Under the pieces are notes generated by a model, which did no database searches, was not told the origin of the DNA, and was given only the letters and a program-made list of their open reading frames with translations. A DNA stretch of 64,000 bases from Patellaria atrata CBS 101060. Taxonomy: Eukaryota > Ascomycota > Dothideomycetes > Patellariales > Patellariaceae. The stretch is taken from positions 1,091,550-1,155,549 of the forward strand of contig MU006094.1 of NCBI GenBank assembly GCA_010093705.1, in the 5' to 3' direction. Positions 1 to 64,000 of the stretch are shown here, piece by piece. Within the stretch, counting starts at the first letter, position 1. Every line of letters starts with the position of its first letter. Position numbers and translations under genes: made by a program.

Positions 1-1298
1 TTGACTTTGTGCGTCCAAAAAATCCCACGAGGTCCGGGATCGAGTGCCTTTATTTCACATCAGCCCTGCGGACATAAGCTGCGGCCAAGGATAAAGAAAT
101 CACACGAACGGGGACTTCGATATTGCTATATTGTAACTCTACGACACCACCGAGTAACAGGTAGCTTTAAAGTTATCTCAGCACTTTAAAAATTGCCAGC
201 TTCTTCTGCGCCGTCGATCGATCTTGATAGATATTCCCGCAAAGTGCGAATCTCACCGTCACACAGATCTCTTCAATAGTGTACAGATAGCTCCCCGAGC
301 CCCGTCCTTTACGTTCTTTTTTTATTTTTTCCTAATTCACCTTTTTCAGTTTCATTATCAAGGAGGGCCGGTGCCACCTTGCGCTCTTTTGGTGCGATTA
401 TCGAATCGTGGTGCAGTTACTTTGCCGAGATCGGGGAAGTGCTATTTCTCACTAAAAGGCTTCCTACGCTTTAGAAAAAAAAGCAAAAGCAAAGGTCCAA
501 AAACAGTATTGGAGCAAGGCCGTGACGCCTCACGGTCTATCATTGTTGCTGTTGTGCACTTGTGTGCCTCTCTAACCGAGGAATTTAACCGTCACACTGG
601 ACTCGTGAGAGTCTCGTGGGGCCCGTGGGAAAGTCTCCCTTTCTTCACCCCGGTTGGATCTGCAGCGCATCATTGCCCCGTCCACCCTTACCCTGTAACG
701 CCTCATTCCTCGAACGGTTGGATAGCCGGCGCTGTATAGATTGACAGGACCAGGCATCTTTGGCGGATCTCCGTCCCTGCTCCCTTGCCCGACCACGCCG
801 ACTACTCAAGATAGACAAGACTCCTAGCAAAGAGTAAAACCGTTCAAGGGCCGCTCAAGGGCGCATATGACCAACTTCTCCCTTTACAGTAACATCTGCA
901 CTGCCGTTGAGGGGACAAGTGTGGGCACGGCTCCTCCCAGATAATAACGGTTCGCTTCCTCCAAACGTCGACCCATCACCGCCGCCCAGGCCATCGTTGT
1001 CTGATCCGTGCTACTGGTGACGGCGACGTCTAACTCCCTGATCTTTACCTTTCACAGATCGTATACCTACAGTACTTGTACAAGAACACTCCTGCGGGCC
1101 CAAGCCTCTTTTCTCGCTTCTTAATAGCCTCCTCTTGTTTGGCCTCAAGTCCTGTTCGTTAACCTCAGCTATCATTCCTTCAACTGCTTTCGCTAGCCGT
1201 TGTTGTAACTTGAACTTTTCTATCTCTGCCTTCTTGTTGCAGAGTGGGCTTGTTGCTCGAGTATTGCTTTTGGTTAACGTTGCTGTTCTCTATGAGAT
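1..1298. other. Stretch without a recognisable gene (left edge, upstream of the zinc-finger gene)
   Basis: No open frame here looks like a known protein. The part from about 900 to 1298 is pyrimidine-rich on the + strand, as expected of the promoter and long 5' leader of the zinc-finger gene that follows. Frames of up to 171 codons in the first 800 bases lack any domain-like pattern and overlap on both strands. Confidence 0.4.
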
Positions 1299-2434
1299 AT
1301 GCATTTGTCGAGTATGGTACAGAACGGGAGGGATGAACGTCGTGAGGCGCACGATCCCATTCACCAACGACAACTTCATTATTATTCTCAAACTCAAAAC
1401 AAACCGCTTCATTCGCAACACGACATCGTTTCTGCACTTGCTTCGAATCAGTTTGCATCCCAACAGCAGTTGGAATATTCATACCACCAGCGCACCCCTC
1501 AGTCCCCTCCTTCGCCACCCGTAGAAGAGGTTAACAAGCCCTCACTACCTTCGATTTCGAGTCTGCTCGGAATAGCGGATGGTGACCGAGCGAACGGTGA
1601 GAGTGGTATGTAGACGAGAGTATATTCTCGAGAAACTTTTATTAACATCTGTTAGGGCAAAATCAACAACAACACTCTGCAGTGTCACAAAACGTGGTAG
1701 CGGCTGGACAGACACAGGAAACTCGACCTGATCAAACTCCTCAATCTTTTGGCCACACGATCGTGAGCAACCCCAGAATGACTTTACCGCCAACTCCTCC
1801 TATGCAGCCGGATTCCGTCGTTGACGGCAATCAGTCTCCTTCCGCCACCTCGCAGTCGTCAATATCTGCGGCTCCTTATTATCTCGGTTCCTCTCTCAAC
1901 AACATGGAACCACACCAGCAGCGCCAAAATGTACCGACCGTATCAGATACCAAGCGACACCATTCAATGACCATTCATTCGGGTGTTTCTCCTTATAGTA
2001 CCTCGCCGTACGCCACTTCCCCTTATGGATCTTCACCGGGTGCCGCCTCAACAGCTGGCTCATTCTATTCTCCTGACAGCCAAGTATATACTTCATCAGC
2101 CTTGTATCAGCAACGGCCCCTTCCATCAAACTTTCCACCCCCAGTTCCAATCAACCCAGAGACGTCGAACAATCCTTGGCAACATCACCATTATATTAGC
2201 GCGTCTAGTCAAGCTGCATTTCCGCAATCCCAGGATCGTTACATCTGCCAAACGTGTAATAAAGCGTTTTCCAGACCGAGCAGCCTAAGAATACATAGCC
2301 ATAGCCATACAGGCGAAAAACCATTCAAATGCCCACACGCTGGATGTGGGAAGGCCTTTAGCGTTCGAAGTAATATGAAGAGACACGAACGAGGATGCCA
2401 TGCTACGGGATCAACTCCGGCACCAAACCCATAA
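1299..2434 (+). CDS. C2H2 zinc-finger transcription factor (two fingers at the C-terminus)
   Basis: Two exons, 1299-1605 and 1656-2434, separated by a 50-base intron starting GTATGT; the frame closes to 361 residues. The start could also be the methionine at 1314. The N-terminal two thirds is low-complexity, rich in Ser, Pro, Gln and His, with a conserved-looking block LPSISSLLGIADG near residue 88 and TLPPTPP further on. The last about 65 residues hold two fingers: the first C-x2-C-x12-H-x3-H (CNKAFSRPSSLRIHSHSH), then the TGEKPF linker, then C-x4-C-x12-H-x4-H (FSVRSNMKRHERGCH). This makes it a sequence-specific nuclear DNA-binding regulator. The finger pair resembles that of Aspergillus MtfA-type development and secondary-metabolism regulators, but that link is from memory of the family and not certain. 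The polyserine and polyglutamine character suggests a disordered activation region. Confidence 0.85.
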
Positions 2435-3091
2435 AGTAGTAATTATACCATATGTCTAAGAAGGCAGAACACTTGAGGAAGATCGAGGAGATTCTATCCC
2501 TCCGCTAGGCATTGAAAGGGACTATTACATAGCATCCGTAGCATGATGCTTCTGTCTATTCCGAGTTTTGAGACGCTCTATACCACTGCACTTGTCCGGC
2601 GCTAGGCTTTTTTTTTCTATACTTGCGCATCTCACGGGAGTTTGGGGACCTTGGGATGGCGTCATTTACTCAAAATGAATGATCTCTTCATACGAGATTC
2701 TGAATCATGGCTGTATACCTTTTCCTGTTATGTGCTCTTTCCACTAAGATTAAAGATTGGTGTAATCACTTTGGGGATTGCTAAGATATCACTTTCATTA
2801 CTGTACATTAGTAACACTAGCATGAAAAGCTGTAGCTTGCAGTTCTGCATCTGAAATCAAATCGATTATTGCACATATGAGACTCTATTTCTCAATTTTC
2901 CAATAGTGTTACCATGCGCCTGGTGACGAGTTTGGTAAGTGTATCTCACTGTTCCTAGATATGTATCTTGGTTCTTCTCTGCTAACTTGATGAAATAGTA
3001 ACCGCTCCCTGTAACAAGTAGACCTATTAGACGCAGACGGCGATTGTATCGGCTTCTGAATCGGGTCTTAAGTCTCAAGCAGCCGTAACAG
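2435..3091. other. Gene-free stretch downstream of the zinc-finger gene
   Basis: Contains the presumed 3' untranslated part of the zinc-finger gene and AT-rich DNA. I see no coding pattern, RNA gene or repeat. Confidence 0.4.
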
Positions 3092-6000
3092 ATGCTAAAA
3101 AGGATGAGTGCTCCTGCATTTTATAGCCCTGAAGGCCCTTTATGGAGTCGTATCCAAATGTTGCTCAAGTCGTCGCACCGCACACCCGGTATCACTTTAC
3201 AGAAACTGGATTTGGCATGTAGCACACCGTTCTGGCATTATTCCTGGCAGTGGCACTACCCATTTCACCACAGCAGCCTCGTCCAACAATATCCTAGAAT
3301 GATAAACGATCATGATCTACAGCGTCTAGGGCTTCTTTGGAGAGAACGATGTCGCCTTACCCCAGTATAACTCTGCTAGAGCAAGCTACAGTATTGCTTA
3401 AGGGATCCTCGTTAACATGGCGGCAGACTCAATAGAACGGGGATTCCTTTACTCCACCAACGAGATGGCTGCGAATCACGCCTTTTTTGACGAATACAGC
3501 ACGCGATACGGGAAGTCGCTCGAGGTCCACCAACCGCTAGGACCGAAGTCCAGCGACCAGCTCGGTAACATGCATAAGGCCGTCTCTATTAAAGACGCCT
3601 GACAGAATGTCGTTTGCTCACTAACGAACTATTGAAACTACTGGTCCTAGTCTCCGAGAGCATTTGTTTAAACGTTGACCCATATGGAGATCTCCTCCTA
3701 GCGAATCCTCTATAAAAGTTAAGACGCATAGGAGGAAAGCGAAGCGAGGAGACCTGCAGGCACAAATAGCATCGGACGTCGGGAAATGGTCGTTAACTCA
3801 CTATCGGAGCTCAGATTACTGTATTGACAAGGCGTCAAAGGGGTGGTGTTTTCTTGCATTTTCAATTGGCAACGAAGGCCGTCAGTGACGGTCAGTGAAG
3901 GGGAAACATATAGCGGAAAGCGGCGATAAAATCAAATCCGGTTAGAGGTTCCTATTTCAGTGCTGACTTTTCAAGATAGTATCCAATGAATGATGTGTTA
4001 TTTTTCTTGGAGTTCCCTTGGTGTTTGTTTGATTGTTTTCCCCAGGCAAGTGGTGCCCCGGAGTGCATCCCATGTTCGGCTTGTCCCGCGAATGCATTGC
4101 TCCAGGTTTCCCACTACCTGTCCACCTACTGCCCACCTCCCAGTTCTTCCACCGTCCACCGCTGAGACCGCTCCCCACGCCAATTCGGATTCTCTGACCG
4201 CATCTGCCGGAGGACTGTATGAATCCCGAACGAAAGACGCTGTCCTCTTACTTTCCTCCAGTTTTGAATCATGACATGTTGCAGCAGGTTGTCGAGGAAC
4301 AAACGTTGCACCGTAGCGATGTCCCGTCTTTTGCGGCTTCGCCAAACCTGCTGAGCGACTAGTAAAACTGTGCATCTGCAAGGCACTTACGCCAGCAATG
4401 CGGTGGTTATGCGCCGGGCAATTGAGGCCAGCAACAGGGCACGAGGGATATGACGGGACTTGAGGAAGATCTTGAACCAGAATTGAGGTAAAGTTCTGTT
4501 CATCTTATCCTTCGCGAAGACGGCTAGAACTATATCAACGTGGCCCAACTACGATATACGCAAGAAAGTTTTCGTTGTGGCTTGTGAGCACCCGAGACAT
4601 CTAGCAAAACCATGGACATCAAAGCAAACCCTATCATCGTACCCCGGGATAGATATTCGCAGAGTCAGAACTTCCTACGGAAAATGATTTTTTGCTTCGC
4701 TTGCCGTCTTGCATCACACCGCGGCTTGTCAAAGGGTGTTCCTGGGTGTTGCATTGTGTTACTAAAATAGGACTGGAATAGGTACGGTAGTAGCGATAGT
4801 GCATGGAATATATTGCAGACCACCAATTACGATACGAACTCTGTGGCAACTGCATTACATGTTAAAAGAAAACATCTCTGCCGAATGTGGAGGAACCCGT
4901 TATGGACGACGTCGAATATCGTATTTCAATCACAGGACTGGATCATTGCTCCTGCCTCCCTTCCCTTCCAGATGCAATTACACGACGGGTCATGGATCCT
5001 CTCAATATGGCCACGCATAGGAAACAAAGAATCAACCGCACGGGTGATCTACCCGATGCCGCATTTCTTCGATCTGTATCTACTTTTTACAGTACAGTAC
5101 AGCTATCGGTTGGGCACTCAGGCGTGTCAGGATGGCAACAAGCATCGAGCAACATAATAGCCCAAAGCTGTCTCTTACAAGTTACAACGGACAAAACGCT
5201 CGTCCCTCGAACAACGACCGCAAAAAGCTTGGGTTATCCCGTGACCCAAAAACAACACGGAAATAAGGTGACCAGTAGCATATCGATATTGTTTCCTATT
5301 GTAGGTATTCTGTTCTCCTATTTCCGCCAAAGATTTCTTGGAAGCAATGCATTATACATGCAGATCCGAATTTTCGTCTCCTGGAGGATTCTGATCCAAT
5401 ATTCATGCCCTCATTATTCAGAATTGAGAACCGCAGCTTGTGTTACCAATGTACGATATCGGCTCGTTGATTTCCGATTTTATGCCGTCATTTTAGTAGG
5501 GAACTTGATAGAGAATAGGCAATTAATAGAACTACAGTATTGACTTTCGTAGTTTGAATTATTAGAACACTAAGCATTGAGCAATCACCATCCAATGTCT
5601 CCCCCATAGTCTCGCTGCTCTGTCTCGTGTTGTTGACTTCTGTTCAGGAACTTCGGGAGCAGTTCGCGACGCCGAGTCAGTGATTCCGTCTCAAGAAGCG
5701 ATAGAAACTCCACACTTCCATACCTGCGGCTCCAACCACGACATACCTAACCAGCCACCGTCAGCAACTTCGCATCATCGTACTGCGCAATAATAGCCAC
5801 AGTGAGCGAGTCGTCGTCCCGAAGACGATTCTCTAGATCTACCATACGCAATCCTTTCGCCTACAAGGCGCGCCAGCGGAGAGACCTCAAGCAAGATTTG
5901 TATGAAAACCGCCAATTCATGACCTCTTACGTCCATCAGTTGACTTGACGGGCTGGGAAGATCCCTCAAAGTAGTATTCTCTGAGTTGGACGCCTGACTG

Positions 6001-6508
6001 GCATGCAGCGCGATTCTGCAAGAGGATACGCTTTATGGCTGTCTATAATCGCGACATCTACCCCTTCGAAGCGGCCTTGGAATTAATTCCAAAAGTACGT
6101 CTTACAGCGTCCGACACTTCGAAACCCTTTCGACGGCTAGTATCCAGAATGGGACACTCAACAAATCCTGAGAACAGATCATAGCTTCTGCAGCAGGGCC
6201 GTAAACGACCCGTCGGTATCTCGAATACCCAGTTCTAACAATCAGTCTTTTGGATGTTCGTCCTCGTCTCAGAAACTACTCTATCCACCTTCCTCTGTTC
6301 ACACTGTTGCCGCAGTCGAGGTGCAGATCTTACCCTACCACCTATCAAAATCGCAGCTAAGTATGACGGGTGCACTCGACGAACCGCGTGGCAACGTCCG
6401 GGAGTAAGATTTTGCCCATTCTTTCATTCCCGGAGGCGGAAAACGTCGCCGTCGGACGGTGGGCACTGTTCTGCAAGGTCATTTGAGTGGGTGCTTGAGC
6501 TACACTGA
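3092..6508. other. Interrupted coding-like pieces, possibly decayed genes
   Basis: Short stretches with protein-like composition occur in different frames without linking into a gene. Examples on the + strand are 3417-3602 (61 residues, with the string HAFFDEYSTRYGKSLEVHQP), a frame around 5640-5780 containing VVDFCSGTSGAVRDAE, one around 6000-6180 with DIYPFEAALELIPKVRL, and 6254-6508. Stops and frame changes separate them, and no intron set I tried joins them. The longest open frame, 4887-5543 (218 codons), has no recognisable motif. The stretch may hold relics of one or more metabolic genes, or simply chance open frames; I could not name a family. Confidence 0.25.
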
Positions 6509-8783
6509 GGTTACTTTGTCCACGTCACTCATTGGAATGGGAGTGGAAAGGGGAGACTTGAGAAATCAGACGTGAACCAAGCTGTTCGTTATACGCAATT
6601 TTGAGAAACGGAAAGGTAATCTCGAGGTTCTAGTAAAAAGATGTAATGAGATCAGTCTGTTCATGAGGTAACTATTATTAGGTGTTGTCCCCCCGTGGAG
6701 GAACCTGTAGAATCCGTTACTCCTCGCCTGGAGTGTTTGAGTGAGCACAGAGGTATTCGCAATCGATTCTCTAATGTGGCTCAGCGGCCGTGCTGGTAGA
6801 GACACCTCAGTGTGGCCACGTTGAACGAAAAGCCCCCTCTAGGTCCTCCAGCTCCGGCACATACGCACACATACACACACACAGTAAGGACCAAAGCAAA
6901 TCGCCCCATTCCTTGATAATACGAGCTGCTCCAGTACATTCTCTACTCAACATAGCCACCCCCCCTCCCTCCCCCCTTTTTTTTTTGCTCTACCATACAC
7001 CTGATATACACCAGTATGGGTTTAAAGAGCAGCACACCACGCATTCCCGTCCATACTCCACAACTTACTCCCTAACAGCCCCAGAGTCCATTCAAACTAC
7101 CCGCCTCATTGCTGCTCCGCGGGAAGCTTAAACAGGAGGCTTACAAGCTACTCTTACGTTGGGTCATGAGCTACTTAGTATTGCTCCCTCAGGATGCCAT
7201 ATATATTGCACATATGTCTTAAGTAGTCAGCAGCGGATGTACTATGCCCGATGATTATGACTATTACTCATGTACGACCGGGTGCTATGTGGCCATCGAT
7301 TGAGAGATGATCGAGACGTTATGTCCGTTTCTATAAAGGTAGGTCGAGACGAGGACCATGTTGTCAATTTAACCCGCGTACCTTTTCATCATAGGGGAGG
7401 TATGTATGTGAATTAGGGGTGTGTGCGTACCACTGGCCCCCGAAAGGTTGGATCTGGTCCTGCCCTTTGTGAGTGTGCCTTGGTTGGATAGAGTTCGGTT
7501 AAGGTAGAGGTGGACTTGCTCTATCTTCCGTTTTCGTAGAGAATGCTTGTGATATTTAGGCACGCATCTTGTCCTTGAGTATCCTGTAACGCGTGATTGC
7601 GGATGATGGACATAGTGTCCCTCCGCTCGCAATATGGTGTTTTCTTTACTTGAAGACCGCGAGGAGTTCTTTTGTTATAACTACATGTAACGTACAATTT
7701 ATTCACTCTCTTTATCTTTGAATGATAGCAATTTGGTCATCGTGTAACCAGTATATGTAGAGTTAAATGACGCATTACTTTCCAACTCCTTCCAATATCA
7801 ACATCGAACTGCAAGTATAAACGACCATTCACTTTATCCAATTTGAAACCCGTAAATGAAAGAGGGACCGGTGTCAGTTCTTCAATCCCAGGGTTAGCTC
7901 AGTAGATATGTCCAAGTATGAGGTGAGAAAGAACTGTAGCCGTGACGAAGAAAGTAGGTGTGCTTTATTACTGGACTCTTAGTGTTCTGAATATGACATG
8001 CTGGAAGCAATATCTTTATTTTTGCGGCTACGGAATCAACTCTTGTGGTTTGAGGATAGACATTTCCATAAGGGTGAAACTCGAATAAAAGACATCTGAA
8101 TCATTCCCAACGCGTCATATCCTCACCACTCAAGCATACAACGAGGTGTTCCAAACACTTACCACACACACACCCACCACAATCCGTCCCCATCCCCTTC
8201 ACTAAAACCACCCCCAAAGCTTCCTTAACTCAGCCCTCTCCACCGAACTCCTCCATTATAGCGATACGGCCGAGTCCGTGTGGGCAACAAAGTAACTTGA
8301 TTATGTACCGTCTTTCCTGTAATATTTCCACTAGTCACTTCAAGGCCCAGTGTTCTAGCCACACTGACGATGAATTGCGCTAGGATAGTAGAGAAATCTG
8401 GTTGCTGGGTTTAGTTTTTCTGTCTGGAAGTTTTGATTTGTGGCTTTTTTTCTTTTGGTTTGGGGTGGGGGGTGTGCTGTGTTTGATATGATGTTTTTTG
8501 GGGGGCGGGTAGAAGGGGGTGAGAGTGGAAGAAGAAGTGTGGAAGGTTGTTTTTGTGGACTGTGTAGACGAGAGGAGACGTGTTCTTTGCTTGAACGTAG
8601 ATATCATGTTTTGATAAAGACTCCATTGTATGAACTTAACTACTTGATTCTCTGCCCTCACACAGTCTCACTCAACCTCGGATTCTCATATACTCATTAG
8701 CACATCACAAATAACTTAGCGCACATCATTCTCCTCTGTTTACGTCCAATACTCCCCGTAAACGCTCAGCAACTCGTCAAAAC
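6509..8783. other. Gene-free stretch with alternating C-rich and G-rich blocks
   Basis: No gene is supported. The + strand is C-rich around 6840-6990 (including a C tract followed by a T tract near 6960-6990) and around 8150-8250, and then G-rich around 8440-8560. Open frames here overlap on both strands and look like composition effects. A non-coding transcript cannot be excluded. Confidence 0.35.
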
Positions 8784-9524
8784 CTACAACTCGTAACCCA
8801 ACAAACTCCAACCCTTCTTTTCCCCCGGCAACCTCGCCTCCTCAATCTCCTCTAGCGTGACGTTCCTCCACACCTCCCCTGGAATCCAACCAATGTAAGC
8901 CACATTCCCGAACCCGCCAATCCAATACACCTCATCCACGACCAGTCTAACCCACTTGCTCTCATGAATCCTGTTCCCCGGCAACCACCACACAGCATCC
9001 TTATGATTCTTCACAAAGCATTTACTCAGCTCCTTCGCCTCGATAAGGGACGGGTCGATATTCTCAAGATGCCCGATGAGTGACAGCCGTGGCATGGCGG
9101 CCGCGCTGTAAGTCTTGTACGGCGCGTGCCAGCGCAGAGACAACGTGATGTTGGACCCCGCGGCGACGTTTTTGAAACTGGTTGCGATGGTTATGGCGAG
9201 GAGGGTGGGATTGCCGGTTGAGGGCTCGCAGTCCGCTATGTAGTCCATCAAACCGACTGGGGTACCGGCAACGGAGGGGGGGCGGTTCTCTAGGGTGAAT
9301 GCATCGTGGGAGGAGGAGGAGGGGAAGATGGTAGAGAGTGTCCCGATGCTTTCGAGATGGAGGATTCGCCGGCCTAGGACGGCGGAGTCATGGACAGTGG
9401 GGAAGGTGGTGGTGGAGAGCTCGGCGGGGTTGGGGCCGTGGGAATTGGGGTTGGAGAAGAGGTACTGGGGAGAGAGAGAGAAAGCAGCCGAGAGGGGGAG
9501 GATAGGGAGGATAGTGAGGCGCAT
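8784..9524 (-). CDS. Secreted CREG-like protein (pyridoxamine-phosphate-oxidase fold)
   Basis: A single-exon gene of 246 residues. The first about 16 residues (MRLTILPILPLSAAFS) form a signal peptide. The remainder matches the fungal branch of the CREG family, which has an FMN-binding split-barrel fold. It shows the family pattern of an early VGLMDYIADCE segment (about residues 90-100), an ITLSLRW strand, a central KCFVKNHKDA segment, and the C-terminal signature WWLPGNRIHES...VYWIGGFGNVAYIGWIP. CREG proteins are secreted or endolysosomal glycoproteins; the fold is that of flavin oxidases, but no catalytic activity is established for CREG itself. NIT and NVT near the middle and end are possible N-glycosylation sites. 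A TATTTATA-like element lies just upstream on the minus strand (about 9545-9553). The coding strand is C-rich in its 5' half and G-rich in its 3' half. Confidence 0.88.
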   Translation of the reverse strand: MRLTILPILPLSAAFSLSPQYLFSNPNSHGPNPAELSTTTFPTVHDSAVLGRRILHLESIGTLSTIFPSSSSHDAFTLENRPPSVAGTPVGLMDYIADCEPSTGNPTLLAITIATSFKNVAAGSNITLSLRWHAPYKTYSAAAMPRLSLIGHLENIDPSLIEAKELSKCFVKNHKDAVWWLPGNRIHESKWVRLVVDEVYWIGGFGNVAYIGWIPGEVWRNVTLEEIEEARLPGEKKGWSLLGYEL

Positions 9525-10218
9525 GATAGTATAGGGTATGGTATAAATATCGTAGAGATGGATATAGAAAGAGAAAAGTCGCGCTCAATGAGCTTATGCT
9601 CAGATATGTACAGAGGAGAAGTGCTGTCAAGGTTGATAGAAGGTTAGAGACCTGCTTGAGAAGTATCTCATGACCAGTTCCGAAGCTCGGCTATTGCTTG
9701 TCAAAAAGAATCATTGCTCGTACGATCGAAGAACAGCTAAGAACGCCAAATAGACAAACAACCTGCTTGGAATTTGCACTATTACAGCGTTAATAACGCT
9801 ATAGGGAGTCGATATACGGTGTTGGCAAGACTTGACGTTGCGTGCTCTGATTCAATGATCCGCTTGATCTTATCTTGTCTGATCTTCCATCTCCATTGTC
9901 CTTTCCCACGTGATCCACAACCTTGGGCGACAGAGCTTGGCATTCTTCGGCAACATCCAAATCCCACTCCAAATTTGACTCACAGCGTTTTACGACGATC
10001 TATCCATCGACAACACCGCAAGGTCTAACCAGAACATCTTCATTCGAACCAGTATGTAATCCTACATTCAGAGATTGGTCTTTTAGTCGAAATTATCATC
10101 TTCGAGATTCGCATCCGCCGAGTAGTGCACCTAGAGAACGCTATAGCTAACAATATTCGCCACTTGCAGACTCCTTTCGAATCGACGACTGTCCTCAAGT
10201 TCGATCGCATAATTCAAT
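9525..10218. promoter_or_regulatory. Divergent intergenic stretch between the CREG-like gene and eS30
   Basis: Holds the promoters of two divergently transcribed genes. A CACGTG E-box-type palindrome lies at about 9907-9912, on the eS30 side. The pyrimidine-rich part from about 9890 onwards probably contains the eS30 leader, possibly with a leader intron. No coding sequence is seen. Confidence 0.4.
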
Positions 10219-10589
10219 ATGGGAAAAGTTCACGGAAGTTTGGCGCGTGCCGGAAAGGTCAAGTCTCAGACCCCAAAGGGTGAGTAGAGACCGCACCAAA
10301 TAATTCGGAAGGCATGGAAGCTGCTGTATTGAAGCTGCCTGTAGAAAGCATTCCCAATATTCATCACCGGCGATGTATTCTAGGACGAGAGGCTAATGAT
10401 TCCGATAGTTGAGCCACAGGAGAAGAAGAAGACTCCCAAGGGTCGTGCTAAGAAGAGAATCACATACACCCGCCGCTTCGTCAACGTTACGTTGACCGGA
10501 GGCAAGAGAAAGGTGTGCAATACTCATATATTGAATTGGTACAGTGAATTAACCAATGGCTATAGATGAACCCCAACCCAACCTCATAG
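10219..10589 (+). CDS. RPS30: 40S ribosomal protein eS30
   Basis: Three exons, 10219-10279, 10409-10512 and 10566-10589, give exactly 62 residues, the usual length of fungal eS30. The protein starts [20 protein letters not shown], continues with the basic block [11 protein letters not shown], then [14 protein letters not shown], and ends MNPNPTS, all diagnostic of the family. It is a small, strongly basic component of the 40S subunit near the decoding site. Unlike the animal gene there is no ubiquitin-like (FUBI) fusion at the N-terminus, as expected in fungi. The first intron splits a Val codon after one base and the second lies between Lys and Met. The last coding exon is only 24 bases, so gene finders can easily miss it. 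Confidence 0.96.
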
Positions 10590-11428
10590 GTGTTGCAACT
10601 GTCATCTGGGGAGGACGGGATATGCCTGGGTGGATATGATGCTTACTTTATGGTGATACGGGAGGGGAATTACGGTCATGGATCAGAGCAACCGAAGTCG
10701 GGGCAAGATGGCTGTGTATATGTTGCCGGATCGATGGCTTTGCGCTTTGAGAGGAAGGGCATATTTCGGCGTATGATATACGTTCGGGTCTTTCGTGGAG
10801 CTTCAATCCTAACTGGCTTCTTCACTTCTTCGCAATTCTTTTTCCCATGTGAAAATGTGTCATGTGCGCATCTGCAAGTTTTATATTTGTGTAAGGGCTG
10901 GAAACTCTATCGGCATTGATATTGAGTTCAAGGGCTATAGGAGCGAGAATATGACTTTCATATATCGCTAGGCATGTTGATACTTGATTCATTGTTCGTA
11001 TCTGAGTTTTCCTTTCTTCTAGTAGCGTACACTTTGAAGTACTCCTGAGTGAAAAGCACTCGTGTTGGACTTGGAGGAATACAGAAATTGACAATGCCAT
11101 TTTCTCGTCTATTTCAAGGGTTGTAGTAATGCATACTCCCATTTCTACCATTCAAAACGACTGAATATTACTGAGTTTGTACGGAGTATACTAAACGATA
11201 CCTTTGTAATATTCGGGTTGAGGTTGCACTACGATATTTATCTACTTAGGGCTGGATTCCAAATAAGGTTAGTTTAGCATACCATGGATTCTGATAATCT
11301 AGCACGCACCACCTTGAACGTCACTTGCCAAGCTTGCACCTTAGCTCAACTACGACTTCACCTCTGTTTCCCAAAGATCATATTATCAGATGTAAAGTTC
11401 CTCACGAATCCCGATTCTCCCATTAGAT
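10590..11428. other. Gene-free stretch between eS30 and FMP46
   Basis: Contains the 3' untranslated part of eS30 and the presumed FMP46 promoter. A 109-codon frame on each strand (10590-10919 and 10822-11151) has no domain-like pattern. I see no repeat or RNA gene. Confidence 0.35.
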
Positions 11429-12028
11429 ATGTCCTTTATCAAGAAACTCTTCGCCGAAGTAATGCTTTCCTCCCCTTGCCCCATTTTCTACTGACGTTAT
11501 TTAGGCCGGCGCTCGCGACGTCGTAACTCTGTTCCATAAACAGTCCTCGCCCGCCTCCATTCGCGTCCATACAATCCTTAAACAAGCCGCTGCTACTGCT
11601 GCGGCACATTCTACAGAAGATCAAGCGAGCAGTCATGAAAGTCAGAGCAAAGCGGAGCGAGTGGAGTTTGATCTGGATGTAGTGGAGCAACCACCAACAA
11701 GTGATCAATTGAAGAGTATACTAGAGTATCTAGGCTCAGGTTCGGCAGGAAAGGTAGTGAAAGGGGCGAGTGACGAAGGAGATGCGCTCAAAAAGTTGAA
11801 ACAGAATGGGGATGCTTTTCAAAGGCCTGTGGTAAGGTTGATGGTTGGTATTTAGAGGGACGTACGCTGACGGGATTTAGGTTGTGAATTGGAACAAGGG
11901 GAAAGCAGGTATGTTGTCTTCTGTATTTGAATTGATTGTATGCTCATGGGAATGATATAGTTATGGGTGAGAACGAGTCTGAGATTCTAAGGTTACTTAA
12001 GGAGATACCCGAGGAGACCAAATCGTAG
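11429..12028 (+). CDS. FMP46: Fmp46-like mitochondrial redox protein (DUF1687 family)
   Basis: Four exons, 11429-11458, 11505-11831, 11881-11908 and 11961-12028, joined by three introns of about 46-52 bases; the sum is 453 bases, giving 150 residues. The order MSFIKKLFAE, then VVTLFHKQSSPASIRVHTIL, then FDLDVVEQPPT...LKSILEYLG, then GDAFQRPVVVNWNKGKA, and the C-terminal NESEILRLLKEIP, is the pattern of fungal Fmp46 homologues. The family is predicted to have a thioredoxin-like fold and to act as a mitochondrial oxidoreductase; no substrate is known. The typical conserved segment near the N-terminus (TLFHKxSSPAS) is present, where thioredoxin relatives would have their active site. The short basic N-terminus fits mitochondrial targeting. 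The second exon carries most of the protein. Confidence 0.92.
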
Positions 12029-13128
12029 ATCTCATGCGGTCTGAGGGATTGTATAATAGCATTGGGGTCTCAGATTCTTGCACTGAGGTGAAAGGAAAGC
12101 GATGTGGTAGAAAGGCGCCACAACTCTACATTGTACAAACTAACTACTGCTTTCACTATTATCCACTAACGTCAAGCTTAAACGTCGCAATCAAATTATG
12201 GTCTGGCCTTTTCTACGTTCACTGATCTTTGACCGCCCTGGATCTAAATATGTCTCTGGTTCATACGTGTCTCACTATTTCTGTTGAATTGTGTTTGTTC
12301 GACCGTATCACGGTCTATGGCGATCAAACTTAAAATAAATGCGTGTAGGTTCCCGCTCAGCAAAAAATTAAGAATTTGATACAGTCATTTATCTTATAGA
12401 GTTCACTTATTTGTCACTACTTCGATAGTCCTATACACTCCAATCGTGTGTATGCTCTAGTCGTTCTATACCGTCTGCACGATGCACAGCGCTTTCGTTT
12501 GTAAAGGCGCTCCTACTATATAGTGTAATACTTCTTCACATTCATATTGTTCTTTGCAGTATATTCATTGTTGCTGAAGCCCCTTTTCCTCCTTCCGCTC
12601 CTCTGTACAATCCGACCAACAAAGTGCGGCTGTACAACCCGTCGAATCTATCCACGGGGTTTGGGGGGTGTATCACCCACCTATAATATATGTGGAGAGA
12701 AAATTTTAACATGTGATCATGCTGGCGAGTTTTTGTGCTTAGGTGTTGAACTTTTCCTTTCACGTGTGTCTTGAATAGACTAATGTGATAATTGTGAATT
12801 CTTCACTTTACGATGTTTTGGGGGGTTTGAGTCATGTGTTCCGTTCACGTTCTTTGGGAAGGTGCGATGTTAGGTTCGTGACTTCCAAAATATATGGACC
12901 CTGCGTCTTAATTTTCTCGAGCTCTTAGACCAAACACACAGAATCAACCTCAGATTTGTTGTGTTTCTCACCCTTACTCTTTATGTTTACCACCACCAGA
13001 ACGTAATCGCCATCAACCTCTGTCTTGTCCACCTCTGAGGTCACAACATCGATACGCTCTATAAGCTTCTTCGTTTTCCTTTCGCTTTACATCTTCCAAA
13101 ATCAAATTTATCGCTGCCTGCGCTCACC
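12029..13128. other. Gene-free stretch upstream of the RRM gene
   Basis: AT-rich, with no coding pattern. The last 200 bases become pyrimidine-rich and end in a favourable CACC context before the start codon at 13129, consistent with the leader of the next gene. Confidence 0.35.
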
Positions 13129-16100
13129 ATGTTCTCTACTCGGTGGGACCGTTACGGCAAGGGCGCGTCGGCGGCTCCATCGCAGCCTGTCATCGTTCGA
13201 AGTAACCCTAAGAGTGCCGAACAAAAATGGGTTGAGAATCTTCAGAAGACCTTCCCCAAGGAATGTCAGGCTATCCTCCCTGGTTTCAACGTCGTGGATT
13301 ACTTCGACAAGGACGATCTCCACGTCCACGGCTACGAATTCTTGTCGCGCGTCCTACATACTATGTCTGGCCAAAACCATTGGCGTGCTGTCAGCTATGC
13401 TGTAGACTGGAGCAATGCAAATCAATCGACGCTTCCTACGCTGTGCAATTCTGTTAACCCACATTACATTTTCCCGGAGTCCGACTTTGAAAAGTATGGA
13501 GATAGATTCATGGTCTATATTTTAGGACTCATTAGACAGGCTCTCTACACTACATCTGAAGAGCAAGCCAAGGAGAGAGCTCAACAAGCTGAGAAAGACG
13601 AGCAGTCGAAGGTGGAACAGCAGGCTAGCAGATCTCGGTTCCAGCAAGGGGTTCAATATGATACGAATCCTCCATCTGCTAATATGCAGGTTGTGGCGTC
13701 CCAGGCCCCACCACTATCACGGCGCGGCTCTGAGCTGATGGTACCAAAAGCCCGGGACTCTGACCCAAGACGCGTGGTTTCTGACCAGACTCCACAGCTT
13801 TCAAAAGCTGATCCAGTTCCCCTCCATGCGTTGGAACAAGACATTACCGTCCCTGGCCCTACGGCACCGCCAGAAATCCACCCAAGGGCTGGTAATATTG
13901 AACGCGAAACTGTACGACAGCCCTCTCTATCAAATCTAAACCCAAATCTGGGACCTCAATCTCAGCAGATATTATCGCCAGCACCATTCCAGGTACACCA
14001 ACCTCAACCTCCGCCAGTTCTTCAGGCTCCGTTCGATCCTAATACGGGTCATCTGTCAAGCCAGCATCAACACATACCCCAAGGTATACACCGAGCTAAA
14101 CGTCCTCCTCCGATAGCAGCTCTACCAGGTACATTTCCTGGTATGGCCCCACCAGGTGCATCTTCTGAAATGCCCCCACCAGGTATGAGAACTCCACGCT
14201 CTGAAGAGGCTTGGCGCAACGGCTATGGTCGCGGGAACATGTTCTTGACCCGTAGTAGACCCATGATGGCCATGATGCCGATGAACCCAGCATACTTCCA
14301 ACCTCAGCCACAGATGGGACCTCCAGAATCTATGGTTTCAATGGAGAACTTGATGTTGCCCCACGGTGGAGCGCTAGTTCCTGCTGGTTATTTTCCTCCT
14401 GTCGAACCTTATAGCAACTTTCAAGAAAACATGCAGACACAAGTTGGAACTGGCAGAGGAAGCTTCAGGGGCAGGAATAACCGAAATCGTGTAGGTAGAG
14501 CCGGGTATTCAGGTGGTGGACACGTTCAGAGACGCGGTTCGCTCAATTCCATGCAGCCTCCACCAGGTTTCTTTGGAGCCAACCCGGCACTCCAAACTCC
14601 CTTCGCTGTACGCAGGAATGAACATAGGTCCAGCGATGATACTCACTCTCCTCATCATGCGAGGCCACAATCGTTACGTCTAGTGGAGCCTTTTCCTGCC
14701 TTTGATAACGGCCCCGAAACTGCTACAACACCTCGTGTTCCGCACCATGAGCTTACCAAGGACGACACATGCGATGCCGGCTTTATTGGAGCAAATCGCG
14801 AAGATGTTACGGAGATTTTCGTGGGTAATTTGCGTAGGATGGATCCGAAAGAGCTTGAAATCAAGATTCGGCAGCTGTTCGAGACTGTAGTTCCGGTTGT
14901 TGAAGTAAGGATGGCGGATCATAACCCGAACGGAACGTCCTTCGCATTTGTTCAGTAAGTGACCATGATATAATTACGATGCTTATTGTAGAGTGAAACC
15001 CATTTCTGACTATCTAATTAGCCTACATAGTGTCGCCGATGCGCGAAAGGCACTTGAATTGAACAGGACTCGCGTCGATTTTGCGAATGAACATTGGGGT
15101 CTGCGTGTTTCTGTGCCTATCAAATACCATGAAAATGACGGGCTGCCGAGAACAAGGGAGCAATATGCGAATAGTAACCCCCGCGACAGCGCACAGAAGA
15201 TACCGGAGGATAGGCGGTTCTCATCTGGATCTATCCATCAAGGGGGCATTGGTCTCCGTCGATATTCCTCGAGTCGCATGTCTATTTCGAAAGCTTCTGT
15301 TGAGACCAACGTTCAGTACTCACCTCAGGACGCACGTAGCGGATTCAGTTTTGGTAGGCAAGCCCCTACGTCCGAAAGCACGGGCAGTCCACAGAAGAAA
15401 ATGAAAGGGAAGTCGCCCCAAAAGACCACTACGGAGCGTAAGTCGACTAGTAGCGACAATATGAGTTCAGGTGAAGCACAAGGAAGTGCCAATACGATGA
15501 CACGCTCCCTTCCAAGGCGCCAGGAGCAACGTTCCGACTCCAGCAATATTCCAACTATTGAGGAGGTCACTGCAGAGTCAGAAGTAGGAACAGGATCGAA
15601 GACCGTAGCCGCTGAGCCACCCGTCAAGTCTGGAAAATCGGGAAAGGCTTCTTCTATGAAACCACTTGATCTCACCCTCTCAAAATCTTCTAAACTCAAG
15701 ACCCAAGAAGCAGAATTTGTTTCAAAAGACCCGCACACGGACGAAGTCAAAGAAGGTGAACTACCAGAAACAATTTCACGCGCGACGCAAACAGGCGATT
15801 CTTTGCAACAATCACCCGTCGAAGTCGAAGCTGTGGCGATTTCTACTGATGCCCTTGTGGCATCTTCCCCCGAACATTCTCCTGCCAGACCAGTTGTTGT
15901 GCTTCCTACTCTAGTTCCTGCTAAGACAACTTCTGAAGCTCTGGTCGAGAGTGTCGTCGAAACTCCTACTGGAACTCTTATTCCACCTTCTGAACTGAAT
16001 ACCACGGTTGCTATTCAGTTGGTTGACAAATCTTCTACCAAAGGTGCGAAGGAAACTCAAACTAGCCTCAAAGAGGACGAGAGTCCAACTGCTCATGGTG

Positions 16101-18005
16101 CAAGCGACGAACTAGCTAAAGACGAGGTTCAGGCTCCACTAGGTCCCAAGCACGATCAACAAAACGTGGCGGCTGAGGACACTAAAAGCACAGCAGAACC
16201 CCATCCTAAACCTTTTGTCAAAGATACTGCCTCAATCCATCCATTCGCTCGTCAAAAGGCAGCGAAGAAGCAACAATCGAAGCAACAGCCGAAGAAGAAG
16301 AAGGGTCAGGAGAAGGCCGCTGCTAAGGCGAAACAGATAGAAGCCGCTCAGAAAGCCAACACTGAAGCAGAAGGTCAAGACGTCGGAGATACTGCAGTTG
16401 CTGAAGCGAAAGACAAGTCACCACTTGGTAAATCAACCAACCAAATTGCTGGTACGCATCAAAGTGATTCCGGAGTAACTGTCACTGCAAAAGGTCTAGT
16501 ACCAGAAAGTCAGACCCAGACCTCTCATAATCTTGAAGCATTCGTGGAAGAGAAGGGCGATGACAAGATAAAGGAGGCGCCTGGATGGAAGAGGCGTCTT
16601 ACGGACGCTGTAGCAAAGGTACCAGCGTATTTCGCCAAATCTCAAGCAACAGCTGAGCAGGCAAGCGAATCTGAGAAACAGGTCGAACCAAGGTAAGAGT
16701 CTACGCACTACCTAATCAAAATTGGATAACTGACTGATTTGCACTTCTACAAGCTTAAGTGGTGACACCTCTAGCAAACCTCAACTTGCAATTAATACTG
16801 AGCAAAACCGTAAATCTGATGACAATATAACAGTCGGAGTAGCAGCAACTCAAGTAATAAAGGATCCGGCAGCGTCCACACCCTCACAGATTGTTTCTTC
16901 GACTGATATTACCGTCCCCGCTATTTCTCCACCTCCTAAGGCGAAATCGAACAAGAAGAAGAAGAAGCCTAAGAACAAGAACAAGGGTAACGCTTCCCCG
17001 ACGAATGGTGCTCGCTCAACATCATATTCAATGACGTCAGGCCAGATCGTGCCTGAATCTCCGTATGCAATGGCCACCTCATCTACGGAGCAACATATGT
17101 ATGCTCCGTCAAGCTCACGGGACTTGTATGCCTTCGCCGAACAAATTGAAATTGTCGATGCGCTTATCCAAAAGAATAGGGAACATCCAAGACGCCAATC
17201 CACGCCCACCATGTCTTATCTGAGCGGTAGGCTCGATGAGGTTGTCAACGTGGCTCCTGCCAACGATTCACCGCGTAGAGCAAGAGGAACTCCCGAACCT
17301 TTCATGAAACCAGAGAACGAGTCACAGAAACATCTTGAAGAGTTATTCGGTGCCGTCCCAGGTAAGCAGAGTACTGCATCCGATGAAGCATCTGCATCCA
17401 TCCAAGAACCTACACCCGTGCAAGAATCTGCATCCGTCCAAGAAACTGCATCCATCCAAGAAACTGCATCCGTCCAAGAAACTGCATCCGTCCAAGAAAC
17501 TGCATCCGTCCAAGAGTCTCCATCTCAGGAATCGGAAACCAGTGAAGACGAATTTGAAAGTGCCCTTGAAAACAATCCTGAACAAGTTCTGGGAACGGTT
17601 GCTGGGATAACACCTGGCGATCAACACGATCAAACCTCCGCTGAAGAAGTCATCGAGAGGCCTGATTCACCCGGGACAAACTCTAGTCACACTTTGATGG
17701 GCGACAACGCGGACTATATGAAAATCGAAGAAAGTGTGCTCCAAAGTTCCACACACTCTGTTCATTCTTCACGCCCGAAAGTCCCTGTTGGGGCTATCGC
17801 AGAATACTATGCTAAGAAACGTGCCGGCTATGACAAATCTAAACAGAAGCTTTTGGACAGTGGACGCTTAGACCCGACCAAACTTCCAAAAGACCAACTG
17901 ACGCATGATAAGGTTTTGCCACCTCGCACCACGACCGAACTCTTTATTGAAAGGATGAAAGAGCTGGTTGAAAAGGAAAGGCAGCACCGGGATGACGGCG
18001 AATGA
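13129..18005 (+). CDS. Large RRM-containing RNA-binding protein (1,582 residues)
   Basis: Three exons, 13129-14954, 15022-16692 and 16754-18005, close in frame. The N-terminal about 150 residues are globular (starting MFSTRWDRYGKG) and are followed by a long Pro/Gln-rich disordered part with an RG-rich patch (GRGSFRGRNNRNRVG) near residue 450. A single RRM spans roughly residues 560-650: TEIFVGNLRRM as the RNP2-like strand and, across intron 1, GTSFAFVHLHSVADARKAL as RNP1 and helix 2. The second acceptor in intron 1 was chosen because it gives this uninterrupted RRM; an earlier acceptor would insert about nine residues. The remainder is acidic and disordered, with Lys-rich stretches (KKKKKPKNKNKG) and a hexapeptide repeat near residue 1290. 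It probably binds mRNA as part of an RNP, but I recognise no named orthologue. Confidence 0.85.
17383..17520 (+). repeat. 18-bp coding tandem repeat (hexapeptide ETASVQ)
   Basis: About seven copies of an 18-base unit, in frame with the RRM protein, encode (A/S)S(V/I)QE(T/S). The central copies are nearly identical at the DNA level and the outer ones have diverged (QEPTPVQESASV and QESPSQES), the usual shape of an array growing from the middle. The unit is a multiple of three, so copy-number change keeps the frame. Confidence 0.85.
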
Positions 18006-18811
18006 TAAGAAATGTAAGAGCGAGGACAAGTTGGAATCGGCCGAGATATTGGATGACCATGTGTCTCTATGTCTAGTTGAACAGGTTGAATTCAATGGAT
18101 GTTAAGATGTACGATATCTAGAGAGTGATGATCTTCTGGACTGGTCAAGATATGAGGTCTGATAACTCTGTCGATGATTGAATGGGGTCTTATGAAGTCG
18201 GGTGGATAGAAAAAACAAAAAGCCAAAAATAATAATAATAATAATCGGGCTTGGATCACGGACGAATAGTATAGGTTCAAGCAATATACGCTCTGATTCT
18301 CCCCGAATACTCATAATCGTAATGCTGTTCCCATTGCACAGCTGAGTTGTTTGACATGATGAACGTAGTGAAGAAGCTCTTGGGATGCTACTACCTATCC
18401 CATCCTCTCACAATAATATGGTAAAATATATCGTACTACACAGACACCTCCATTGTCTTTATATCGCCCACCATTGTATAAAGAATTACTGCAGAATATT
18501 CTATCGTGACGTTTGAAGCTCCAAAAATTCAACCCCACAACGATCGAATTTTAGCGAGCGCACAAGCACGAGCTCCAACCAACCTCAAGCTTTCTATGGT
18601 GGGAGACGGGCATCGTTCAACATCACCTCGATCTCTACATCAAAGCTTCTCATCCTCCCATAATCAATACTAGGTACGTTATGGTCCTGGAGTCATATAC
18701 GTCGTTGGGATTACCCCGCGGTTGCTGGTGGTGGTGGTGGTGGATGTGGATGACCTGAATTGACATCTAACATAGACCCGGGCTTCTTTGGCATAGAACA
18801 AGAACGCAATC
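18006..18811. other. Gene-free stretch between the RRM gene and EGD1
   Basis: Contains an (AAT)n microsatellite at about 18226-18244 and a GGT-type run at about 18724-18742. The EGD1 leader, probably with an intron, occupies the right part. No other coding pattern is seen. Confidence 0.4.
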
Positions 18812-19738
18812 ATGGATCAAGCAAAGCTGGCGAAGTTGCAGCAAAGCGTGCGCATTGGTATGTCGAACCTTCCTCTCTGCGGTGGTGGTTGTTTACTCTG
18901 GGAGACCGATACATGGAGTGAATCGAGCTAATATCATTCACAGGGTAAGCATTTTCGGTTTTGTCTTCACACTATGGTTCTTGAGATACTCCACTATAGC
19001 AGTACCATGGAATCGAGCGTGTTCACTAATTCAGTTAAAAATCCCATCTCGTTAATCGCCCATGGAGAATCCTTCCCCTGCTCACTCTTCCACAATTTTC
19101 GGATTTTGTCTTTATATACGTTATCGATATGGACGGCAAGGCTGACGAGATGAATAGCGGCAAAGGTACACCCAGGCGGAAGGTCAAGAAGGTACACAAG
19201 AGCGCGGGCACGGACGACAAGAAGCTCCAGACTGCGCTCAAGAAGCTGAACGTGCAGCCAATCCAGGCGATCGAGGAGGTCAACATGTTCAAGGCGGATG
19301 GGAACGTCATTCATTTCTCTGCGCCAAAGGGTATGTATACTCTCAATTCTCAACTATCCCTCCCTTGACATTCCCTTACCTTGTCCCCACTATCTCTACA
19401 CGAATACCACAATTTCCGCCGACACCCCATCAACCCTCACCCTCCCCAACTTCCAACATCACACTAAAATTTCAAATCGCACAGTCCACGCAGCCGTCCC
19501 CTCGAACACCTTCGCCATCTACGGCAATGGCGAAGACAAAGAGCTCACGGAGCTCGTGCCCGGCATCCTCAACCAACTCGGCCCGGACTCGCTCGCCTCG
19601 CTCCGCAAGCTCGCCGAGAGCTACCAGAGCTTGCAGAAGGAGAAGGGCGAGGATAAGAAGGACGATGATGAGGATGATGACGATATCCCAGATCTCGTTG
19701 AGGGCGAGAATTTTGAGAAGACAGGGGAGGTCGAGTAG
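18812..19738 (+). CDS. EGD1: Nascent polypeptide-associated complex subunit beta (NAC-beta)
   Basis: Proposed exons are 18812-18857, a single base at 18944, 19158-19330 and 19485-19738, giving 157 residues. The protein begins [20 protein letters not shown], continues with the ribosome-binding basic block [11 protein letters not shown], then the NAC dimerisation domain (about residues 35-100, with [19 protein letters not shown] and [19 protein letters not shown]), and ends in an acidic tail ([18 protein letters not shown]). NAC-beta pairs with the alpha subunit and binds nascent chains at the ribosome exit tunnel. The one-base exon is forced by frame: no ordinary acceptor between exon 1 and GKGTPRR restores the conserved RIGGKGTPRR. 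An alternative weak donor six bases further would instead give RIGIGKGT. Everything from GKGT onwards is secure. Confidence 0.93.
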
Positions 19739-22700
19739 GGGTTTGTTAGGGATGGGAATAGAGATAGTGAGGGAATGGGGGGAGATTATGGATGTGGGCG
19801 GGGAAGTAGAGGGATGGGGATGGTTTGAGTTTATAGACAGCTCTTACGAGGAGACAGAGGTGAGGGTGGCGTGAAGATCCTTTCGTAGGCTAGGCAGGCG
19901 TAGCGATATATGAGAAAAGTGTAATGCGTCCCTCTTTCTTCTTCGTTGCGAATATGTCACAATGAACCGGATTCTCTCGCTCACTCCATAGGAGTTCGGC
20001 TTCCCTGTAGTTTCAACCGTGCGGAACAGCATCTCTATCTTAGCGTTCGGACTTTTTGACTGTCTCTAACCCGAGAGGACGGCCATTTTTGTCGGCTGGC
20101 TATAGACTCTCTTCGCTACCAGAAGCGTTTGTCGGTATCAATGAATCGAATCCCTTAAAGGGAACGAACGAACGAACAAACAAACTCCAAGCTACGACCA
20201 TAACAAACGTGTTCGGAATCATGGTAACTGACCTCCGCCCTCAACTTCCCCATCAGAAAAAAGCCCCACCGGGGGAAAATAAAATGGATAAGATATACTT
20301 CCTTTTCAAACATATACAGTCTATACGTACGTGTACAGCACTATGAACGTACTATATAAGTACAGTACAGCTACCGAATGCATGCATGATTCCTATATCA
20401 GCTCCAGCCGATCGTTACCGTCAACTCTCTGGTAAATTTTGCTGACTCGAGGGGTATTGGCGCCGTTCCCCAGACCAAGATGCGTGTTCTGTTACTACGA
20501 GCTACGCGTGTTGGGGTGGAGTGTACGTGAGCATAAGTGGAGGTTGGGGTGTATGTTCGTGGGCTCGTCGGAAGTTTTAATGGGGCTTGCGTGGGCGATT
20601 TGGTGCTGTGTGGGGTTTGAGTGAGGTTTGCGTTTGGGATGATGGGGCGGAGAGGGTGAGGTTGTGGGGTTAATTGTGTTTGGGGAGAGGGTTGGATTTG
20701 GGATCTGGTGACGTCGATGGGGGACTGAGGGACATTGGGGTTAGGAGGCGGAGTAGAGTCGATGTTCGGGCTGGAGGTTTCAATGTTGATGTTGATGTTG
20801 ATAGATAACTGGATTCGCTTTGAAAATATCTATATTGACTATACGTCATAAAGGATGTATGCGATATATGTTGAGTTCTTCTGTGCACGATCTGGAGACG
20901 TGAAGTCCTTGTGTGCATCGTTCATCTGATAAACTATCTAGCCACCCTCGACCTTGAGATCAAGGTTCTAGAAAAGTCCCCGCTGTCAGCATCTGCAATG
21001 GGGTATGTATGGTAGCACAACAACCGGGTATGGCGTCGGGAAGGAATGGTAGGGGCCGGGACGCGAGTGGGCGGGCTGGTGGAATCCTTCTGGGATACAG
21101 TGTATACGTTGCTCTGGTTTCTCAGTATAGAAACTACAGACGTGGGAAGTGAATAAAGCTTGGGACTTGGAAAGCAAGATGGCCGAGCATTAGGGCTGTG
21201 CCCCGGGATTGAAGATGGGGTAAAGTTTATCTGTGCAGGGTGGAGAGAAAGAAATCTATACTTGGAATAACAAGATGGATGGCTAGAACGGTAAGGTTTT
21301 ATAATTCATGGAACTAGAGAAGGAGAGTAAGGAAGAGGTTGATAATGTTTGTCTTAACTGTCATCTTATGCCTCGTGGTCGTGGAGATCTCTACGGTTCA
21401 TGATATCAGCGATGCAGCGATGCCTCTTCGACTTGACGTTTTTGTGATTGATCTTCTGTTTCGCATAAACGTTCGAAGGATTTGCTAGGGTTGTATGGAG
21501 CAGATGTTTTAAACGAAACGAAACACTTATTGGATTGGTTAGGTTGGGGAAGACAATATACAAAATATGCGGGCAGCTATTTTTGATCGACGGAAACTGG
21601 AATATGTGCTGGCTGTGGGCGGTTTTGGGTAGGCTGAGAAGGTGGTGGGTGGTGATGGTGGAGTGTTAATATAGAGGAGAACCGATAGAGCGGGCGGGGG
21701 ATTGATGTTGCAGCAGAAACTGTCAGCACACATCATAGTAGTTGATTGGACTTGTGGGACTATACAAGCGGGTGAAATGATTGTGAATTGAAGAAATGGG
21801 TCTGAAAGAGCAATTGTAAGCAGCGGAAAGATGACTTGAGCTAAGAGTTATTCTTAGCTTGGACGGAGCCGCAATATCTAGCTGTGCCGTAGAAGGTTCC
21901 TCGATCAATGGAAGAAATAGAACTTGCAGAGTACATTGATCGATACTTTCCAAAATTACTGTGAGGCTTTGTACCTGCAGACATGAGTGCTGAACCTAAA
22001 GCCACCAACATGTAGCAAGTATGCTGTACACTTCGCTTGACAGTATGCATAGGACAAGGTAATGCTGAGGATGAGGAAGTTACGATTTCGCACATGAACA
22101 GTATAGAGCAATTGTTGCCGCTATTAAATAATGTAAGCAGTCTCGATTCGGCTCTGTATGGCTTCCTTCGACATTGAGATTCTGAGAAGCATGAATTGAT
22201 AGCGTTGAGAAAATGGTTCGCTTATTCCCTTTTCTGCTTGACTCCTTTTGCATCGCCGAAGTAAAAAGGAGTTCTTTTGAGTAGCCGCTGGCCGTTGACA
22301 GTGATATGTATTGACTATCAGGAGAGGAAATGGTGATAGATACTAGCGGCACCTCCTCCTATTGTAACCGCCCGGCTTCTGTAGGGCTGAAGGATTGGGA
22401 CGCACGAGAACGTCTTTCTCCTGTAGATTCAGCGCTTCGAGTGGCCGAAAAGGCCAAACATTTTGCAATATTCAGCCAATGAGAGAGAGGAGATTTCTGT
22501 CGTGGGGTAGAAATACATGTATGAAAGCGACGGTGGTCTAGGAATCGGCCACAGGCGCTTCATGACGATGCTATTGAATTAGATAGATGATATTTTGTTA
22601 GAGAACTCGCCGATGCAGAGTGATAAAAAGACGGTGTTCTCTCCAGTGTCTATGCAAAACGTTCTTGAAGTGTGATAGAAGCTTGTGATACAGTCTTGGT

Positions 22701-24219
22701 ACTGGCATCTAATCAATCTTTGACAGGCACGACAGGTTGAGAGAGTTGAGGTTGGAGTGGTCCCGCAGATCGACTGGAAGCGAATCGAGCCAGTGACGGG
22801 ATGAAAGCCGTCATGAAAAGCTTGGCCTTGATGTTAGTTCCGCCTAGGGCAAACTAGGCCGGCGGTAAATCAACCTCTCAGGCTCTCAACACCCACAGAC
22901 CATCCCCAAACTCCCACCACCTCCATAGCCCTTGATGCAACTGCAGGCACTTCGCCGCTTTCATTCGTTGCGCATCTCTTCGATCCCGGATGAATACGAA
23001 CCCTAATCCCTCTGTCGACCTCCCGGATCTGGGAAGACTGGTGGAGAATTATCCATCCCCTTAGGTCCATTTTGCTTTGGTGAGGCCTGATGTTGATCCT
23101 CTGAAGGATTCGGTGAGAATGAATTCTCCCGGGTAAGACATAACTCAAAGATCTGAGCTGATTTATGATGGTATAGATTACGCATTGAGCTCTTGATGAA
23201 GAGTAATTCCATGAAGGGGAAAAGCAAATCGACGCATGAAAAGTGAATATTGAAAAGATTGTTAAGATGCGAACGATATGCTTTTGTGGCGTCCAGTACG
23301 CAAGGGCGTCGAAGGAGTCGAAGCACGTATATCCCCCAGTGGGCCCCCGCTCAGCACGGCTGTACGGGTGCTAAAGTCTTAGAAAAATGCGTAAGCTCGG
23401 TCCGGCCCTCTTTCCTGGCGGCTGTATGCCTCTCGATAAGATATTCAGTATCTTTTTCGCCTTTGGGGGTGATCGCCACAAATCATTTTTGGCCAATGTT
23501 ACAGGTCAACGTACCGCCAATCGCTGCTAAGGAAAGTCTTTTGCTCTCAAAAGTCCCTAGAAGGACAAGGAGCATGGCATCGGAGCTTGTGGATATGTAG
23601 CTCTGCCTTTGCTTTGCACAACTTTTGCCCTGCCATGAGTCTCGTGTCCCCGGCTCATCACACCTTGGCCCAATAGAATTCATGTGCAAGCGGTTGCGTG
23701 CAACCTACCGTTGGCGTGCGATACTGACTGGCCTGGACCCCTGCATGCAGATTCTCCGCTTCCGCAAGGGACATATGTAACCATTGTCCGCTCCATCCTG
23801 TTATCGCGACTTTGCTTCCTGCGAACCTTTTCCCCACAGCTGTCTGAGTGAACGACCTCTTTACATCTTGTCTCTCTTTTCTCGTTCAATTGTTGTACTA
23901 CTGTGGCTTCATATAATCCCCTCTTGAGGAAGCAGGAATTCCCAAGGACTCCCATAGGAAGAACCACCACCATATAGAAGACCTGTAAACAACTACCATC
24001 TCCACTATACCCAGCGGATCCACTTGTGTTTCACACCGCAAGTCTCATCTAAAATCGGAATTTTGCGCCTGATAGATCATAAGTTGTGCCTTGAAAAATC
24101 AAGATCCTACTCACACTGTTATGTTATAACCGGTTTGGCGACCTCCCGCCTTCAATAGGACCTGGCGAAAGTACCATTCAGTTCATCAAAAGCGTTGACG
24201 AATATTGACCACATCCAAA
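19739..24219. other. Long gene-poor stretch (4.5 kb) between EGD1 and the ferric reductase gene
   Basis: The EGD1 3' flank (19740-19860) is strikingly G-rich. A GAAC-type run (GAACGAACGAACGAAC) sits near 20161-20176. The + strand is G-rich again at about 20500-20770 and 21590-21710. On the minus strand 23003-23326 (107 codons) ends in a Ser/Pro/Asn-rich stretch that looks somewhat coding, but I cannot connect it to further exons. No transposon ends, RNA genes or known proteins were recognised. Confidence 0.35.
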
Positions 24220-26726
24220 ATGCCTGCACTCCCAGAGTTACTCGCCGAACGGGCAGGCATTGCACTTGAGAGTTTGGAATCAGCAGTTTCAATAGCAGAA
24301 AGAGAAGTTACCGGAGCATTGGTGACTCTAATCAAAAGAGTCAACATTCCATTCAACGACACCAGTCCTGCTGGACTAATCGAGGCGAATACGAGAGATC
24401 CTTTCAGAAAGAGTGGGAAATATGCATTGGGTTGGGTGTACTTTTGTATCATCCTTTTGGTTATTGCGTCTTTGCTGCGTTTCTACCATCTTTTCACGGA
24501 TAAGATCCGCACAGCTCTTTATCAAGAAGAGGTAGCCAAATCCTCAACCACCTCATCCCCTGACACTGATTACGAGTTGTCAGTCCTTGATACTGACAAG
24601 TCAACCAATAAGTTCTTCCCAAGGACAGGACAATTACCTGCTCCTCCTAAAGCACAGTCTTCAGTCTCATCGCTTGGGCCTTTAAACAACCTCATAGCGC
24701 TGTTCAGATTCGTATTCTATCACCCGATCCCAATCATTCGATTGAAGAAAGGATGGAGGCCGATTGTCCTCCCCTCCTTAGGAGTTACAATCATCGTTGT
24801 GGCGGCCTTGATTTTCGTCACCCTGTATACTTTCCTCCCTCAACCTCTATACTGGCAAAGTATGGAATTCGGTTCGCCTCCACTTGCGGTCCGTTCCGGC
24901 ATGCTTGCAGTATCTATGGTACCTTGGATCGTTGGATTGAGCATGAAAGCGAATCTCATCTCCTTCATGACCGGAATCGGACATGAAAGACTCAACGTAC
25001 TACACCGATGGGGTGGCTACTTGTGTCTGTTCTTAAGTCTTATCCATACGATCCCTTATTACATCACCCCAGCTTCTGATGAGGAAGGCCTCCGAATCTT
25101 CAAATCTTACTTTCCGAATAGCAACATTTACATATACGGTTCCGGTACGTAAGCCTCTTTCAAACGATACAATGTTCTAACTTGAATGCAGGTATCGCTG
25201 CACTTGTTCCCCTGCTCTTCCTTTGCGTGCATTCCCTGCCGCAATTTCGGAGACGAATGTACGAGTTGTTCGTTGCTCTACATGTACCAGTTGCAATGGT
25301 ATTCCTCGGAATGCTATTTTGGCACTGCCGGAATTATCTTACATCTTACCACTATCTCTTCTCAACTCTGGCCATCTGGGTGTTGTCTTACATTATGAGA
25401 CTTTTCTACCTGAACTGGTCCAATCCGTGGCGGATGTCCTGGCTTATCGGTGATGAAGCGTCCGTCACGCTCATGCCAGAGAACGCCATCAAGGTGACGA
25501 TACCGACACAAGTACGATGGAGACCCGGTCAATACGTCTACCTTCGGATGCCGGGAATCTCAGTATTCGAAAATCATCCCTTCACTATTGCCTCCCTTTG
25601 TAGCGAAGACTTCCCATCCGAGTATGGTGAAGGTTACAGGGATATGGTTCTGGTATTCCGTCCTTTCGGTGGTTTTACCAGGAAGGTTCTTGAAAGCGCT
25701 TATGAACATGGTCCTTGGCATACCTACCGTGCTTTTATCGACGGTCCATATGGTGGTATGCAAAGACGCATTGAAGCCTTTGATCATGTTGTCCTTATTG
25801 CTGGCGGTAGCGGTATCACTGCAATCGTTAGTCAATTGCTTGATCTGATCAAGCGGATGCGTGACGGAAAAGCAGTCACAAAGAGTATTCAGGTACTATG
25901 GGCTTTAAAGCGACCTGAAACCATGGAGTGGTTTAAGGAAGAGCTCAGAATCTGTCGGGAATATGCACCACCGGACTCCGTTCAATGTCAGTTCTATATT
26001 ACCGCTGCTAAACGTCAGGCAAACACTGGTCACCTGGTGAGCGCACAAACACCGACTCGACCAGTCAGCATGTTCTTCCACGATAAGGTCAACGATGCAT
26101 TCCAGGATATTGCCGATAAGAGATTTTCTGGATTGTCAACTAAGAGACATTCTGCCCTTATCAGAGATGAGGCACGAGGTGACCCAGAACGAGAGAAAGA
26201 GTTGCGCCGAGAGAATGAGGATGCAATCACTGCTCTTCCCCAAGCTCATGTTGTGACTCGTAGTGCATCCCGAGGACATCTTGCACCACCTCACATTGTT
26301 CAACCTACACCAATCAGATCGCTAGCAGAGAAGCGACGATCCAGAAATCTAAGTCTCGACATCAATGCCGCCGTAGATGCAGGATCTGCTGCGCTTGATT
26401 CTCAAGCACAAAATAACTCCAAATCATTCGATTTTGGTTTCCCTTCAACTCCAACCGAATTCCAAAAGAACTTGATGAGGTTCGCTTTCTTACCCGCTGC
26501 TGTCAAAAAGAAGGACGGTTGGAGTACAGAATACGGACGTCCCGATATTCCTTTCACCCTCAAGCAATTCAGCAAGGACTTCGGGCGCCGAACGTGCGTG
26601 TTCGTTTGCGGTCCTCCAAGCATGAGAATAGACGTTAGCAACACAGTCGCAGAACTACAACGTGACGTATGGAGTGATCCCGAGAAAGACGAAATCTTCC
26701 TCCACGCGGAGAATTACGCCATATAA
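24220..26726 (+). CDS. Ferric reductase-type transmembrane oxidoreductase (FRE/NOX superfamily)
   Basis: Two exons, 24220-25144 and 25192-26726, give 819 residues. After a short N-terminal part and a first membrane helix (YFCIILLVIASLLRF) comes a linker, then the ferric reductase membrane domain. Likely haem ligands are the histidines in LHRWGGYL and SLIHTIPYY and, across the intron, those in LHVPVAMV and FWHCRNYL. The flavin-binding part carries WRPGQYVYLRMP and HPFTIAS, and the NAD(P)H-binding part has VLIAGGSGIT and the terminal CGPPSMR. The enzyme should pass electrons from cytosolic NADPH via FAD and haem across the membrane to ferric iron or a similar acceptor. About 150 residues rich in charge and Ser are inserted between the two NADPH-binding segments (about residues 570-720). 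The presence of only two clear membrane His pairs and no EF-hands argues for a metalloreductase rather than a regulated NADPH oxidase. Confidence 0.93.
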
Positions 26727-27434
26727 GGCAATCTAATCCCTTTCCTTACCTGTCATCAACAAACCATATCATGAGAGCCCACGGTGTCTTCATGATTCGA
26801 CGAGTCTTGTTTATATATACCCTCATGGTTCTCGTCTCTCACATCTCTTTGTATCTTTTTGTACCTGCATCATATTTATACCCTTTGATATTAGGCCGAG
26901 AGCCGTTGATCATTAGCGATGGCGTCTGGTCTTTTTGTATGTATGTATTTACCCTTTCCACCGGGGTTTACTTAGGTGCGGGTTGCTGAGAACCAGATCT
27001 CTTCCATTCTGCATGTATACCATCAAAATCAAAATCAAAGTTAAATGTATTCAAGTGTCCCACCGTGATCATTCAAGTGAGGTGATATCTGAGCAAAGGT
27101 TTCGTGAAATGACGTTTTTGGGACGGCAGATGTGTTTTGCGGAGAGCTGCACATGAAGTTCTCGCGAAATTTTTGAACATCAAGCTCCAACAACCAAAGC
27201 ACAAAACCAATATGTTCTCCCAACGCCAACAACCATCTACAAACTCCGATCGCACCGTAATCGATTGAAAATGATGCAACTGTTCAATTGATGCCCTAAA
27301 CACCTCGTTCCGCTCCCAGAAGCCCCCCACTTCAATCTCCTCGCATCACCATTGAAGTAACAAACCGCAAGCACCTCGCCCTCACCTCACTCAACTCACC
27401 ACACAATCCGTAAACCTTACAGGCACCACCAAAC
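26727..27434. other. Intergenic stretch upstream of RRP43
   Basis: The left part is the AT-rich 3' flank of the reductase gene. The last 100 bases before 27435 are C-rich and are the likely RRP43 promoter and leader. No further gene is supported. Confidence 0.4.
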
Positions 27435-28457
27435 ATGGCCACGACATCCAAATCCCAAACGCAACCCACGCTCACCTTCCCCCGCCCCATCTTCGCCGCC
27501 CTCCAGCCCCACGCCTTCCTCCACGCGCACCTCTCCAAACCGGCACCCGCGCGCCCCTCCGGCCGCAGCCCGCAGGACTTCCGCCCTCCCGTGGTGAATA
27601 CGGGAGGCCTGACGCACTGCCATGGCAGCGCCGTCGTGCGGTGTGGGGATAGTGCCGTTGTAGTGGGGGTGAGGGGTGAGGTTTTAATGGCGGGGGATGT
27701 TGCTGGGGGTGTTAGGGAGGTCGGGTTGAAGGGGTACGACGGCAGGATAGATAGTAAAGATGGGGATGGGGATGGTGATGAAGTAAAAGAAATAGAAGAC
27801 CTGCGCCTCCTCGTCCCGAACATCGAACTCGCAACCGGCAGCACGCCCACCAACCTCCCCGGCAACCCCCCCAGCGCCCTCGCGCAGAATCTAGCAGCCC
27901 GATTATTGCGACTCCTCCTCACGACGCGCCTAATCCGTCTCACCGACTTGCGCATCCTCTACCCCCGCCCCCCTGACGAGGAAGGAGGAGAACACACGAT
28001 GGAGGTCGTCGCGTATTGGACCCTCTACATCGACGTCCTCGTCATCTCCCTCGACGGCAACGCTTTCGACGCAGCTTGGCTCGCCCTCCTCGCAGCTCTT
28101 AAATATACGGCGCTCCCGCGTGCGTACTGGGAGCCGGACTTCAAAACGGTTCTCTGCGATGATGATAGGAATGCGGATAGGAAACTTAGGCTTAGGGGTT
28201 TTCCGGTCCCGGCGTCTTTTGCGGTGTTTGAGGGCCGAGAGGGAGAAGGCGTGTGGGTCCTTGCGGATCCGGATGCGGGCGAGGAAGGCCTTTGTAGGGA
28301 GCTTGTTACAGTTGTTGTGGATTTGGATGACGGAAGGACAGTGGTGAGGAGGGTCGAGAAGAGGGGGGGTGGGATTGTTGGGAGAGGGGAGATGAGGGAG
28401 TTGGTTAGTTTGGCGGAGGGGAGGTGGAGGGGCTTTAGGGAGGTGGTTGGGGGGTAG
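27435..28457 (+). CDS. RRP43: Exosome core subunit Rrp43 (RNase PH-fold, EXOSC8 homologue)
   Basis: A single-exon gene of 340 residues. The N-terminal part FPRPIFAALQPHAFLHAHL leads into the family signature RPSGRSPQDFRPPVVNTGG (about residues 40-58), then GSAVVRCGDSAVVVGVRGEV, the pattern of the first RNase PH domain. A Gly/Asp-rich insertion (about residues 95-115) is followed by LVPNIEL, and the C-terminal half has WTLYIDVLVISLDGNAFDAA and ALKYTALP, the second strand-helix set seen in Rrp43/Rrp42/Rrp45. Rrp43 is one of six ring proteins of the nine-subunit RNA exosome core in nucleus and cytoplasm, and is catalytically inactive in eukaryotes. The choice of Rrp43 over Rrp42 or Rrp45 rests on the RPSGRSPQDFR form and is likely but not proven. 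Codon use swings between C-rich and G-rich blocks along the gene. Confidence 0.88.
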   Translation: MATTSKSQTQPTLTFPRPIFAALQPHAFLHAHLSKPAPARPSGRSPQDFRPPVVNTGGLTHCHGSAVVRCGDSAVVVGVRGEVLMAGDVAGGVREVGLKGYDGRIDSKDGDGDGDEVKEIEDLRLLVPNIELATGSTPTNLPGNPPSALAQNLAARLLRLLLTTRLIRLTDLRILYPRPPDEEGGEHTMEVVAYWTLYIDVLVISLDGNAFDAAWLALLAALKYTALPRAYWEPDFKTVLCDDDRNADRKLRLRGFPVPASFAVFEGREGEGVWVLADPDAGEEGLCRELVTVVVDLDDGRTVVRRVEKRGGGIVGRGEMRELVSLAEGRWRGFREVVGG

Positions 28458-29830
28458 GGGATCTTCTGAGTTGGGTTCCATGGTGTGCTCTGAGACGTGA
28501 ATGTGTTCCTCTATATGGGGCATAATTCGGACCTGGACGGAGATACGACGGCTTGGAAATGTGGAATCGGAATTAGGATTTCGTGGTCCGCCATTCACTT
28601 TCAGCTGCTCTCCGTCATGCCAGCAGCTTATTGTAGATTACACCTTCTCAAACCTCTTTGATTCCCGAGGTACATGAGGAAGGGAGCGTATGATGTAGCT
28701 ACAAACAGCAGTCGAGCCGTCTATACCTCCTCCCTTCTCCAATCTCCGTCACAAACTTTTAGTATTCGATCCTATAGGATTGCTATACTGTACGACACAT
28801 TTAGACCTCCCCCAGCTCAGTGTCGAGTCCGTTCCAATTTACTGCAAAAGCACGACCCTTATACCCGTTCTACACACCTATCCAACCCTATAACCCGCAT
28901 ACTTGTCAACAAGCTACCCCACTCATCTACCCTACCCTCCCCATCTACTTATCTACCCTCTAGCCCTATCCCCCCTTGAACCCCTTTACCCCCTTCCCAG
29001 TCTCGTACCTACCCGACAACCCCAACATACTCCATCGCCTATAGATACAAACGTACTAACCCCATGATATAACCCATATCTCCCCTTAACTACTTGAGTT
29101 ACCCTTACACGGAATATAGTAGAGGTCAGTTGTTAGACATCGGTTCTCAGACCGCCCTGATCACTTTAAGAGTGTCATAGAATTTGGATATTTCACCACT
29201 AGATTACGTTCAGAAGGATGTTTGGAAGATGGTTTGGGTATAGTGTGTGTATGAAGACTGAATTTACTAGTATCTATAGCGGTATATGTTTATGCGTATG
29301 GTGGATGTAATGAGAATACCTAACTCGGAGTGGAGGATGGGTTTGAAAGGGAGTGTGATTGGAGTGGGCGGTGACTGGAGTAGATCAGCGAGTAGAAGGA
29401 AGCTGGGGGTCGGTTCGGGGGCTGGAGGGTGGATTTTGTGTTAGAGCTGTGTGAGTGGGTTGGCCTTCACTAGGGTTGTTATGCGGATTATCTATGGTGG
29501 GAAGAGAAATTTGGGCTAAAGTGTGGGGATGGTGATGGACGGGGAGATTGTGCGTAATGGGTACTGTGTATAGGATAATTATAGCATACTGGATTCTGGA
29601 AGTTGTAGGACTATTGATTTTCGCAGACAGTGAAAGGAGAGTTTGTATTGAGAAAGTGAGTGTATCTGAATTTATGAAAAGTGGGATATAGATTTTACAG
29701 CCTGATTAGACTATTTTCATGACTGGGACTTCCAGTATGTATAGTGAAACCCAGAGCTGTATAATAAAACCTAAAACACCGGTTCCGAGCAGATTCATAA
29801 ATTTATGATAGAATAACATCACCACCATGC
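28458..29830. other. Gene-free stretch with a C-rich then G-rich arm
   Basis: The + strand is C-rich at about 28790-29060 and G-rich at about 29310-29560. Neither arm contains a convincing protein; the open frame 28674-28979 is mostly simple Ser/Pro/Thr. A non-coding transcript is possible but not shown. Confidence 0.35.
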
Positions 29831-30543
29831 CTACTTGGCCCACGGTCCCCATCCCATCATTGACAATAAAATAAGCCAAACTATTACTACGACCACGACC
29901 CTCGTAGCTGCCGCAACTATACTAACGCCATAGCCTCCCATACCCGCACTCTGCAGAATAGCAAAGATCCCGCGCGCCGTCGTTGAGGGTATCTGAACGA
30001 AGCTGGCGACCGAAACTGCAAAAGCCACGGTCAGTACCGATACGGTCAGTGTATTAGGACAAACTTACAGGCACGGATACCCCAGAATGTAAAGCCCAGT
30101 ATTCTGAGAAGAGGAACGTATATTAATTGTGGGGCACGTAGGAGAATCATGAACGTGGCAGGTAGGATTATCAGGCAGCCTGTTAGGAAGAGATGTTCGT
30201 GAATCCATCCTTTAATCGGCTCGGCAACCTCGTGCCAACGGATTGCACTGATGGTGTCGATAGTCTCAGTGATTTTAGCGGCGTGTGTACTGTTAATTAG
30301 TTTGCTGTATGCTTCCTTTAAGGGCTCCTCGATGTTTTCTGTAGACGCTGCGGCGAGCTTCTCCCTATTTTCAGATATGAAAGACTTGAAATTCTCTTGT
30401 AAATGCTCGGGGACCTTGGCTTCGTTGATGAATTTGGCATACGCCGCTTTCAAGGGCCCGTGGATGTTTTCTGATGACACTGCAGCGAGTTTCTCGCCAT
30501 TTTCAACAATAAAGGATTTGATATTCTCCATTGCAGGCGCCAT
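29831..30543 (-). CDS. IFI6/ISG12-like small hydrophobic membrane protein, copy A
   Basis: Two exons on the minus strand, 30069-30543 and 29831-30015, give 219 residues. The C-terminal third is the Ifi6-16/ISG12 signature: a hydrophobic segment (HLFLTGCLIILPATFMILL), then LRILGFTFWGIRA, then SVASFVQ...ARGIFAILQSAGMGGYG and a last hydrophobic segment ending WLILLSMMGWGPWAK. In animals these are small mitochondrial or ER membrane proteins, mostly interferon-induced; the function in fungi is unknown. The N-terminal half is charged and consists of two related about 38-residue repeats: ENIKSFIVENGEKLAAVSSE and ENFKSFISENREKLAAASTE, each followed by a PLK-A-Y-K-IN segment. It lies 425 bases downstream of copy B in the same orientation, which points to tandem duplication. 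The intron position in the GIRA codon region is shared with copy B. Confidence 0.85.
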
Positions 30544-30968
30544 TGACCTATGATTTTGAAGGGATGTTTCTGGTCTTTTGATTGATGTTCCTGAGATTTA
30601 CATAATTTCTGATTGTTGAGAAGGTCCAAGTCGACGTTAGCAGGTGTTTGCCAGCTCATGCTGTGCGACCTTGCCAAGACAAAAGCACAAGGTAAGAGAT
30701 TGATATAGGGAAGAAAACAGAGAATTGGATGAATGAAAGGAAATACTCATAGAGGAAAAGTCGTCATCACACATGGAGGCATTAGAAAAGCTGTTCAGGA
30801 CTAGGTTATAATTTGTTATAGAGACCACTTATTGAGTTCCGTTCGTGACACCACTACTATAGTTCTGAAGGATACTGATATCTCGCAGATATCAACTCAT
30901 GAAGCATTTTATCGAAGGGAATAGTTGTAATGATCAACCCTCCCCAAATTCCTAGCAAGGACAGCTTA
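30544..30968. promoter_or_regulatory. Spacer between the two IFI6-like genes
   Basis: This stretch carries the promoter of copy A and the 3' flank of copy B. It is AT-rich and no motif stands out. Confidence 0.35.
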
Positions 30969-31443
30969 TCAGCGTCCAAACCATGCAACAATGACACCCA
31001 CAGCTCCAGCTGCGACTGTTCCAACCGTGTTTACACTAGCCGCACCATAACCGCCCATCGCCGCACTTTGGAGAATCGCAAAGAGTCCGCGTGCTGGGGT
31101 TGAAGCTGTTTGAGCGACGCTTGCTATCGAAGCTGCATAGTGATTGTTAATACTTTATCAAACGCTGGTAATATAGAAAGCAAGTCTTACCAGCTCGTAT
31201 ACCCATTGCACCAAAGCCAAAGAGGGAAAGTAAAGGTCCAATGAATAAGCCTGGAATGAAGAATAAGATCCCATTCACGATATGGAATATTGTTTTGAAA
31301 GGATTGTCTCTGGCATAGGATAGAATTTGTCCAACGAAATCGCCAAATTCCTGGTGTAAGACATGGATTATAATATTGGAGGCATTTGCAAAGTTTAATG
31401 GAACAGCAGGCGTTGCCATGGTCTGCCAGATAATGAAAGACAA
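30969..31443 (-). CDS. IFI6/ISG12-like small hydrophobic membrane protein, copy B
   Basis: Two exons on the minus strand, 31191-31443 and 30969-31132, give 138 residues from the first methionine or 130 from the methionine at 31419 (MATPAVPLN). After a short N-terminal helix come hydrophobic segments (GILFFIPGLFIGPLLSLFGF), then GAMGIRA, then SIASVAQTASTPARGLFAIL, QSAAMGGYGAASVNTVGTVA and a final hydrophobic tail ending VAWFGR. This is the Ifi6-16/ISG12 pattern and its second half lines up closely with copy A. Copy B lacks the two charged N-terminal repeats of copy A and is nearer to the usual family length. The shared intron position and the same orientation support a common origin. The cellular role in fungi is unknown; membrane, probably mitochondrial, localisation is inferred from animal relatives. 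Confidence 0.85.
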
Positions 31444-31838
31444 TAGATGGTGGTTGACAAAATTGTGGGGAGAGATTTTGTCGATAGATGTAGAAGACAG
31501 TGCGTAGGATGAGAAAGAAAGTATTTATTCTAGAAATATTTTGCGAAAAATATACATGTGAGACTTACTGTCACTATCCGTCATGGGACCACATGATACG
31601 CATAACAACATGCAAGAGTCGCCTGGATGACTTGACACCCTTCTATGAATAGAAGGATTACCCGACTTAGGTGAAGGTACAGCTGGCTTCTCGATGATAG
31701 GGCAAGCTGAATTAAACACGGCGATACTAGGAGCTGTTCTAGAAAAGAGGAATGTGAAGAAATGTAGAAGTGTTAGGAAGGTAGATGTAATTGTCACGGG
31801 TTAGACCCGATAGGTATAGGTACCTTAACTTAGACACA
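31444..31838. other. Stretch between the IFI6-like pair and the first transposon
   Basis: On the minus strand 31525-31797 is a 90-codon frame starting with a hydrophobic, signal-peptide-like stretch (TFLTLLHFFTFLFS) followed by a Cys-containing part. No family was recognised and it may be chance. A small palindrome, CGGGTTAGACCCG, lies at about 31798-31810. Confidence 0.25.
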
Positions 31839-31863
31839 GGGGGTGCAGGAATTCGTTGCGCAC
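31839..31863 (+). repeat. Left terminal inverted repeat of the first transposon
   Basis: Twenty-five bases identical to the reverse complement of 33233-33257. Confidence 0.92.
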
Positions 31864-31924
31864 GGATCTCAACACCAAAACACACCTTCAATTCCTGGTA
31901 AACAATCAACTTCAAACAGCCAAA

Positions 31925-33183
31925 ATGGCACCACCACATACACCTACCAAGCTAAAAAAGGTAGTACGCGATACGCCGCGTCGCATACGTTTCTTTGATA
32001 CCTATGATGCCCATAAGAACGAGCTATCATTGCGTAAAATCTGTCGAAAACGTGGTGTTCGCCTACCAGAATCAACAGCGCGTTTCTGGCTCAAACAACG
32101 TGAGCAACAAGGCTCGCAAGCACTGCGTAGAACACGGAGCCAGAGTTCAAAACTGGGCCGTCCAAATACGTACGATTAGAACGAGCTGAAGCCTTTATTC
32201 AATCCTTCATATCCTCTACATGACGCGTCCTATAATGCTGTTGTGTGCGAAGCACACCTAGGAATCAAACTACGTACGTTGAAGGGCAATACGAAGCGTT
32301 ATTTTGGTGGCCAACGCTATAAGAAACGGCGTACCAAAACCATTTCTAAACGGAACCGCGATAAGCGTGTTTTGTACGGCCAAACACACCAAAATAAGAC
32401 AATTACTGGCCTTTGGCAGTACGTCTACTTCACTGATGAAGCACATTTCAAATCCAAAGACCTAGGGAATAAGAGGGAGTATGAATTCAGCATTCCAGGC
32501 CACACACCTGTTGGTTTAGAGCATACCGACGAAAACACGCTTAATGTTACGCTGCATGTGGCCGCGGGAATCACGTACAACCATAGAGGTGTTATTACAT
32601 TCTACAACGATCCAAAGAGCCCAGAAATCAATCAAAAGGTTGTTCCAAGGCCCCCTAAGCGTACCAAGTATGATAACGATCAAACATATAATAAACGGCT
32701 TGCTGATTGGCACGCGGAACACACACATCCAATAGATCCTCAAGCAGATATTCCACCTAAGGGGAACGCAATGACGCAGCGATTTTATGCCAAAGAGGTC
32801 CTACCATTGCATCTTGAATATCTGCGTTGGCTTGAGGCCAAATACCAGCGTAAATTCTACTTCCAAGAAGATAACGATCCCTCGCATGGTACTAGGTCAA
32901 CAAACAACGCGTGCTATAAGGCAAAACTAGCTTCAGGTGTCCAATTGCTGGATCATCCTGCGCAATCACCTTATTTAAATCCTATAGAGGGTATTTGGAA
33001 TATAATAAAACAGCGATTGCGTGGTAGTAAGTAGAAAACAGTAGATGAATTCAAGCAAGCAATTCTGGCAGAATGGCGTAAAGTAACAATTACACAATTC
33101 GCCACCACATCAGGGAGATGCCTAGGCGCTGTAAGGATGTAATAGATGCAAACGGGGATCGAATCAAGTCAGAATTGTGGTAA
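31925..33183 (+). pseudogene. Broken Tc1/mariner-type transposase
   Basis: Reading from the ATG at 31925, the N-terminus (MAPPHTPTKLKKVVRDTPRR) leads to a helix-turn-helix-like part (LSLRKICRKRGVRLPESTAR), then the DDE domain: FTDEAHF with the first Asp, FQEDNDPSHG with the second, and PYLNPIEGIWNIIKQRL with the Glu, about 38 residues after the second Asp. The C-terminus RRCKDVIDANGDRIKSELW before TAA at 33181 is typical of the family. Two in-frame TAG stops (32177-32179 and 33032-33034) and one frame change near 33100 break it. Both TAGs could come from CAG or TGG by C-to-T change in a CpA context, the direction expected of repeat-induced point mutation. This copy cannot make an intact transposase, but its inverted repeats could still be recognised by one made elsewhere. 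Confidence 0.88.
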
Positions 33184-33232
33184 TAAACGTGTTTTTGGTG
33201 ATATTTGATTGTGTTGAATTTTGACGTTGAGC

Positions 33233-33257
33233 GTGCGCAACGAATTCCTGCACCCCC
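33233..33257 (-). repeat. Right terminal inverted repeat of the first transposon
   Basis: Twenty-five bases, the exact reverse complement of 31839-31863. Confidence 0.92.
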
Positions 33258-33603
33258 GTAAGATGATCTAGCGGCTTAGTCATACTGTACTTTAGTAGAA
33301 CAGCATATGCTGTCTGAACACTTTCTTTTCTTAAGTTTAAGCTTCATGTACATGTAGCAATATACCTTTCAGCTTCCATCTGAGGTTGTGCCTTGACAGT
33401 AATGATCGGTGATGTTAGTAATATGCACTACGACGGATATAAGATGAAAAGGAGGATATACTGGCCATAAGGTATCCAGAGTTCTTTTGGATACCTACGT
33501 AAGTGATACCGTGCTGTTTAAATTATAGATACTGTTGTAGCACTTTGATAGAGTCTGTCATGACCATATTGTTGACATCGTCCGTAGGGTACTGTGACTT
33601 TCG
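33258..33603. other. Spacer between the two transposons
   Basis: AT-rich host-like DNA of about 345 bases with no gene or repeat that I can see. Confidence 0.35.
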
Positions 33604-33658
33604 ATGTTTCTTGATGTAGCTTTACAACTAGATTACTGTTGAAGCTGAATATTATATC
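33604..33658 (+). repeat. Left terminal inverted repeat of the two-gene transposon
   Basis: Fifty-five bases matching the reverse complement of 36301-36355 at about 51 positions. Three of the four differences are transitions. Confidence 0.88.
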
Positions 33659-33719
33659 TTTTTGAAGCCCTGAATAAACGTTATCTCGTGTACCATTCAG
33701 ATTCTCTGTTATTATAGAA

Positions 33720-34904
33720 ATGACCCCTCGCTCATCGACTAGAGTATCAAAACAGAGCGCTCGCGCTATTGAAGCTGAAGTGTCTTCGTCATTAACGAGA
33801 AAGCGTGCTACGTCAGGCTCAAATAGTACTTCAAATGCGCCTACAAAGAAGAATAAGAAGTCAGCCTCTAAAGGGTCCAAAAAGGAAAGCTTAAAAGCGT
33901 CAAAAAATACTGAAAATCCGGAGGCTACCAACCAGGCCGCTGCCGAGGCGTTGCTCGACTTTCCTACCCAGCAATCTGTCGTAGAGGAAGACCAACTCTC
34001 ATTCTCAAGTGGACGAGATGAAGTTGATGATGATGCTGTACTTTTGACTCAACAGTCTGAGTCTCAGCCTAAGCCTGAGCCTGAGCCCCAGCAGCAATCT
34101 GGCCGTAGTAAAACACCGCGGAAGTCAGCGACTCAGCAACAGTTAGCTAGCACCGCAGAGAAGCTGGCTGCCGAAGAGGAAGCTGGCAAATTTGTTCAAG
34201 TTATAACGGACCGCTGAATTTGCGAAAACTCCCATTGCAAGAATAAAGGCCATGTCTGTTGGCAAAATAAGCGATCTATAACTGCTGCTGACATTGTCGT
34301 CAACCACTATCCGTGTAGTGCAGAGATACTAAGGCGCTGGAATAGTGAGATAAAGAAGGGTTTTGCATCAGTCGAGGTGCCGTCGCAGAAAATCATAGTT
34401 CAGATGGTTACTTGGAAAGAAGCCCTTGGTCGGAAACGTCAACAAACTGAGGCTTCAGCAACGCCTACAGTAGCTTCCCAGGCGTCTGTTGATTCGGGGG
34501 CTTCTAGTCAGATCAAACAGGTGTTGTTAGTATCTCAAATCCGACGGATGGCACCACCTGAAGTACCACCTCCAGTACCTCTCTTCCCTCCCCAAAAGAC
34601 CCAATTGTCCCACGCCCCTCCTCCCAATTCGAGCCCTCTAAGTGCAGACACAGATCCAGTTGAGTTGCTCGCAGAGTTCTTTGAGTGTTTGAAGCTACAA
34701 CCTGGTTTTAATACACAGCAACAGGTGAATATATTAGAAGAGACGAAGGTTAAGATGGTGGAAGAGCAGTGGAGCTTAGATTCGTTAAAACCGAGGAAGC
34801 CAGATGAGGGAATCTCCCAAATAACTTGGGAGGAATATGGTTTCAAAATAGGGTTACTTGTGCGAATAAGAGCGAAGATATCTGACTTTAAGCGCTTAAG
34901 ATAA
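33720..34904 (+). pseudogene. Accessory ORF of the two-gene transposon, unknown family, one in-frame stop
   Basis: One frame runs from ATG at 33720 to 34904 (394 codons), interrupted only by a TGA at 34215-34217. The N-terminal 70 residues are basic and Ser-rich (MTPRSSTRVSKQSARAI, then KKNKKSASKGSKKESLKASK), suggesting a nuclear, nucleic-acid-binding protein. An acidic Gln/Pro-rich part follows. Just after the stop lies CENSHCKNKGHVCW, a C-x4-C-x5-H-x-C set that could bind zinc, then a segment with HYPCSAEILRRWNSEIKKG. The C-terminal 110 residues look folded and helical (ELLAEFFECLKLQPGF, EEQWSLDSLKP, ITWEEYGFKIGLLVRIRAKI). I recognise no family. Convergent placement with the transposase inside the same inverted repeats suggests a partner protein for transposition. 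The TGA could derive from CGA or TGG by a single transition. Confidence 0.72.
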
Positions 34905-35674
34905 TAGATAGATATTCTCTTTACTCTTCTACTTCATCTACAATATATCCATCCTTTCTAAAATGCTCTCGAGCGTGGTTATGGCTATCAACTTGCTCAA
35001 CTCCAAAGCGAAGAAACATCTCAAAGTCCGTGAATTCTCTTATTAGGCTACGATTCCCCCTAATCCAAGCCTTTAAGTCATGAAAAGTCGCCTCAATTGG
35101 GTTAAAATCTGGCGAATAAGGCGGTAGATACTCAATTAAAACACCATAACGGGCGCAAAGCTCTCGTAGTGCTGCGGATCGGTGGATAGAGACGTTATCG
35201 AGTATCAAAATCGATCGTGGGCCTGGGTATGCTGAGCAAAATGGAAGCACTCCGTCAGCTACGAACTCGAGGAATAACTCGCTTGTAAAGCTACCTTGGA
35301 AGATCTTATACCCTAAATATCCGTTAGCTGTTAAAGCTGGTAAGATAGACATCTCTCCGATCGCTTAATAGGGCGAGTATTTTCGCATTCTACTCCGATA
35401 GGTGACCAGCCGTATTTTCTATCTCCAGTACGCTCATTAGCCGCTGACTCATCAAGAAACACCAACTGCTCAGTAGTCCAGGTATTCGATCTTCCAACCC
35501 AAGCTCTACGGAGTGGCTGACTTCTCTCGGAGGCTCGATTTCTTACTGCTTTTCGAGACTAACGAGCCCTCTGTAGCGCTCGATAGACACTAGATGTTGA
35601 GATAAACACGTCAAACTCGTCGAAAAGGAATACTTGCATCTCATCAAGGAACGCTGCAGGCTGATCATCTAGAT

Positions 35675-35964
35675 ACTCTTAAAGTCTCTACTAAACTCTT
35701 AAAGTCTCTACTAAACTCTTAAAGTCTCTACTAAACTCTTAAAGTCTCTACTAAACTCTTAAAGTCTCTNNNNNNNNNNNNNNNNNNNNNNNNNNNNNNN
35801 NNNNNNNNNNNNNNNNNNNNNNNNNNNNNNNNNNNNNNNNNNNNNNNNNNNNNNNNNNNNNNNNNNNNNTAAAGTCTCTACTAAACTCTTAAAGTCTCTA
35901 CTAAACTCTTAAAGTCTCTACTAAACTCTTAAAGTCTCTACTAAACTCTTAAAGTCTCTACTAA
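35675..35964. repeat. 20-bp minisatellite with internal assembly gap
   Basis: Perfect tandem copies of the unit ACTCTTAAAGTCTCTACTAA, about 4.75 on each side of the gap. The copies are identical to each other, so the expansion is recent or kept uniform. The sequence just outside shows it grew from a single copy already present in the transposase gene. Confidence 0.95.
35770..35869. other. Assembly gap (100 N)
   Basis: Exactly 100 undetermined bases inside the minisatellite. The round number suggests a placeholder, so the array could be longer or shorter than drawn. Confidence 0.98.
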
Positions 35965-36300
35965 TAAGTCGACTGTAGGGAACAAGATCTGAGTCTACGT
36001 ACTCGCTCTTGATGCTCTGTAAGGGACCTTGGACGGCCATTTTTCACAGATGCCGGAGCATACGGCGCTCCAAAAATATCAAAATTTAACTTCAATTTGT
36101 AGATAGTCGTTTTGGATATATTGAGCGCTAGAGCAATAGCCGGAACGGGCTGGTTGTCATCAAATCGCGCCCTGATACGCTGAATTACGCTCTCCGGAAG
36201 CCTCCGACCCATCTTTACTGCGACCGAAGCATCAACAACAACCAGCTATAAGTTAAAAAAGAGAACAACACCATAGAAAGCTGGGCTAGGCAGTCAAAGC

Positions 36301-36355
36301 GATATAATATTCAAGTTTAACAGTAATCTGGTTGTAAAGCCACATCAAGAAACAT
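36301..36355 (-). repeat. Right terminal inverted repeat of the two-gene transposon
   Basis: Fifty-five bases, the near-perfect reverse complement of 33604-33658. Confidence 0.88.
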
Positions 36356-37461
36356 AAAAATGCGATGATTCTGGCGGGGGTGTTGTGTGCGATGATGTGG
36401 TGTAGCCAAGAGTTCACGATGTTTCGAAAGTCACAGTATCATCAGCCTCTGGCTTTTTCAAGATTGTATTCAACAAACTCTGTTCCAGTCTTCATATCCT
36501 TCGGCAACTTCGTTGTTCTTCGTGATTTCGATCAAACGCAATTGGAGCTACCTTTGACCTAAGCATATCGCTCACCTTTGCTGTCTTTGCCGTTGGTATT
36601 CTTCGTTCTTCGTGCTATTTCCTCAATATTTACTGACGGGGATTCAAACTGGATATGTAGAAGATGGTAAGGTTACGATCTCTTTGTACGTTTCCATCTC
36701 TCCACAGCAGAGTCTGGGACGCCTTTAGATTTAGGCGTACGGAGCCAAAAATTTTATAGTCGGCGGAGTTGGAGCAGGTTCGAAGAGAGCGCAACCTGCA
36801 AAACAAATAAAAGGACATAATATCTTGTAAATATTCACGATGACCTCCCTGAAAATTAGAGAAACTGGAAGAGTTGACGGTTGGTGTGAGTATGAACTTG
36901 TTCTACTAGTTCTAACATTATTTGCATCTCAGCATGTTCGAACCTATCTCATTCAACATGATATCCCTCTTTATAGAAGAGGGATTCCGCTTGTGAGTTT
37001 GTGGAGAATTTGAAAAGGGTTTTCCAGGTGTGAGGGTGTTCCATGATGCTTTTATTGCAGGCGCTTAGTTTATCACTCACTAGTTCCTTCGGGTGCGGTT
37101 CCGAAACGTTTGAACTGAATGCGAGCTAAATTCTTCAGGTGGCTGAAGCCAGAGTCTGGGGATCGGAACGCACCCTCAAGCTGAGTCTTTTCCCAACTGA
37201 AAAAGACGTAACCAAGAAGACTCTAGAGGATGGGTTTTGAAGGCGCCTGACGCGAAGAATCGGACTTTTTGAGCGCAATACAGTATTCTCTCCAATTTCT
37301 GGTCCGGGGAAGAGATGTGATAAGTAATTGTTCCTTCGCATAACGGAGTCACATTTTCTTAGCCTACCAGAACGAGATTGTATTAGCGTGATATTTTCCC
37401 AACGCCCTTGAACTTCGCCCCCAAAGATCCGGGGTGCTAAAGTTGGAGGCTTGAAGGTAAA
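36356..37461. other. Gene-free stretch right of the transposons
   Basis: AT-rich. Short open frames such as 36365-36562 on the + strand and 37135-37341 on the minus strand have no domain-like pattern. Nothing else is seen. Confidence 0.35.
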
Positions 37462-38621
37462 ATGGCGAAAGCCATCACCCCGATGATGGCTCTTCTGCTG
37501 TCTTCTGGACCGCTAGAGTTTAATATCCGTTCCTCCTTCCACTCACTCCCCTTGAACACCACCTGCTCTCCGACTGTCAATCGTCATACTCGTTCTCTAC
37601 GCGTTCGCGATTGCTTAGTCTTAGCTATATCCTCCTCTTCAAGACCGTAATTCGCGTCAACTGCGATTCCCTTGGTACGAGATTGACATGAAACTTTCAA
37701 TTCGCAATGGTTTGCACGGCCTACAGACGAATTGGTCTGAATGGTGGAAGCCTCTCCGCGTATCAGACTTCGTACCAGAATGTGGTGTATGTCGATGAAC
37801 CATTTGAGACCTACCAACTTTCGCTCACAATCTATCAGCGACGATGTATCGGACCGGGTAATGAACTGGCGAGCATAGTCACGGCATGCAAGTTCGACAG
37901 TTACATCAGGGAGCTCAAGTTATGTATTCATGCCTCGTGTTACTCGGAACGCCTACTGTTCAATTCTCTCCATTACATTGATCAGGTCTGCGAAAGTTAG
38001 TGTGGAGGAACATTCCTTATCTTTTGGCAGAACTTCCTAACCCGCCCAACAGATAAAGGCGACATAATAGACCTAGCAAATGAATGGCACCAGATTGCGG
38101 GAGCAATCGAGCAGGAGCTTCGTGTGGAGCGTCGCCAGGCCTCAGTTTCGAATGACATATACACACCTTCTGCCGACACCAACACGGCGAATACCTACAC
38201 TCGCAGCAGTAGCATCACTTCTACCACATCAACGATCCCCGCCTCTGTGTTCGCTACCCCAACATTGACTAGCTCAGGTGTCACTTCGGAAACTTCTTCT
38301 CCCGGCGGCGGTGGAGGTCTTAGCAGTGGTGCCAAAGTCGGGATAGGTCTAGGTGTGCCGCTAGGTGTTATCATAATTGCCGCGTGCGCGTGGGCTGGAT
38401 GGTATTTCGGGAATAAGAATAGGAAGAGGAAATCGAGTCAAATATCGCATCCCCCGCCCGGTATGGAACAGAAGTACAAGTATCAACAACCACTGCCGCA
38501 ACAGGGACCGCATGAGCTTCCGGACTCGCAATTTAGAGGCTCAGAATTGGTGACAGGTGTCAATTTTCCAGAGCTCCCATCACCACCAAGGCCAACGCAA
38601 TCGCATTGGAGAGCGCCGTAA
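37462..38621 (+). pseudogene. Single-span cell-surface protein gene, 5' part apparently frame-broken
   Basis: The 3' part is clearly coding. From about 38000 a frame runs FLIFWQNFLTRPTDKGDIID through EWHQIAGAIEQEL, a Ser/Thr-rich stalk (about 38150-38310), a Gly run, a membrane helix (KVGIGLGVPLGVIIIAACAW), a basic stop-transfer stretch (NKNRKRK) and a Pro-rich cytoplasmic tail, ending at 38621. The shortest secure unit is 38124-38621. Upstream, 37462-37650 encodes SGPLEFNIRSSFHSLPLNTT followed by CSP, which resembles the first extracellular segment of a group of fungal single-span surface proteins. Continuation fragments occur in other frames at about 37650-37990. Either several small introns are present that I could not place, or the 5' half is decayed. 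A role as a wall-stress sensor-like surface protein is only a guess. Confidence 0.5.
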
Positions 38622-41022
38622 AAGTCTCCTGGGAAGGACCTCTGACAAAAGGGCGAGAATGGCGTACAGTGCAGACCATCCCAAAGAGAATAAAGGACAG
38701 AAAAACAACTCGAAGGATGTGAGCGGGGTGCTATGGCTGTCCAAATAGATTGATGTGAGCAGTCCCGCCTCAATAGGGCTGTATACGGAATCCATCCGTA
38801 TATTCTTAACGACTGGAGTGGGCAGAAGCACATATACAACCATTCGGTCGATTCTGCTCGTGAATTCGAGATAATAAACGGGATAGTTTTATCTTCAAAA
38901 GTTTCGAGCAGAGACCGAGCAGATATTGAATTCTGGTAATTTGACCCCTTAATGAATTGCGGAGGATCGGTCAAGCATGGTTGGATATACTGTAAGCATT
39001 TACTAACATCGATCCTATTTACGGTAGGGGTGTGGGAATAAACACTTGATATCAGTTAGCTATAATCAAGCATTGACAATGTGGATACAGGTACTTAGCA
39101 AAGGCGGAAAGCCACTCATGTTGCATATTTTACCAGTACGCGAGCAAATATGGCTATTATACAGAGAATAGACGGGGGAAATAAATGTGAGAAACCAATG
39201 ACGTTGCTAGTGCGATGCGTAATTTCCATAAATGGAAGTGGTTTCATTTACGTCCGAACCTTAATCAAACGCCATCTTTCCCCCAACATAGAACCATCTT
39301 GACGTCCTGACAACTTCCTCAGGAACCCCTAGTCACAGCCTGCGGATACTGTATTATCCTTTTCGACTCTTTGAAGATGAAAACAAGGAGGTTGTGCAAT
39401 GTTAGGAATGTGTTCTGCTTTCTAAACCTGACTAACAAGTAATTGGCAGTGTGACGACGTGTGTGCAAGCTCAATATCTCGGTTGATAGATCGATCACGG
39501 TGATATGGATTCGACATGGGCCTCTTATGATGTGCCGTATATGAAGAGGTCAAGATGAATATCCACGGAATGTCCTCCGGTGTTCGCTATCGCTATGCCC
39601 AGCGGAAACCCCACCCAAGGAGTTCGAGCTTTAAGCGTCGCTAAACACGTTTTCGGAAGAGCTTGGAGATTGAAAACCAACGCCTCGGAAGTTTAAGAGA
39701 TCCACCGTAGGGCTAATTTGATGCAGTTGTACTGATATACTCATCGGCACAATGCCGGTAATACGAGTATTAATAACTTATCCGGGAACCGCTCCTATGG
39801 AAACCCCTTCCTATACAGCCCCAACCAACGACGATGTCAACGAATGACACCCGTGAAACCGTTCGGCATATTTCCGTTGGCTGTGCTTATGCTGGAATCT
39901 ACGTATCGATCTTTCCTGACGTAGAATGGCGTCGTGGGGGAGGTCTGCCCTAAAACTGGGCAAGGGAGAACGGCTGACACTATTGTAAATATCTAAGTCA
40001 ACAGCCTTTTCTGCACTCATGATGCTATTTCTTAACTGTCCATCACACTGTCCGTGAATATCCCGAATATCTACTAGGTGTTAGACGTCTATATTCGAAG
40101 CCTACTCAACGGCCATTCTCTATACCTCAAAGACAACATACGCGTCCCTTTGTTCCACGGAATAGCGTCATCAGTAACTACTGGGGGCCGACTCTCTATG
40201 TGCATACACGTCTTTCAAGTTGACAGAGTCGTTTATAGATTATATTAGGGCTTTTTCTCTTTCTACCGGATGTGATTAGAGAAACCCTTACGCAGTCTCT
40301 ATGACCGGAGAATCGAATACCGACATTACTATGCTACTGCCAAACTAATTGCATCTATACTCAAAGTTAGTAGCTGTGGCGATTACTTCCTTAATCAAGA
40401 GAGACGGAGCCTTATCTAGACAAATTCTTCAGCATAGTGTTTAATTGATGTTTTTCAGATATCAGGCTCACGCGTCATCTTTCTTATTCAGACCAACCTA
40501 TGGAATACAGGATTGTCGATATCGCACGACCCATCTGGACTGTAAGACTTTCCATTGTGTGTGAGAACCTCGTACCTTCTACTTCATGTTCTCCTCCCAT
40601 TCTCCTCTTCAATTACGATTCATCCGTAAAGTAACGTATTTCCGCTAGTGGGGGAAGGAGAGACTCTTCCTGAGGTCTTGTCATTGCGCGCCGTCTAAAC
40701 AGTTACTATCGATATCGGGTTTCCCAGGTCTTAGTGAGGCACTTTCTGATCATACTCACTGTCAGGTGAGACATTCATGATTTTTGTCACTACACAATGT
40801 TTACATTACTTCCATCTCCACGTAACCCAATAAAAGAACTAATTAAGACAGTCATGAGATTCCTATGTGCACATGAAGGACTTAGTGACTCTCTGCCAAG
40901 GAACCTTGCGAGGTCTACTTAAATCGTCCATGCGTGCGTCCAACTTCCTAATCTTTCTCTAACCTCCACCAACCTCGTTGATAGTAAAATCAGTACAATA
41001 CCAAGTTCCTATCATATATACC
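38622..41022. other. Gene-free stretch (2.4 kb)
   Basis: AT-rich with no coding pattern, RNA gene or transposon end that I can recognise. The part near 40890-41022 is pyrimidine-rich and is the likely leader of the next gene. Confidence 0.35.
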
Positions 41023-42459
41023 ATGGCTCTAGGGAAACTGGGACGTTGGGGTATCATCCCCAGCGCGATTCTTATACTCTTTATTCTCGTCCTTCAGTCA
41101 TCCAAATATCTTGTTCGTCTGCAAGATCACACCGTCGACGATTCGGTTTCTAGAGAATTGGACGCTATCATTAGGGACCCTGACCCTGCGAATCTGCACA
41201 AGGAAGCTTTCCGTGGCGTCGGCCTTCTGCGGGTCCCTTATAAGGGAGTGCCATCTTCCCTCAATACCGAAGTTAACTCATGGACCTCCTCTATCAACAA
41301 CTTGACGACAACGAAAACGGTTCTGCATACTAGAGATCCACTTCCACTTCCCAAACCGGCTAGCGATGAATTGTGGGCCAAGTTCCAGCGTAAAGGTTGT
41401 TCCGTTATCCGTTTTATGGACATGAGTCTCGAAGAAGCTCAAGCGAATGCTCAGTCGGGAACTGCTCAGAGCCCCTGGACTAACACAGATGCCTTAGACA
41501 ATTGGGGATGGGAGGGTCGCCCTTACTTCCCCGCACCATTGAAGTTCGGTGCTGGTGATTCAAATTCATACCTGCATATCCAATCTGCAATTGAGTCCTT
41601 AGACCTGGATGCTACGGAAGCGAAAGATGCACAGGCTTCCAAGAACTGGTTGAGGAGGTTAGTTCATAACAAGGTCAAGACTGTGGATCGAGTTGAGTAT
41701 CCGGTACGTAATTCATTGATCTACGTTCGAAGTCTCAATAGTGTAACGCCTGAACTTTCTCAAACCGCCACTCCCAATGCATTCTCAAATCCCTGAATGC
41801 GCTACGCTAAAACTCTCACTCGCCCCCAATACTGAAGCTAATTTGTCTTATAGGCTACCACTGGCTATTTCATCAACATCTATAACACCGCCCAGGGCGC
41901 TATCTATGCTCTGTCTAACTACTCTCCCGCTTTTATGAAGGGTATGGATCCAGACCTCGCCGAAGCGCCCATTATCAAGCTTAAACAATGGTCCGATGTT
42001 ACTTTCCTGACCTACTCCCTTATGGCCAAGGCACAAAACAATCCAGTTAACAAACTCCGCCATATTTTCCGCCATAACATTGCCACCCTCGAGACCCGCG
42101 AGACAATCCGTCGTGCCTTGGAGCAGGAGTATCAAGTCAGCCAACCTAGTGCTTGGCCGGGTCAGAAGTTCAACGGGGAACACGTAGAGGCCTTCAATGC
42201 CATGATGGGTACGCCGCATGGGTCTGCCGCTGCATTCGTCGCTGCACAGCACAAGCAACAGCTTGGTCTCAAGAGAGTCAATGAGGTTACGATCTTCAGG
42301 GATAGTAGCGAGAACAGGGGCTGGCATCTTGTCTTTACTTTTGAGGACTTTGGTAAGTATTTCCTCTACACATTCTTTCCTCTTCCTATCAACATGTCTC
42401 CTTTCATCCTTTTTTGCGTTCTTAACTAGAATCTTACTGACTCTCTTCAAGGTACATAA
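41023..42459 (+). CDS. Type II membrane protein of unknown function
   Basis: Three exons, 41023-41703, 41854-42352 and an 8-base last exon 42452-42459, give 395 residues. An N-terminal hydrophobic segment (about residues 10-26, GIIPSAILILFILVL) follows a short basic start (MALGKLGRWG), so the protein is a type II membrane or uncleaved secreted protein with its bulk on the lumenal side. The remainder is soluble, with blocks such as RGVGLLRVPYKGVPS, SDELWAKFQRKGCSVIRFMD, NWGWEGRPYFPAP and KGMDPDLAEAPIIKLKQWSD. I do not recognise a catalytic family. If the second intron were kept, the protein would end about 25 residues later at 42429 with a hydrophobic tail (YTFFPLPINMSPFILF), so alternative ends are possible. 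A 200-codon frame on the opposite strand is a shadow. Confidence 0.75.
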
Positions 42460-43393
42460 ACATATTCATGTCTCTTCGGTCTTCTAGGGAGAGTTGAATT
42501 GAAGAACATTCTCTCATGTTCTATCTCATCAGATATCCTTTACTTAGAGTCCCTCGGCCTGGTGTTGTATTATTTGTATCCAAATCGGTAGCACTACGGG
42601 TGGAGTTGTGGAGTTTCGAGTGGTCTCAGCATTGTGCGATGATAGTAGGGTTTGTTATTCTGTTAATGGGGTCCGGGTTGCGATAACTATCTTGTCCATA
42701 TGCGCCCCTGAATAGTAAAATCATAAAACAATAACGATATGATGATGCTGATATTCTAAGTGTTTCCGGTGATGTCATACAAAGGATCTCCTAACAAAGT
42801 TTTATCAAGGAAAAAACAGATCAATGTTCTCATAGTGTTGTTGAACCACAACCCATCGCCTCATTTTCGAAGAATTTTGGCGAGATATTGTCGTGGACCG
42901 CTCTCCTCTATCGCCGCGACCTTCGATAATTGATGCAGTTTAGTCAAGAATCCAGAACACATTTATGAAGAGGGATATACTAGTTTAGAAATATTTGCGC
43001 CGACCAGATCCTCGGGATTCCAAATTCAAAAATACACGGATTGGAAACATCAGACCAATAGGCTGGCATAGTGAGTTACTAAGAGCAAGATGTGGATTTC
43101 TGAAGTATGTTTATGTTCAAAGCAAGTAATAACTTATTAGAAACTATTCCGTTTCGCAGCATAAACGATCATCGCAACGAAGAAAAGCGGGCTCCGAATA
43201 ATAATACCCATTAAGGAGTGTCTAAGCTAAGTCATATCTAAAGTCACAATATCGTACGCGCCTACCAAAATGCAAGAATCCCAAACACCTCTATGATGCA
43301 AACCAACCGCCTCCATGCCAAACAATGTCCTAAGTCAAAAAGAATGTCAAACCGCGCTATGCTGCCAAAGTATCTACCCATCCGTCAACAACC
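42460..43393. other. Gene-free stretch between two convergent genes
   Basis: The 3' flanks of the membrane-protein gene and of the secreted-protein gene. AT-rich, with nothing recognisable. Confidence 0.4.
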
Positions 43394-44206
43394 TTAGTTG
43401 CGATAAGAACCCTCGCCAACGGGGAAGCACTGCACGTTGTCCAACGTGTTAGGGATAGCCTGCGTATGATCGCCGTCCAAGTCGACAAAACCAACGTTAC
43501 CATCATACTTGAACACGTTCTCGTTGATGTCCTGGAAGTAGCAGTCCGCAACTCCCGCGTTGAGGGCACCGGACGAAGCGACAGCCAACCCGTTGACGAG
43601 GATGGGGGAGACATTGGCGCCGCGGAGGACGGCGGGGAGGACGCGCTTGTCGCCGTCGATGGGAATGTCGGCGACGTCGTTCAGGCCGAGAATATCGTTG
43701 GAGAGGTTGATGGAGACAATATCCGAGTCTTGACGCTTGGTGCGAGTGTAGGATGTGCTCCAGCACTCGGCGTATGCGGCGGCGCCGCTGAGGTCGACGG
43801 GGATGCATTGGCCGGCGACGTTGTCGAGGTCGGCGGATTGGCCGTTAGAGAGGAGGCCGACGAGGATGCCGGCGCTATTGGTGATGGCGCAGGTGACGCC
43901 GTCGATGCCGCCCGTGTTGAAGGACGCGAAGCAACCTTGGAAGTTGTTGTTCTGGGTCAGCTCGAAGCCGGTGTTGGCCCAGCCGTCGTTGATCAGGACT
44001 GGGCCGCCGTTGACGGTGAGGGGGGTGTTGTTGACGTTGTCATTAGGGGCGTTGGCGCCGGTGAGGTCGTTGGAGAGGTTGATGGCAACTGGAGCACCGT
44101 CGACGGGGGCCTGACGGCGGAAAGCGGCGCGCCTGGAGGGAGCGGCGGAGACGGTGGAGCCCATGAGGAGGGCGGAGACGGTTGCGAGAGCCAGGGTGGA
44201 ATGCAT
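43394..44206 (-). CDS. Secreted protein with two homologous domains, unknown function
   Basis: A single-exon gene of 270 residues. A signal peptide (MHSTLALATVSALLMGSTVS, cleavage probably after AAPS) is followed by a dibasic-rich stretch (SRRAAFRRQ) that could be a Kex2-type processing site. Two domains follow, each starting with the same motif: VAINLSNDLTGANAP near residue 40 and VSINLSNDILGLNDV near residue 165, the second again preceded by a basic RTKRQ. Cysteines lie at comparable places (GCFASF, VTCAI, QCIPV, ECW; ADCYF, QCFPV), suggesting disulphides in the extracellular space. The pattern recalls small secreted proteins of plant-associated ascomycetes, but no function is known to me. 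I preferred the methionine at 44206 over one 20 codons upstream because it gives a clean signal peptide. Confidence 0.82.
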   Translation of the reverse strand: MHSTLALATVSALLMGSTVSAAPSRRAAFRRQAPVDGAPVAINLSNDLTGANAPNDNVNNTPLTVNGGPVLINDGWANTGFELTQNNNFQGCFASFNTGGIDGVTCAITNSAGILVGLLSNGQSADLDNVAGQCIPVDLSGAAAYAECWSTSYTRTKRQDSDIVSINLSNDILGLNDVADIPIDGDKRVLPAVLRGANVSPILVNGLAVASSGALNAGVADCYFQDINENVFKYDGNVGFVDLDGDHTQAIPNTLDNVQCFPVGEGSYRN

Positions 44207-46402
44207 TTTGGATAGATTTTCTAGTATTTTCTGATATAAATCAAGGAAATAACAAAGGAAATACAAAGGAAAAAAAGGAAAAAAAGAAGAAATTGATAGC
44301 TTGTTGGTTTGTTGTGTTGTTGTTTGGTGATGATGGAAAAAGATACTTTAGTACGATGAGAGAGTGGACTTTATACCTTTTCGTCGACCATAACGTCGCA
44401 TACAGTTTCTGATCACCACGGTACTCAGCCATGAGGGAGTAATATCGTGTCTTAGGCGAGTAGCACCTTACTCAGGTCGTCTGTTGTGCTAGCTGAGAAT
44501 CGGAGTAATCATCCCGACTCATTGATTCCATTGTCCTCGAGTGAGACGAGTTGCTGATTGGTCCCGTTGCATCTCGAAGCAGTCAGCATAGGCCTAAGTG
44601 CTCAACTTTGTCAGCAAAAAAGTGAATATGCAGTTAGAGTCGTAGTGAGGTCTTTGATCTTGGTGGAGGCCTTGCTCGGAGTTCGGGTGGCTCAGTAGGA
44701 ACTTTACAAGTGTGGAGGTGGCGGAGTGGAAATCAACTCCATATGGCCAACCTAAGGACTCTTGGCAGTTAGAAATCAACCTAATTATAGAATATGCTTA
44801 TAAGCTAACTTTAAGCTTAATCACAGCTCTGGAATCCTTAATCTTACGACTGCAACGTTTGTAGTACTGTAGTTGGACCCCAAAGCCACTCGACTGTCTC
44901 TGCGTAGTAGCTGAAGCTTCAACTCTGGTCGGATTACTGCGGATCAATCCGAACTGAGGGAGGACTATATGACCATTCTTGGTACTGTCTCAGCCTGGGA
45001 GCTTTCTTACTCAAAATTCTCTGCTCTGGATGTTAAGGCTAGCCAGTGCTACGGAATGCTGCAAATGCTGTTCATCAATGCTGCCGGTTTCTCTTTAAGA
45101 TCTCTTTGGAGAAAGATTATATGCGAGACTGCGGGTGTACTCAGTAAGGGTTACTTAAGGTATGGAATGTGTTATTCGGATATCGGCGGTAATGACCTTC
45201 TTTCATGCTAGATTGACACGAGATGAAAGAATAGCTCCACCACTTTGAATTCTCTAGAACAAACTTCCAAGGATCTCGTGTTCCCGAACCATGAAAACCG
45301 ATACCAACGTATCTGTTCTGAAAGGATATGTTCGACAAATGAGCCGCCGCTATGAAAACGGCGCCCAGATGTATGGCTTACTGTGCCTCCACTTCATCGT
45401 GACCTATAGATAGTCTGGAACTTATTTTTACTTTGTGGTTGCACGTTTTCAACGTGCTAATGGGGCACATACTTTATCTTTTTGATCACCGGATATATCT
45501 CCTTATGCAATATGCTGATTGGCCCCCTGTAACGGAGTCAACCCGTATCAATTTTTGAGTAAGAATCCTTTACTCTCAGCAGGCAGCCAGAGCGTGCTTC
45601 GAAGATAAAGCTTGCAGTGCACCCGGGGTGACCTAGGAATCCCCATTATCCTCGACGTGTTAGGTTCACAACACCAATCACACTGCAGTTACTCGGAGTT
45701 GAGACTTTGTCCGGGGGGAACGTTTTGAAACTTGACGACAGCTGGCGTCGGTTTCATGAATGGATCTGGGTTCTACCCAAAGCAACATACCTATTCTGAC
45801 GAAAGATAATTCGTTGGAGAGCCAAGTCATTTCTACGATAACGGAAACGAAATTGAGAGCACCCATCGTTTCTTCGTCCGAGTAGTCCGTAAGCCCTTCC
45901 CACACGTTTAGCTGCCATTCGTGTCTAATGCCGTCGCTAGCCTCTTCAAATGTTCTGAACCATTAACCCGAGGAAGATGCAGTCATCAGTGCCGCGAATT
46001 CCTGACATTCTCTTCACGTCTCTGATTGAGAGGATGTCCTCGTGTAATGAAGAATAACCTTTGCATACCTACCGCTTTCCCTTATAGAAACCGAAATGAC
46101 CTAGATATCGAGTTATTCCATTGCTTCCGCTGTCATGGAGAGACTTCCGGCAAAGTAGAAATAGACAAAGTAAACTGAAGAAGAGAAAAGAACGTTTCCA
46201 AAAGCAAAAGTTTGGTTTTCGGTGCAGACTGTTACATTAGACTCATGCTCAACGCACCATTACTGCAAGTGCGAACCCGCATGTCGTCATCTCTCATTTA
46301 TCATCAGTTGCTGCTCTACTTACATGTCTATGCATAGGTTCACCAATATTTCAACCGGACTTGATTGCTAACATACGCATAGGCGATAAATATGGCGTAG
46401 GA
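44207..46402. other. Gene-free stretch (2.2 kb)
   Basis: Contains the promoter of the secreted-protein gene (AT-rich, with A-rich runs at about 44260-44300) and otherwise no coding pattern, RNA gene or repeat. Confidence 0.35.
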
Positions 46403-48523
46403 TTAAGCATCCAAGTTGAGGTTTTCTAATAGCGCCTCAATCTTTCCCAGCAGAATCCGGTAATTCATTGCGTCTTCAGCGAACTCATCGTCAACAATGT
46501 CGCCGTCGATGGTACGGATGACGCCTTGAAAGTCGTCTGTAATTTGTAGACCGTTTGTTCTGGATGTTTGCCCGTTAGTAGTCGGTAAGCTAGACAAGAC
46601 ATCAACGCCTCCGTCATCCGTAATCTTCAGGTTGGATATATCTACAGGTTCATCGGAAGAGGAGGTAGCAAAGTTAGGATTGGCAGGGTTGAATTCCTCA
46701 TCCATCATCTCGTCAAGACCAGCATCTTCAAAGCGGAGCCGAAAGCGTTCAGAGAGGTAATAGCGAATACTACTCACAGTTAGAACCGTAGTCAGCTAAA
46801 CAAATATCTGATAAAATATTTGGACCTACTCGTCAATCAGCTCAACTGTGTCAGTCTCTTGTCGATGCTTGATGCGATTCGCACTCTCCCTGACTAGTTT
46901 CGCAAACTCTTCTTCATCAATATATCGTTCTAGTCGGTATGCGAGATATCTGGCACCAAATTCTTCTAATCGGTGCACTCTGGTATCCCATCCTGCTCGT
47001 ACCACGTCATAAATATCGATAATCTCCTCTATTCCGGTCTCTCCTCTCGGATTCTCTGCTTCTACAACTGATGCACTACCATTACCTAAGGTAGAGATGA
47101 TCACGGCAGCCTTCTGTTTCAGTTTCTCAATAAAAAGTAGATCCGCGGCGAAGAGAACGTCAATAGCTATATCTAGAGGAAATTCTGCTTTCTCCGTGTA
47201 TAGAAAATTTAGAATAACCTCTAGAACCTCTGGTGAACAATCAACAGGAATGATCTGTAAGTGGTCCGTTTCTTGAGCTTCTCTAAATCCAGACGAGAAC
47301 ATGGTAAGAAAGAACTCGGAACGCAACAGCATTGCGCGATGTACCGGGAACAAAACCGATTTCCTCGGTTTCCTTAACCTTGAGGGGGTTTGCAACTTAG
47401 CCATAGGTCCGATTGGAATACCATTGAGTGGCCCAAGAGTGTTCCTGACTACTGGCTGCGTAGCCAGGGTCTTTTTCTCATCTTCCTCTACTATATCTTC
47501 ATCGGCCCGCAAGAGGACGTCGGAAAATATTGCATTCTTTCTATCCCAACGCACACTGTTCACTTTATCCGAGTCTATATCAACCTTATGTTTTAAAATG
47601 TTGGTTCTATACCAATTTTCAAGCTGACCTCTACCGCGGTTTACCTCCTCTGTACGCCGCTGACGGCTGAGTCTACGATCACCACCTTCTAGAATATTTT
47701 CGAACAATCTTTCAGTCTCCAATTGCCTACTCAATCGATCTATTCCAGTGAGTATTTCTTGTTCTTCCTCACCATCACCAAGATCCACTGACACTTCGCC
47801 TAGGTATAGATGTCGAATCGCCACCCGAAACGACTCAGCCGGTAATGTATTTGGTAATCTCCAAGTATTTATTCCTGGTGCTGCCGCTAGTTTCTTTGCG
47901 AAATACGGTGACCTCGCTGAAAGTATGAATTTATGTAAATTGAAGGATTCATGGGCGGTGACGATGGATATGTCGGATGTCTTAGGATGTTCTAGAGACA
48001 ATAAGGATGTAATATGAGCTGCAAGAGGTTGTAGAGGGTCGGTGGACTTCGAATAGTCGTACGAGAGTAGGAGGTTACGGATACGATCGTTCAAAGCATT
48101 GTAAAGACAACGTTCTCCTTGGAAGGTATCACGTTCACAAAGCGCACCAGCCTCTAAAAGGAGCTGTACTACTTCATAATGCCCACAAAGACTAGCCTTG
48201 CATGTAGAACAGTCAGCGCATCCTTTCGTATCGCCAATGCGAGGACCGTTGTGTCGTATCGTCTGGTGTCACTGAGCACGGTTTAACGAAAGAGGACCTA
48301 CCAAGATAAGCGGCGTGTAATCAAATTTGTCCCTAGCATTAATATTCACACCTTCAGTAATCTTCTCCTGGCAGGTTTTGAGATCTCCCTTTCTACAAGC
48401 GTGACAAAATTCCGCGAAACTGGGACTGAGATCTAAGGGGTTATCATCCTTGAGTTTACCAGCAGCAATGTCTTGCTTTTCAGCATGTAAGGCCTCTTCG
48501 ATGTCGTATTTTTTGAAAACCAT
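46403..48523 (-). CDS. Ankyrin-repeat and double BTB/POZ protein (ABTB1-like)
   Basis: Three exons on the minus strand, 48302-48523, 46830-48196 and 46403-46769, give 651 residues; an acceptor three bases upstream of the last exon would add one Ser. The N-terminus has ankyrin repeats split by the first intron (FCHACRKGDLKTCQEKITEG, then INARDKFDYTPLIL, ASLCGHYEVVQLLLEAGA). A first BTB domain follows at about residues 145-220 (SDISIVTAHESFNLHKFILS, ARSPYFAKKL), then a linker, and a second at about residues 300-390 (VLFPVHRAMLLRSEFFLTMF, VILNFLYTEKAEF). This order matches ABTB1/BPOZ and the yeast protein YIL001W. BTB proteins often serve as Cullin-3 adaptors, so a role in ubiquitin ligation is inferred by family only. 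It is divergent to nimA, with 334 bases between the start codons. Confidence 0.9.
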
Positions 48524-48857
48524 TATGATAGGAACAGTGAATAAAAGGAATTGAAAGGTAGAGTGGAAAGAAGTAAACGGAGTGGCAATTATTCAATATT
48601 TGATGTAGGAGTTATCGGAAATAAATATCTTATCTAATCGTGATGTGGCTTTGAGGGTCTAAACCAAGGATGGTGTAGCGTTGGTTGGCTGTGTTGCCCT
48701 GGACAACGTCTGCAAATCAACACAACTTTAACCGCTGGTACTGTACCTTGCTTACTTGAACCTACAACATTACACCTACGTACACTTTTCTCGCAACCTT
48801 TACTATGCGCAAATAATAGTAATTGACTAACACAGATACTTCTCTACATATACAAAG
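48524..48857. promoter_or_regulatory. Shared divergent promoter of the ABTB1-like gene and nimA
   Basis: The 334 bases between the two start codons must hold both promoters. I see no clear TATA box on either side. Confidence 0.5.
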
Positions 48858-51242
48858 ATGACAGACGAAGATAAGTACGAAGTTCTGGAAAAGATTGGTG
48901 GGTGTTCCTCTCATCCCATTCAGAGTAACAATTACTAATTGGGTGTAGGACATGGTTCCTTTGGTATCATACGCAAAGTACGAAGAAAGTCGGATGGCTA
49001 CGTAAGATCCAGTCCCAAACAATTGCTTCCCCATCCTAACATCATGTTCAGATATTATGCCGCAAAGAGATTAGTTATGTCCGAATGTCGCAAAAGGAAC
49101 GTGAACAATTGCACGCCGAATTATCTATTCTCAAAGAGCTCCGCCACCCAAACATTGTTGCATACTACGAGCGCGAACACTTAAAAGCATCACAAGATTT
49201 GCATCTCTATATGGAATACTGCGGGAATGGTGATCTTGGTCAACTGATCAAGAATCTCAAAGTTAAAAATCAATATGCAGAGGAAGCTTTCGTCTGGAAT
49301 GTGTTTTCCCAGCTGGTGACCGCACTGTACAGATGTCATTATGGCGAGAATGCTCCAGAGCCTGGTGCTAGGATTATGGGGTTGGGCAACAATGCGAAGC
49401 CTTCCAAGAAAAATGTCAATTACATGATCCTTCATAGGGATCTTAAACCTGAGAATGGTCAGTATTCACCAGACGCCCGAAGACTGACCCTTGATTCTAA
49501 TGCTCCTTTTAGTGTTTCTAGGCGAGGACAATTCAGTCAAACTTGGTGACTTTGGTCTTTCCAAGATTCTAGCATCCCACGATTTCGCTTCAACATACGT
49601 TGGTACACCATTTTATATGTCCCCAGAAATTTGTCAAGCAGAACGATACACTCTCCAATCAGATATATGGTCGCTTGGATGCATCATTTATGAACTTTGC
49701 GTGAAGGAACCGCCCTTCAATGCACGGACCCACCTAGAGCTAGTTCAGAAGATTCGAGCTGGCAGGGTGGATCGCAAACTTCCATCCTGCTACTCACAGG
49801 AGCTTCAGAAGGTCGTCGATAGTTGCCTTAAAGTCGATTCACGCTCTCGTCCAGACACTGCGCAACTGCTCAACCTACCAATCGTCAAGCTCATGCGGAA
49901 AGAGGAAGAAGTTGTTCGTCTTGGCCAGAAGTTGAAGAAGGACCAGGAAGTTGCAGAGACCATGATACGAGAGGCGAATGAAAAAGTAGGGAGGTTTGAG
50001 ACAGAGAAAGAGATGATCCGTGAACAGGTCACTAAGGAGATAGATGCAATGCTTCGACGTGAGTGGGAGGTCAAAGCACGATTGGAAATCGACCGTCAAG
50101 TCTCAGCGGAGGTCGAACGCCTTCGAAAGATGTTTGATACAGAGCTGAGCAAACGTTTGGCGGAAGAGACCGAGAAGATCAAAGCATCAATGGCTACCGA
50201 GCCCGAACAGCCAGAAAGGTCATCAACCCCCACCCATGACTATCTACATCCTGGAGCATCTACGAGCACATCTGGAGAACCATCAGATTGCCCGTCCACT
50301 ACAGATCTTAGCGAACTATCTTTAGATTCCCCCGTGATACGACAAGCAAAGCCTCCTAAGAGGAGTACACGTACACCGTTTGCTCGTGCGCAGACTATGT
50401 TTGCCGCACAAGTTGCCCCTTCGCCGATGGACGTACATATGTCCTCACCTTCGCCTGTTTCAAAGTCTATCGCAGGACTATCGCTCTCACCGAGACGTCA
50501 TGAGGGTGAACGAGGTGAAACTTCGTCAGATCTGTTTCAACAGCCACCACCTCGCTTGGCGGCTAGAAACATATTCGCAGCTGCAAATGCACCAGAAAGA
50601 AAATGGGAACCAACGAATGCTTCCGATGTAGATGGCCTGGATGCCGATGTTGAGGACGACGATGATGATATTTTACCTGCCCTACCAAGTCCCACACGCA
50701 TAAAGATGGAAAATGACCCCTTTAAGGTGCTTGCTACTACTAGGCCAGGATTCTCAAGACAAAAGACACTTCCTCAGCGCCTTGGGAGTACCCCTCACCT
50801 TTTCGCTCCATCCAGCCAGCAAGTCGCAGCACCTAGGATGAAACAACAGAGCGTGGTCCCTGTGGTAAGTCCCGGAAGGCGGAAAAATAAGACGTTGGGT
50901 CCAGTTGAGGCGACAAGCCCAACTCGCAAAGAGCTACTGAAACCCAGACAGGGAAATGCTTTCAAGAGCAAAGTTGGCATGTTAGATAAAGATCCAATGC
51001 TCCGGGCTGCTATGCGAAACAACCAAGTCCAAGGCCGGACGTTAATTGAGTTGGCGCAAGCACGTACAGCATCTTCAATTTCTCAGGACCATGTTGATAG
51101 TGACACAGAGAAAAAGAGCTTCGGCAGTGTCGGAAAGGAGATCGGGTTCGCAGCGAACGTTGCGACATGGGATCCAGAGACAGATGAGATGCCGAGTCCC
51201 TTCTTAAAGAGGACGAGAGATATGAGGACAATCGTGAGATGA
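48858..51242 (+). CDS. nimA: NIMA-family mitotic serine/threonine kinase
   Basis: Four exons, 48858-48897, 48949-49001, 49052-49457 and 49513-51242, give 742 residues. The kinase domain begins at once (DKYEVLEKIGHGSFGIIRKV, the Gly-rich loop), then the lysine in ILCRKEISY, the catalytic loop HRDLKPEN, DFG in KLGDFGLSK, the activation segment ending GTPFYMSPE, and DIWSLGCIIYEL. Before HRD there is a fungal-type insertion (GENAPEPGARIMGLGNNAKP). A coiled coil follows at about residues 300-400 (EEEVVRLGQKLKKDQEVAE and onwards), then a disordered tail rich in Ser/Thr-Pro sites with an acidic patch (DADVEDDDDD). This is the layout of Aspergillus NIMA and Neurospora NIM-1, needed for mitotic entry; the yeast relative is Kin3. 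Stability control through the tail is known for NIMA and is inferred here. Confidence 0.95.
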
Positions 51243-51939
51243 TTACTACAGTAATACTTGGCTATATGTGTTATGGATTGGATGTTTTGGCACGACCGCC
51301 TTCCCTATGTTGCGGGTTTGTACGGCACGTTAGGCGTTTTGGTGTTGGAAAAAGGGCTTTGGAGGCCGTACTGGTATATGGAGCGCCCTTCCATGACTAT
51401 AAATGTATATATGGTACGAAAATTAAGAATTCATCAATTAGTTGTATTTTGGTTCGCCGTACTGTACTCTGCTCAGCCCTATTACGGTGGAACTTCAATA
51501 TTCCCGTACGCGCACGGGCCAATGTATTTTCTAGCACAAGCAAACAAACGGAACCTGTACGGTCAACATCAACAACCCATACGCTACCTTGAGTACACAA
51601 CCCCCATTACCTTTCACCCACCAAATTCCTTTAGTGTTAAATACTTTTATACCCTTCATAATGAATCACTCCTTTAGAGGGGGCATGCAGGTTCATGCAG
51701 TACCTGAGAATGAACGCGCATATGATTCAACAGGAAAACAGCTACCATGGGCTATTGAATACGCTGAGTATGGTTTTCACTTATATTGTTAACTTGCTAC
51801 TGTCTCCTCAGCAATCTTCTACTTTAGCCCCACTCTGTGCGACTGCTGTTTGCTCCTCCGTTTTCTTTCACAGCAGTCTGTTCTTTCCTCCCTTCACCAA
51901 CTTCTTCTGTCACCATCGTCCTCAAAAATTACCAAAAAT
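51243..51939. other. Intergenic stretch between nimA and the nucleoporin gene
   Basis: The left part is the nimA 3' flank. The segment from about 51800 is pyrimidine-rich and is the likely leader of the next gene. No other gene is supported. Confidence 0.4.
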
Positions 51940-53247
51940 ATGAACGGAAACACAAAGTTCGAAATTACAATCAGAGACTCGGATTTTCTAGCTATGGCTG
52001 ACATGCCTGGCTTTACTAGTGATCCAAATCCTCGTCGAGTCCCCCGCGAGACCGGTTCCTTCGGTAGACCTACGAGGAAACCGCGATCGATGTCACGAAG
52101 CAAGACGGGTACGCCAGCAAGAGGAAGTAAAGAAGATCTAGCAAAACTCGAGCACCAGAGGGTCATAGATGACATAATCACGGCTTCAAAAGCTGACCTT
52201 GCGAAGGAAAATGCGCGGAAACAGACGACAGCAATTGCACCAGCTCCGCTTGGTGAAAGTACGAATGCCGTAAACGCATTACTCCCTACACAGACAGCAC
52301 CTGTGGGAGAACCTGTTGAAGTTATACTATATGGATTCGGATCAGAAGCACAATGGGCCGCTATCGCATTCTACGAGCGTGTTTCTGGAGGGGTTATTCT
52401 CGAAGACTACGATCGCGAACCTCCGTCAGCACGATACGACATGTCATTGAGTCTAGGCCGACAAGCTGCACAACGATCTCTCTCCCAGGCTGCACTGCGT
52501 AAAAAGAATGCATACATGGGAGGTGACCACTGGATTAAAGTAACCTTCGACAGCGCCCTAGCAGCAGATCAAGCATGCTACTGCTCACCACATCGCATCG
52601 AACATTACCTTGTCACTGCCGAACGCTATCGTGGTAAAGGACCAGAACGAGATACAGTTGTCTTTGCCTCAATGGGTCAAGCGAATGGAGCAAGCTTGAC
52701 TGGATCACCGTCCCGGGTCTCATCTACCACACTTCAAGCTGGTACCTCACCCACATCATCCGCAACGGCTTCCTCGGCGACCGCCACGGTCACAGCAACC
52801 TCTTCAGCAACATACGCTGCGGCGACTCACCCTCAACAACGCCGACCATTCGGTCATTCCACCCTTCCCGACGACCACCCGCTCAATCAACTTTCTACTC
52901 CTGGCGCTCCCGCACTCTCCACCACCGGCAAGAAAGCTCGCCCAGATATGCATTCAGCATCGTTAGTTCAACCCCCACCACTCAAGGTTCGAGGTGCAAA
53001 GCGCGCCGTTCTCCTTCCCGCCGACCAAGCCCTTCTTCCCGTTGCACCTCGCTGGCAACAGACAATTAAGAATATCCCCCTTGTTGGATTGTTGTTTGGT
53101 GGTGGAAGTGAGTTCATTGAAGCTCAGGTACCAAGGACCGCCGATGGAGGATTGGACTGGGCAAAAGCGGGTTGGTATTGGACCTTCTGGGGATACGCCG
53201 ATCGTCTGCTCGGGACGGATTTCTGTGGATTGAAGGAAGATGAATAA
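51940..53247 (+). CDS. NUP53: Nup53/Nup35-type nucleoporin
   Basis: A single-exon gene of 435 residues, starting at the ATG at 51940. A basic, Ser/Arg-rich N-terminal part (GRPTRKPRSMSRSKTGTPAR) precedes a Nup35-type RRM at about residues 125-230: VEVILYGFGSEAQWAAIAFY as the first strand and helix, GGVILEDYDREPPSARYDMS, and YMGGDHWIKVTFDSALAADQ as the central strands. The spacing and the lack of RNP aromatic motifs fit the nucleoporin type, a protein-dimer module, rather than an RNA-binding RRM. A low-complexity Ser/Thr/Ala part follows, and the C-terminus ends WYWTFWGYADRLLGTDFCGL, the amphipathic, membrane-touching tail expected of Nup53. Family members sit in the inner ring of the nuclear pore next to Nup170 and Nup192 homologues. 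The identification is by pattern and good but not certain. Confidence 0.78.
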   Translation: MNGNTKFEITIRDSDFLAMADMPGFTSDPNPRRVPRETGSFGRPTRKPRSMSRSKTGTPARGSKEDLAKLEHQRVIDDIITASKADLAKENARKQTTAIAPAPLGESTNAVNALLPTQTAPVGEPVEVILYGFGSEAQWAAIAFYERVSGGVILEDYDREPPSARYDMSLSLGRQAAQRSLSQAALRKKNAYMGGDHWIKVTFDSALAADQACYCSPHRIEHYLVTAERYRGKGPERDTVVFASMGQANGASLTGSPSRVSSTTLQAGTSPTSSATASSATATVTATSSATYAAATHPQQRRPFGHSTLPDDHPLNQLSTPGAPALSTTGKKARPDMHSASLVQPPPLKVRGAKRAVLLPADQALLPVAPRWQQTIKNIPLVGLLFGGGSEFIEAQVPRTADGGLDWAKAGWYWTFWGYADRLLGTDFCGLKEDE

Positions 53248-56078
53248 GGTAATAAATCTATGGGAGTTAGAAACGATAGTAATTTTTCAGGAACACGACT
53301 GCCCTTAACCTAAGGACCATTAGATGACAGGTTGGGTATTCCGTTCGATCCTAATCACAACGATCTCGTGTTAAGGTACTTTCTCACTTGGCTTAGAAGC
53401 TTTCATTGGGAACAGATGTAAGGGAAGGTTCGGCGGATATATTGTCCACGTGACTAGAGCTCTTCCGGTTCTTTTTCACTGAACCCTTCAGGGTGTTCCA
53501 CAACTGTATCGATCTTTGTTAAAATGGACCTGCAGGACATGAGCATTGGGATGGCGTTGGTATACCCAGGATATCATGTCCAAGTAATTAAATACTTCTC
53601 TTTCCATCAAAATAAAAGATGTTTCTTCATACATGGTCTGTGCTCCTGTTCCTCGGTATAACATAACTATTCTCCTCCCATTCTCTTTTCAAACTTCAAC
53701 AAGAGGTACAGTAGCATTCGGGCAAGTGTGAACTGCATGTAAATTTCTCATTGATGCTTGGTCTGCTGTTGCCGGTCGGGATATGATGATTAATCAATTC
53801 TCTTCCTTTCTGGCCCGGAATTGGAAGGGAAGAAGTGATGCGGGTAGGACTAAGTGGTGATACTGATTTGCACTAGCACCAAAGGGAAGTTAGAGAATGT
53901 TGGTGAAGAAGTAAGTAGTGGTGAGAATCACCAAGCAAAAGAGATGTTCTATATCACCGTACTCACTCACTTCCTCGCTATCTTTCATATCACCATCTGC
54001 CCAGGAGATGTTCAACAAAATGGCTTTTGAACAGGGAAGCAGGGGATCCACCACAATACGTGGATGATGCCTCTCGTTCACACCTTGATCTAAGGGATAT
54101 CAGTCCCAGGAACGCTCTCCCCGATAATCGGCCCCGGAGCCTCAAGGAGAAGCTAAAACAGTAGGGACAATGCCTACTCATCCCCACAATGAATTAGCAG
54201 CCTTCGAATGTGCTTTGAGAGGTGAAGAGCTTGCACTGGTTTAAAAGAAGAGAAGAGGAAAGGAAGAAACAAAGGTTCATTTATATTCGATCGACCCACA
54301 CTATTCATGACCGATCCAGGAGCATGCTGATGTCCGTATGATGTCTCATGTCAAGAAGACGTTACGTACGCAGACTTACCATATCATATGGACGCTTGCA
54401 GTGTGAGAAGGAAAGTGATACTAGCAAAGAGCGGGGAGGCACAGAGGATTAGGGGTATATAAACTCCCTTCTCTAGGAATAGACGAAGTAGATCAGACAA
54501 TCTTTTACTCTCTTTGAAAGATATGTACCTTAATCATGAGGTATTCATCATTCATTGTGTCTGTCCGGGCCCGTCCGGTAGTTGTTCTACGTTTGACTGC
54601 TAGGCATCCGGCATTTGCCCTGCGTCTTCCACTTCATTGGATCGTTACTGGGTCTCTTAAGTTTACGAGGAGTTCTGGGTTGGAGGAATGGTGATGAGTG
54701 GCAATGTCAGTGGTATTCACTGGTCAGTATCCGGCCCTGAAATTTGCTGCGATTTTAATGGCAAGAGGGAATGATAACGAACCACAGTCCACACCGGTGA
54801 TGGATAACACCATTACAGTTCGCGATATTCCCTCGGGTACTAGTCCGAAGTCCAACTGAGCTCTTCCGAGCAGAATAACTTGCACATACACAGGGAATTG
54901 TTCTCCCCGCAAGAAACAACCACAGGCACACAATGGTCGATATACTCCGTCATGTACTTTCTCCTTCCCTCGGACAGCTGGCCGTTAAGATATCAAGGAG
55001 AGACAGAAATGAGCGAGGCTTTAAGCTAGAGAAGCTTACCCCCTACCATATATCTGACGGAAAAGGTGAGTAGTCGATCATACGTCGTATCATACAGATG
55101 CCAGCTCATCTCGTAGGCCTCATGGAATTATTCCACCAAACATTTCTAGCAGTACTTTACTTTAAATCATCATCTTGCTCTCGATATCTTCGCTTTTTGC
55201 TTTTTGCTTCATACCTCGGAAACCGAGACTCAATATAGATGGACCCATAATGGACATTTTCCGAGGAAACACAAGCACCGCAATCGACGGTACTCACTTC
55301 TTCCGACCTGGCATTTTCCTTTATGAAGTCGACTATGCTAAATGTTGTGGGAGCTGCTCACGCAACTCAAGATTCTTTCTCCCAGCTCTTTCATGGGCCC
55401 AAGGGGGCTATGGAGAATAATGACGAGACTGACGAATTATCTACTTGATCTTCGGCCTTGGGCAGTTATCATGCTGCTATTGTTATGAATAGCAACATTC
55501 TTGGATACCAGTGTTAGACGTGAAGGGTGCTGAATAATCGAGATAATCGCTTGATTTCTATCTATCTACTGAAGGAACGTCAATATATACCGAAGAGCTA
55601 CAGAGAACACGTATCCAAATCTCAATATAGCTAATAGTCGTTGAGATATCTGTTGAGATAGTGGAGTCGTTTGAGGACGAAACAAATATCGAAAACAGGT
55701 AACTTTTGAAGATAGACTTTTGGTGCTCCATACTACTCCGTGGCTGACAGCTGACAGATAGCTGACAGATCCACCAAAGGGCCCATACTTCAACATCATC
55801 ATCTATTAAAGACAAGTACCATCATCATCAACTAAAACCGGCATCTTCAAAGACAAAAGAACAAACACAATGACGCCCTTTACTCGATTACGGTAAAAGT
55901 CGAGGGCATACCTCTGTTCCGTTGGCCACAGGACCGCAATACCCCATCTCTCGAAGCAGAACACCGCAATACCCGTTTATTTCTCTATCGTAGCCCCAAC
56001 CGAAATGATTCGCCTTTTCTTGTCAACTCTGCGGTTTACCCCAAATCATCGAGGGTCCCGCTAATTCCGCTCGTATTC

Positions 56079-56286
56079 AGTTGATAGATAGTTCCATGTG
56101 GATTGAACTGATTTAAAATCAGTCGGAGGCAGTGTAGAAGAAGTTTTAAATACCCCAAAAACCAAATCAAACTCATCACGTCATCCAGAGCGCCGGCAAT
56201 GCTCCTCAAATTCTACTGATAGACAGCTCCAAGCAGATTGAACTGATTTTAATTCAGTCGAAGGTAGTGTAGAAGAGGTTTAAATA
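56079..56286 (+). repeat. Imperfect direct repeat of about 70 bp with a palindromic core
   Basis: Two copies, about 56079-56150 and 56214-56286, share TTGAACTGATTT, a CAGTCG-A/G-AGG segment, AGTGTAGAAGA and TTTAAATA in the same order. The core ACTGATTTAAAATCAGT in the first copy is almost perfectly palindromic; the second copy has ACTGATTTTAATTCAGT. They could be solo remnants of a small transposon or duplicated binding sites. Confidence 0.7.
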
Positions 56287-56875
56287 GACAAATACTGTTA
56301 ACCGGCATGATCTTCTGGCCATCTGCTACGTCACGACATAAGACAAAGGAGCGTCAGTCACGTTCGTCTGAGGTATCACAGTGGAGTATTGCGGACCAAA
56401 CTAACTAAAATCCCCCGGTGGTAGCATATAACCCCCTCTCCCTCACTCTGCCATCTTTCCAAGGACATCTTCACTCAACTCTCTCGGCGGGAAAGAGCGG
56501 GAATAGGAATACCCGAGAGGGTACCCGACCAGATAACCGCTTCAGTGTGCTTGAATTTGAGGTGGTAGCAGCGCAAGCAAGCGCCATTGGTGTCCGTCAT
56601 CCAAAAATTCAATCGACATTGGGCGGCGTGGGAAGCGGGGTTCGTGGAAACAAACCCGTAGAGTGAGAGAGTGAGGGAGTTGGAAAGGGGGATGGTTGGA
56701 TGGGGGTGGTGATGATGACGACAATGATGAGAAGCACGAGTTTTGGAAAGAAACGTGTATCATCGTCCCCAGTGAACCCTAGAAACATAAGGGGAGGAGC
56801 CATTTACGTTGTGGAAGGAGAGAAGGAGGGAATAAACTGGTTTTTGTACACCTTGTCTTCACGACTGAAACGTGT

Positions 56876-56901
56876 AAGTGTGTGTGTGTGTGTGTGTGTG
56901 T
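56876..56901. repeat. (GT)n microsatellite
   Basis: About twelve GT units in a row on the + strand. Confidence 0.9.
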
Positions 56902-57433
56902 GATGCTCTCCCCGACAATGGACAATTTGTCCACAATCGTAGTGGAATGACATATTCCAAAGGGAAAATAGAACGTTATTGATGAGCGTTGTTTTGAGAG
57001 AAGGGAGGGAGTCTAAGGAGGTTTGAATACTCGCAGAAGGTTCACTCGCTAGCATTAGCTTTGAGCTCACGTGGGTTTGTACAGTATGGCGCATGTGTTG
57101 CATGCTGAACACCCAAAGGCCTTTAACAAACTCCTATTCACATGGTCGAATCAGAATATTAAGTTCCCGGTAGCTGATCATGGAAACCGCAAAGATAGAG
57201 AATAGGTGCTGCATTGGTTCTAGCAATCAATTTAGTAGACTGAGACTCTAGCTAGAGTGAATTACTCCCCTCTACCACGCTGGACATCGCCCAAGGGAAG
57301 AAAAGATTCATTAGCTGCGGTCTCGGAAAGCCCACGTCATCCCAACGCCGACCCGCAATGAGATTACAAGAGAGATGCAGAAATGATCGTATGGTGAGAT
57401 GAATTTCGTGATGTGTGTGAAGTTTACCAATTC

Positions 57434-58632
57434 TCAACGGGCGAGGTTGGGTGGGGGCTCGGTTCGTGGACCTTGAGCGGTAACATAGGCCTTGGTCATA
57501 CCGCCGTCAACGGCGAAGTCCATCCCGTTGCAGAAGCTTGCTTCATCTGATGCTAGGAAGAGGACGCCCTGAGCACACTCAATAGCTTCGCCGAAGCGTC
57601 CCGATGGGAAGTGGATTTCGCGGCGGTGACGCTTGGCTGCATCGTCTCCAAGCCAGTTTTGAAGAAGAGGGGTGCTAAAAGTTGTCAAAGGAATTTTACT
57701 CCAATATATAAGGGAGATATACTTACTTCAATGGCGCAGGACAGAGAGCATTGAATCTGAAACCCTCCTTTGCGTGAACGATTGCAAGTTCTCGGGTCAT
57801 AGCAAGGACTGCACCCTTGCTTGCGGTGTACGCCAGCTGAGGCGTTGCGCTACCAACCAAAGCGACAACACTAGCAGTATTGATTATGCTGCCATTGTTC
57901 TTGCCATGCTTGCGAAGACTCATCACTGCATGCTTGCTACCATACCATACACCCTTGACGTTGATATTGTGAGTCAAGTCCCAGATTTTCTCAGAGGTAT
58001 CAATTGCATCAGCATCATCTGCGTGCATGATACCGGCATTATTGAACATGACATCAACACCACCCCAAGCATCAACATAATCAACAGCTGCTTTGACATC
58101 AGCCTCTTTTGAGACATCAACTTTAAGCGTCTCCAGCTTCAGGTGATGTGGTGCTAACTCTTTAGCTTTTGCCAATCCCTTCTCAAGTGCAGCTTCGGAG
58201 ATGTCGGTCATGAGCACATTTGCACCTTCGCGGGCGAATAGAACGGTAGTTTCCAGGCCGATACCTCTGAGTCATCGTCAACAAATGAGTTCAGAAACGC
58301 GATGAGAAACGGCAACGAAAGATGCAGAGTCAAATGAAAGTGGAGTACAGTATTTGCTTAAAAGAATAGCATAACGCATGCTGTAGCTGGAAGTATGTTT
58401 TGTTGAAAAGTAGCAGATAAGGTAGAAGTTCCGAAAAGGGTATCTGAAATAAGATAATGCATATGAAATCTCTATGGGTGAGACGCACCACTTGCCCAAT
58501 GTCTTTCCGGAAAAAGCCATGAAATAATGGAGATTATAGTAATTGAAATAATAAGACATATACCCACCCAGCGGCTCCTGTAATGATAGCATTCTTTTCC
58601 GCTAAGCGTCCTCTGCGCATATCGCTGCCCAT
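57434..58632 (-). CDS. Short-chain dehydrogenase/reductase (classical SDR)
   Basis: Three exons on the minus strand, 58568-58632, 57727-58266 and 57434-57674, give 281 residues. The N-terminus MGSDMRRGRLAEKNAIITGA reaches the cofactor-binding TGAAGGIG, completed across the first intron, then LFAREGANVLMTDIS, where the Asp after the second strand favours NAD(H) over NADP(H). NNAGIM, INTASVV with the catalytic Ser region, and YTASKG with the catalytic Tyr and Lys are all present. The C-terminal part (HFPSGRFGEAIECAQGVLFL, then DFAVDGGMTKAYV) closes the Rossmann domain. The first intron is about 300 bases, unusually long for this window, and falls inside the Gly motif. The substrate cannot be told from sequence. 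No neighbouring biosynthetic genes suggest a cluster. Confidence 0.93.
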
Positions 58633-60089
58633 GTTGAATGATACCGCAAGCTCGATTGACGGAAGTTTTTGTTTCCTCTAGCGGAATATTGTGATCAGCA
58701 ATTGACGTGAATGAGCCTTCGTTTTGTTAAGTGTTACGATATCCAATATCAGAAGGGTGAGTCGTCGATGGTTGCCGTATTGGGCATCAAGCATAAAGAA
58801 AGGCCCAACGGAGTCGGTAGGGAAATATTGACTTACAGGATATTGTCTTTGACCGAAGAAGGAGATTGGAAGACTAGATTGATATGTTTCAAGAAAGACT
58901 CCGAGACTTATTAGAACGTTGAATGTTGATGTACAAAGAAAAGTTGATAAAGTAGTGTGTGAGTCTCGGGGTTGTAAGGAATGTCTACTCCGAAAACGGC
59001 CGGTTCCTATTAGATAAGAGCTAAGTGGGTTTCGAGAAGCCGGCAGCCAACCAATTCAGTTATAAGTCATAAGAATTCGAGATTAAGGTCATGTATGATG
59101 AATCAGCCAGTTCTAGATGATGTTTTGACATTGTGACTCCTGTTGACTGGGTAATACTTTGCATCTTGTGATGTTGCCACTCTGTTCAAAGGATGCGCAT
59201 GCATTCACCGGCGGCTAAGGTAGAACTACGAGTAGACGGACGGAACAGATCATCTTCCGTAGAACTACGCTAAGCCTAACCGCCTATTGTCGGGATTTGT
59301 TACGGAATACGGTTTGAGTGGAGTCTGAGAGATGGATAGAGAGCGGAAAGATTGTCTTTGTCGGAAAGCCTTCCACCAGACTCCGTAGTTCTACCTATGT
59401 ACCGTGCCGTACCGTACAAGTAGTTAGGTTATGATTAACCATGTCGATGAGAAAAGGACATGCGTCCCATAAGCCTACCTTAGGGAATGCAAAAAGAGGT
59501 ACAGAACAGTCCTGTACAGTCCTGTACAGTCCTGTAAGATTGGCTCAGGGGGATAAGAAGAGTTAAGAGATGGAATGGGTTCGTTCGAAGAAGACGATAA
59601 GTAACAATAATAGGAGAAATAAGGTAAGGAAAGGTAAGGAAAGGTAAGGAAAGGTAAGGTAAGGTAAGGTAAGGTAAGGTAAGGTAAGGTAAGGTAAGGT
59701 AGGCGAAGATTAAAGCATGCGAAAGGACGGAGTAAGGTAAGGTTATACTTGTATGAAGCTCTAAAGGTATGAACGCCGAGTGATCCGCGATAGGTTAGTG
59801 GGGTATAAGCTTCCCCCAGCAAGCACCAGCCACAGCATCATCCCGTAGCCCTGGGTCATACCTTCCTTATCTCATCTCTGTACCTACCTCCCGTACTATT
59901 GTACCTACCGAATCTCCCACCTCAACAGTATCCAAGACAACTTAGAACTCGTTATTTGTATAGTACTCATAATAGTTCCAGATACCTAGAACCCCAAAAC
60001 ACTCCACCTCCAGATATCTTAAACCGTCCCCAGTCCATTACCCCTACACTCCGTACAGACTCCCCTTCTCTCTCATCCCCGCTCCAGCT
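58633..60089. other. Intergenic stretch between the SDR and glutamine synthetase-like genes
   Basis: A 10-base unit AGTCCTGTAC occurs three times in a row at about 59508-59537, followed by an AAGGT pentamer array (59625-59702). The part nearest 60090 is C-rich and is the presumed leader of the next gene. Confidence 0.45.
59625..59702. repeat. AAGGT pentanucleotide microsatellite
   Basis: About ten uniform AAGGT units preceded by three ten-base AAGGAAAGGT variants, on the + strand. Confidence 0.92.
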
Positions 60090-61800
60090 ATGACGGAGCT
60101 AAATCCCCGTGAAATCACCGTTGCGAACCTTCCGGAGCTCCTCAAGGATGACACAGGAGTAAAAGTCGCTGGTGTAGATGTCGATGGAATCCTGCGCGGC
60201 AAGTTAATGGCTAAAAAGAAGTTCCTTCAGATCGCGCAGGAAGGTTTTGGTTTCTGTTCGGTAATCTTCGGCTGGGACATGCATGATCGAACATATATTA
60301 AAGAGCTCAAGATCAGTAACAAAGAGAACGGATATAGGGACGTTATAGCTATTCCAGATCTCACTAGTTTCAGGAGGATACCGTGGGAGAAAAACGTCCC
60401 CTTATTTCTTGTTAGCTTCTACGACCCAGATACGATGAATTCGTTGAGTACATGTCCGCGATCTCTACTGAAAAGAATAACGGACAAACTGGCCGCGAGT
60501 GGATATGGGGCCATGGCTGGAGGTGAGCTATGGAGCTATGAAGCTATGGAGCTCTGAACAGCTTCTCCCACCTCTCTAATGTGGAGGCTAACAATGTCCC
60601 TTGCAGCGGAATATGAATTCTACACCTTCAGAGCACCGTCCAAGCCCGGAACGAACGAACGAAATTCTGCAGCTACTGCCACCTTCCTACGCCAGAATCC
60701 TGTGAACGAGCTTCCATCATTGACAGAAGGCATGTTTGGCTATAGCCTATTGGATCCAGTACATAACCAGGACTTCTACTATGGTGTATTTGACACCTGT
60801 TCACAATTCAGATGTGGCATTGAAGGCTGGCATACGGAGAGTGGTCCCGGTGTGTTTGAAGCCGTAAGTCTATAGTCAAAGGCACAATTACAACGTCACA
60901 GCTAAGTTTCTACCCCAGGCCCTAGAATACGGAGAGATCATGGAAATGGCGGATAAAGCCTGCTTATTCAAGTAAGTAATCTTTACCTGGGCATTGCCCC
61001 TCACACACCGACTAACATCCCCACAGACTCGTCACCAAGTCCATAGCGAGCAAATATGGCATAACACCCTGTTTCATGGCCAAGCCGCGTGAAGGACTCC
61101 CCGGTAACTCCGGCCATATGCACGTCTCTCTCGTCTCCAAAGACGGCAAAAACCTCTTTGCACGTGACTCGCCCGATCCAGACGCAAGATGGTCAGACAT
61201 AGCTGGGCTCTCGGATCTAGGACGACACTTTTTAGCCGGCCTTTTAGACGGTTTACCAGACGTCATGCCAATCGTTGCACCAACTGTCAATTCGTATAAA
61301 CGGCTCGTTGAGAACTTTTGGGCGCCAGTTACCGTATCCTGGGGTCTCGAGCATCGCGCAGCATCGATACGAGTAATCGCTCCTCCAACCGCATCTCCTA
61401 AGGCTACGAGATTCGAAGTCAGGGTTCCCGGCGCAGATACCAACGCTCACTTCGTTCTCTCCGCTATCCTAGCACTCGGATGGCGAGGCGTTGAGAAGAA
61501 GCTGGAGATAAGCGTACCCCCGCTCGGTAAGGGTGAGGATGTGGGAGGTGCATCTGATAAGGGTGTTAGACTTGCGAAGAGCTTGAAGGAAGCGACGGCA
61601 AGGTTTATGGCTGAAGGGAGTGTTGCGAGAGAGGTGTTTGGAGATGAGTTCGTGGAACATTTTGGTGGAACGAGAGAGCATGAGGTTAGACTTTGGGATG
61701 AGGCGGTTACGGATTGGTATGTTGATGTCTATTGCTTCTATATTTCTGTTCAACTAATGTAATCTCCAGGGAGGTCCGACGATACATCGAGATGGTATGA
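60090..61800 (+). CDS. FluG-type glutamine synthetase-like protein (GS domain only)
   Basis: Five exons, 60090-60522, 60607-60863, 60919-60971, 61027-61716 and 61770-61800, give 487 residues. The N-terminal beta-grasp part shows VKVAGVDVDGILRGKLMAKK, followed by GFGFCSVIFGWDMHDRTY. The catalytic domain has AGAEYEFYTF (metal-binding Glu), TESGPGVFEAALEYGE, GHMHVSLVSKDGKNLF with the conserved His, and RLVENFWAPVTVSWGLEHRA followed by ASIRV, where substrate-binding Arg residues lie. This is the class I-like GS branch that forms the C-terminal half of Aspergillus FluG; the amidohydrolase half is absent, and the about 490-residue length fits a stand-alone protein. It should be cytosolic and may ligate ammonia or an amine to a glutamate-like acid, but activity is unproven in this branch and it is not the main nitrogen-assimilating enzyme. 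The last exon is only 31 bases. Confidence 0.93.
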
Positions 61801-62715
61801 TCAGACACCGGGCATTATTCGGAGCTCTTCGTCGCTTCTGGGATACTTGCAGCTCGGTTAGATTTTGTTGTTGAGCATAGATATCCCCTTCAGCGTGGTA
61901 CTTTTGTTAGATTGTACGAGTACGCTCACTCTTCTGCCAAGTTTGACCTAACGGTAGGGCTAAGTGAGACGTCATCCGCAGTCGAAGTCGCCAGTATACA
62001 AGTAAGGAGCTGTTATTTTGACACCCCTTTCTTTATAAAAAGTCCCTAAAAACTTCAAAAACAAAAAACTTCCAAAAACTTCCAAAAACTTCCAAAAACT
62101 TCAAAAAAAAAAAGTATCAAAAAGCAACAAAGTTCACACCCCGCTCCTATCCCATTGGACGAGCGGCCTGGTACTTCTGCTTGAGGGCATTATCCCCCCC
62201 TCTCAGGTTCGACCTCTGAACCAGTTGGTTTTGGCCTGATCGGTGTGGTGGGGGTTTTCCCATCACTAGGACCACGGGTCTCTGGGATATGGAAAGAAGT
62301 CACGGTTTGTTTGTTGATAAGCTGTAGGGAGGGTAGGGAGGGTGTCGAAAGAAAAGCTCCCTAAGCCCAGGTATAAGCTAAGTATCCGTACAGCACGCGT
62401 ACAGTACCTGTACGGGATATCATTATGGAAAGAGCCAACTCTAAGCTGGTAACATCAATCGCCAAGTTTCATCGGACTTTCAATGATGCATTTCATGCAA
62501 TTGACGCAATCAGTTCTGCCCCGCACCACCCCACTACAAAGTCCGTCGTCAACACCCAAGGCTCTTCTCACCACCTCACCTCCATGCAGCGCTATATCCT
62601 CAACCTACGACTTCTAACACCTTCAATTTCCACACGCCTCTACCATCCATCCAAAGCCCATCGTCCACAGTTTCAATCGCCCCCCAAACCCAGATTCCAC
62701 ACCACAATCACCACA
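61801..62715. other. Intergenic stretch upstream of the dienelactone hydrolase gene
   Basis: Contains an A-rich array of AAAAACTTCC-like units at about 62047-62103. The last 200 bases are C-rich, as expected for the leader of the next gene. A short frame from 62425 has no domain pattern. Confidence 0.4.
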
Positions 62716-63651
62716 ATGTCCCAATCTAAAGCCTGTACGCCTCTCAACCCCCCCACCTCCCCTCCCATCCTCTCCTCCCATCCCCTCCAGAACTAACCCA
62801 CACAGGCTGCACCGTTCCCCCCGCCACCGCAACAAACTACACCCCCAAAGGCACCTACACGACCCTCCCCCCCTCCTCCCACTCCCTGAAAACCTACGTC
62901 ACCGGCCCCGAAGACGCCCCCACGGCCCTCCTCATAATTTACGACATCTTCGGCTTCTACCCTCAAACGCTCCAAGGCGCCGACATCCTCGCGTCCGCCG
63001 ACCCCTCCCACCCCCGCCGCGTCTTCATGCCCGACTGGTTCGAGGGCGCGCCCTGTCCGCTGGAATGGTATCCCCCCGACACGGCCGACAAGAAAGAGAA
63101 AGTGGGGAAATGGTTCAAGGAGAAAGCCGGGTTTGAGACCCATCTCCCGCGCATCGCGGAGGTGGTGAAAGAGCTCAAGCGGAGTACCGGGATCAAGGAT
63201 TGGGGGCTCGTGGGGTACTGCTGGGGCGGGAAGGTCGCGGGGCTGTTGAGTGGGGCGGAGAGCGAGTTCAAGGCGACCGCGGTGTGTCATCCCGCTTTCG
63301 TGGACCCGGCGGATGGGGAGAAGATCGCGCGCCCGTTTTTGATGGTCCCGAGTGGGGATGAGGACGAGGGGGATGTGGGGAAGTGGGAGGAGAAGGTCAA
63401 GGGCGTGAAGAAGGTGGTATGGTTTAAGGGGCAGGTCCATGGATTTATGGCTGCGAGGTCGGTTGGGTTTCTACTTCCTTCTTACACCTTTCCTTTTTCG
63501 TTAATTGTTATTCCCTGTTTTTGATGCTTGGGTGATGAGGGATAAATGCTGACGTTTGTGTTGCAGAGGCGATCTTGAGGACGAGAATGTCCGGAAAGCG
63601 TATGAGGAGGGTTACGGGCTCGTGCTTGATCACTTCAAGGAGCACTTGTAA
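62716..63651 (+). CDS. Dienelactone hydrolase-family protein (Aim2-like)
   Basis: Three exons, 62716-62734, 62806-63457 and 63567-63651, give 251 residues. The alpha/beta-hydrolase core is clear: ALLIIYDIFGFYPQTLQGAD near residue 50, RVFMPDWFEG, then the nucleophile elbow GYCWGGK with Cys as in dienelactone hydrolases (about residue 150), the Asp in PSGDEDE, and the His in GQVHGFMAA, completing a Cys-Asp-His triad. The C-terminal exon supplies the last helix (RKAYEEGYGLVLDHFKEHL). Family members hydrolyse dienelactones or related esters; fungal ones of this type are mostly uncharacterised, and yeast Aim2 is the nearest named relative I know. It is probably cytosolic, as no signal peptide is visible. 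The first exon is only 19 bases. The coding strand is C-rich in the first third and G-rich afterwards. Confidence 0.93.
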
Positions 63652-63883
63652 GTATGGCTCGCGAGGGACTGCAGCAGCGGAAGACTGGACGATGCGATTG
63701 AACCGTCTGACTCCCATCAGGAGCGAATCAACCAAAGCAAAGATATGAGATGATTGATAAATAGATACACGATAAAAGTGGGAATACAACCTAGCTCGCC
63801 AAAATGAAACGGAAAATTTATCTGTTCCACATCGCCCTTCCAATATTAATTACCTCTATATAACCTCCCGTCCCCTACTTAAG

Positions 63884-64000
63884 TTACAACCCGATAAGCC
63901 GTCTCAAACCACCCCACCTCCTCCCCAAAGACTCCCCATATCCCACCTCGACAACCCCCCTACACATCTCCCACGCCCTCCCCGCGCTCCCAATCGGATA
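63884..64000 (-). CDS. C-terminal tail of a gene running off the right edge
   Basis: On the minus strand an open frame enters from the right edge and ends at a TAA at 63884-63886 after 38 codons (SAGRAWEMCRGVVEVGYGES, ending RRLIGL). G-rich codon choice near the stop is like that of the 3' ends of neighbouring genes, which supports real coding sequence. Too little is visible to name a family. It would be convergent with the dienelactone hydrolase gene. Confidence 0.45.
   Translation of the reverse strand, partial: YPIGSAGRAWEMCRGVVEVGYGESLGRRWGGLRRLIGL

Follow-up and report, generated by a model that had tools for sequence, protein, structure and literature searches.

A decayed IS630-Tc1-mariner transposon of Patellaria atrata with a second, convergent reading frame inside its terminal inverted repeats

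We analyzed a stretch of 64,000 nucleotides of the fungus Patellaria atrata CBS 101060 (assembly GCA_010093705.1, contig MU006094.1, positions 1,091,550 to 1,155,549), referred to below as the window, in which an earlier note had placed a DNA transposon bounded by 55-bp inverted repeats. Alignment with blastn paired positions 33604–33665 with 36355–36294 in inverted orientation over 62 bp, at 88.7% identity and 76.8 bits, compared with a best inverted match of 39.9 bits in 200 single-base shuffles of 33000–37000 from which N had been removed. Taking 33605 and 36354 as the best ends of the element gives a left terminal inverted repeat at 33605–33665 (plus strand) and a right one at 36294–36354 (minus strand), each of 61 bp with 54/61 bases matching the other arm; the repeat pair itself is real, and only its length needed a slight upward revision. 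As assembled, gap included, the element measures 2,750 bases. Inside this one pair of repeats lie an accessory frame, ORF1, at 33720–34904 on the plus strand and a transposase pseudogene running from 36212 to 34921 on the minus strand, tail to tail as the earlier note had described them, with their stop codons 16 bases apart where it had given about 17. The ATG of ORF1 lies 54 bp from the left arm and that of the transposase 81 bp from the right arm. Counting a tandem array and its gap of 100 N with the transposase, about 90% of the 2,750 bases falls inside the gene spans. Single-gene content is typical of IS630-Tc1-mariner elements, although not defining for them, and here the ends enclose a second, convergent frame. 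No second copy of the element was found within the 64-kb window, where a lone 22-bp match was at chance level (E 0.39), and the end sequence had no exact match in viral contigs.

The transposase (34921–36212, minus strand) combines a helix-turn-helix N-terminus with a DDE_3 catalytic part, recognized across three pieces of broken frame. In Pfam, the N-terminal piece contains a helix-turn-helix recognized by HTH_7 (E 1.1e-8, with 35.5 bits against a cut-off of 23.8); the C-terminal piece matches DDE_3 positions 39–139 (E 4e-21), and the middle piece covers DDE_3 positions 1–38 (E 5e-5) with 23.6 bits, under the curated cut-off of 28.6. The NCBIfam IS630 model was matched at 8.2e-21 with 74.7 bits, a score under the whole-protein cut-off of 100 for a query that is a piece only. 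The second D and the E are separated by 34 residues (DD34E), the first D being placed by its position in the middle piece, without alignment. By sequence homology, we assign the transposase to the IS630-Tc1-mariner group and not to pogo/Fot1, and the IS630/Tc1 type proposed in the earlier note is borne out. Transposons of the pogo/Fot1 kind carry a DDE_1-type domain and a CENP-B-type DNA-binding part; here, Pfam returned DDE_1 only at E 0.31 and no CENP-B row. The PIF/Harbinger elements pair a Harbinger-type transposase with a Myb-like helper, and neither a Harbinger transposase nor a Myb row occurred among Pfam matches up to E 1. An NCBIfam match of the N-terminal piece to the IS66 accessory protein TnpA was weak (0.0011; 18.6 bits against a cut-off of 150), and we took it to reflect a helix-turn-helix in common.

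Relatives of the C-terminal piece were abundant in the plasmid collection, where 1,251 records matched at E 1e-3 or better; the best 20 of these were 30.9–34.3% identical, seven of the 20 bearing an IS630 label and 13 no label. In prokaryote genomes, 108 candidate stretches yielded six bacterial loci, whereas in viral contigs nine stretches fit the pattern and none was confirmed, and in the PDB no solved structure was found by sequence (best E 0.99). Two of the six bacterial loci, L001 and L002, were checked for inverted repeats, with at most six pairs taken for each. L002 contains overlapping transposase frames at 4445–4816 and 4746–5399, and no separate partner was seen beside them. These frames are bracketed by a 30-bp pair of 80% identity, at about 4391–4420 and 5388–5416, which belongs to the non-significant pairs (E 1.8 and 3.1) and would be consistent with an element of about 1 kb that carries the transposase alone.

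The intact gene pair that the earlier note implied is contradicted by the sequence, as the copy is degenerate: the transposase is split by the tandem array and further broken by a stop and a frame change, and ORF1 contains an in-frame TGA. The array, at 35675–35964 inside the transposase, consists of 4.8 copies of a 20-bp unit, an assembly gap of 100 N (35770–35869) and another 4.8 copies. The unit is not a multiple of three, the sequenced units are 100% alike, and the array centre is the only N run of the window; the array can be read either as a recent expansion or as an assembly problem. The 20-bp repeat had no exact match in viral contigs. The transposase stop lies between the array and the catalytic part, and the frame changes near 35350. 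Apart from the array, point damage is light in both genes (a single stop for ORF1, a stop plus a frame change for the transposase), as if both had been intact until about the same time. Since neither protein could be made intact from an unspliced frame, movement of the copy, if it occurs at all, would depend on transposase supplied from another source. RIP indices gave mixed indications as to the cause of decay. Against the thresholds quoted in the available text of PMC4188875 (TpA/ApT above 0.89 and (CpA+TpG)/(ApC+GpT) below 1.03), the three array-free parts of the element gave 1.03, 0.98 and 0.93 for the first index and 1.18, 1.01 and 1.18 for the second, with 1.17 and 1.01 for the whole element including the array.

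We then consider ORF1, which comprises 394 codons when its internal TGA is counted. Its frame holds two stops including the terminal one, whereas across 500 single-base shuffles the best of three forward frames averaged 17.4 stops, with 8 as the lowest count; it is thus open far beyond chance. The first 165 residues contain 15.8% Ser, 11.5% Ala, 9.7% Lys, 9.7% Glu and 9.1% Gln. The second piece, 228 residues at 34218–34904, starts with a C-x4-C-x6-C stretch, and Ser and Pro make up 9.2% and 8.3% of it. Computed pI values of 8.83 and 9.1 indicate a mildly basic character for both pieces. Scored by the codon usage of the host, the first part of ORF1 is best in its own frame (0.24, the other five frames ranging from −0.06 to 0.054), whereas the second part scores 0.103 in its own frame and 0.138 in another, which makes a strong coding signal in that part somewhat less likely; the transposase pieces score low (0.003 and 0.044). 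A single-sequence structure model of the second piece reached a mean pLDDT of 42.2 and a pTM of 0.24, with low-confidence helices in the last third. At this mean pLDDT, the model is unusable as support for the helper role considered below, and it was kept out of fold searches.

The in-frame TGA, read from the sequence at 34215–34217 (plus strand), could also belong to an intron, in which case splicing would leave ORF1 intact and its protein could still be produced despite the loss of the transposase. Within limits of 40–150 nt, eight GT...AG stretches of 42–144 nt would remove the TGA in frame, two of them ending at 34325 with a branch-like CTGAC motif, among them a weak candidate of 126 nt at 34200–34325 (plus strand). 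In frame, the codon usage of this stretch is not coding-like (−0.079 per codon, against 0.24 before it and 0.103 after it); because the transposase pieces score about as low, this value does not separate a stop from an intron. Judged by the usual consensus, the 5′ sites (GTTATA or GTTCAA) seem weak, and the case is further weakened by the ease with which candidates arise, eight stretches passing the length and frame filter and two having the branch-like motif. Each of the eight intrudes on the cysteine-bearing stretch, which the two with CTGAC remove. The length of the candidate has some precedent in introns of 124–276 nt in Tc1-mariner families of Sclerotinia, as given in the accessible part of PMC4188875. 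On balance, we consider a spliced ORF1 distinctly unlikely; it would be compatible with the interpretation of the whole element that we favor.

Homology searches placed ORF1 in no described family. Neither of its pieces had a significant match in Pfam or NCBIfam, the best rows (PF00424, 0.021; PF09421, 0.032; TIGR02048, 0.16; NF004561, 0.61) falling far under their curated cut-offs and being attributed to chance. For the second piece, three stretches in viral contigs and 41 in prokaryote genomes fit the pattern and none was confirmed; the plasmid collection gave no match up to E 1, and the best PDB entry, 7pnt_U, was not significant at E 0.26. Because relatives are expected in fungi and the collections searched are non-fungal except by chance, these absences say little. 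A comparable C-x4-C-x6-C stretch may occur in hypothetical proteins of fungi, which we treat as a lead only.

We interpret the locus as one decayed copy of an IS630-Tc1-mariner cut-and-paste transposon whose intact form would have carried two convergent genes, one for a DD34E transposase and one for a second protein, and we give this interpretation a probability of roughly 0.55. In its favor, significant repeats enclose both frames, and ORF1 is open to an extent that shuffled sequence does not approach. On the other side stand the single copy seen, the lack of an ORF1 relative in the collections searched, a target duplication that is not intact, the better score of the second part of ORF1 in another frame, the low codon usage of the transposase pieces and the lack of a solved-structure match for the C-terminal piece of the transposase. 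In the intact element, the N-terminal helix-turn-helix of the transposase would bind the 61-bp ends, and the enzyme would cut and join them. The second protein, of roughly 390 residues, may have been a helper that bound DNA, the transposase or both, and the two genes would have moved together as one unit. Such a role, which would be comparable to that of the DNA-binding helper in PIF/Harbinger transposons with two genes, is inferred by analogy from the Ser-rich first part, the mildly basic character, the cysteine-bearing stretch, which could hold a metal, and the possibly helical tail; on this view, the second protein most likely helped to bind DNA or the transposase.

That ORF1 is a true resident of the element is suggested only by its compact fit (54 bp from the left arm, 81 bp between the transposase and the right arm, and 16 bp between the stops). 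The same frame might instead be a passenger, a gene or fragment taken up once by a one-gene IS630-type transposon, which would have no role in movement and would be absent from other copies. A captured gene is usually truncated or still accompanied by flanking host sequence, and this counts against a passenger here, as ORF1 fills the space from the left end to the transposase and about 10% of the element lies outside the gene spans. Base composition does not separate the two possibilities, since the third-position G+C of ORF1 (0.43–0.44) falls within the ranges of both 15 host frames (0.405–0.779) and the three transposase pieces (0.385–0.545). A passenger would agree with the absence of ORF1 relatives from Pfam and NCBIfam and with the usual form of a Tc1-mariner element, described in the available text of PMC4188875 as a single ORF in 1.3–2.4 kb, compared with 2,750 bases as assembled here. 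We regard a one-off capture as unlikely, and favor a real two-gene element over it because of the tight fit within one pair of ends and the light point damage, although one copy cannot prove the point.

The flanks of the element raise the further question of whether it is one unit at all. The right end is adjoined by TA (36355–36356), a possible target-site copy, whereas the left dinucleotide (33603–33604) is GA, so the TA duplication expected for the group is not intact in this single decayed copy. A perfect 15-bp outer inverted repeat, with its left arm at 33590–33604 (plus strand) and its right arm at 36424–36438 (minus strand), adjoins the element on the left and is separated from it by 69 bp on the right. 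Two insertions, or one insertion beside a resident gene, might have come to look like a single unit by chance, and the outer repeat and the unmatched left flank would then be traces of a more complex history; a different Tc1-like element 347 bp to the left indicates that the area collects insertions, which also counts for such nesting. Around both frames, however, the search returned a single pair of long repeats, and the outer repeat is most simply explained as part of a small target element: joined without the insert and the right TA, the flanks fold, in a prediction made without shuffle control, into a 97-nt hairpin with an outer stem of 17 pairs. This hairpin may be a small non-autonomous element into which the transposon landed. 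No second copy of it was found within the window, where the outer 15-mer with up to three mismatches had four matches against 1.87 expected; as 12 of 100 shuffles also reach four, only the two exact matches, at the flanks, carry weight. We hold nesting to be improbable and retain a single two-gene element as the preferred interpretation.

Compared with known systems, the element resembles the IS630-Tc1-mariner group in its DDE_3 catalytic part, DD34E spacing, N-terminal helix-turn-helix, terminal inverted repeats and the TA at its right flank, and differs in the second convergent gene within its ends and in the absence of the left TA from the present copy. Extra genes or domains have precedents within the group. 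The ciliate elements Tec and TBE, as presented in the available text of PMC7325037, combine a DD34E transposase of the same group with further ORFs, one of three lying in the complement; the extra gene named there for Tec is a site-specific recombinase, whereas ORF1 matches no such family. Among fungi, the accessible part of PMC9977792 describes Tc1-OP1 of yeast as a Tc1 element with an extra serine-rich domain whose role is undetermined, but that domain is fused to a DD40E transposase in one ORF, and here the second frame is separate and convergent. TremE and TremF of Paracoccidioides are Tc1/mariner-like elements with two ORFs between ends of 42–43 bp, and the second ORF of TremE is similar to a hypothetical protein; the text of PMC2836289, as far as available, gives the two ORFs without stating convergence. 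According to the same text, TremF has CENP-B and DDE parts in its two ORFs and is tied to pogo, unlike the present transposase with its DDE_1 match at only E 0.31. The pogo elements themselves have one or two ORFs according to the available text of PMC7386202.

Outside the group, two-gene PIF/Harbinger elements also pair a transposase with a separate DNA-binding protein (PMC3562529, available text), but their transposase belongs to a different family, and the comparison applies to the working principle only. Styx of Zymoseptoria, as described in the available text of PMC10853768, is a fungal DNA transposon with extra genes, two of them with putative DNA-binding motifs, and differs in a transposase tied to IS3EU, a length of 7,927 bp and four ORFs. 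The earlier note knew of no fungal Tc1/IS630 element with such an accessory protein. Within open-licence literature covered in partial text, a separate convergent gene was found in no fungal IS630/Tc1 element among the matches listed, which does not prove absence; as a wider claim of novelty the statement is qualified by the extra genes or domains of Tec/TBE, TremE and Tc1-OP1.

If the gene pair is conserved, the element is a variant of a known transposon group; otherwise, it is a decayed transposon of the ordinary kind that has captured a frame. A bolder proposal, which we find somewhat unlikely, is that of a fungal IS630-type lineage that depends on a DD34E transposase together with a dedicated convergent partner, the latter from an undescribed protein family, with the pair kept across species; given the closely abutting 3′ ends, transcription of one gene might also reduce expression of the other. 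Tc1/mariner is taken as the model of one-protein transposition, and an obligate second protein in a fungal branch, if true, would show the gain of a helper in the group and add a new protein family, whereas after a one-off capture the second gene would be ordinary.

The window reads as a gene-bearing eukaryotic region, with ordinary domains in seven of ten sampled open frames (C2H2 zinc finger, CREG, ferric reductase twice, BTB, protein kinase and glutamine synthetase) and none at E 0.001 in the other three. The neighboring Tc1-like element, at 31839–33257, has perfect 26-bp inverted repeats (31839–31864 and 33232–33257) and a DDE_3 transposase frame at 32243–33034 with 38 residues between the second D and the E; upstream of this frame, at about 32177, there is an in-frame stop. 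Farther along the window, the pentanucleotide TAAGG is repeated in 16.4 copies at 59620–59701.
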